From: an uncultured Bacteroidales bacterium
GTDB lineage: Bacteria; Bacteroidota; Bacteroidia; Bacteroidales; Paludibacteraceae
Direction of reading: 5' to 3'
NCBI GenBank assembly: GCA_903830915.1
Contig: CAIKVR010000105.1
Span: 1-35,655 of the forward strand
Length of the DNA: 35,655 bases
In this document: positions 1-35,655 of the stretch, one piece after another
Position numbering within the stretch: position 1 is the stretch's first letter
Layout of the letters: every line of letters starts with the position of its first letter
Position numbers and translations under genes: made by a program
Notes under the pieces: generated by a model
What the model was told of the DNA's origin: nothing
Seen by the model: the letters and a program-made list of their open reading frames with translations, nothing else
The model's database searches: none

Positions 1-120
1 GGGATTGGTTACTTTAATTTTTTGCATGATTATTTTTAAAAAGTAAAGGTCAAAAATCAATTGATTTTTGACCTTTACTTTTTAAAAATAATCATGCAAA
101 AAATTAAAGTAACCAATCCC
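1..120. repeat. Perfect 120-bp palindrome at the window edge
   Basis: Bases 1-60 are the exact reverse complement of bases 61-120, with no loop and no mismatch. The right arm contains the upstream region and first nine codons of icd, so the left arm carries those codons backwards. A perfect palindrome of this length that includes coding sequence and lies exactly at the edge is typical of an assembly or amplification fold-back. The true upstream region of icd, including its promoter, is therefore probably missing. Confidence 0.95.
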
Positions 121-1317
121 GTTGTAGAACTCGACGGTGACGAAATGACCCGAATTATTTGGTCGTTTATTAAAGAACAACTTATCCTCCCCTATCTCGA
201 TTTAGATATCAAATATTATGATTTGGGAATTGAAAATCGTGATTTAACCAACGATGAAGTGACTGTTGAGGCAGCTAAAGCTATCAATAAATACAATGTG
301 GGTATTAAATGTGCAACTATTACCCCCGACGAAGCCCGTGTGGAAGAGTTCAAACTCAAAAAAATGTGGAAATCACCAAACGGAACGTTGCGTAACATCA
401 TTGGTGGAACTGTTTTCCGTGAACCGATTATCTGCTCCAATGTACCTCGTTTAGTACCGGGCTGGACTCAGCCCATCGTAATTGGTCGTCATGCATTTGG
501 TGACCAGTACAAAGCGACTGATGTGGTTATCAAAGGAAAAGGTAAACTCAAAATGACTTTTACCAACGAAGCCGGCGAAACTAAAGAATGGGAAGTCTAC
601 AATTTCGAAGGTGATGGTGTAGCTATGGCTATGTATAACACCGACGAATCTATTTATGGTTTTGCTCAGTCATCGTTTCAGGTGGCGTTAGAAAAGAAAT
701 GGCCACTTTACCTGTCAACCAAAAACACTATTTTGAAAGCTTATGATGGTCGTTTCAAAGATATTTTTCAGGAAGTATATGAAAAAGAATTTGAAGCAGA
801 TTTCAAAAAAGCAGGAATTACTTACGAACACCGTTTAATTGACGATATGGTTGCCTCGGCAATGAAATGGAGCGGTGGTTTTGTTTGGGCTTGTAAAAAC
901 TATGATGGTGATGTTCAGTCTGATACTGTTGCTCAGGGATTTGGTTCACTGGGTCTGATGTCTTCCGTTTTAGTTACTCCCGATGGAAAAACGGTGGAAG
1001 CAGAAGCCGCTCACGGCACTGTAACACGCCATTACCGCCAACACCAACAAGGTAAAGAAACTTCGACCAACCCGATTGCATCCATTTTTGCCTGGACTCG
1101 TGGTTTAGAGCACCGTGGAAAATTGGACGGAAATGATGCATTGATAAATTTCTGCCGCAAATTAGAAGAAGTTTGTGTAGAAACTGTTGAAGCAGGCGAA
1201 ATGACCAAAGACCTTGCTATTTTGGTTCATGGTGATAATATTGCCCGCAAAGATTACCTGACAACTCAGGATTTTCTGGCAGCTATCAAACGTAATCTGG
1301 ACAAAAAACTTTCCTGA
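94..1317 (+). CDS. icd: NADP-dependent isocitrate dehydrogenase, eukaryotic-type
   Basis: Oxidatively decarboxylates isocitrate to 2-oxoglutarate with NADP in the cytoplasmic TCA pathway, supplying glutamate precursor and NADPH. The 407-residue protein has the length and motifs of the homodimeric eukaryotic-type family (human IDH1-like): substrate loop SPNGTLRN with Ser94, GRHAFGDQY with Arg132, the metal-site region [11 protein letters not shown], and the NADP-binding stretch [14 protein letters not shown]. Ser94 and Arg132 fall at the same numbers as in human IDH1, which supports the ATG at 94. An open frame runs upstream to 61, but those residues lie in the palindrome and have no family counterpart. 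A rho-independent terminator follows at 1340-1372. The identification is secure; only the upstream region is unreliable. Confidence 0.95.
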
Positions 1318-1339
1318 TCGTTAAAATAAATTTATTCTT

Positions 1340-1372
1340 AAAAGCCTGATATTCAAATATATCAGGCTTTTT
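1340..1372 (+). terminator. Rho-independent terminator after icd
   Basis: AAAAGCCTGATAT is followed by a short loop, ATATCAGGCTTTT and a T run. The hairpin lies 23 bases past the icd stop codon. Confidence 0.88.
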
Positions 1373-1406
1373 GATTAAAAAAGTAATTAACGAAGCATTA
1401 TGAATG

Positions 1407-1437
1407 TGTGATTTTTGCAAAATTCGTTGTATTTTTG
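1407..1437 (+). promoter_or_regulatory. Bacteroidota-type promoter for the sugar transferase
   Basis: The -7 box TATTTTTG at 1430-1437 matches TANNTTTG exactly. TGTG at 1407-1410, 19 bases upstream, matches the TTTG -33 box at three of four positions. Transcription would start near 1444, giving a short leader before the ATG at 1456. Confidence 0.5.
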
Positions 1438-1455
1438 CATTATTACTACAAAAAA

Positions 1456-2970
1456 ATGAAATTCTACAGACCAAAAAGATTTAATATTCTCATTGACCTG
1501 CTAATGCTACTACTTAGTTTTTATGTAGTATTAGACTGGTTTCCGCTTACAACTTCAACTCCTTTTGAAAAATATTCATGGCCAACTTTGTTTTATACAT
1601 TGGCATGGGTCTTTGTATCCTATCTTTTTAACAGATACAAACCACTCCGAAAACAAAAGTATTATGAGGCAACCATCCGATTGCTTTATGTCTGTGAAAT
1701 TTTGTTTGTATTTTTTTCTTGTTTACTTCATCTTTTCTTTAAAGAGTTTTCAGGTTTTGTTCTCCTAACTATTACTATTGGTGCATTTTTAGTCAATTAC
1801 CTGGCAATTTCTATCTATTTTGCTTACCGTTTTGCAGTTGAGTACCGTGAAGTTGATTTTGAAAAACTGGAAGAGCGTGTTAATGCACTTCTAAAACCGG
1901 CAAGTCCATTAGACGAGGAAAGCTATTTCCAACTCTGCGAAACCATACAAGCACATTCAGGAAAAAAAGTTCTTGATTTTCTGAAAAACAGATTTGATTT
2001 GTCAAGTGGAAACACTTTGGTTTATATCTCCAATGACCCTGAAAGTCTTCAAATGCATCCAAATTATATTTACTCAACCATTATTCAACTTGAACGGCTG
2101 AATGATATGCGTGCTGTAAATCGCAAATTTCAAATTATAAATGAGAAAATTTCAGATAATGGAATTTTTATTTGTTGTTTCGAATCAAAAAGCACCCGAA
2201 AAAATAAAATTCTTAATAGACACATAAAAGGGATTAATTATATTGTTTACTCAATCGATTACCTGTATAAACGGTTTATGCCTAAAATATTTATTACCAG
2301 AAAATTATACTATTTTATTTCTCGTGGTAAAGATCGTATTTTTTCTAAAACGGAAGTACTTGGTCGCCTTTATTATACTGGTTTTAAAGTAATTAAAGAA
2401 AAGAAAATTAATAATCTCACTTATATTGTGGCACAGCGGGTTAAACAACCTGAACCTCCTCAAAAAGTAATTTATGGTCCGCTTATCCGTTTGAAAAGAG
2501 TTGGTAAAAATGGAAAACCATTTGAAGTTTACAAAATGAGGACTATGCACCCATTCTCTGAGTATCTGCAAAGTTATGTTTACGAGAAGAACAGCCTGAA
2601 AGAAGGTGGTAAATTTAATAAAGATTTTAGAGTGACCACAATTGGAACAGTTTTACGAAAATATTGGCTTGATGAATTACCAATGATTTTTAACCTTTTG
2701 AAGGGTGATATGAAATTGGTTGGTGTCAGGCCATTAAGTAATCATTATTACAGTCTCTACAGTAAGGAACTGCAAATTAAACGTAATAAATTTAAACCAG
2801 GGCTTCTTCCTCCTTTTTATGCTGACATGCCTAAAACGCTTGAAGAAATTGAACAATCAGAAATGAAATATCTTATTGCCTGCGAGGAAAAAGGGGTTTT
2901 TATGACAGACGCAAGATATTTGTTCCTCATATTAAACAACATACTTTTCAAAAAAGCCAGAAGCGGATAA
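1456..2970 (+). CDS. Membrane-anchored bacterial sugar transferase (polyprenol-phosphate sugar-phosphotransferase family)
   Basis: Probably moves a sugar-1-phosphate from a nucleotide sugar to a lipid carrier, the first membrane step of surface polysaccharide synthesis. The 504-residue protein has four hydrophobic segments (about 10-27, 43-58, 74-95 and 99-122). A middle domain (about 180-330) resembles a methyltransferase-like fold without an obvious cofactor motif. The C-terminal half is the bacterial sugar transferase domain: YGPLIRLKRVGKNGKPFEVYKMRTM from residue 340, and LDELPM with the catalytic-type Asp406-Glu407 pair followed by NLLKGDMKLVGVRPL. The helix with the KRxxDxxxS signature that normally precedes the catalytic domain is not visible. 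ATG 1456 is chosen because the predicted promoter lies just upstream and the longer open frame from 1408 would overlap it. No other glycosylation genes are adjacent, so the substrate cannot be given. Confidence 0.82.
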   Translation: MKFYRPKRFNILIDLLMLLLSFYVVLDWFPLTTSTPFEKYSWPTLFYTLAWVFVSYLFNRYKPLRKQKYYEATIRLLYVCEILFVFFSCLLHLFFKEFSGFVLLTITIGAFLVNYLAISIYFAYRFAVEYREVDFEKLEERVNALLKPASPLDEESYFQLCETIQAHSGKKVLDFLKNRFDLSSGNTLVYISNDPESLQMHPNYIYSTIIQLERLNDMRAVNRKFQIINEKISDNGIFICCFESKSTRKNKILNRHIKGINYIVYSIDYLYKRFMPKIFITRKLYYFISRGKDRIFSKTEVLGRLYYTGFKVIKEKKINNLTYIVAQRVKQPEPPQKVIYGPLIRLKRVGKNGKPFEVYKMRTMHPFSEYLQSYVYEKNSLKEGGKFNKDFRVTTIGTVLRKYWLDELPMIFNLLKGDMKLVGVRPLSNHYYSLYSKELQIKRNKFKPGLLPPFYADMPKTLEEIEQSEMKYLIACEEKGVFMTDARYLFLILNNILFKKARSG

Positions 2971-3021
2971 AATTCAAGTCCCAATCATAAATTAACTAAT
3001 TAGCAACCAACCAATTACCAA

Positions 3022-5028
3022 ATGGAAGAAGAAAAGATTACGGGATTACCCGAAAATGCATATCGTGAGTTAAATAAGGGTGAAGAATATAAACCAGTTA
3101 TGCCTGCCGAAACAAAATTCCCGGAAGTAACAGCATGGTCGCTCGGCATGGGTCTTCTTATGGCTGTAATTTTCTCGGCAGCTGCAGCTTATTCTGGATT
3201 GAAAATTGGTCAGGTATTCGAAGCTGCCATTCCTATTTCAATTATTGCTGTTGGAGCATCGGCAGCCATGCGGAAAAAAGGTTCATTAGGGCAAAATGTA
3301 ATTATTCAATCCATTGGGGCATCGTCAGGTGTTATCGTTGCGGGAGCTGTATTCACCATTCCCGGTCTTTATATTCTTCAGGCTAAATTCCCTGAAATAC
3401 AGGTTGATTTCTGGCAGATATTCTTTTCATCACTTTTGGGTGGATTTATAGGGATTCTGTTCTTAATTCCATTCCGTAAGTATTTTGTAAAAGATATGCA
3501 CGGCAAGCTACCTTTCCCTGAAGCTACCGCAACCACTGAAATTCTGATGACCGGAGAAAAAGGCGGAAGTCAGGCAAAACTACTGATTATAAGCGGTATT
3601 ATTGGTGGATTATTCGATTTCTGTTTTTCAGCATTCAAACTATGGAGCGAAGAAATTACGTCCCGAATTATTCCTGTTGGTGAACTGATGGCTGATAAAG
3701 TAAAAATGGTGCTTAAATTCAATGTGAGTGCACTAATCTTCAGTTTTGGCTATCTGGTGGGACTTCGTTACGCATTAATTATCACAGTTGGTTCCTTACT
3801 GTCGTGGTTGGTTCTTATTCCGTTGGTAAATGAAATTGGTGCGCTTTCAGCACATCTGAGCGGAGGTGTAAACCCCTTTGCAGCCATGTCGGCCGAACAA
3901 CTTTTCAAATTGTACGTGAGACCGATTGGTATCGGTGCAATCGCTATGGCAGGTATAATCGGAATTATCAAGTCTTCGGGCGTTATTGGCAGTGCTTTCA
4001 AATTAGCATTAGGTATTGGAAGCAAAGCCCATTCGGAAGAAAAGGTGGAACGAACACAAAAAGACCTGAAAATGTCGTTTGTAATGCTGCTTATCTTCTT
4101 TACCTTAGTTGCAATATTTGTTTTCCTTATTATCGGAGTCAAAATCACCTTATTACAAGCAGTTATAGCGTTGATTACCATTCTAATTATTTCATTTCTG
4201 TTTACAACCGTTGCTGCCAATGCCATAGCCATTGTTGGTTCAAATCCGGTTTCAGGAATGACATTAATGACTTTGATACTTTCGTCGGTAATTCTGGTTT
4301 CGGTGGGACTGAAAGGCTGGCAGGGAATGGTGAGCGCCTTGATTATCGGTGGAATTGTATGTACAGCCCTTTCGATGGCAGGTGGTTTTATTACTGACCT
4401 AAAAGTGGGTTACTGGCTTGGAACTACTCCTGCCAAACAACAAACTTATAAGTTTCTGGGAACTCTTGTTTCGGCAGCAACAGTAGGAGTTGTGATTTTT
4501 ATTCTGAACCAGGCTTATGGTTTTGTGCAAACTCCACAACATCCGCAACCTATGACTGCCCCACAAGCTAATGCCATGGCAGCTATCATTGAACCGCTTA
4601 TGTCGGGTTCGGGTGTGAGTTGGGTTTTGCTCGGTATTGGCGCAGTTATTTCTATTTTGATTAATTGGTTAGGCATTTCGCCTCTGGCTTTCGCATTGGG
4701 TATGTTTATTCCACTACCCTTGAATACTCCATTGGTTGTAGGTGGTTTACTAAATCACTGGTTCTCGAAAAGCACTAAGAATGAAAAACTCAACAATGCC
4801 CGTGTTCAACGTGGAATCCTTATTTCGTCCGGATTTATTGCCGGAGCAGCATTGTTTGGGGTAGTTGGTGCATTTATAATATTCTTCACCAACAATGGCG
4901 ATGCTATGAATCTGAATGTATGGCAAAATCCCGACGGAAAAGGTGCTCAGGTTGCTGCCTTGGTTGCCTTCTTAGCCTTAATTGCTTACTTTGTGTGGGA
5001 ATCTTTCAAAGCGAAAGAAGAAGATTGA
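3022..5028 (+). CDS. OPT-family oligopeptide transporter
   Basis: An inner-membrane, proton-driven transporter of the OPT superfamily, whose members import oligopeptides or metal chelates. The 668-residue protein is hydrophobic throughout, with about 14-16 predicted membrane segments. It carries the family's N-terminal signature AYSGLKIGQVFEAAIPISI around residues 55-73 and the conserved region KLPFPEATATTEILMTGEKG near 167-186. A charged cytoplasmic N-terminus of about 35 residues precedes the first helix. The gene starts 51 bases after the sugar transferase on the same strand, with no terminator seen between them, so some read-through is possible. The substrate is not evident from the sequence. 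A second, unrelated peptide transporter (POT family) lies at 29702-31249. Confidence 0.92.
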   Translation: MEEEKITGLPENAYRELNKGEEYKPVMPAETKFPEVTAWSLGMGLLMAVIFSAAAAYSGLKIGQVFEAAIPISIIAVGASAAMRKKGSLGQNVIIQSIGASSGVIVAGAVFTIPGLYILQAKFPEIQVDFWQIFFSSLLGGFIGILFLIPFRKYFVKDMHGKLPFPEATATTEILMTGEKGGSQAKLLIISGIIGGLFDFCFSAFKLWSEEITSRIIPVGELMADKVKMVLKFNVSALIFSFGYLVGLRYALIITVGSLLSWLVLIPLVNEIGALSAHLSGGVNPFAAMSAEQLFKLYVRPIGIGAIAMAGIIGIIKSSGVIGSAFKLALGIGSKAHSEEKVERTQKDLKMSFVMLLIFFTLVAIFVFLIIGVKITLLQAVIALITILIISFLFTTVAANAIAIVGSNPVSGMTLMTLILSSVILVSVGLKGWQGMVSALIIGGIVCTALSMAGGFITDLKVGYWLGTTPAKQQTYKFLGTLVSAATVGVVIFILNQAYGFVQTPQHPQPMTAPQANAMAAIIEPLMSGSGVSWVLLGIGAVISILINWLGISPLAFALGMFIPLPLNTPLVVGGLLNHWFSKSTKNEKLNNARVQRGILISSGFIAGAALFGVVGAFIIFFTNNGDAMNLNVWQNPDGKGAQVAALVAFLALIAYFVWESFKAKEED

Positions 5029-5100
5029 TAATTTCTATCAACGATTTGTGTTTTTGAAAAGATATTTCTACAATTATTGCTAAAAATAGACCTTTTAACT

Positions 5101-5781
5101 ATGAAATTGACTTATCTAAAAGTACTCTTCATTATAACAATGTTTATTTTAATATCTAGATCGATTGCACAGGATCGGAACTATAATGTATCTATTGAAG
5201 CAAGAAATGAGGCCACATCATACCTTAATAAAGCCACTAATCTCCTAAATTCAGGAAAAACAAAAGAAAGTTTCACTCCCATAATCAAGGCAATTCGTAT
5301 AGATTCTACGTTATTTAATTCGTACGGTATACTTTTCAAAGCATGTATTATGAACCAAAATTATTCAGACTCATTACTGAATTATTTTTATATTGGCAGT
5401 CGAATTTATGATGCTGATGATAATATCTGTTTTTATATAGCTGAAATATACCGATTCAGAAAACAATACAGAAAAGCAATTATTGAATATACAAGTGCAA
5501 TAGAGTTCAGTAAGAGCGGTGACGAAAAATCTTTTAATTATGCTGCTTATTTCTCTGGCAGAGCATTTTGTTATTCACAAACCAACATGTTTGCACTAGC
5601 TATAAATGACTATACTGACTATCTGAAAATTCAGCCCGATAATCCCGTTATGCTTCTGAATCGAGGTGTTTGTTTTCAGAAAATTGGTAATGATAAAAAT
5701 GCTGTTACAGACTGGAAAAAATCTGCTGAACTTGGTTTACCTATTGCAAAAGAGTACCTGAACAAGCATAAAAAGAAATAA
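5101..5781 (+). CDS. Exported tetratricopeptide-repeat protein
   Basis: A 226-residue protein starting with a signal peptide (MKLTYLKVLFIITMFILISR, then cleavage near SIAQ), so it is probably periplasmic or outer-membrane associated. The rest reads as TPR-like helix pairs: a stretch around residues 30-60 and clearer repeats around 120-150 and 157-222, with motifs such as FALAINDYTDYLKIQPDN and LLNRGVCFQKIGNDKNAVTD. TPRs bind other proteins; the partner is unknown. An in-frame TTG lies upstream at 5077, but ATG 5101 places the signal peptide at the N-terminus and is preferred. The gene converges on the acyltransferase gene, 41 bases away. Confidence 0.75.
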   Translation: MKLTYLKVLFIITMFILISRSIAQDRNYNVSIEARNEATSYLNKATNLLNSGKTKESFTPIIKAIRIDSTLFNSYGILFKACIMNQNYSDSLLNYFYIGSRIYDADDNICFYIAEIYRFRKQYRKAIIEYTSAIEFSKSGDEKSFNYAAYFSGRAFCYSQTNMFALAINDYTDYLKIQPDNPVMLLNRGVCFQKIGNDKNAVTDWKKSAELGLPIAKEYLNKHKKK

Positions 5782-5822
5782 ACAGGAAAAATTTAAAGCT
5801 TGAATGTGAAAAACTAAAACAA

Positions 5823-6878
5823 TTATTTACTTTCTTTCCTTCTAGATTTTCGTATTTTTTTGGCCGATTTCTTCGCAGTCTTTTCCTTTAACCTTTCTTC
5901 TTTGGCTAATCGTTTTGCGATCCGGCGTTCATCCAAAACCTTTTTCAGATACTCTCGATAAGGTTCAATATATCTTTTTCGTTTAGTTTCAAGCAAATCG
6001 GCAATAGTAATCATTATACCTGTTTCATAAACAGAACCAAAATCCGGATCGAAAATTGAACCAAAAAATCTCATTGTATGGCTTAATCCAATGTAGGCGT
6101 GAAACAAAGGTGGTATTGTTTCTTCTTCGTTACGAATAGCTTTTTGAAGTGTCTTATAATCAGATGAATGATCGTCTCCCTTAAAAATATCCAGAGCAAG
6201 TAATTTTGATTTCTTACTTACTTGTATTAAGTCTTTAGGGATAATCATTCTATCCGGGTCGGGAAAATATCTATACATATATTCGTAAATCAACTCCCTA
6301 GCTACCAAAGGGTAATGTTGATAAATCGTTACTTTCCCAATAAAATACCGTGCATTCTTTACAGTATGTGTTAAGGCTCCTAAACCATCCCAAAGATTAT
6401 CAAGTGCAAACAAACTTTTCATTCCCATTTTGGAAGTCTGATAATCCGGTTGTACAAAAGCACGCCCAAGTTCTATGGTGTAAGGCAAAAATTCAGTAAC
6501 AAACTTCTGACTAAAAATAAACAGATGTGACATTACAAAGTTTGGCTGTCCATCTTTATCGATATCCACATCAGTACCAGCCAAATACCTATAACCACCC
6601 ACAATTTCTTCAGCAGTTGGATCCCAAACAATTAGCTGATAATAAGGTTTATCCATAAAATCATATTCATCCAAATCAATTTCCTCACCTGTGCCACCAC
6701 CACCGGAACGAAACGATAACTCCCGCAATCTTCCTATTTCGCGCATCAAATTTGGAGAATTATGTGCGGTTATCACATAAATCTCGTTGTGAGCTTTATT
6801 AGTAGGCCGTAGAAATTTATCTTCGGTCAGCTCCTTTTTGAGAATTTCCCTATCGATGGGTGGAATTATGGATTTCAT
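5823..6878 (-). CDS. GNAT-fold N-acyltransferase (hemolysin-like, GlsB/OlsB type)
   Basis: Belongs to the GNAT-fold family once called hemolysin (Acetyltransf_5), which includes OlsB of ornithine-lipid synthesis and GlsB, the glycine N-acyltransferase of Bacteroides glycine lipids. These enzymes join a 3-hydroxy fatty acid from acyl-ACP to an amino acid. The 351-residue protein shows NEIYVITAHNSPNLMREIGR with RLRELSFRSGGGGTG near residues 28-60, LIVWDPTAEEIVGGYRYL, and ELGRAFVQPDYQ, a family-typical block. The C-terminal ~50 residues are rich in Lys and Arg and could touch the membrane surface. The usual O-acyltransferase partner (GlsA/OlsA) is not next to it here. The family is clear; the exact acceptor amino acid is inference. 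Confidence 0.75.
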   Translation of the reverse strand: MKSIIPPIDREILKKELTEDKFLRPTNKAHNEIYVITAHNSPNLMREIGRLRELSFRSGGGGTGEEIDLDEYDFMDKPYYQLIVWDPTAEEIVGGYRYLAGTDVDIDKDGQPNFVMSHLFIFSQKFVTEFLPYTIELGRAFVQPDYQTSKMGMKSLFALDNLWDGLGALTHTVKNARYFIGKVTIYQHYPLVARELIYEYMYRYFPDPDRMIIPKDLIQVSKKSKLLALDIFKGDDHSSDYKTLQKAIRNEEETIPPLFHAYIGLSHTMRFFGSIFDPDFGSVYETGIMITIADLLETKRKRYIEPYREYLKKVLDERRIAKRLAKEERLKEKTAKKSAKKIRKSRRKESK

Positions 6879-6920
6879 TAAAGAAAAATGCCTTCTGAAA
6901 GATTATAAAATTTGGTAGTG

Positions 6921-6928
6921 CAAAAATA
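6921..6928 (-). promoter_or_regulatory. -7 box upstream of the N-acyltransferase
   Basis: On the minus strand this reads TATTTTTG, a full match to TANNTTTG, 42 bases before the start codon at 6878. No clear -33 box is seen at the expected spacing. Confidence 0.42.
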
Positions 6929-7042
6929 GTGAATTTTTAATCTCTGACTCCATTTAACGAAACTATTTTTCAAAATATTTCTTTTTAATCTAAGTTAATC
7001 ATAAATCAGTAAGTAAAACTTTCTAACATAAAATTATTTCAG

Positions 7043-7073
7043 AAAAAAAGCTTCCCATACGGAAGCCTTTTTT
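7043..7073 (-). terminator. Terminator downstream of murA
   Basis: GCTTCC, a five-base loop and GGAAGC are flanked by A and T runs on both sides. It lies 16 bases past the murA stop on the minus strand and could work in both directions. Confidence 0.82.
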
Positions 7074-7088
7074 GCCAATTATTACAAA

Positions 7089-8393
7089 CTAAATTCGTTG
7101 AATATTAGCTCCAAGTGCGTTAAGTCGCTTGTCAATATCCTGATAACCACGATCAATCTGATCGATATTATGAATAATACTTGTTCCTTCTGCGCAAAGT
7201 GCAGCAATCAATAGAGCAATACCTGCGCGAATGTCGGGTGAACTCATTGTTGAAGCACGCAAATGAAGTTGATTTCCCTGACCAATTACAGTTGCCCGAT
7301 GCGGATCGCATAGAATAATCTGAGCACCCATATCAATGAGTTTATCCACAAAAAAAAGCCGGCTCTCAAACATTTTTTGGTGAATTAGTACACTTCCATT
7401 TGCTTTGGCAGCCACTACCAGAAATACACTTAGTAAGTCGGGAGTAAGACCTGGCCAAGGCGCATCTGCAATGGTCATAATTGACCCATCAATAAACGAT
7501 TCGATAGCGTAACACTCTTGTTTTGGAATAAAAATATCATCTCCAATTTGTTCCAATTGAATTCCTAAACGTCGAAAACTATCGGGAATAATTCCAAGTT
7601 CATTATAAGCAACGTTTTTAATTGTAATTTCGGATGCAGTCATAGCTGCCATTCCAATAAAACTGCCGACTTCAATCATATCAGGTAGAATTCGGTGTGC
7701 ACAGCCTTTTAATGATTTTACGCCATTTACTGTAAGTAGATTTGAACCAACTCCCGAAATGTCTGCTCCCATTGAATTCAACATTTTACAAAGCTGTTGC
7801 AGGTAAGGTTCACAGGCGGCATTGTAAATAGTTGTAATTCCTTCGGCCAATACAGATGCCATCAGAATATTTGCAGTTCCAGTTACAGAAGCTTCATCCA
7901 ACAGCATATAACATCCTGTCAGTTTTTTTGCTTCAATTTCATAGCGTTTTGCATCTGCATCATATCTAAACTCAGCACCTAGTTTTTGTATTCCCAGAAA
8001 ATGTGTATCCAACCTGCGACGACCAATTTTGTCTCCACCGGGTTTTGGTATAATTGCTTTACCAAAGCGAGCTACTAATGGTCCAACAATCATTACCGAA
8101 CCACGCAACGAAGCACTTTTCAAATAAAAATCGTCAGTCTGAAGGTAATCCAGATTTACGTTTTCGGATTTGAAAGTATAAGTATTTGCTTTTAATCGGG
8201 TTACTTCTACGCCCATATCATCAAGTAGACTGATGAGATTATTAACGTCAAGTATATCGGGAATGTTGCTAATCGTAACTATTTCGGGAGTGAGTAAAAC
8301 AGCACAGATTACCTGCAATGCTTCGTTTTTTGCTCCCTGTGGAATAATTGAACCAGAAAGCTGCCTGCCACCTTCAATTTTAAATGATGCCAT
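7089..8393 (-). CDS. murA: UDP-N-acetylglucosamine 1-carboxyvinyltransferase, Asp-type active site
   Basis: Catalyses the first committed step of peptidoglycan synthesis, transferring enolpyruvate from PEP to UDP-GlcNAc in the cytoplasm. The 434-residue protein has family length, with PQGAKNEAL containing Lys22 and the C-terminal Asp-containing block WPGLTPDLLSV. The active-site loop reads KPGGDKIGRRRLDTHF, so Asp121 stands where Escherichia coli has Cys115. Asp at this site is known in several phyla; it keeps activity and prevents covalent inactivation by fosfomycin. The gene follows the DUF4290 gene, an order common in Bacteroidota, with a repeat-filled 78-base spacer between. rimM, often next in this order, is absent; the terminator at 7043-7073 follows instead. 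Confidence 0.95.
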   Translation of the reverse strand: MASFKIEGGRQLSGSIIPQGAKNEALQVICAVLLTPEIVTISNIPDILDVNNLISLLDDMGVEVTRLKANTYTFKSENVNLDYLQTDDFYLKSASLRGSVMIVGPLVARFGKAIIPKPGGDKIGRRRLDTHFLGIQKLGAEFRYDADAKRYEIEAKKLTGCYMLLDEASVTGTANILMASVLAEGITTIYNAACEPYLQQLCKMLNSMGADISGVGSNLLTVNGVKSLKGCAHRILPDMIEVGSFIGMAAMTASEITIKNVAYNELGIIPDSFRRLGIQLEQIGDDIFIPKQECYAIESFIDGSIMTIADAPWPGLTPDLLSVFLVVAAKANGSVLIHQKMFESRLFFVDKLIDMGAQIILCDPHRATVIGQGNQLHLRASTMSSPDIRAGIALLIAALCAEGTSIIHNIDQIDRGYQDIDKRLNALGANIQRI

Positions 8394-8400
8394 ATTTTTA

Positions 8401-8470
8401 GTTGATAGTTTAAAGTTGATAGTTTAAAGTAAATAACTATCAACTGTTAACTACCTACTATCAATTTTAA
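8401..8470. repeat. Tandem and inverted spacer repeat between murA and the DUF4290 gene
   Basis: The 14-mer GTTGATAGTTTAAA occurs twice in perfect tandem (8401-8414 and 8415-8428). Inverted variants follow (ACTATCAAC near 8437-8445 and ACTATCAATTTTAAACT near 8458-8474), so the spacer can fold into a long AT-rich hairpin. It ends at the DUF4290 stop codon. Confidence 0.8.
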
Positions 8471-8471
8471 A

Positions 8472-9059
8472 CTATTTTTTCTTGCGTGGTTTGTTCTTTT
8501 TGTTGAATAGTACATCACGGGATTCAACCAGTTTGAAGAAATCTTCCGAAATGTCCAGTTTCCCTTTGGATAAAAAACGTAAATCATCAAATATTTTTCG
8601 ATCATCAACGACTTCTTTGTTCCAGGTCAGAAAACATTTTTTCATCTGATTGGCAATCAGCCTAATGAGTTCATTTTTCTCTTCGCCTTCGGAGTATTCA
8701 GCCACTTTTTCAATCATTTCTTCCAGTGTACGACCATAATGCATATAACGTATGCGGGAATTTTTATAAGGAATTGATTCCGGTTTGGTATATAGGTTTT
8801 CTTGTTCAACGATTTCATAAGGAAAGTCGATATCTAATTTAAAATCAGACATGATTGCCACGTGATCCCACAATTTATGCTTAAAATCGTTTACATCGCG
8901 CAAGTAAGGGAATAAATTTCCCATGATATTAATTATGGTCTTCACGCAACGGGTTCGTTCTTCACGATCTTCGATGGTGAGTGCATAAGTAATCATTTGC
9001 TGAATGTTTCGCCCGTACTCAGGCATTATCAATTTTCCTTCTAAGGTTGTATATTCCAT
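8472..9059 (-). CDS. DUF4290 family protein
   Basis: A 195-residue soluble protein of the DUF4290 family, which is conserved across Bacteroidota and has no established function. Family-typical blocks are PEYGRNIQQMITYALTIEDR (13-32), CVKTIINIMGNLFPYLRDV and DFKHKLWDHVAIMSDFKLDI. The C-terminal half is helical and charged and ends in a Lys/Arg-rich tail (NKKNKPRKKK). No signal peptide or membrane segment is seen, so it is probably cytoplasmic. It is the first gene of a likely two-gene unit with murA, which suggests, without proving, a link to envelope growth or housekeeping. A TANNTTTG-type box lies just upstream of the start. Confidence 0.85.
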   Translation of the reverse strand: MEYTTLEGKLIMPEYGRNIQQMITYALTIEDREERTRCVKTIINIMGNLFPYLRDVNDFKHKLWDHVAIMSDFKLDIDFPYEIVEQENLYTKPESIPYKNSRIRYMHYGRTLEEMIEKVAEYSEGEEKNELIRLIANQMKKCFLTWNKEVVDDRKIFDDLRFLSKGKLDISEDFFKLVESRDVLFNKKNKPRKKK

Positions 9060-9085
9060 TTTTGTATTTTAAACTGTTCCGACTA

Positions 9086-9093
9086 CAAAAATA
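9086..9093 (-). promoter_or_regulatory. -7 box upstream of DUF4290-murA
   Basis: On the minus strand this reads TATTTTTG, an exact TANNTTTG match, 26 bases before the start at 9059. No good -33 box was found, so the call is moderate. Confidence 0.4.
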
Positions 9094-9108
9094 CGGATTT
9101 TATTTGGT

Positions 9109-10176
9109 TTACTTAACCTCCTTCACTAAATAAATGAGAGTGGGATAATGGTCGCTGTAACCGTTTGTCCAAACTCCGCCCGCATGAGTACGAATAGGTG
9201 TTCCTTTATAACGTCCTTCCTGCTGGGTTAAGAATGGGCGATTGAATACATCAGGTTTCCAAAATTTGAGTTTGGTACGGTCGGCATGAGCCAGTTCTGA
9301 TGATATAATAATCTGATCGAACATATTCCATTGGTCATTATAGGCAAGAGAACCTACACCACTATCGAGCGTTTTCCAAAGTGTGTTAAATAATTGACCA
9401 TCTTTAACGTCATCGATATCCTTTTTTGCACCCAGCACTTTGGCACAACTTTCATTAAAAGGATCATCGTTCAAATCACCCATGACAATTATTTTTGCCT
9501 TTGGGTCAACTTTAAATAGAGAATCAACAATAGAACGGGTCAATCCGGCAGCAGCATTACGTTTGGGTTGTGAAAATTCCTCACCACCTAACCTTGATGG
9601 CCAGTGATTTACAATTACATGAACCTTTTCGCCAAGTAAATATCCGCTTACCATTAATTGGTCACGTGTGCGAAACGATGTGTCATTTGCTAAAGTCAGA
9701 CGATATGATTTGCTATTGGTTACTATAAACTGCTTAGGATTATAAAGTAATGCCACATCCACCCCTCGGCGATCAATACCATCGTAATGAACAATTTGCA
9801 ACTGACGTTTAGCCAATGCAGGCTGTTTTACAATGTCTTCGAGCACAGAACGGTTTTCAATCTCCGAAAGTCCGATTAAAGATATACCTGTTGGGCAGTA
9901 ATCCAATCCAATTTGTGAAATGGCATACGACATGTGTTCCAGCTTTGCCCTGTATTTCTGAGTACCCCATTTCATTGAACCTGTTGGAGTAAATTCAAAA
10001 TCATTTACATTATTCTGGTGTATTGTATCGAAAAAGTTTTCCTGATTGTAGAAGGCTGCACAAGCCATCTGAACTTTCACTTTATTGCTGGTCTGTGATG
10101 CTTGCGGATCAGTTGTTCCGGAAGTCAATACCAAAATTGGGAATAAAAGGATTGGAATAAAAATAGATTTTCGCAT
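9109..10176 (-). CDS. Exported endonuclease/exonuclease/phosphatase (EEP) family enzyme
   Basis: A metal-dependent phosphodiesterase of the EEP fold, the family of DNase I and exonuclease III. The 355-residue protein begins with a hydrophobic signal segment (about 5-20) and is probably periplasmic or surface exposed. Visible catalytic-type blocks are YNQENFFD near residue 43 (metal-site Asn and Glu), LIGLSEIENR with Glu105 and Glu107, VNHWPSRLGG with His191, MGDLNDDPF with Asp234 and Asn236, and YSDHYPTL with Asp342-His343. The full catalytic set appears intact. It is transcribed away from the TonB receptor/DUF5689/anchor-J genes across a 398-base gap, which suggests a shared task such as breaking down nucleic acid or another phosphodiester outside the cell. 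The substrate is inference; phosphatase or lipid phosphodiesterase activity is possible. Confidence 0.85.
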   Translation of the reverse strand: MRKSIFIPILLFPILVLTSGTTDPQASQTSNKVKVQMACAAFYNQENFFDTIHQNNVNDFEFTPTGSMKWGTQKYRAKLEHMSYAISQIGLDYCPTGISLIGLSEIENRSVLEDIVKQPALAKRQLQIVHYDGIDRRGVDVALLYNPKQFIVTNSKSYRLTLANDTSFRTRDQLMVSGYLLGEKVHVIVNHWPSRLGGEEFSQPKRNAAAGLTRSIVDSLFKVDPKAKIIVMGDLNDDPFNESCAKVLGAKKDIDDVKDGQLFNTLWKTLDSGVGSLAYNDQWNMFDQIIISSELAHADRTKLKFWKPDVFNRPFLTQQEGRYKGTPIRTHAGGVWTNGYSDHYPTLIYLVKEVK

Positions 10177-10574
10177 ACTGATATTTTTGATATAAAAATG
10201 AATATATATTTATTGACAACAAAAGTGAGAAAAAAAAGTGAAAGAAAAAAATGAAGTTAAATACGAATTGTTCTATCCTTTAACTTACAAATTGTAAGCA
10301 GTTCGTCATGGTTAATAATGTAATTCTCATTTTAAATATATATTTTGCCAACTGTATGATTATCAAAACATAGCTTTATAAGGACTTGAATTGATTAACT
10401 AAATCTAATTGATTATCGTGCTGAATCTAAATGTAAAAAAGAAATTTTTACTGTATATTTATGTGATATATTGAAATTTTGTAGTAAATTGCGTGCCTTT
10501 TAGCCCAAAATATAGGGAGAAATATTAATAAGTATTTAATAATAAATTGTATAAAACAAGTTAGAATCAATCGT
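10177..10574. other. Divergent intergenic region between the EEP enzyme and TonB receptor
   Basis: This 398-base AT-rich gap separates two divergent genes and must hold both promoters. A purine-rich tract lies at about 10218-10256. Only near-miss -7 boxes are seen (for example TAAATTG at 10485-10491), and no gene or strong hairpin was found. Confidence 0.6.
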
Positions 10575-13367
10575 ATGAGAAAACTATCGCTGATACTTTT
10601 TGTATCAATGCTGAGCTCTTTTACACTTATGGCACAAACAACAGCCAAAGGAGTGATAAAAGCTGCCGGAACAGGAAATCCGTTATCCGGAGTAACTATA
10701 ACATTATTACAACAAAACATTTCAACACAAACAAATGCAAAGGGAGAATTTACCCTAAGCTACCTTCAACCGGGTGATGAAGAACTAAGTATATCCCTTG
10801 AAGGTTATTTTACTCAGATTAAACTTGTAAAACTGAATACCAAAACAGTTAATGATTTTGGTGTAATCGAACTGAAAGCCGATGCGCAAGAAGAAACTAA
10901 ACAGGAAACTACCCTTCAATTGAGTGAAAAAGAATTGACTGAAGAAGAAGGTCGTGTTTCGCAAAACACTTCAACCGCATTATCATCAAAAGGTGATATT
11001 TATAATTCACAGGCAAGTTATTCGTTCAGCCCAATGCGTTTTAATGTCAGAGGATATGATAACGATTATGAATCAACCTATATTAACGGTGTCCATTTTA
11101 ACGGAATGGAACGTGGTGGATTTAACTACTCAGCCTTTGGAGGTTTAAATGATGCCATGAGAAATCAGGACAATGCCGATAATTTAAGTGCAAGTTCATT
11201 TACCTTTGGAAATCTGGGCGGTGCAACTAATATAAACACAAAAGCTTCTGGTTATGCTGCAGGTTCAAAAGGTGGGGTTGCATATTCAAACAGATCATAC
11301 AAAGTTCGCGGGTCTTTTTTACATGCTACCGGTTTACAATCAGACGGTTGGGCTTATGCTGCTTCAGCAGCTGTTAGATGGGCTGATGAAGGAATTACAG
11401 AAGGTACATTTTACAAATCGTTTGGTTACTTCCTTTCTGCCGAAAAAATATTAAATAAACAGCAGAGCATATCAATTGTAACTTTTGGATCACCAACCGA
11501 ACGTGGACAAAGCTCTTCGGCTACCGATGAAGTTTATTCATTAGCAAAATCAACTTATTACAACTCTTACTGGGGATTTCAGAACGGAGTGAAAAGAAAT
11601 TCACGCATCGTCAAAAGCTTCGACCCAACTATTATTCTGTCTCACGAGTTTAAAATTGATGATAAACAAATGTTGAGAACCGGTTTAGCTTATCATTATA
11701 GTTTTTACAGCAACTCTGCACTGAACTTCTTTAATGCACCCGACCCACGTCCAGATTATTACCGTAATTTACCCAGTTATAAATACGATGGTCAGGTTGC
11801 TCTGGATGGTAGTATAAATGGATTTCCAAACAACGAAATTGCAAATGAAGAGATAAAAAACTGGAATGATAGAAACCCCGTAATAACTCAAATTGACTGG
11901 AATACACTTTATCAGGCAAACTATAGAAATAATGAGAAGAATCCAACTGCTAATGCAAAATATGCATTAGAACGCCGTCATAACGACTTAATGGAAACAA
12001 CCTTCAATTCTACCTATACCAATCAGTTAAATAAAAAATTAAAAATCACAGCCGGTGTTGAAGCTAAATCATCCAAAGGAATACATTATAAAACCATGGA
12101 CGATTTAATGGGAGCTAATCAATGGATTGATATTGACCAATTTGCCGAACGTGATTTGACAGGTTTGTTATTGGGAAAAGATCCGAGTATATCTCAAAAT
12201 GACTTACGCAATCCAAACAGAATTATTAAAAACGGTGATAAATTTGGATATGATTATGACATTGATATACTTACAGCTAATGCATTTTTGCAAAACCAAT
12301 GGACTTTATACAGTGTAGATTTATATTATGCTGCTAAAGTAACATATACTGAATTTAGCAGATACGGACGTATGGAGAATGGCCGTGCAACTGCAGATAG
12401 TGCACAGTCTTATGACAGAGGAGCAACCTGGTCGAAAGTTACTCCATCTGTAAAAGGAGGTCTTACTTATAAAATAAATAGTAGAAACAGGATAGAATTA
12501 AATGCATTGGCTGAATATAAAGCACCAATTCCAAACAATGCTTATGTATCTCCTCGTATAAAAGATGGTTTTGTCCCCGGGATTTCTCAGGAAAAGATTT
12601 TATCATACGACATGACATATTCATTTACCTATCCGGGTATCAGAGGTAGAATTTCCTATTTCCAAACCTACTCCCGCGATGGAATTGAATTGTCCTCCTA
12701 CTATGATGATAGTTATCAAACATTTATTAATCACTCATTATCTGGCGTAAACAAAATGTACAGCGGCCTAGAACTTGGTATGGAAGTGAAATTAAACAGT
12801 AATTTCAAATTGGTACTTGCAGGAACAATATCCGACCATCATTATACAGATAGCGTACAAGGTGTTTTAAGTCCTGAAAATGGAGCTTTTGCCGATGAAA
12901 AAGATGTAGTTTATTTGAAGGGTGTTAAACTTGCTAGCGGACCTCAAACTGCCGGAAGCATAGCATTGGATTATTTCAATCCTAAAATGTGGTTTGCAAC
13001 TTTGACACTTAATTATTTCGACAATAATTACCTGGATGTAGCACCATTGCGTTTCACTAAGAAGTATTATACTATGTATCAATCTCAAATACAGAGAGAT
13101 GTACTGGGAGCCCAGGAAAGATTGAAAGGTGGATTTATGTTGGATGCATCGATAGGAAAAGTTATTTACCTTAAAAATCGTCAATCATTGAATTTTAATT
13201 TAAGTGCCAATAATTTACTGGATGCAAAAATGAAAACCGGTGGTTTCCAGCAGGCTCGTGTTGATTTAGACCATAAAGTTTTAACTGGTAATGTTTATAA
13301 ATTCCCACCAAAGTATTATTATGCCTTAGGAATTAATTTCTTTGCAACTATATCCTATAAATTTTGA
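10575..13367 (+). CDS. TonB-dependent outer-membrane receptor with carboxypeptidase-like regulatory domain
   Basis: A 930-residue outer-membrane receptor that would import a substrate using TonB-ExbBD energy. The order is signal peptide (MRKLSLILFVSMLSSFTLMA, ending near AQ), carboxypeptidase-D regulatory-like domain (about 22-98, GVIKAAGTGNPLSGVTITLL to FGVIELKA), plug domain (about 125-230, FNVRGYDNDYESTYINGVHF and GNLGGATNINTKA), then a beta-barrel ending in a terminal Phe (FFATISYKF), as expected for insertion by the BAM complex. The plug is a little short of classic motifs and a TonB box is not obvious. The two downstream lipoprotein genes start 27 and 20 bases after their neighbours, making a three-gene operon like SusC-type systems, although no SusD homologue is present. 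The substrate is unknown. Confidence 0.9.
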   Translation: MRKLSLILFVSMLSSFTLMAQTTAKGVIKAAGTGNPLSGVTITLLQQNISTQTNAKGEFTLSYLQPGDEELSISLEGYFTQIKLVKLNTKTVNDFGVIELKADAQEETKQETTLQLSEKELTEEEGRVSQNTSTALSSKGDIYNSQASYSFSPMRFNVRGYDNDYESTYINGVHFNGMERGGFNYSAFGGLNDAMRNQDNADNLSASSFTFGNLGGATNINTKASGYAAGSKGGVAYSNRSYKVRGSFLHATGLQSDGWAYAASAAVRWADEGITEGTFYKSFGYFLSAEKILNKQQSISIVTFGSPTERGQSSSATDEVYSLAKSTYYNSYWGFQNGVKRNSRIVKSFDPTIILSHEFKIDDKQMLRTGLAYHYSFYSNSALNFFNAPDPRPDYYRNLPSYKYDGQVALDGSINGFPNNEIANEEIKNWNDRNPVITQIDWNTLYQANYRNNEKNPTANAKYALERRHNDLMETTFNSTYTNQLNKKLKITAGVEAKSSKGIHYKTMDDLMGANQWIDIDQFAERDLTGLLLGKDPSISQNDLRNPNRIIKNGDKFGYDYDIDILTANAFLQNQWTLYSVDLYYAAKVTYTEFSRYGRMENGRATADSAQSYDRGATWSKVTPSVKGGLTYKINSRNRIELNALAEYKAPIPNNAYVSPRIKDGFVPGISQEKILSYDMTYSFTYPGIRGRISYFQTYSRDGIELSSYYDDSYQTFINHSLSGVNKMYSGLELGMEVKLNSNFKLVLAGTISDHHYTDSVQGVLSPENGAFADEKDVVYLKGVKLASGPQTAGSIALDYFNPKMWFATLTLNYFDNNYLDVAPLRFTKKYYTMYQSQIQRDVLGAQERLKGGFMLDASIGKVIYLKNRQSLNFNLSANNLLDAKMKTGGFQQARVDLDHKVLTGNVYKFPPKYYYALGINFFATISYKF

Positions 13368-13394
13368 TCAACCTAAAAATTAAAAAAATAAAAT

Positions 13395-14363
13395 ATGAAA
13401 CCATACAGTATTATAACACTCATTATTTCAACTGCTACTTTTCTTCTTTGTAGTTGTAATGACAATTTTAAACCGATTAACCCATCAGACGAATTAGTGG
13501 ATTCAGTACAAACCAGTTCATCCATATCTAAATTAATATCAGATTATTCATCAGATATTGGCGATCTACCAACCCGAATACCATCACTATTTTCGGTAGA
13601 TACCATTCCTTCAAACAAAGATGTTACAATAAGTGGTATTGTGATTTCGGATGATAATGAGGGGAATATCTATAAAAACATCGAAATTTATGATGTAAAA
13701 GCAAAAAGAGCAATGAAAATATCGGTAGATGCTGGTAACTTAAGTGCCATATTTCCTGTAGGAACACTTATTACAGTTAACTGTAGTGGATTGGCAATAG
13801 GTAAATATGCTCAAATGCTTCAACTTGGCATTGTGTATTACAATACTACTTCTGGAAAAACTGGTTTTGAAATAGGAAGAATACCTTACACCACTTTTTT
13901 AACAAGAGTAAAAGTATATAAAACAACTGTTGCTCCATCAGCATTAATAGATACAATGACTATAGCTGACATACGTAAATCTGGTTCTGAACTGCACAAC
14001 AGACTGGTATGTATAAAGAATGCCTATTTTACACAATATGGTGCTGATTATGGCGCACCCGTTAAGTTGACAACAGTAGGTGATTCAATTTTCGCACCTT
14101 CTACCAATGGTATAGGTTATCCGCAATCGCGTGAAATAAAGGATGCTACGGGTTCAATTTTTATTGCAACAAGTGAATATTCCAAATTTGCGAGAATTCA
14201 TTTACCAAATGATACCATAAAGGGTAATATTACTGCCATTGTTGGCTGGTATAATGATAAAGATGCTGTTATATCCTCTTCTAAAATTTATCATCAACTT
14301 ACCTTGCGTTCACTAGGTGATTTGGGCAAAGGTTTTGAAGGATTCCACCAATTATATTACTAA
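13395..14363 (+). CDS. DUF5689-domain surface lipoprotein
   Basis: A 322-residue lipoprotein with a signal peptide ending in LLCSC (lipidated Cys about residue 20), so anchored to the outer membrane and possibly surface exposed. The body matches the DUF5689 pattern: VTISGIVISDDNEGNIYKNI, then IEIYDVKAKRAMKISVD, FPVGTLITVNCSGLAIGKY and QLGIVYYN. This beta-rich GxVxSD pattern is reminiscent of an OB-fold, a fold often used to bind nucleic acids or sugars; that comparison is my inference. The gene sits between the TonB receptor and the anchor-J lipoprotein, in the place a substrate-binding lipoprotein such as SusD occupies in other systems. A role in substrate capture for the receptor is likely but not shown. 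Confidence 0.8.
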   Translation: MKPYSIITLIISTATFLLCSCNDNFKPINPSDELVDSVQTSSSISKLISDYSSDIGDLPTRIPSLFSVDTIPSNKDVTISGIVISDDNEGNIYKNIEIYDVKAKRAMKISVDAGNLSAIFPVGTLITVNCSGLAIGKYAQMLQLGIVYYNTTSGKTGFEIGRIPYTTFLTRVKVYKTTVAPSALIDTMTIADIRKSGSELHNRLVCIKNAYFTQYGADYGAPVKLTTVGDSIFAPSTNGIGYPQSREIKDATGSIFIATSEYSKFARIHLPNDTIKGNITAIVGWYNDKDAVISSSKIYHQLTLRSLGDLGKGFEGFHQLYY

Positions 14364-14383
14364 TATTCAACTATTTTAAGATT

Positions 14384-15937
14384 ATGAAGACTAATAAAAT
14401 AATATACTTCACATCATTTGTTCTTGTATTTTTGATTACATCGTGTAATAGTATTATTGAAACTCCACCCGCTCCATTTATAAAACCGGTTACAGAAATT
14501 AGTATTTATGCCGAAACATTTCAGGATGGATTAGGGCAGTTTACTCAATACAGCGATACAGGTAAGCAAGTTTGGACATCTAGCAAATATCAATACGCAA
14601 CGATTTCAGGAAGCGTTGATAATGTACCTTATACAAATTCACACTGGTTAATCTCACCAGCAATTACCCTACCAGACAGTGGTGCGGTTACATCAGTTTT
14701 TACATTTGATTATGTAACACGTGGATTTTCTAATTTGACCAGCGATGCATCTATTTGGATTACGACCAACTTTAATGTAGATTCAATGCCTACAAAAGTA
14801 AAATGGACACGTTTATATACTGTTGATCCAATGATAAATTCTACGGGCTGGACTATGTCAAATGCAGGCGATATTTCATTAAAAGCATTCGCAGGCAAAA
14901 AAGTAAAAATTGCATTTAATTATACTTCGAGCAATATTCAGGCTGGAACCTGGCAAATCAAAAATTTTGCTGTTAAAGAAAGAAAACCGGTAACTTTACC
15001 TTATTCAGAACCTTTTGCATCAACGAAAGGTAAGTTTACTGCAATGAATGTTTCAGGTGCTCAGGTATGGGGAGTTGATTCACATGGTTACGCAACCATA
15101 TCGGGCTATGTAAGTTCCGTTAATAATGCTAATGAAGATTGGCTTATTTCACCAAAGATTGATTTAACTACTGTGTCGCATGCTAAACTCACATTTGATC
15201 ATGTTGCCCGCTATTTTACAAATTATAAAACTGATGCAACTCTTTGGTATTCTGAGAAATATGATGAAGGACTACCTGGAACAGTGACAGACTGGAAACA
15301 ATTAAAAACTTATCCATTCAGTGATCCCGGAAACTGGACATTATCAACATCACATGAGATTACATTGGACTCGTGTGTTGGTAAAAAAGTATCTATTGCC
15401 TTCAAATATGTATCTACTGCTGCAAAAGCCGGTACATGGGAATTAAAGAACTTCCTTGTACAAGAAGGTGTTCCATCAGATATTTATTTTTATGAAGGAT
15501 TTAATGAGAGTTTAGGTGGTTTTACTCAAGTTAATATAAAGGGAACCACAAAATGGACATTCTCGAGCAGCTATGGTGCTGTTATGTCAGGAACAGCAAA
15601 ACTTGAAAATGAAAGTTGGCTTATTTCACCAACAATTAATTTTACAGGGAAAACTTCGGCAAAAATATCATTCGACAATGCTATAAATTTTGGTGTAGTA
15701 GCAAATATGAAAACAAATCAAAGCATGTGGCTGTCGGCTGATAATGGCACAACCTGGGAGCAGGTAGTAATTCCTATTTATCCGGCTGGGAATAGCTGGA
15801 CATTTGTAAATTCCGGGGATATCGTTATTCCTGATAAATATTTGGGGGTATCTGCTTTTAAATTCGCATTCAAATACCTAAGTACTACTACTGACGCAGC
15901 TACCTGGGAAATAAAAAATGTGGTTGTGAAGCCATAG
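14384..15937 (+). CDS. Lipoprotein with three tandem choice-of-anchor-J (jelly-roll) domains
   Basis: A 517-residue lipoprotein with lipobox FLITSC (Cys about 21). The mature part is three diverged copies of a roughly 150-residue unit, at about 42-195, 205-355 and 367-517. Each copy runs through a SIYAETF/PYSEPF/YFYEGF-like opening, a W-x-S plus A-x-x-SG strand, a strongly conserved WLISP block, a KI/KV-x-FD or TFD strand and a closing GTWEIKN or GTWQIKN block. This is the choice-of-anchor-J (cleaved-adhesin-like, MAM-related) beta-sandwich, a binding module of surface proteins in Bacteroidota. Internal triplication suggests multivalent binding. It is last in the operon with the TonB receptor and DUF5689 lipoprotein and is followed by a strong terminator. 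The ligand is unknown. Confidence 0.82.
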   Translation: MKTNKIIYFTSFVLVFLITSCNSIIETPPAPFIKPVTEISIYAETFQDGLGQFTQYSDTGKQVWTSSKYQYATISGSVDNVPYTNSHWLISPAITLPDSGAVTSVFTFDYVTRGFSNLTSDASIWITTNFNVDSMPTKVKWTRLYTVDPMINSTGWTMSNAGDISLKAFAGKKVKIAFNYTSSNIQAGTWQIKNFAVKERKPVTLPYSEPFASTKGKFTAMNVSGAQVWGVDSHGYATISGYVSSVNNANEDWLISPKIDLTTVSHAKLTFDHVARYFTNYKTDATLWYSEKYDEGLPGTVTDWKQLKTYPFSDPGNWTLSTSHEITLDSCVGKKVSIAFKYVSTAAKAGTWELKNFLVQEGVPSDIYFYEGFNESLGGFTQVNIKGTTKWTFSSSYGAVMSGTAKLENESWLISPTINFTGKTSAKISFDNAINFGVVANMKTNQSMWLSADNGTTWEQVVIPIYPAGNSWTFVNSGDIVIPDKYLGVSAFKFAFKYLSTTTDAATWEIKNVVVKP

Positions 15938-15966
15938 AATTTCTTCGATAACCATAGTAGAATAGT

Positions 15967-16007
15967 AAACCTCCCGACAGAAAATAAGTCGGGAGGTTTA
16001 TTATTTG
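15967..16007. terminator. Bidirectional terminator between the receptor operon and PAP2 gene
   Basis: AAACCTCCCGAC and GTCGGGAGGTTT form a perfect 12-bp stem around a nine-base loop, followed on the plus strand by a T-rich tail. It lies between convergent genes and can serve both, though the minus-strand T run is weak. Confidence 0.88.
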
Positions 16008-16041
16008 TAGGGTACTTTCAATAGTTGACTGATTAAGAAAT

Positions 16042-16707
16042 TTACGCGAAAGCAGAATAAATAAGTATTCCCGCCAGACTGAGCATTAATACCCCGGTTG
16101 GAATGATTTTTTGAGTTTTTTCTACAGTGTTGTCTTGATTTTGTAGAATATTCGGGCGTATGCGGATAAGTAGCCAAAAGCTGAAAATTGCTGCAAGTGT
16201 TCCAACCAATATTCCTCCCAGAATATCACCCGGATAATGTACACCCAAATAAATGCGTGAATACGAAACCAATAATGCCCAACACAGTAACAAAAGGGAA
16301 TAGAATCTGTCGGAAAGTATCAGGGAAGTTAGTAGTGCGAAACCAACAGAATTAGCTGCATGCGACGAAGCAAATCCGTACAAACCACCTTCGTAGCCTT
16401 TTACCAGATGAATAACTGATTTCAGGCTTTCAACATGCGACGGACGCAGGCGTTTGAAAAACTCTTTCAGCATTCCCGAAGCTGTCTGATCGGAAATAAC
16501 GATACAAAATACAACCGTTAGAATTATCCAGACTGATTCTTTTTTATAGGTGCGGATAAGGAGATATAAAACAGACAGATAGAGTGGAATCCAGGTCAGT
16601 TTAGCACTGACAATCCACATGAAATTGTCGAAAAAAGGAGAGTGTAACCCATTAATGAGGAGAAAAAAACTGGTATCCAGCCCTTTAATTAATTCAATAA
16701 TATGCAT
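16042..16707 (-). CDS. PAP2-family membrane phosphatase
   Basis: An integral membrane acid phosphatase of the PAP2 superfamily, whose members dephosphorylate lipid phosphates such as undecaprenyl pyrophosphate or phosphatidic acid. The 221-residue protein has five to six hydrophobic segments and all three signature motifs: KEFFKRLRP (residues 81-89), GFASSH (111-116, with Ser-Ser-His where Pro-Ser-Gly-His is typical), and SRIYLGVHYPGD (150-161) with the catalytic His157 and Asp161. It lies 74 bases beyond batE on the same strand, separated by a GC-rich hairpin repeat that may reduce read-through from the bat operon. The actual substrate is not shown by the sequence. Confidence 0.88.
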   Translation of the reverse strand: MHIIELIKGLDTSFFLLINGLHSPFFDNFMWIVSAKLTWIPLYLSVLYLLIRTYKKESVWIILTVVFCIVISDQTASGMLKEFFKRLRPSHVESLKSVIHLVKGYEGGLYGFASSHAANSVGFALLTSLILSDRFYSLLLLCWALLVSYSRIYLGVHYPGDILGGILVGTLAAIFSFWLLIRIRPNILQNQDNTVEKTQKIIPTGVLMLSLAGILIYSAFA

Positions 16708-16737
16708 AAAGGTTGGAAATGTTATATTAGTTAGTTG

Positions 16738-16781
16738 CTTCCCTCTCCCTCTCCTTTTGGAGAGGGAAGGGGTGAGGTGAT
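16738..16781. repeat. CT/GA-rich hairpin repeat
   Basis: CCCTCTCC (16747-16754), loop TTTT and GGAGAGGG (16759-16766) form a perfect 8-bp hairpin flanked by another CCCTCT and by AAGGGGTGAGGT. It is GC-rich beside very AT-rich spacers and resembles widely dispersed intergenic palindromes. It separates batE from the PAP2 gene. Confidence 0.75.
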
Positions 16782-17534
16782 TTATATCCGTTCAATATTT
16801 TCCTGTTCCACCCAGCCAACATTACCGTTGCCAAGTTTGATTTCAACCCATGTACCAAGTGTACTTTTTACCGATACTTTTGTTCCTTCGTGAAGTTGAA
16901 AAAGGTCTGTTCCGCTTTTATCGGGCGATCCTTTTACACTTACTGTTCCGGTCATTACAATGGCTTCACGATGATTCAACAATTGATCTTTGCGGATTCC
17001 GGCAAAAAACACGGTCAGTAAACTTATTGCTAACAGTACAGTTCCAACATAAAAGGATGATTTACGTACCGCACGCGAAGAGCCAAAAATAAACAGAAAT
17101 ATACAACCTAAACACATCAAAAAGAAAAGGAGACTGGTCCAAAACCACTGATTGGAATTCAAATCCTTTATAAGTGAATCAATCCATTTACCAATGAAAA
17201 ATGACTGATTCTGGGAAACATTATCAACAACCTTTAGTTGTGCTATCTCCAGGTTATATCGGGCATCTTCGTATGTTGGCGACAAACGTAAGGCACGTTC
17301 GTAATTTAATATACACTTTCCAGTTTCGTTCGATTTATAGTATGCATTTCCAAGATTGAGATATAATTCGGGAGCTACACCTTCTGTTGACAAGATTTTT
17401 TCATATTGTTTGGCTGCTTCTGTATAATCACCTTTGGTGTACAAGATATTGGCTTGTTTCAGAGCATTGCTCTGTGCCATAAGTAAAGTGCCAAAACTCA
17501 ACATAAGTGATATAAATACTATATTCCGCTTCAT
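16782..17534 (-). CDS. batE: BatE: TPR and SH3-like membrane protein
   Basis: The last bat gene. The 250-residue protein has a signal peptide (MKRNIVFISLMLSFGTLLMA), two or three TPRs (about 22-105, YTKGDYTEAAKQYEKILS and LYLNLGNAYYKSNETGKCIL), two membrane helices (about 130-152 and 160-180), and a C-terminal SH3-like domain (about 192-250, VKGSPDKSGTDLFQLHEGTKV to GNVGWVEQENIERI). Such bacterial SH3 modules often bind cell-wall or protein ligands. The TPRs and SH3 domain would lie in the periplasm. It follows batD by 25 bases. In other Bacteroidota Bat proteins are linked to aerotolerance and envelope integrity, but their molecular task is unsettled. Confidence 0.85.
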   Translation of the reverse strand: MKRNIVFISLMLSFGTLLMAQSNALKQANILYTKGDYTEAAKQYEKILSTEGVAPELYLNLGNAYYKSNETGKCILNYERALRLSPTYEDARYNLEIAQLKVVDNVSQNQSFFIGKWIDSLIKDLNSNQWFWTSLLFFLMCLGCIFLFIFGSSRAVRKSSFYVGTVLLAISLLTVFFAGIRKDQLLNHREAIVMTGTVSVKGSPDKSGTDLFQLHEGTKVSVKSTLGTWVEIKLGNGNVGWVEQENIERI

Positions 17535-17559
17535 AATAATTTTGCTTTGATTGAGTTCT

Positions 17560-19395
17560 TTATTTCTTGAATTTCTCTTCCAGGTTACTAATTACCTGAA
17601 TGGTATCTTCATACAGATTACCCATTTCCTGCTGACCGGTATTCGGAGCAAATCGTGCAAACTCACAGGTATTCAGAATACTAACAAACTGTTTGATAAT
17701 TTCAGTATCTACCTTGTATGCGTTCAATTCATCTTCAACCCGTTCTTTAGTCAGTGAAGCTACCGGAATAGATAATTTATCGCTCAGGTAAGTCCAGGTA
17801 GCTTTCATAACTTCCTCGTAAAAAGCATCTTTATTTCCTTCATGCAACAGTTTTTGTGCCAGTTTCAACCGTTTTTGAGCAAGTTTGTTTGCTTTTCTGT
17901 TTTTTACAAGTACTAAATTTGCATTTTCTTTTGCCTGTTTGCGGAAGAAAATAAACAGAACCAGCGAAATAGATAATGGAATGAGGTATAACAACCAGCA
18001 AGTGAGCGTACCAAAAACCGGCTCTTCCTCTTTTGAGATTTCAAATTTATTGGTTTGTATAAATCGAATATCCTTGCCTAATTGCTTCACATCCTGCTTA
18101 TCAACATAATTTCCGCCCGCTACCACCGGTGCTTCGGTTCCATCACCTTTGGCAACCTGAAGTTTATAGGCAGGTGTTCTCAGGGTTTTATATGTTTTTT
18201 CCTGTGTATCAAAATAAGAAATTTCAGTCGACGGTATTTCAAAATTGCCTGAATGACGCGGAATAAACAGATACTCAATGGTTTTTGTACCGGATACACC
18301 TGCTATTGAGGTTTTGAAATTATTGATTACTTTCGGGTCGTACAGCTCAAATCCATCAGGAAATTTAAGTGCCGGATTCTTAATCAACTTCATATTTCCC
18401 GATCCTGAAATATTCAGTTTCAACGTCACAGCATCATTTGCTTTTACTTGTGTAGATGTTATGTTGCTGTTTAACGTAAAATGTCCAACAGTACCATTAA
18501 ATGAAGCTGGTTTATTAGCTGAAGGAAGTGCATTTACGGTAATTTTTACAGCAGGAGCTGAAATTAATTTAGAAACGTTGGTATACGAATCGAAGAAATC
18601 GTCAAATATACTGCGAACCTGAGCTCTGTTTTGAACCCGGATAACCGCTTCAAAGTTCCATTTATCAATCTGAATTACACCCGAATGTTGTGGATAAAGC
18701 AATGTTTTATAAAGCACAAAAGTGCCATAATTTCGTCCGTTATAATTTTCCAGAGCCAATTGTTTATTACCCTGTTGTTGATCAAAATCCTGTTTCAGGA
18801 AACCATTAAAATCAGGCGAACCTTTCGGGTTGCATTGTACCACATCTACCAGAGTATAGAGTTTATAGGTAACCAGAATTGCTTCCTGTTCATACACATT
18901 AGTTTTAGATACTTCGGCACGTATAAAGATATTATCGCCCGAAACAGAAGCCTGTCCCCCACCCGACTGATTTCCCTGCGATTTGGAAGCAGGTGGAGTT
19001 GCATCAGCAGGAAGAACTTTGATTGAAAGTCCGTTCGATGTAACCTTTTTACCATCAACAGTCAAACTTGCTGATCCAATTGTAAAAGTACCTGTTTTCT
19101 GTGCCTGAATAGTATAGGTATACGAAACTGAAACTGAAGAAGTACTTTTACCATTTACATACTGAATACTCTGACTGTGTGACTCGAATGGACCGGCCAA
19201 CACATCAAAATTATTTAATTCAGGAACACGTAAATCCTTTGCATTAGCATTGACTGTATAAACCAATTGAAAAGGTTTATCTAAAATTACTGTTGACGGT
19301 GCTGAAGCCACAAACCGAACCGGTTCGTCGGCTCGCACTATCATTGTAGCTAATATAATGAGCAATAACGATATATAAAGTTTTTTGCGTTCCAT
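17560..19395 (-). CDS. batD: BatD family protein
   Basis: A 611-residue membrane-anchored periplasmic protein of the BatD family. It has a signal peptide (about 1-22), followed by repeated beta-sandwich domains (about 25-430) with blocks such as VRFVASAPSTVILDKPFQLV, GTFTIGSASLTVDGK and TIEYLFIPRHSGNFEIPSTE. One membrane helix lies near 465-487 (LLYLIPLSISLVLFIFF). A cytoplasmic helical C-terminus follows (about 495-611) with KANKLAQKRLKLAQKLL. It lies between batC and batE; the 51-base spacer upstream carries AATTGTAAAT-like words. BatD is thought to work with the VWA proteins BatA and BatB, but direct biochemical evidence is scarce. The C-terminus resembles that of the shorter gene at 22221-23192. 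Confidence 0.9.
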   Translation of the reverse strand: MERKKLYISLLLIILATMIVRADEPVRFVASAPSTVILDKPFQLVYTVNANAKDLRVPELNNFDVLAGPFESHSQSIQYVNGKSTSSVSVSYTYTIQAQKTGTFTIGSASLTVDGKKVTSNGLSIKVLPADATPPASKSQGNQSGGGQASVSGDNIFIRAEVSKTNVYEQEAILVTYKLYTLVDVVQCNPKGSPDFNGFLKQDFDQQQGNKQLALENYNGRNYGTFVLYKTLLYPQHSGVIQIDKWNFEAVIRVQNRAQVRSIFDDFFDSYTNVSKLISAPAVKITVNALPSANKPASFNGTVGHFTLNSNITSTQVKANDAVTLKLNISGSGNMKLIKNPALKFPDGFELYDPKVINNFKTSIAGVSGTKTIEYLFIPRHSGNFEIPSTEISYFDTQEKTYKTLRTPAYKLQVAKGDGTEAPVVAGGNYVDKQDVKQLGKDIRFIQTNKFEISKEEEPVFGTLTCWLLYLIPLSISLVLFIFFRKQAKENANLVLVKNRKANKLAQKRLKLAQKLLHEGNKDAFYEEVMKATWTYLSDKLSIPVASLTKERVEDELNAYKVDTEIIKQFVSILNTCEFARFAPNTGQQEMGNLYEDTIQVISNLEEKFKK

Positions 19396-19446
19396 ATCTA
19401 TATCAATTCAATTGTAAATCGTAAATGAATAAATTGTAAATACACA
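19396..19446. repeat. AT-rich word repeat in the batC-batD spacer
   Basis: The spacer contains AATTGTAAAT at least twice plus CGTAAATGAATAAAT. It belongs to the same class of short diverged words as the spacers at 23193-23248 and 29366-29410. Nothing else is seen in it. Confidence 0.55.
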
Positions 19447-20127
19447 TTACCAGTCTTTATCTGCTTTTTTAGTAGCTCTTACAGGTATTTTCTTGGCTTT
19501 ATCCTGAGCATTCTTTTCATCCTGCGAAAGTGCATCCAATATTTGTTGAGCATTTTCCTTAGTCATTTTAGGCTGCTGATTCTGTGCCTGTTGAGGTTGC
19601 TCTTTTGGTTGCTGCGGCTGAGGTTGATTTTGCTGATTCTGATCCTTATTTTGTTCCTTGTTCTGATCTTTTTTATCCTTATTTTTATCTTTTTTCTGAT
19701 TTTTAAGCATTGCCTGAGCATAAGCCAGGTTGTAACGGGTCTCGTTATCAGAAGGATTATTTTTCAAAGCTGTTTTGTAAGCTTTAATACTTTCTTCAAT
19801 TTTATCACTCACCAAAAGCGAATTTCCGGCATTGTGAAATGCAGCTGCCAATTTTGTTTTTTCTTTTGAATTGGTTGCCAATGCCAGGTTATATTGTTCC
19901 AAAGCATCATTATACTTCTTTTGACGGAACAACGCATTACCCAGGTTATAATTTGCTTCGAACGATGATTTATTCTTAAGCAAAGCTTTTCGGTAAGCAA
20001 TTTCTGCTTCAGTGAATTTGGAATCTTTGTAAAATTTATTTCCGGTACGGATGTCTGCACTTTCTTTTTGTGCCGATAAATTTATTGCCAACACACTCAT
20101 CATCACTATGTAAACTATTCTTCTCAT
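19447..20127 (-). CDS. batC: BatC: exported TPR protein
   Basis: A 226-residue protein with a signal peptide (MRRIVYIVMMSVLAINLSA) and three to four TPR units between residues 25 and 140 (for example ANYNLGNALFRQKKYNDALE and FHNAGNSLLVSDKIEESIKA). A very polar linker follows at about 143-190, almost wholly Lys, Gln, Asn, Asp and Pro, and a short C-terminal helix ends in the BatC-typical KDW. It probably acts as a periplasmic scaffold for the VWA proteins encoded just upstream. It starts 13 bases after batB, which suggests tight co-expression. The low-complexity linker may vary in length between strains. The family assignment rests on TPR content, ending and operon position. Confidence 0.87.
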   Translation of the reverse strand: MRRIVYIVMMSVLAINLSAQKESADIRTGNKFYKDSKFTEAEIAYRKALLKNKSSFEANYNLGNALFRQKKYNDALEQYNLALATNSKEKTKLAAAFHNAGNSLLVSDKIEESIKAYKTALKNNPSDNETRYNLAYAQAMLKNQKKDKNKDKKDQNKEQNKDQNQQNQPQPQQPKEQPQQAQNQQPKMTKENAQQILDALSQDEKNAQDKAKKIPVRATKKADKDW

Positions 20128-20140
20128 AGATACATTATTT

Positions 20141-21184
20141 TCAGTTTTGGATAACTTTTTCCTTCAAATCAAAAATTTTAATTTTGCTCAAACGTTTATT
20201 TCTACGATCAAACACAAAGAAATCAACCAATAAAAGTACCAGTGCTAAAATAGCAAACGACTGAAATTGTTCGTTATATTCCGAAAAAACGGTTGATTTA
20301 ATGTCCGATTTAGCCATCTTATCCAGTTGTTTAGTAATAATCCGATAAGCACTGTTGCTGTTATCGGCATGTACATACAAACCTTTTCCAGCAATTGCCA
20401 GTTCTTTACACATTTGTTCGTTAAGTTTGGATACTACCACATTACCATCCTTATCTTTCCAAAAACTCATCGTTCCGGGAACCGGAATCGGAGAACCATC
20501 GGGTTTACCCATTCCAATTACATGCACAACAATATCATTTTCGGCAGCCAGTTTGGCAGCACCAACCGCATCGTCTTCATGATTTTCACCATCGGTAATC
20601 ACTATAATGGCACGTCCTACTTTCTCTTTTTGACCAAAAGATTTTATCGACAAATCAATGGCACTTCCTATTGCTGTGCCCTGACGTTGAACCATTTGTG
20701 TAGAAATTGAGGATAAAAACATTTTAGCCGAAACATAATCAGCAGTTATTGGCAGCTGAGTATATGCGTCACCGGCAAATACCACCAACCCTATTTTATC
20801 ATCGTTCATGTCGTCAATCAATTGTGATAAAACAAGTTTGGCTTTCTCAAGTCTGCTGGGCTGAACATCCTGTGCCAGCATGGAGTTGGACACGTCAAGA
20901 GCTATCATCACTTCAATACCTTTTCTCTTCGAATTCTCCACTTTTGTACCGAACTGAGGCTGAGCTAACACAATAACCAAAAGCAAAATAGCAATAAGTT
21001 GCAGGTAGAACTTCACTTTAGGTCTGATAAACGAAACATTGGGCATCAACTGATTTATAATTTCAGGATTTCCAAACTTCTTAATCTTGCGATTTTTTAT
21101 GATGTTGGAATAAATGAATACTCCTGCTAATAAAGGTATAAGCAGTAGTAAAAACAAAAATTCGGGATGAGCAAATCTAAACAT
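20141..21184 (-). CDS. batB: BatB: VWA-domain membrane protein
   Basis: A 347-residue protein with two N-terminal membrane helices (about 9-27 and 58-75), a von Willebrand factor A domain (about 88-300) facing the periplasm, and a C-terminal helix (about 311-326). The metal-ion-dependent adhesion site is canonical: DVSNS at 97-101, plus a downstream Thr (QGTAIGSA) and ITDGENHEDDA. VWA domains bind partner proteins through a metal ion. It is separated from batA by 11 bases and from batC by 13, so the three are probably translated together. In MoxR-VWA systems generally, the ATPase and VWA proteins act together in protein maturation or complex assembly; application to this pair is inference from the family. 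Confidence 0.92.
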   Translation of the reverse strand: MFRFAHPEFLFLLLLIPLLAGVFIYSNIIKNRKIKKFGNPEIINQLMPNVSFIRPKVKFYLQLIAILLLVIVLAQPQFGTKVENSKRKGIEVMIALDVSNSMLAQDVQPSRLEKAKLVLSQLIDDMNDDKIGLVVFAGDAYTQLPITADYVSAKMFLSSISTQMVQRQGTAIGSAIDLSIKSFGQKEKVGRAIIVITDGENHEDDAVGAAKLAAENDIVVHVIGMGKPDGSPIPVPGTMSFWKDKDGNVVVSKLNEQMCKELAIAGKGLYVHADNSNSAYRIITKQLDKMAKSDIKSTVFSEYNEQFQSFAILALVLLLVDFFVFDRRNKRLSKIKIFDLKEKVIQN

Positions 21185-21195
21185 TTCTTCTTTCG

Positions 21196-22179
21196 TTACG
21201 GTATTTTTCTAAAAATAGTATTCCTGAAAAGTATTTCCAAACTCAAAAATATTAATGCCAACAAAGCAAACAAATAGAATTGTTCTTCCTTTTTACTGTA
21301 TTGCTGCACACTTATTTTAGTTTTTTCGAGCTTATCAATATCCTGATAAATTCGACGAAGCTTTGTATTATCGGTTGCGTTATAATACTTACCACCAGTC
21401 ATATTAGCAATCTGTTGCAATGATTTAGAATCAAATTCGGATTGCATTTGCTGGTATTGAACTCCCATGGGAGTAGGTACAGGAATATTTACAATTCCGG
21501 TTGTACCAACACCAATAGTGTAAATTCTAACACCGAAAGTTTTGGCAATTTCAGCTGCTGTTATTGGAGCAATATCACCACAGTTGTTTGAGCCATCAGT
21601 TAAGAGAATTATTATTTTCGATTTAGCTTTACTTTCTTTTATGCGGTTTACGGCATTTGCAAGCCCTAAACCAATGGCAGTACCATCTTCAATCAAGCCA
21701 AATTTCACACCGTTGAATAAATTTATCAAAACAGCATGGTCAATTGTCAAAGGACATTGAGTAAAACTCTCGCGGGCAAAAACCACCAAACCAATGTTAT
21801 CTGTGGGGCGTGAAAGTATAAATTCTGAAGCAACAGCTTTTGCAGCTTCCAGCCGGTTTGGTTTTAAATCTTCAGCCATCATGGTTCCTGACAAATCGAG
21901 TGTCATCATAATGTCAATTCCTTCGGCATTCTGAGTTCTCCAGCTATTCGAAGCCTGTGGACGTGCAAGGGCAATGATTATGCAAACAAGTGCCAATGCT
22001 CTCATTACAAACAAACTGTGTCTGAATTTAATTTTTTTGCTTGACGGAAAATGCAATAAACTCCGGTACGAAGAGATTTGCATACTTGCATCGGATTTCT
22101 GCATTTCCCATATGTACCAAAAGATTACCGGTATAAGCAGCAACAACAAAAACAGGTATTCAGGATTATGAAAAGTCAT
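21196..22179 (-). CDS. batA: BatA: VWA-domain membrane protein
   Basis: A 327-residue VWA protein with the same layout as BatB: membrane helices near 8-22 and 57-74, VWA domain about 86-290, and a C-terminal helix near 300-318. The adhesion-site motif reads DLSGT (95-99), so Thr stands in the last position of the usual DxSxS, while the later elements EDGTAIG and LLTDGSNNCGD are intact. Thr can keep a hydroxyl ligand, so metal binding is probably retained. It pairs with BatB, 11 bases downstream. The BatD-like gene precedes it by 41 bases. Confidence 0.92.
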   Translation of the reverse strand: MTFHNPEYLFLLLLLIPVIFWYIWEMQKSDASMQISSYRSLLHFPSSKKIKFRHSLFVMRALALVCIIIALARPQASNSWRTQNAEGIDIMMTLDLSGTMMAEDLKPNRLEAAKAVASEFILSRPTDNIGLVVFARESFTQCPLTIDHAVLINLFNGVKFGLIEDGTAIGLGLANAVNRIKESKAKSKIIILLTDGSNNCGDIAPITAAEIAKTFGVRIYTIGVGTTGIVNIPVPTPMGVQYQQMQSEFDSKSLQQIANMTGGKYYNATDNTKLRRIYQDIDKLEKTKISVQQYSKKEEQFYLFALLALIFLSLEILFRNTIFRKIP

Positions 22180-22220
22180 CTTAATTTTTAATTTAGAACT
22201 GAAATTTATTGTCAGCTTGA

Positions 22221-23192
22221 TTAAACTTCAGTTGTTTCCTCTTTTTTTAATTCATCAATTGGTTTTACCTCTTCTATTTTTGTCTGATTTACAAACAAAT
22301 AGGCATTTATCAGACTTAATTCGTGTTCATCGGGTGCAGCATTCCATTTGGCAAACTTCACTAAATCAGCAAGTTTAAGAATTTGTTGCAGGCTCTGATA
22401 AGTCGATTTCTGATCCATACGCAGCGAACGTAAATGATCCATAATTTCTTCAGAAGTCATTTCCATGCCATTAATATTGAAAATACGTTCAATATATTCT
22501 CTTAACACGTCGGTCAATTCGGTATGATATTCTTTCGACCGACCTTGTTGCCAGAGTTTTTCCTGTTTGATTTTATCAAGTTGGTTCAATGCTACCACAT
22601 GAGCAGGCTGTAACAATTTGATTTGGTCCTCTGTTAATACAGGTTTCTTTTTGAAGAATCGTTGGAATAGATAAATCAAAGCACCTATTAATATCAGGAT
22701 AACCAGAATCAAAAGAACTGTTTTCAAAAAATCACGCCAGTCGAAACGCATGTCATATACAGGTTTGATATCAGCTATTTTTTTTGATGCAGTATCAATT
22801 TTAAATGGTTGAACAACCTTTAACGATAATGATTTTGACCAAATTGTATCTCCGTTCAACACGAAAGGAAAAGCCGGAATATATAAAAGTGAATCTTTAA
22901 AAGCAGTTACCAGATAATGTTGACTTACAACCAAATGTCCATCGGGCGATTTTGAAGTATCCATTTTTCCAGGTTCAACAAGTTCAAGTCCACCGGGAAT
23001 AGAATCTGTAAAAATCGGCATTATGACCTTCTGATTAGGTTGTTGTGAAACCTCATAAGTCAAATGTGCTTGATTTCCAATCCATATCATGGTAGAATCA
23101 ATCTTTGCATTGACAGTTATTTTTTGAGCAAATAAGCTAATACTTGCAAATGAAGTTATTGAAAAAATCAAAAGCAATACAGTTTTTCTCAT
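22221..23192 (-). CDS. BatD-like membrane protein of the bat operon (unnamed)
   Basis: A 323-residue protein that sits between the DUF58 gene and batA, where many MoxR-VWA operons carry a DUF4381-like or uncharacterised membrane protein. It has a signal peptide (about 1-22), a periplasmic beta-rich domain (about 24-145, including AHLTYEVSQQPNQKVIMPIF and YIPAFPFVLNGDTIW), one strong membrane helix (about 156-175, VLLILVILILIGALIYLFQR), and a cytoplasmic helical domain (about 190-305) with ELTDVLREYIERIFNINGME. The layout is that of a short BatD. It may link the cytoplasmic MoxR/DUF58 pair to the periplasmic VWA proteins, which is inference from position and topology. The acidic C-terminal tail (EEVKPIDELKKEETTEV) is unremarkable. 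Confidence 0.75.
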   Translation of the reverse strand: MRKTVLLLIFSITSFASISLFAQKITVNAKIDSTMIWIGNQAHLTYEVSQQPNQKVIMPIFTDSIPGGLELVEPGKMDTSKSPDGHLVVSQHYLVTAFKDSLLYIPAFPFVLNGDTIWSKSLSLKVVQPFKIDTASKKIADIKPVYDMRFDWRDFLKTVLLILVILILIGALIYLFQRFFKKKPVLTEDQIKLLQPAHVVALNQLDKIKQEKLWQQGRSKEYHTELTDVLREYIERIFNINGMEMTSEEIMDHLRSLRMDQKSTYQSLQQILKLADLVKFAKWNAAPDEHELSLINAYLFVNQTKIEEVKPIDELKKEETTEV

Positions 23193-23248
23193 ACAATCAA
23201 ATTCATCTTTAGCAATTGTAAATTGTAAATCTTGAAATAGTAAATTAA
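23193..23248. repeat. AT-rich word repeat in the spacer after the DUF58 gene
   Basis: Tandem TTGTAAATTGTAAAT around 23215-23229 with further GTAAATT words nearby, of the same class as the batC-batD spacer. No gene or clear hairpin is seen. Confidence 0.55.
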
Positions 23249-24115
23249 TCAGGCTCTCATTTTGAATAATTTCATCAAAGCACGGACATAATCTTCGGAA
23301 GTACTCATCGAAACCATTTCAACACCCGATTTTGTGAAGGTTTTCTGGAGTTCAAGTTGATTTTGACCCCAGGCATGTTTATAACTTATTCTCAAACGTT
23401 TATCAGAAGTATCTACCCAAATTCGCTCGCCGGATTCAGCATCTTTCAATTTTATCAAACCAACATCAGGCAATTCTGTTTCGCGAATATCGTAAACCTG
23501 CAAAGCTACCAAATCGTGTTTACGAGCAACAATATTCAGTTCTTTATCGAAATTCTTGTCAATCATATCCGAAATTAAGAATGCTGTAGAACTTTTTTTG
23601 ATGGCGTTTGTCAGATAGCGTAATGCTCCGCCAATATCCGTTTGTTTGCTTTCAGGCTGAAAATCAATCAATTCACGAATAATATGTAAAACGTGCTTCT
23701 TTCCTTTTTTGGGTGGAATGAATTTTTCAATTTTATCCGAAAAGAAAATAACACCAATTTTATCGTTATTCTGAATGGTTGAAAATGCAAGCGTGGCTGC
23801 CACTTCGGTGAAAATATCCTTTTTAAGTTGCGACACAGTTCCGAATTCACGACTGCCCGAAACGTCAATCAGCAAAACCACCGTCAGTTCACGTTCTTCT
23901 TCAAAAACCTTTATATAAGGATGTCCGAAACGCGCTGTCACGTTCCAGTCGATGGAACGTATATCGTCGCCATACTGATACTCACGCACTTCGGCAAAAG
24001 TCATACCACGTCCCTTGAACGCTGAATGATACTCACCTGCGAAAATATTCTTCGACAACCCGCGGGTTTTGATTTCTATTTTCCTTACTTTCTGTATTAA
24101 TTCGCTGGTTTCCAC
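23249..24115 (-). CDS. DUF58-domain protein (VWA-like)
   Basis: A 288-residue soluble protein with the DUF58 signature: GRGMTFAEVREYQYGDDIRS followed by IDWNVTARFGHPY (about 36-67). A VWA-like fold follows, with DVSGS at 84-88 and a later SDMID block. There are no membrane segments, unlike longer DUF58 proteins with N-terminal helices. It lies 47 bases after moxR, the near-universal pairing for this family, and probably acts as the cytoplasmic partner or adaptor of that ATPase. The C-terminus (VRALMKLFKMRA) is basic. Function beyond the pairing is not established. Confidence 0.92.
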   Translation of the reverse strand: METSELIQKVRKIEIKTRGLSKNIFAGEYHSAFKGRGMTFAEVREYQYGDDIRSIDWNVTARFGHPYIKVFEEERELTVVLLIDVSGSREFGTVSQLKKDIFTEVAATLAFSTIQNNDKIGVIFFSDKIEKFIPPKKGKKHVLHIIRELIDFQPESKQTDIGGALRYLTNAIKKSSTAFLISDMIDKNFDKELNIVARKHDLVALQVYDIRETELPDVGLIKLKDAESGERIWVDTSDKRLRISYKHAWGQNQLELQKTFTKSGVEMVSMSTSEDYVRALMKLFKMRA

Positions 24116-24162
24116 AAATTCAATATATAATTATTAATTATGAATTCTTAATTATTAATTGA
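24116..24162. repeat. AT-rich palindromic words between moxR and the DUF58 gene
   Basis: AATTATTAATT occurs twice (24130-24140 and 24150-24160), around TATGAATTCTT. The spacer can fold on itself but lacks a GC stem, so it is not a convincing terminator. The flanking genes are likely still co-transcribed. Confidence 0.55.
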
Positions 24163-25158
24163 TTAAGGTACTTCAACTGTATTTAGAATTTCAGTGATTA
24201 TTTCGTCCGAAGTCATGTTGTTGGCCTCAGCTTCATAGCTCAAACCAATACGGTGACGCAATACATCGTAACATACTGCACGAACATCTTCCGGAATAAC
24301 ATAACCACGACGTTTGATAAAAGCATAGGCACGTGAAGCTAGTGCAAGGTTGATAGAAGCACGAGGTGAAGCACCAAACGAAATCATTTCTTTCAGTGAA
24401 TCCAGCCCGTAATCCTGCGGGAAACGTGTAGCAAAAACAATATCAACAATATAGCGTTCAATTTTTTCGTCAATATAAACCAAACGAACAACATCGCGAG
24501 CTTCAACAATATCTTTTGGGGTAAGAACTGGTAATACCACCGGTTTTTCTTTCAGTAAATTTTGACGGATAATCAATTTTTCCTCTTCTTTTTTCGGATA
24601 ATTGATAATCACTTTCAGCATAAAACGGTCAACCTGAGCTTCGGGTAACGGATAGGTTCCTTCTTGTTCAATTGGGTTCTGAGTAGCCATAACCAAAAAC
24701 GGTTCATCCAATTTGTAGGTATTTTCTCCAATAGTCACCTGACGTTCCTGCATAGCTTCAAGTAAAGCACTTTGAACTTTTGCCGGAGCACGGTTAATTT
24801 CATCAGCTAAAACCAAATTTGCAAAAATAGGTCCTTTTTTAATGCTGAACTCTTCTTTTTTCTGACTGTAAATCATTGTTCCGATTACATCAGCAGGCAA
24901 TAAATCAGGTGTAAACTGAATTCGGCTGAAATCACCTTTAATCAAATCGGACAAGGTTTTAATAGCTAATGTTTTAGCTAAACCAGGTACCCCTTCAAGA
25001 AGTATATGTCCATCAGACAATAATCCAATTAACAAAGACTCTACAAGGTGTTTTTGACCTATAATTACTTTGTCCATTCCCATGGTTAGCGCATCAACAA
25101 ACGAACTTTGTTTTTCGATGCGTTCGTTAAGTTCCCTAATATCAACAGATTGAATCAT
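24163..25158 (-). CDS. MoxR-family AAA+ ATPase
   Basis: A 331-residue cytoplasmic ATPase of the MoxR group (AAA_3 plus lid domain). The Walker A motif is GVPGLAKT at 56-63, Walker B is NLVLADE at 114-120 followed by INRAPAKVQSALLEAMQER, and sensor 1 is MATQNPIEQEGTYPLPEAQ. The C-terminal lid is at about 245-325. MoxR proteins act as chaperone-like motors with VWA-domain partners; here the partners would be DUF58, BatA and BatB encoded downstream. It is the first gene of the bat operon, with a TANNTTTG-type box 37 bases upstream of the ATG. Motor residues all look intact. Confidence 0.95.
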   Translation of the reverse strand: MIQSVDIRELNERIEKQSSFVDALTMGMDKVIIGQKHLVESLLIGLLSDGHILLEGVPGLAKTLAIKTLSDLIKGDFSRIQFTPDLLPADVIGTMIYSQKKEEFSIKKGPIFANLVLADEINRAPAKVQSALLEAMQERQVTIGENTYKLDEPFLVMATQNPIEQEGTYPLPEAQVDRFMLKVIINYPKKEEEKLIIRQNLLKEKPVVLPVLTPKDIVEARDVVRLVYIDEKIERYIVDIVFATRFPQDYGLDSLKEMISFGASPRASINLALASRAYAFIKRRGYVIPEDVRAVCYDVLRHRIGLSYEAEANNMTSDEIITEILNTVEVP

Positions 25159-25194
25159 ATTATTTTATGTTTGATTATTTATTTTTTTGCAGAG

Positions 25195-25202
25195 CAAATA
25201 TA
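25195..25202 (-). promoter_or_regulatory. -7 box of the bat operon
   Basis: TATATTTG on the minus strand matches TANNTTTG exactly and would place the transcript start about 30 bases before moxR. No clear -33 box was found at the usual distance. Confidence 0.45.
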
Positions 25203-25316
25203 GTGTTATTCTAAACTGCTAACTACTTGATTTAATATCTATTAACCTGAATTTAGATTATTATGGAATGGAGGTTCATTAATGAAAAAAACAACTGCTT
25301 TTTTAATTATTTTGAA

Positions 25317-25357
25317 TTAAAAAAGTTCTGCAATTTGTGAAAATTTACAGAACTTCT
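25317..25357 (-). terminator. Terminator after the HU-LysM gene
   Basis: On the minus strand AAGTTCTG pairs with CAGAACTT through a longer, partly mismatched stem, and a run of six T follows. It lies 35 bases past the HU-LysM stop and ends the ftsY-rimO-HU unit. Confidence 0.75.
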
Positions 25358-25391
25358 TTAAAAATTTAATTCAGGACCTATATTTGAGTTG

Positions 25392-26714
25392 TTATTCCTC
25401 TTTCTGAATTTTCTTTACATACAAATCATGCAATTCCTTTGCTTTATCAATACAACGCTGATTTTCTTTATCAATCAATCGTGAATCAAGTTTGGGGATA
25501 TAAATAATAGTACCTGAAGGAATTTTATTTGGATCGGAAACTTTTTCACGGTTTGCTTCGTAAATATACACCCAAAAATCTTTCAATCCATAATATTTTT
25601 TGGCTAAATTGGTCAACCGACTTCCTGAATGGGTGGTTTCAGTCGCAATTATTTCGGTGTAATTTCGCGGACTATCAAACAACAATTGCAAACTATCAAC
25701 TGGTGGAATGTCTTCCTCTTCAATTGTATCCACAGCTGAAGTATCTTTAGGAATTACCACTGTTACAGGCACATCCAGTTTCTTTGGTTTGGCAACAAAC
25801 AATTGTGATACTGATTTGGTCAAATCAGTAGTTGAATTTGACACATTATTACCAAAAGATATTATCATTCTCTTTGCCGGAGGATAAAGATAAAATATAC
25901 TTGTACCAGCTCCTAACAGTACTATTATGCAGATTATTAAAACCAACCAACCTGTTTTTTTCTTATTCTTACGTGGTACGAAAGTTGGAACAAAAGTTTC
26001 TTCTGTATTTAATTCTTCAACTGTTTCTTCAATAACTATAACGGGAATTTCGACATGTTCTTCTTTTTGCTCTTCAACTACGGATTTTGGAGAAAAAACT
26101 TCTGATTTTGGTTCTTCTTTTATCTCAACTTCTTCAACTTGAAATTCATAATCAGGAATCTGAATTTTTTCTTCATGCACTTGATGCGGAATTTCTTCTG
26201 ATGTTTCGTTGATATTTTCCACAACAACTTCCTGAATATCATTCTGTAATTCAGCAGTTTGATGATTCGACTGCAAATTCATTATTTCAGCCAAAATATC
26301 TTTTATTTCACTTGCCTGTTCGTTCAGTGTTCTGAGCGGATCCATTGTTTCAGTTTCCTTTTGTATAGGCTCTATCTGCACAGGAGTATCTCTACCAATC
26401 TGTACAGCTTCCAAATGACCAAAAGGTTCATTAATTAAATCCCGTAAATTGTTATCAGGCGTAAAGTTAACCTTATAGTAACCTGCCAAAATAATATCTT
26501 CACCTGTCTGTACATTTACACTTTTTCGTGGTTCGTTCCAATGTAGTTTAAACGTACCAAAGTTTTTAATTTTCACTGAATCACCCGACATTAAAGCTTC
26601 CTCGATGGTGCTAATCATCACTTTCAGAAATTCTTCTGAAGCTCGTTTGCTTACCGATGCTTTTAAGGCAACGATATCAATAATCTCCTGCGATGAAAGT
26701 TTTTCCTTACTCAT
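25392..26714 (-). CDS. HU-transmembrane-LysM fusion protein
   Basis: A 440-residue protein combining parts that normally lie in different compartments. Residues 1-93 are an HU/IHF-type DNA-binding domain (MSKEKLSSQEIIDIVALKAS, VKIKNFGTFKLHWNEPRKSV, VNFTPDNNLRDLIN). Residues 100-245 are an acidic, Glu-rich linker. RKNKKK (248-253) precedes a single membrane helix at 255-277 (GWLVLIICIIVLLGAG). A Thr/Ser-rich stretch follows, then a LysM-like domain at about 355-409 (LTNLAKKYYGLKDFWVYIYE, IPSGTIIYIPKL). The basic flank predicts N-terminus inside and C-terminus in the periplasm, so one molecule could hold DNA and peptidoglycan at once. It overlaps the upstream HU gene by eight bases. Domain calls are firm; tethering is inference. 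Regulation of the linker or cleavage cannot be judged. Confidence 0.85.
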   Translation of the reverse strand: MSKEKLSSQEIIDIVALKASVSKRASEEFLKVMISTIEEALMSGDSVKIKNFGTFKLHWNEPRKSVNVQTGEDIILAGYYKVNFTPDNNLRDLINEPFGHLEAVQIGRDTPVQIEPIQKETETMDPLRTLNEQASEIKDILAEIMNLQSNHQTAELQNDIQEVVVENINETSEEIPHQVHEEKIQIPDYEFQVEEVEIKEEPKSEVFSPKSVVEEQKEEHVEIPVIVIEETVEELNTEETFVPTFVPRKNKKKTGWLVLIICIIVLLGAGTSIFYLYPPAKRMIISFGNNVSNSTTDLTKSVSQLFVAKPKKLDVPVTVVIPKDTSAVDTIEEEDIPPVDSLQLLFDSPRNYTEIIATETTHSGSRLTNLAKKYYGLKDFWVYIYEANREKVSDPNKIPSGTIIYIPKLDSRLIDKENQRCIDKAKELHDLYVKKIQKEE

Positions 26715-26997
26715 TGTGTGGCAGTTCTTTAAGTTTATCTTTCAGAATATTGCTTTGTTTGAAATTCACAACTAATTTTGGGGGAACAAGTGTTCGGATT
26801 TGAGTGGCAGGATGAACCGATAGCCGTTCTTCCTTTTTACGCACTTCAAAATTTCCAAAACTCTGAAAACCAATAGTTTTACCTTCCACCAGCAATTCAT
26901 TGCAGGTAGAAACCGTTTTCTCCAGTAAATCCTCCACGAGCGATTTCGGGGCATTCATCTTGGCTGCCATTGCGGCAATTAATTCTTTGTGATTCAT
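26707..26997 (-). CDS. HU/IHF-family DNA-binding protein
   Basis: A 96-residue DNA-binding protein of the HU/IHF family, with the usual length (about 90-100) and pattern: MNHKELIAAMAAKMNAPKSL with dimer helices, TIGFQSFGNFEVRKKEERLS, then the arm region HPATQIRTLVPPKLVVNFKQ and a C-terminal helix. HU proteins bend DNA and compact the nucleoid. The arm has a Pro-Pro before KLVVNF, where standard HU has other residues, so its DNA contacts may differ. Its stop overlaps the start of the HU-LysM gene (ATGAGTAA), which suggests translational coupling and possible heterodimers. It is 108 bases downstream of rimO across a repeat-filled spacer. Confidence 0.88.
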   Translation of the reverse strand: MNHKELIAAMAAKMNAPKSLVEDLLEKTVSTCNELLVEGKTIGFQSFGNFEVRKKEERLSVHPATQIRTLVPPKLVVNFKQSNILKDKLKELPHNE

Positions 26998-27011
26998 AAT
27001 ATAATTGTTTG

Positions 27012-27105
27012 AAAGTTCATAAAGTCAAAAGTTCATAAAGTTAGAATAAAAGTTGAATGCTAAAAAAGTTACTTTATAAACTTTCAACTTTAAATACTTT
27101 GAAAC
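27012..27105. repeat. Direct and inverted spacer repeat between HU and rimO
   Basis: AAAGTTCATAAAGT occurs at 27012-27025 and again at 27028-27041. Inverted words such as ACTTTATAAACTTTCAACTTT follow at about 27070-27090. The layout, direct copies on one side and inverted copies ending at the next stop codon, is the same as in the 8401-8470 spacer. Confidence 0.75.
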
Positions 27106-28410
27106 TTATTCCCCGTACAAATCAAAATCCGTAGCATCGGTAATTTTTGCCTGATAGAACTCACCCACCTTCACTCCTATAGTAGAAACTGGAATCAACA
27201 CTTCAGGGTCAACTTCAGGTGAATCAAACTCAGTCCGTCCCACAAAATAATCATCTTCTTTCCTGTCAATAATCACTTTCAACGTTTGTCCAATCTTTTT
27301 GCGGTTTATCTCATCCGAAATTTTCTGTTGAATAGCCATCACTTCAGCCACGCGCTGTTCCTTAACATCCTGTGGTATATTGTCTTCGTAGTAATTGTAA
27401 GCATAAGTACTCTCTTCATTCGAAAACGCAAAAGCTCCCAGGCGCTCAAAGCGCATATCCCGGATAAATTCTTTCAACTCTTCAACATCAGCCTCCGTTT
27501 CACCCGGATGCCCGAGCAGCATGGTGGTACGCAGGTGAATTCCGGGTACTTTTTCCCTTATTTTTTTCAGCAAATCAATGGTCTTTCCTTTGGTTATTTC
27601 GCGTCGCATTTTCCGCAACATTGGGTTTGAAATATGCTGCAGGGCAATATCAAGGTAATTACACACATTTTCTCTTTCGCGCATCACCTGCAGAATTCCA
27701 TCCGGAAAATGCGAAGGATAAGCATAATGCAACCTCAACCATTCCACTCCGTTGATATCCGACAAACGGCTTATCAGTTCCGGCAATTTCTGTGTTTTAT
27801 ATTTATCAAGGCCGTAGGAAGATAAATCCTGCGCCACGACCTGAAACTCCTTCACACCCTGAGCAACCAGCCCTTTTACCTCATTTTCAATATCATCCAT
27901 CGAACGGGAACGATGCTTGCCCGTAATTACCGGTATGGCACAATACGAACAGGTGCGGTTACAACCTTCAGAAATTTTGAGATAAGCATAATGTCCCGGA
28001 GTAGTTAGCGTACGCTCCAATCGTAAATCAGCGCGGTATTCCTGTCCAATTTCTTTCAGAATGTCGGTATAATTGAATTTTCCGTAAAACTTATCCACTT
28101 CCGGAATTTCAACGCTCAAGTCTTTCATGTAACGTTCTGATAAGCAGCCCATCACAAAAAGTTTCTGTATCTTTTCTTGTTTACGCAAATCGGCAAATTG
28201 CAAGATAGTGTTGATGCTTTCCTCTTTCGCATCACCAATAAATCCGCAGGTATTTACTATTACTATCTCACCATCGGGATTTGCCGCATCGTGCCTTACT
28301 TTGTAACCCAACGCATCAAACTGACGCATCAACTGCTCAGAATCAACCAGATTTTTGGAACAACCCATTGTCACTACATCAACCGTTCCCTTTATATTTT
28401 TCTTAGCCAT
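27106..28410 (-). CDS. rimO: Ribosomal protein S12 methylthiotransferase RimO
   Basis: A radical-SAM enzyme that adds a methylthio group to an aspartate of ribosomal protein S12. The 434-residue protein has the N-terminal methylthiotransferase domain with cluster cysteines Cys17 (MGCSKN), Cys55 (NTCGF) and Cys89 (MGCLSERY), the radical-SAM motif CNRTCSYC with Cys150, Cys154 and Cys157, and a C-terminal TRAM domain (about 370-434). All six cluster ligands are present. The MGCSKNLVDSE opening and GHPGET block fit RimO rather than MiaB. The start codon is three bases beyond the ftsY stop, so the two are almost certainly co-transcribed, an order common in Bacteroidota. Confidence 0.95.
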   Translation of the reverse strand: MAKKNIKGTVDVVTMGCSKNLVDSEQLMRQFDALGYKVRHDAANPDGEIVIVNTCGFIGDAKEESINTILQFADLRKQEKIQKLFVMGCLSERYMKDLSVEIPEVDKFYGKFNYTDILKEIGQEYRADLRLERTLTTPGHYAYLKISEGCNRTCSYCAIPVITGKHRSRSMDDIENEVKGLVAQGVKEFQVVAQDLSSYGLDKYKTQKLPELISRLSDINGVEWLRLHYAYPSHFPDGILQVMRERENVCNYLDIALQHISNPMLRKMRREITKGKTIDLLKKIREKVPGIHLRTTMLLGHPGETEADVEELKEFIRDMRFERLGAFAFSNEESTYAYNYYEDNIPQDVKEQRVAEVMAIQQKISDEINRKKIGQTLKVIIDRKEDDYFVGRTEFDSPEVDPEVLIPVSTIGVKVGEFYQAKITDATDFDLYGE

Positions 28411-28413
28411 TAA

Positions 28414-29364
28414 TCAACTAAACAATGATTCAACAAATTCTTTCCGGTCGAAAACCTGCAAGTGTTCAATTCCTTCACCCAGTCCGATATATTTTACCGG
28501 AATTTTGAATTGATCGGAAATTCCTATCACAACCCCGCCTTTAGCCGTTCCGTCTAGTTTGGTAATTGCCAATGCTGTAACTTCGGTAGCTATGGTAAAC
28601 TGTTTAGCCTGTTCAAATGCATTTTGTCCGGTAGAACCATCGAGCACGAGTAATACTTCGTGAGGTGCATCCGATACAACCTTCTGCATCACATTTTTAA
28701 TCTTGGTCAACTCGTTCATCAGATTTATTTTGTTGTGAAGTCGACCGGCTGTATCAATAATCACCACATCAGCATCATTTGCTTTTCCTGAAGCAATGGC
28801 ATCGTAAGCCACTGAAGCCGGATCAGAACCCATTTTTTGTTTGATAACCGGCACACCTGCGCGCTCACCCCATATAACCAACTGATCGACAGCAGCTGCC
28901 CGGAAAGTATCGGCTGCACCCAGATAAACTTTCTTACCGGCTTTGGTAAACTGGTGGGCAAGCTTTCCGATGGTAGTGGTTTTTCCAACACCATTCACAC
29001 CCACCACCATGATTACGTATGGTTTGGAAGGTAAAGGTGCATCAAAATCGGCAAGTGAATCGGAATTATTCTCAGCCAGCAGAGAAGCAATTTCATCTTT
29101 CAGAATTACATTCAGTTCAGTTGTATTTACATATTTATCCTGAGCCACTCGTTTTTCAATGCGCTCAATAATCCGCAGGGTGGTTTCAACACCCACATCA
29201 GAAGTTATCAGTACTTCTTCGAGGTTATCAAGCACTTCATCATCTACCTTCGACTTTCCGGCTACAGCACGCGAAAGTTTCGAAAATACACTTTCCTTGG
29301 TTTTTGATAATCCCTGATCAAGAGTTTCCTTTTTTTCCTTACTAAAAAAATTAAATAGTCCCAT
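28414..29364 (-). CDS. ftsY: Signal recognition particle receptor FtsY
   Basis: The membrane-associated GTPase that receives ribosome-nascent-chain complexes from the signal recognition particle (Ffh) and delivers them to the Sec translocon. The 316-residue protein has the NG domain only, with a short N-terminal segment (MGLFNFFSKEKKE) that can act as an amphipathic membrane hook. Motifs are P-loop GVNGVGKTT (122-130), DTFRAAAVDQL, DTAGRLHNK and TKLDGTAKGG. Family members with long acidic N-terminal domains exist in other phyla; the short form is normal in Bacteroidota. It is the first gene of the ftsY-rimO-HU-HU/LysM unit, with a promoter predicted upstream. Confidence 0.96.
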   Translation of the reverse strand: MGLFNFFSKEKKETLDQGLSKTKESVFSKLSRAVAGKSKVDDEVLDNLEEVLITSDVGVETTLRIIERIEKRVAQDKYVNTTELNVILKDEIASLLAENNSDSLADFDAPLPSKPYVIMVVGVNGVGKTTTIGKLAHQFTKAGKKVYLGAADTFRAAAVDQLVIWGERAGVPVIKQKMGSDPASVAYDAIASGKANDADVVIIDTAGRLHNKINLMNELTKIKNVMQKVVSDAPHEVLLVLDGSTGQNAFEQAKQFTIATEVTALAITKLDGTAKGGVVIGISDQFKIPVKYIGLGEGIEHLQVFDRKEFVESLFS

Positions 29365-29365
29365 T

Positions 29366-29410
29366 TATTTCAATTCACAATTTACAATTAATAATTCATA
29401 ATTAGCACAT
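29366..29410. repeat. AT-rich word repeat upstream of ftsY
   Basis: CAATTCACAATTTACAATT followed by AATAATTCATAATTA. It is the same diverged-word class seen in the bat operon spacers, on the leader side of ftsY. Confidence 0.55.
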
Positions 29411-29424
29411 TATAAATTAGCTTA

Positions 29425-29458
29425 CAAAATTAAACCTTTTTTTTGAGCAAACCGCAAA
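29425..29458 (-). promoter_or_regulatory. Promoter of the ftsY operon
   Basis: On the minus strand, TTTG at 29458-29455 and TAATTTTG at 29432-29425 are 22 bases apart. The -7 box matches TANNTTTG exactly. The leader would be about 50 bases. Confidence 0.5.
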
Positions 29459-29491
29459 AAAATTCCTTTCATTTAGGAAAATGAAAGGATT
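29453..29491 (-). terminator. Distal terminator-like hairpin upstream of ftsY
   Basis: CCTTTCATTT (29465-29474) pairs with AAATGAAAGG (29479-29488) around AGGA; on the minus strand seven T follow. It lies about 210 bases beyond the transporter stop, just before the ftsY promoter, and may back up the nearer hairpin. Confidence 0.65.
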
Positions 29492-29613
29492 CTTTGAAAA
29501 CTTACTTTTAAAAAATCATGAAATCAACAAATTTAAGAATTTATCCTTTCAAATATTCAACCTGTAATTTTTAAGAAATTACCTTTTTAGAAATAGAAAA
29601 TGAAAATTGAATT

Positions 29614-29663
29614 CAAAAAGAAATCTTATCTTACTATATGCAAAGTGATGCAAGATTTCTTTG
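29614..29663 (-). terminator. Terminator after the POT transporter
   Basis: AAGAAATCTT (29618-29627) and AAGATTTCTT (29652-29661) are a perfect inverted pair, with an inner TGC/GCA pairing. On the minus strand a short T run follows. It lies 38 bases past the transporter stop codon. Confidence 0.65.
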
Positions 29664-29701
29664 TTTTCTAAATTTTTGATAAATGGTTGTGAATACTTTT
29701 A

Positions 29702-31249
29702 TTATTTAACTCCATGCATCAATTTCTGCAATCGTTTTGACAACAAGAACAAAATAACCGAAGCTACTCCGGCAATCACTACAAAAAGCATAAAGAAATC
29801 GTAGAGCGAAACAATCTGAATTCCAAAAATGAATTTGGGTTTTCCTGCTTCGGGATATAATCCGCTAAGCATTCCGGCAAATTTATTGGCTGTTGCCATC
29901 GACATATACCAAACACCCATCAATAATGATGCAAACCGCACAGGAGCAAGCTTATTTACCATCGAAAGTCCGATAGGTGATAGCATTAATTCGCCCATGG
30001 TATGAATGAAATACAAACCTGTAAGCCACAGAATACTTACTTTCATGCCCGGAGCTACATTTTTTACCCCGAAAGCAATGACCAGATAACCCAACGCAAG
30101 GAAAAATAATCCCATAGCCTGTTTCACGGGCGAAGCAGGGTCCATATTCTTTTTTCCAAGCCATATCCACAGGTTCGAAAACAGCATACCCAGCAATACG
30201 ATAAAAACCGGATTAAACGACTGGAAGTAACTTGCAGGCATTATCCAACCAAGAATGTTACGGTCTGTTTGCTCGTCAGCAAAATAAGTGAGCGAAGCAC
30301 CCGCCTGTTCGAACGCCGACCAAAAGAAAATAACGAAAAAGGCAATAATATAGATAACCCATATACGTTCACGCTCTATTTTTGTGAGCGATTTATCCGA
30401 AATAACGAAGGCCGGAATAATAATACACACAGAGAAAATCAATGCGCCAATCATATCAAAGTGGAAACCAAATAAGAAAATGCTGAACAAAGCTGCTGCT
30501 CCGGCTATCCATGCCACTAATTCTGTAACTTTTTGATTAAAACTCTTTGGCTCGACTGCCGTATTTTCATTTACATGATTTCCTTTCTTTCCGGTAGGTT
30601 CAACTCCCAATTGTTCACCATCAGGGCCAATCAGGAACTTACTTTTCCAACCCACAAATAAAATCAGACTGAGCATCATTCCAATAGCTGCTGCCAGAAA
30701 ACCGTATTTGAAATCAGCAGGATTGCCTGTATCACCAAAAAAACCGCAAAGCAATGGCGCAATAAATGCTCCCACGTTTACACCCATATAAAAAATGGTA
30801 TAGGCCGAGTCCAGTCTTTTGTCCCCTTTTTCGTATAAACTACCAACGATGGTGGTAATATTCGGTTTGAAAAATCCGTTTCCAAAAATCAGTGCAGCCA
30901 ATCCGGTGTACATAAACCAGCGCGCAAATTCAGCATTTTGATAATACAAAGCACTGGTAAACATAAATAATTGTCCGATAATCATCAGCACTGCTCCCCA
31001 CAGAATGGAACGTCGCATCCCGAGATAACGGTCGGCCACATAGCCACCAATAAGCGGTGTAAGGTAAACCAGTCCGGTGTAGTTACCATAAATGGCTGAA
31101 GCTAATTGCTTATCCATCAGTAATGCTTTAATCAGGTAAAGCGTGAAAATAGCCCGCATACCGTAATAGCTGAAACGCTCGGACATGGCAGTAGCAAAAA
31201 CGAAATAAAGTCCTTTTGGATGTTTTGAAGTGGATTGATTTGAACTCAT
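29702..31249 (-). CDS. POT/PTR-family proton-coupled peptide transporter
   Basis: A 515-residue inner-membrane transporter of the major facilitator superfamily, POT/PTR branch, which imports di- and tripeptides with protons. Family motifs are clear: the E-R-F-x-Y-Y-G signature in MSERFSYYGMRAIFTLYLIK (residues 18-37), GGYVADRYLGMRRSI between helices 2 and 3, and FYMGVNVGAFIAPLL (PTR2 signature FYxxxNxG). Twelve to fourteen hydrophobic segments are visible, with a polar cytoplasmic loop of about 35 residues in the middle (GEQLGVEPTGKKGNHVNENT). A promoter with an exact -7 box lies upstream. It is a single-gene unit flanked by hairpins. Peptide preference is not evident. Confidence 0.93.
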   Translation of the reverse strand: MSSNQSTSKHPKGLYFVFATAMSERFSYYGMRAIFTLYLIKALLMDKQLASAIYGNYTGLVYLTPLIGGYVADRYLGMRRSILWGAVLMIIGQLFMFTSALYYQNAEFARWFMYTGLAALIFGNGFFKPNITTIVGSLYEKGDKRLDSAYTIFYMGVNVGAFIAPLLCGFFGDTGNPADFKYGFLAAAIGMMLSLILFVGWKSKFLIGPDGEQLGVEPTGKKGNHVNENTAVEPKSFNQKVTELVAWIAGAAALFSIFLFGFHFDMIGALIFSVCIIIPAFVISDKSLTKIERERIWVIYIIAFFVIFFWSAFEQAGASLTYFADEQTDRNILGWIMPASYFQSFNPVFIVLLGMLFSNLWIWLGKKNMDPASPVKQAMGLFFLALGYLVIAFGVKNVAPGMKVSILWLTGLYFIHTMGELMLSPIGLSMVNKLAPVRFASLLMGVWYMSMATANKFAGMLSGLYPEAGKPKFIFGIQIVSLYDFFMLFVVIAGVASVILFLLSKRLQKLMHGVK

Positions 31250-31277
31250 AACTGAATAATTTTATACATAAAGTCTG

Positions 31278-31311
31278 CAAAAATATACTTTTTAAGCGGA
31301 TTTTGGGCAAA
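31278..31311 (-). promoter_or_regulatory. Promoter of the POT transporter
   Basis: On the minus strand TTTG (31311-31308) and TATTTTTG (31285-31278) are separated by 22 bases. The -7 box is an exact TANNTTTG match, 28 bases before the ATG. Confidence 0.55.
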
Positions 31312-31348
31312 AAATATGAATTCTAATCAAAAAAACTGACTGATAATT

Positions 31349-31378
31349 TTTGCAGTATTGCAAATTTGATTACTTTTG
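31349..31378 (+). promoter_or_regulatory. Promoter of the tRNA gene
   Basis: TTTG (31349-31352), 18 bases, then TACTTTTG (31371-31378), an exact TANNTTTG match. The start of transcription would fall about 30 bases before the tRNA. Confidence 0.6.
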
Positions 31379-31414
31379 CATTCGCTTTCAAAAGGAGAAA
31401 TCCTGACGAAATCC

Positions 31415-31489
31415 GGGCCTATAGCTCAGTTGGTTAGTAGCACCTGACTCATAATCAGGGGGTCACTGGTTCAAGCCCAGTTGGGCCCA
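31415..31489 (+). tRNA. tRNA with CAU anticodon (probably Ile2, possibly elongator Met)
   Basis: A complete cloverleaf can be drawn. The acceptor stem GGGCCTA pairs with TGGGCCC, the anticodon arm is CCTGA-CTCATAA-TCAGG with anticodon CAT, the variable loop has five bases, and the T arm is ACTGG-TTCAAGC-CCAGT, with A as the discriminator base. The CTCATAA loop and GGTTCAAG T-arm resemble tRNA-Ile2, whose C34 is converted to lysidine by TilS, but elongator Met cannot be excluded by eye. The D arm is one base longer than usual (GTTAGTAGC instead of GTTAGAGC), leaving only three clean D-stem pairs. CC but not CCA is encoded after the discriminator base. Confidence 0.9.
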
Positions 31490-31496
31490 CCCTTGA

Positions 31497-31532
31497 AAAG
31501 AGGTTTCACAGCAATGTGAAACCTCTTTTTTT
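31497..31532 (+). terminator. Terminator after the tRNA
   Basis: AGAGGTTTCACA, loop GCAA and TGTGAAACCTCT form a perfect 12-bp stem followed by seven T. It starts within 10 bases of the tRNA end. Confidence 0.92.
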
Positions 31533-31537
31533 GTTAT

Positions 31538-31791
31538 TCAATGATAGATTGTTATTTTAAATTCAATTGCCTACCGGCTTTAGCCGGAGTATATTGAATG
31601 ATAGATAAAAATGGCTTTAGCCAAATTAGTATCTTTGAGCTAAAGCCATTATTTGATTATATTATATTATATATGAATGGGCTTAAGCCCAATCCAATAG
31701 ATCTATTTCATACCATTTCTACTTTTAAACCTATTCCTCGGTTCAGTTTAGCCCCAGTATTACACCATGTTAGAAATAAGGCTTTGCCTTA
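31538..31791. repeat. Cluster of REP-like palindromes with GGCTT cores
   Basis: Five related palindromes fill the tRNA-mod gap. CCGGCTTTAGCCGG (31574-31587) sits inside an outer ATTCAAT/ATTGAAT pair (31561-31599). AATGGCTTTAGC (31610-31621) faces its exact reverse complement at 31639-31650, like a REPIN. TGGGCTTAAGCCCA lies at 31678-31691. AAGGCTTTGCCTT (31778-31790) overlaps the mod stop codon. AATGATAGAT is directly repeated at 31540 and 31598. Elements of this type spread through genomes with RAYT transposases; none is encoded here. The stretch contains no gene. Confidence 0.75.
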
Positions 31792-33714
31792 AAACACAAT
31801 TTTCACATCTTCTTTGTAATGTTGTAATGTACCGTTCAAACTTGCTGTCCAACCGTCGATAAAAACTTTCCCGTTTTTAATGGCGTTTGAGAAATCCTCG
31901 CTATTTATTTTCTCTGAACTCGTTATGTAATAGTTTGTACCGATTTTGTAAATGCAAGCTTCTACAACCGTTTCTGGAACTTGTGTGGGTTCGTCTAAAC
32001 CAATAGTAAAAATCATATTATAAATGCGAGATAATGCATCAATCTCATTTTCTGTAATTGAAATTTGTTTGGTTGTTTCATCCACTTTTAGTCTGGGTAT
32101 TTCTACACTATCAAATACTTTGAAACCAACATCTGGAACTTGCTTTTTATCTTCTTCAAACATTCCGGCTTTGCTGTTTTCTTCTTCTATCTCTTTGGTG
32201 ATTTTTTCTCCTGCACGTCTCAAACGCTCTATTGTAATGCTTGAAATTACTGGTGATAAGTTATTGTCTAAACAAAATTTATAAGCAGTTTTATCTTTTT
32301 TTATTGGCTCGTCTATTTGACACAAAATAAATTTACGATTGCCTCCGTCTTCAGCATTGAGTTGCATAACTGCGTGACCTGTTGTTCCGCTTCCTGCAAA
32401 GAAATCAAGGATAATGGAATTTTCGTCTGTTGCTAATTGTAATGTCCGCTTTATTGTTCCTAATGGTTTAGGCTTGGGAAAAACTTCTTTTTCAAAACCC
32501 AATTCCATAAATTGCTCTGTACCTCGTTCGCTATTTACATCTTTAAATTCCCAAGCTGTTGTTGCCTTAATCGCTTCACGACCCTCTAAATAATCTTTTT
32601 CAAATACACCCCATATTTTTCTATTAGGCATATATCTTGCAATTAATTTTGTAATGTCTTTTTTTACTGTTTCAATACCCCATCTCCAATTACCTTCAAT
32701 TTCATCATCTTTTAAAGGAATAATTTCTCTATATCCATCTAAATTCTGCTTTTCACGAGAAGGAATTAAATCTTTGTTTTTTTCGTTGTAGTAGAAATAA
32801 TAGAAGAGATTTTCACGGTCAATTCTCCTATCATTATCTCCAGTTTTTCTCAAATCAATTTCACGATATAGCTTTCCAAATTCATCAACTTTATTATATC
32901 TCTTTGTGATTTTATCTGTTGGTTGAAAACCAAACCACTTAAGATTTGATTTATTTTTTGCATAAACCAGTAAATATTCGTGTGCTGTAGCTAAATATTT
33001 ATCATCAGATCGTCCTTTAGGATTATTTATGTTTGCTATTTGACCTACAAAATTCTCTTCCCCAAAAATATCATCACAAAGTAATTTCAAATTAGCTTGT
33101 TCGTTGTCGTCTATACTGATAAAAATAACTCCCTCTTTGCTCAATAAATCTCTTGCAAGCAAAAGTCGTGGATACATAAACGAAAGCCAACCATTGTGGC
33201 TCTTTTTGCTTTTAAAGCTAAATTCCATTCGTTCAAAATCACTATTGCTCAGGTTTGCCAAGCCCAACACTTCAGCTTCTTCTTTGTCGAACTTGTCAGG
33301 ATATACAAATTCGTCATTGGTGGTATTATACGGTGGATCAATATAAATGCATTTAATCAAGCCACTGTAATAGTTCTTTAACATTTTAAGACTATCCAGG
33401 TTGTCACCTTTTAATACCAGATTTTGGGTTGTATCAATATCCTTGCTCAACGTGGTGTTCCGTTGGAGTTCTTTTTCTGTTTTTTGAGCATATTTTGCCC
33501 TTGCCACGTTTCTGCCCACAAAGTTGAGTCCGTAACCGTTTACTTTTTCGTCAACTGGTAAACCCAGAACGGCTTTTAGCTCGTCTAATTTAAGTTCATA
33601 ATCAGTGATTACAGACGGGTAGTTTTCTTTTAGAAAATTCAACAAGTTGTTTTCGTTGTTTTCTGTGTCAACCACAGCATATCCTGCATTTATAAAATCG
33701 ATTGTATTTGCCAT
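31789..33714 (-). CDS. mod: Type III restriction-modification methyltransferase (Mod)
   Basis: The DNA adenine-N6 methyltransferase subunit of a type III system, which recognises a short asymmetric site and marks it on one strand; with Res it forms the cutting complex. The 641-residue protein has the beta-class motif order: catalytic DPPYNT at 126-131 before the cofactor motif DFFAGSG at 437-443. The intervening region, about 220-400, should hold the target-recognition domain that sets specificity. IIDP-type blocks YPRLLLARDLL and FISIDDNEQANLK are also family-typical. It starts five bases after the res stop, so the order is res then mod, the reverse of the usual mod-res arrangement. Transcription runs towards the tRNA and ends in a REP-like palindrome. 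The recognition sequence cannot be inferred. Confidence 0.93.
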   Translation of the reverse strand: MANTIDFINAGYAVVDTENNENNLLNFLKENYPSVITDYELKLDELKAVLGLPVDEKVNGYGLNFVGRNVARAKYAQKTEKELQRNTTLSKDIDTTQNLVLKGDNLDSLKMLKNYYSGLIKCIYIDPPYNTTNDEFVYPDKFDKEEAEVLGLANLSNSDFERMEFSFKSKKSHNGWLSFMYPRLLLARDLLSKEGVIFISIDDNEQANLKLLCDDIFGEENFVGQIANINNPKGRSDDKYLATAHEYLLVYAKNKSNLKWFGFQPTDKITKRYNKVDEFGKLYREIDLRKTGDNDRRIDRENLFYYFYYNEKNKDLIPSREKQNLDGYREIIPLKDDEIEGNWRWGIETVKKDITKLIARYMPNRKIWGVFEKDYLEGREAIKATTAWEFKDVNSERGTEQFMELGFEKEVFPKPKPLGTIKRTLQLATDENSIILDFFAGSGTTGHAVMQLNAEDGGNRKFILCQIDEPIKKDKTAYKFCLDNNLSPVISSITIERLRRAGEKITKEIEEENSKAGMFEEDKKQVPDVGFKVFDSVEIPRLKVDETTKQISITENEIDALSRIYNMIFTIGLDEPTQVPETVVEACIYKIGTNYYITSSEKINSEDFSNAIKNGKVFIDGWTASLNGTLQHYKEDVKIVF

Positions 33715-33719
33715 TGTAT

Positions 33720-35655
33720 CTATGCGTTAGTAATCAAACTTGCCAGTTGCGTGGTGTTGATACGTTCTTTAAATGAAACTGTTATATTTTTTTCTTTGTA
33801 ATATTCGTTCAGAGCCTCAAAGTATTTTTTTGCAAAATCAATCTTTGCTTTTTCGTCTGGAGGTATAGCAGTAGAAGTTTTGTAACCTTTGCTCTCTACA
33901 ACAAGAAAAATTTTGTTTCCTTCGGTGCTTTTAATAGCATAGCAAAAGTCAGGATTGTATTCGCCCAAAGGTGTTTTGATTTTGAGACGGGGCAATTTGC
34001 CAAATATTTCTATTTCATCCATGTCTTTATCACCCTCTATTATGTTAAGTTCAAAATCACTATCGTATTCAATCACTTCATCAAATACCCATCGACTTTT
34101 CAAATTAAAATCGCCGGTAATATCTTTTTGAAATTTACCCACACTTCCGGTATCTAAATAGGTTTTTCCGTTTTCGGTTTTGAATACGTTGGGTAAAATT
34201 ATTCCATTAATTCCATCGTATTTCACGTTGGCTTTAATCATAGCCACTAAATGTTTACGAATTATTTCGGTTATTTCCCGTTGCGCCTGAGCAGGATTGT
34301 TGCACAGCATTTTGGTTTTAAATTCAGTGCTTAATGCGTTGAAAATCTTTACGACAAAAGCAATTGGCGTTTTGGTATTATTTGATAAATTGCGAACTAA
34401 TTCCAAATAATCCACTTTGCTTTTATACGAAACCGTGTCGGTTAAACTTTCGGTAATTGCGCCCTGTTCGCCTATTCTATTTACGTTGAGTTCGGCACGA
34501 ATAGTTTGCAATAAAATTTCGTCAATGTTCAAATCTTCAATATCGCTTTTTATGTTTTGAATCAGTTGCTTTTCTTTTTCTTCGGTTAAGCTGTCGAGTA
34601 TGTAAAAAGCATTTTTGTTTATCGTGTTCCATAAATCCTGAAACGCTGATAAATGAGATGCTTTAATGAAAACTTTCTTTTTCTCCTTTTTCTTTTCAGC
34701 TTTCTGAACGTATTGGTTTGCATCAGTCGCAAACAAATTTTCTAAGGCTTTTTGTTGTTCTTCAGGCAGATTTTGTTCTTTAAGAAGTTTTGAAAAGTCG
34801 GGCGATTTCTCGTATATTTTTTGTCCGTCAACAATTGCTTTCCGAACAATCATTTTGTTTTCCTTTAGCACATCGTCAATCAACGAAACAACCGTATCAT
34901 CGTCAAAACCCGATTTTTCTTTCAGTATTTTGGTGATTTCTTGTTCAGTAAATGTTTCGGCAACAAAAAATGAGTTGCTTAAAATTTCATTTTGAATGGC
35001 TTCCACAAAACCGTGTTCTTTACTTGAAACCACTACATCGAGGTTATTGATTTTCCAAAATTCTTCCTGATCCCCGTTTAAAGCGTTCAGCGTGTTGCGT
35101 TGTAAATTTTGGTTTACGCAAATACGCAAACCACGCCCTATCTGTTGCAATTTTGAAATTTCGCTTCCTTGATTGGAAAGTTTGCATATAGTAAACACAT
35201 TCGGGTTGTCCCAACCTTCTTGTAAAGCCCAAATTGAAAATATGAAACGTGAAGGACTTTCAAACGATAACAATTTCTTCTTATCTTTTAAAATCTCGTC
35301 AACGCCTTCCTTTACTTTTTCATCGGCATTACCTTTATCGCCGGAAAAATAACCTTTGTGAACTTGCAACATTCCATTTTCGTCAAAATCGTTTTCTAAA
35401 TACTTCTTATAGGAATCGTTATCTGATAACTGTTCACTGATAACTGACCACTGTTTAAGGTATTCTTCTTCAAATATATTTTTGACTTTCGGATTTGCAC
35501 CACGAAACAAACTTGTGTCACTTTCGATAAAAAACAAGCTAAGGGCTTTTATTCCCTGCTCAAACAATGCTTTCTCTTTCTGAAAATGTATTTTAATAGT
35601 TTCACGAATCATGGCTCGCAACGATTCGTCCGACAATGAATAATCAACCTTTTCA
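33720..35655 (-). CDS. res: Type III restriction endonuclease subunit (Res), 5' end cut by the window edge
   Basis: The ATP-dependent translocase/nuclease subunit of the type III system. About 645 residues are visible and the frame stays open to the edge, so the N-terminal helicase motifs (Walker A and DEAD-box-type) are outside. The visible part starts in the helicase core, with the later motifs EGWDNPNVFTICKLSNQG and LQQIGRGLRI, and ends with a PD-(D/E)XK-type nuclease: GEYNPDFCYAI then IFLVVESKGYK, giving the Asp and Glu-x-Lys of the active site. Full-length Res proteins are about 900-1000 residues, so roughly a third is missing. A TTG at 35634-35636 should not be taken as the start. A 14-base tandem repeat lies in frame near 35423-35446. 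Confidence 0.92.
   Translation of the reverse strand, partial: EKVDYSLSDESLRAMIRETIKIHFQKEKALFEQGIKALSLFFIESDTSLFRGANPKVKNIFEEEYLKQWSVISEQLSDNDSYKKYLENDFDENGMLQVHKGYFSGDKGNADEKVKEGVDEILKDKKKLLSFESPSRFIFSIWALQEGWDNPNVFTICKLSNQGSEISKLQQIGRGLRICVNQNLQRNTLNALNGDQEEFWKINNLDVVVSSKEHGFVEAIQNEILSNSFFVAETFTEQEITKILKEKSGFDDDTVVSLIDDVLKENKMIVRKAIVDGQKIYEKSPDFSKLLKEQNLPEEQQKALENLFATDANQYVQKAEKKKEKKKVFIKASHLSAFQDLWNTINKNAFYILDSLTEEKEKQLIQNIKSDIEDLNIDEILLQTIRAELNVNRIGEQGAITESLTDTVSYKSKVDYLELVRNLSNNTKTPIAFVVKIFNALSTEFKTKMLCNNPAQAQREITEIIRKHLVAMIKANVKYDGINGIILPNVFKTENGKTYLDTGSVGKFQKDITGDFNLKSRWVFDEVIEYDSDFELNIIEGDKDMDEIEIFGKLPRLKIKTPLGEYNPDFCYAIKSTEGNKIFLVVESKGYKTSTAIPPDEKAKIDFAKKYFEALNEYYKEKNITVSFKERINTTQLASLITNA
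35423..35446. repeat. Tandem repeat inside the res coding region
   Basis: CTGATAACTG occurs at 35423-35432 and 35437-35446, a period of 14 bases, with similar flanks. On the coding strand it encodes SVISEQLSD in frame. Words of this kind are more usual in intergenic spacers. Confidence 0.65.

Follow-up and report, generated by a model that had tools for sequence, protein, structure and literature searches.

A small HU protein paired with an HU-transmembrane-LysM protein in Bacteroidota: a candidate nucleoid-to-envelope anchor

The window (the whole stretch of DNA analysed here, 35,655 nucleotides from an uncultured Bacteroidales bacterium) encodes, in a single open reading frame, a 440-residue protein that carries an HU domain, an acidic linker, one membrane helix and a LysM-like domain, which confirms the layout given in the preliminary description. 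The gene of a small HU protein lies directly upstream, and its end shares 8 nt with the beginning of the large gene. This gene-pair layout is real and widely conserved, and a tether of the chromosome to the cell wall built on it is plausible, if unproven. The parts of the pair are as follows.

25392..26714, minus strand: HU-TM-LysM protein, 440 aa, single open reading frame
26424..26699, minus strand: HU domain, aa 6-97, by profile match and predicted fold
26478..26540, minus strand: beta-arm of the HU domain, aa 59-79, with Val68 at the intercalating-proline site
25974..26423, minus strand: acidic linker, aa 98-247, 38 D/E versus 9 K/R
26268..26339, minus strand: predicted helix inside the linker, aa 126-149
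25950..25973, minus strand: basic cluster RKNKKKTG, aa 248-255, on the cytoplasmic side by prediction
25881..25949, minus strand: transmembrane helix, aa 256-278, basic side towards HU
25653..25880, minus strand: predicted periplasmic spacer, aa 279-354
25485..25652, minus strand: LysM fold, aa 355-410, by structure prediction
25398..25460, minus strand: C-terminal helix, aa 419-439
26707..26997, minus strand: small HU, 96 aa, proposed heterodimer partner
25315..25372, minus strand: terminator-like hairpin with a T run, z -5.55, immediately after the stop of the large gene

The large protein belongs to the HU/IHF superfamily (PF00216) both by profile and by predicted fold. The helix inside its linker has the family consensus PLxxxxEQAxEIKxxLxxI, the rest of the linker being predicted with low confidence, and is a possible partner-binding site. 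The hairpin after the stop, absent from the list of a consensus terminator scan, separates the HU pair from MoxR.

A scan of genome contigs with six patterns gave 48 loci, 47 of which (the first set) have a relative of the large protein, the remaining one (L055) being a plain HU. HU and LysM lie within one open reading frame in 46 of these 47 loci; L035 has no HU part, and that of L017 is incomplete at the contig end. Since dozens of genomes show the identical architecture, we can rule out that the fusion was created by a frameshift or an assembly join, which the preliminary description had named as a refutation. The profile search covered 247 genomes of the order Bacteroidales, and the 53 matching regions fetched from it yielded 40 intact pairs and seven fused forms in 47 other genomes. 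With the window's own genome included, the unit is present in at least 48 of the 247 genomes (in seven of them fused), a lower bound because the remaining weak profile matches were left unfetched. From a phylum-wide draw of 392 genomes, seven matches outside the order were fetched: six carry the pair, all of them in one family of another class, and L151 is without it; further matches in the phylum, some in long frames, exist beyond those fetched. The architecture is therefore found both in the order and in another class, which answers the suggestion to look for it across Bacteroidota. The peptide KDFWVYIY, taken at one stage for an invariant of the LysM part, was dropped as a hallmark, because the scan had itself used this peptide among its six patterns; 3 of 47 profile-found proteins have it exactly. 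Several unusual relatives were met as well: in L142 HU and LysM are split between two frames that overlap, owing either to disruption of the copy or to an assembly error, L016 and L054 have, by reading, two and three LysM-like repeats, respectively, and a second-copy protein in L136 (1939-3825) has two halves that are weakly HU-like and also contains a long repeat rich in Glu and Lys, a hydrophobic helix and LysM.

In the counts given below, proteins met twice (L094 = L031, L096 = L033) are represented once in the distinct sets (91 pairs, 89 for the proline site, 90 for topology) and are still included in the tree, charge and Fisher counts. Left out are L017 and L035 (no small HU found), L055, L142 (its frames being split) and the second-copy proteins L098, L103, L136 and L140; L040 and L044 are left out of the HU tree and the proline counts, and L040 also of topology. 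L141, a second copy in G509, is part of the pair counts and excluded from the genome count.

The tether had been pictured as a lone protein co-encoded with a small HU. Co-encoding proved to be the rule, the small HU adjoining the large gene in 45 of the 47 first-set loci. As for the lone protein, the fusion itself stands, but the acting unit is to be sought in a pair of HU proteins: the two genes overlap by 4, 8 or 11 nt in 69 of the 91 distinct pairs, including that of the window, the others being separated by 0-20 nt (21 pairs) or 96 nt (one pair), and seven proteins are natural HU-HU fusions (L121, L130, L131, L133, L134, L135, L139). All seven have the order small-type HU, large-type HU, hydrophobic helix, LysM, and in all seven the first half scores better with the small-type profile and the second half with the large-type one, at low scores in L121, L131 and L135. 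They span four families (f135, f84, f73 and f2); in f73 and f2 other genera have separate genes (L115, L126; L137, L138). In a tree built from 91 HUs of each type, duplicates included, the small and the large ones form two clades with zero misplacement, the support of the split being 0.96 with the genome's two ordinary HUs, which fall on the small side, and 0.85 without them. This error-free separation indicates that the split into small and large HUs predates the spread of the pair. Since HU and IHF work as dimers, the small and the large HU may be read as a membrane-held, IHF-like heterodimer, a reading to which the gene overlap and the natural fusions lend indirect support.

Contact of such a pair with DNA looks asymmetric, judging from the arms. 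The site that holds the intercalating proline in HU and IHF structures is occupied by Pro in 82 of 89 small HUs; of the 89 large ones, 9 have Pro there, 70 have Val or Ile, 2 have another residue and 8 lack the site by deletion. The window has Pro in the small HU and Val68 in the large one. The proline is common in the HU/IHF superfamily, not universal: L002, an ordinary stand-alone HU of the same genome (G000:C238), has Ile at this position, so that proline loss alone does not exclude DNA binding. The missing proline counts against classical two-proline kinking and not against the HU fold family. The large HUs that possess it are nine diverged relatives (L143-L150 and L152, e.g. RNPQTG in L152), and its loss in the main clade of large HUs takes one change by parsimony on the tree; these two observations suggest that the ancestor of the membrane-bound HUs probably resembled an ordinary DNA binder. 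Net charge over the domain is +5 in the small HU of the window and about -2 in the large one, and the arm of the small HU is basic (median +4 over 91, duplicates included; +3 and +6 in the genome's ordinary HUs). The earlier concern that the large HU might lack DNA-contact residues is thus borne out in part: the window's large HU is without the proline and slightly acidic, and some of its relatives are without the arm; the arm of the window protein and the proline of its partner are kept.

The eight arm deletions, two events by parsimony, weigh against obligatory DNA kinking, which seems doubtful where the large arm and the small proline are both gone, as in six of these eight members. The structure model of one armless large HU, L045, still gives an HU body (mean pLDDT 81.5), and the arms of several fusions look altered or shortened, as judged by eye and left unscored. 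The joint loss of large arm and small proline (Fisher p 2.9e-7, duplicates included and descent ignored) was considered as proof of dimerisation and set aside as weak, since the tree reduces it to two deletions of the arm and three losses of the proline, among the latter L141, which is an alignment gap.

Regarding topology, in 72 of 90 distinct large proteins the 12 residues flanking the membrane helix towards HU contain more K/R than those towards LysM, in 13 equally many and in 5 fewer (4, 1 and 2, respectively, in the seven fusions, a mixed picture), a charge pattern that agrees with the earlier proposal of the two ends lying on opposite sides of the membrane. The linker varies from about 34 to 452 residues across the family; that of the window, 150 aa long, would span no more than about 54 nm in full extension (0.36 nm per residue).

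The LysM part of the window protein has its fold by structure prediction; the Pfam model PF01476 (LysM) gives no match in the C-terminus of this protein (0 families), and of 29 family members it matches 5 with E up to 0.01, the matches in L152 and L139 being below the family cut-off. Its best solved relative, by profile and by fold, is Kbp (YgaU), which differs from the window protein as a soluble BON-LysM potassium-binding protein. Three OmpA-type outer-membrane proteins end in the same LysM subfamily, which fits a periplasmic location: L098, in which Pfam finds PF00691 and a barrel domain, and L103 and L140, which were assigned by reading. The genomes of these three carry the HU version too. 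On the basis of predicted fold and topology, the LysM part may bind peptidoglycan.

Among neighbouring genes, MoxR adjoins the pair in 39 of the 47 loci, RimO in 22 and FtsY in 21; some of these contigs are too short for a neighbour call, and others show neither FtsY nor RimO over about 6 kb upstream (e.g. L032-L034). In the six loci of another class, the fetched stretches of about 5 kb also lack FtsY, and the flanking genes of the pair differ. The link with the SRP receptor (FtsY) that the preliminary description had drawn can therefore be dropped as a general feature. In the window, the HU pair is followed by a MoxR/Bat-type gene cluster (20141-25158); we know of no functional link between the two.

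Among known systems, the closest are the HU-CCDC81_bac-TM-SPOR proteins of Bacteroidota (PF18174, PF18175, PF05036), which likewise combine HU-superfamily domains, a hydrophobic helix (by reading) and a peptidoglycan-binding-type domain. Burroughs and colleagues reportedly proposed a chromosome-partition role for this clade in 2017. PF18175, counted alone, matches 219 of the order's 247 genomes with E up to 1e-5, in 195 of them above the cut-off, and the window's own genome encodes an HU-CCDC81_bac_1/2 protein with SPOR, L058. These proteins differ in having two divergent HU domains per chain and SPOR in place of LysM, and the window protein matches neither PF18174, PF18175 nor SPOR at E up to 0.1. 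HubP/FimV share with it a periplasmic LysM, one membrane helix and a large acidic cytoplasmic stretch. HubP of V. cholerae sets the position of the chromosome 1 origin via ParA1 and needs its LysM for the pole (PMC8789113), and FimV of P. putida binds sacculi through its LysM (PMC12918733). However, LysM is N-terminal in HubP/FimV, a FimV/TPR domain is C-terminal, HU is absent and DNA is reached through ParA1, whereas in the window protein LysM is C-terminal and HU N-terminal, with no FimV or TPR family in its Pfam list. It is thus a member of neither family, HubP being the nearest characterised case by function. As to the HU pair, two divergent HU-fold subunits are also found in IHF alpha/beta and in single-chain scIHF2 (2iie, the top PDB match by sequence, E 6.5e-17), which the natural HU-HU fusions resemble; these proteins are soluble, whereas here one subunit is membrane-anchored and without the intercalating proline. 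A search of titles and abstract openings in a limited collection found no paper on an HU-LysM fusion, nor did the searched passages of PMC10434189, PMC13114119 and PMC5771137 hold anything on it, and our literature searches found no experiment on any family member.

Starting from what the sequences show (the fusion, its pairing with a small HU, the division of the HUs into two paralogous clades, the predicted folds and the topology signal), we propose that the two translationally coupled HU proteins would form an IHF-like heterodimer on the cytoplasmic side of the inner membrane, with the large subunit as its anchor, leading from HU via the flexible acidic linker, the membrane helix and the periplasmic spacer to LysM on peptidoglycan. 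The small subunit would provide an arm with the intercalating proline and the large one an altered arm, so that DNA would be gripped and bent asymmetrically by a pair that is fixed to membrane and wall and might serve in holding or partitioning the nucleoid, as an anchor similar to HubP in its working but contacting DNA itself. We give this full mechanism an even chance, the topology and the pairing being likelier than the whole; that both DNA and wall are bound in all lineages is less likely. The same parts could also make up a protein scaffold, the HU pair binding a cytoplasmic protein instead of DNA and linking this partner to the wall. RodZ holds MreB by means of a DNA-binding fold, and a protein-binding role has been proposed for the HU domains of eukaryotic CCDC81; the lack of the proline in 80 and of the arm in 8 of the 89 large HUs, the HU body that the model of armless L045 retains, the net charge of -2 in the window's large HU and the conserved helix in the linker are all in line with such a role. 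Yet the small HU retains its proline and basic arm, and the nine diverged large HUs have proline arms, and we regard the scaffold as unlikely.

The part order (a DNA-binding-type domain, a membrane helix, a periplasmic domain) and the presence of MoxR beside most of the pairs would also suit a transmembrane regulator, whose LysM would sense the state of the wall and whose HU pair would alter DNA structure at promoters. However, one-component regulators of the ToxR/CadC type act through a winged helix, and HU is no such sequence-reading fold; moreover, linkers of such variable length are odd for signal transfer, and the change of flanking genes in another class also speaks against this function, which we hold to be improbable. 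We consider it very improbable that the LysM part binds something besides peptidoglycan, leaving a membrane-anchored HU with no link to the wall: the relationship to Kbp and the failure of PF01476 to find the LysM part of the window would agree with this, but the topology places LysM on the periplasmic side, its subfamily ends OmpA-type proteins, and the Pfam model does reach L152 and L139, albeit below cut-off.

Returning to the HU-heterodimer anchor, we see somewhat less than an even chance that a heterodimer with one subunit bolted to peptidoglycan fixes the nucleoid in more than one class, beside an independent HU-SPOR anchor in the same cells. That one genome holds both the LysM and the SPOR version suggests that HU bound to the envelope is a theme in the phylum Bacteroidota. 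A two-gene unit that combines DNA-binding-type and wall-type domains makes the attachment of the nucleoid to the envelope in this phylum testable.
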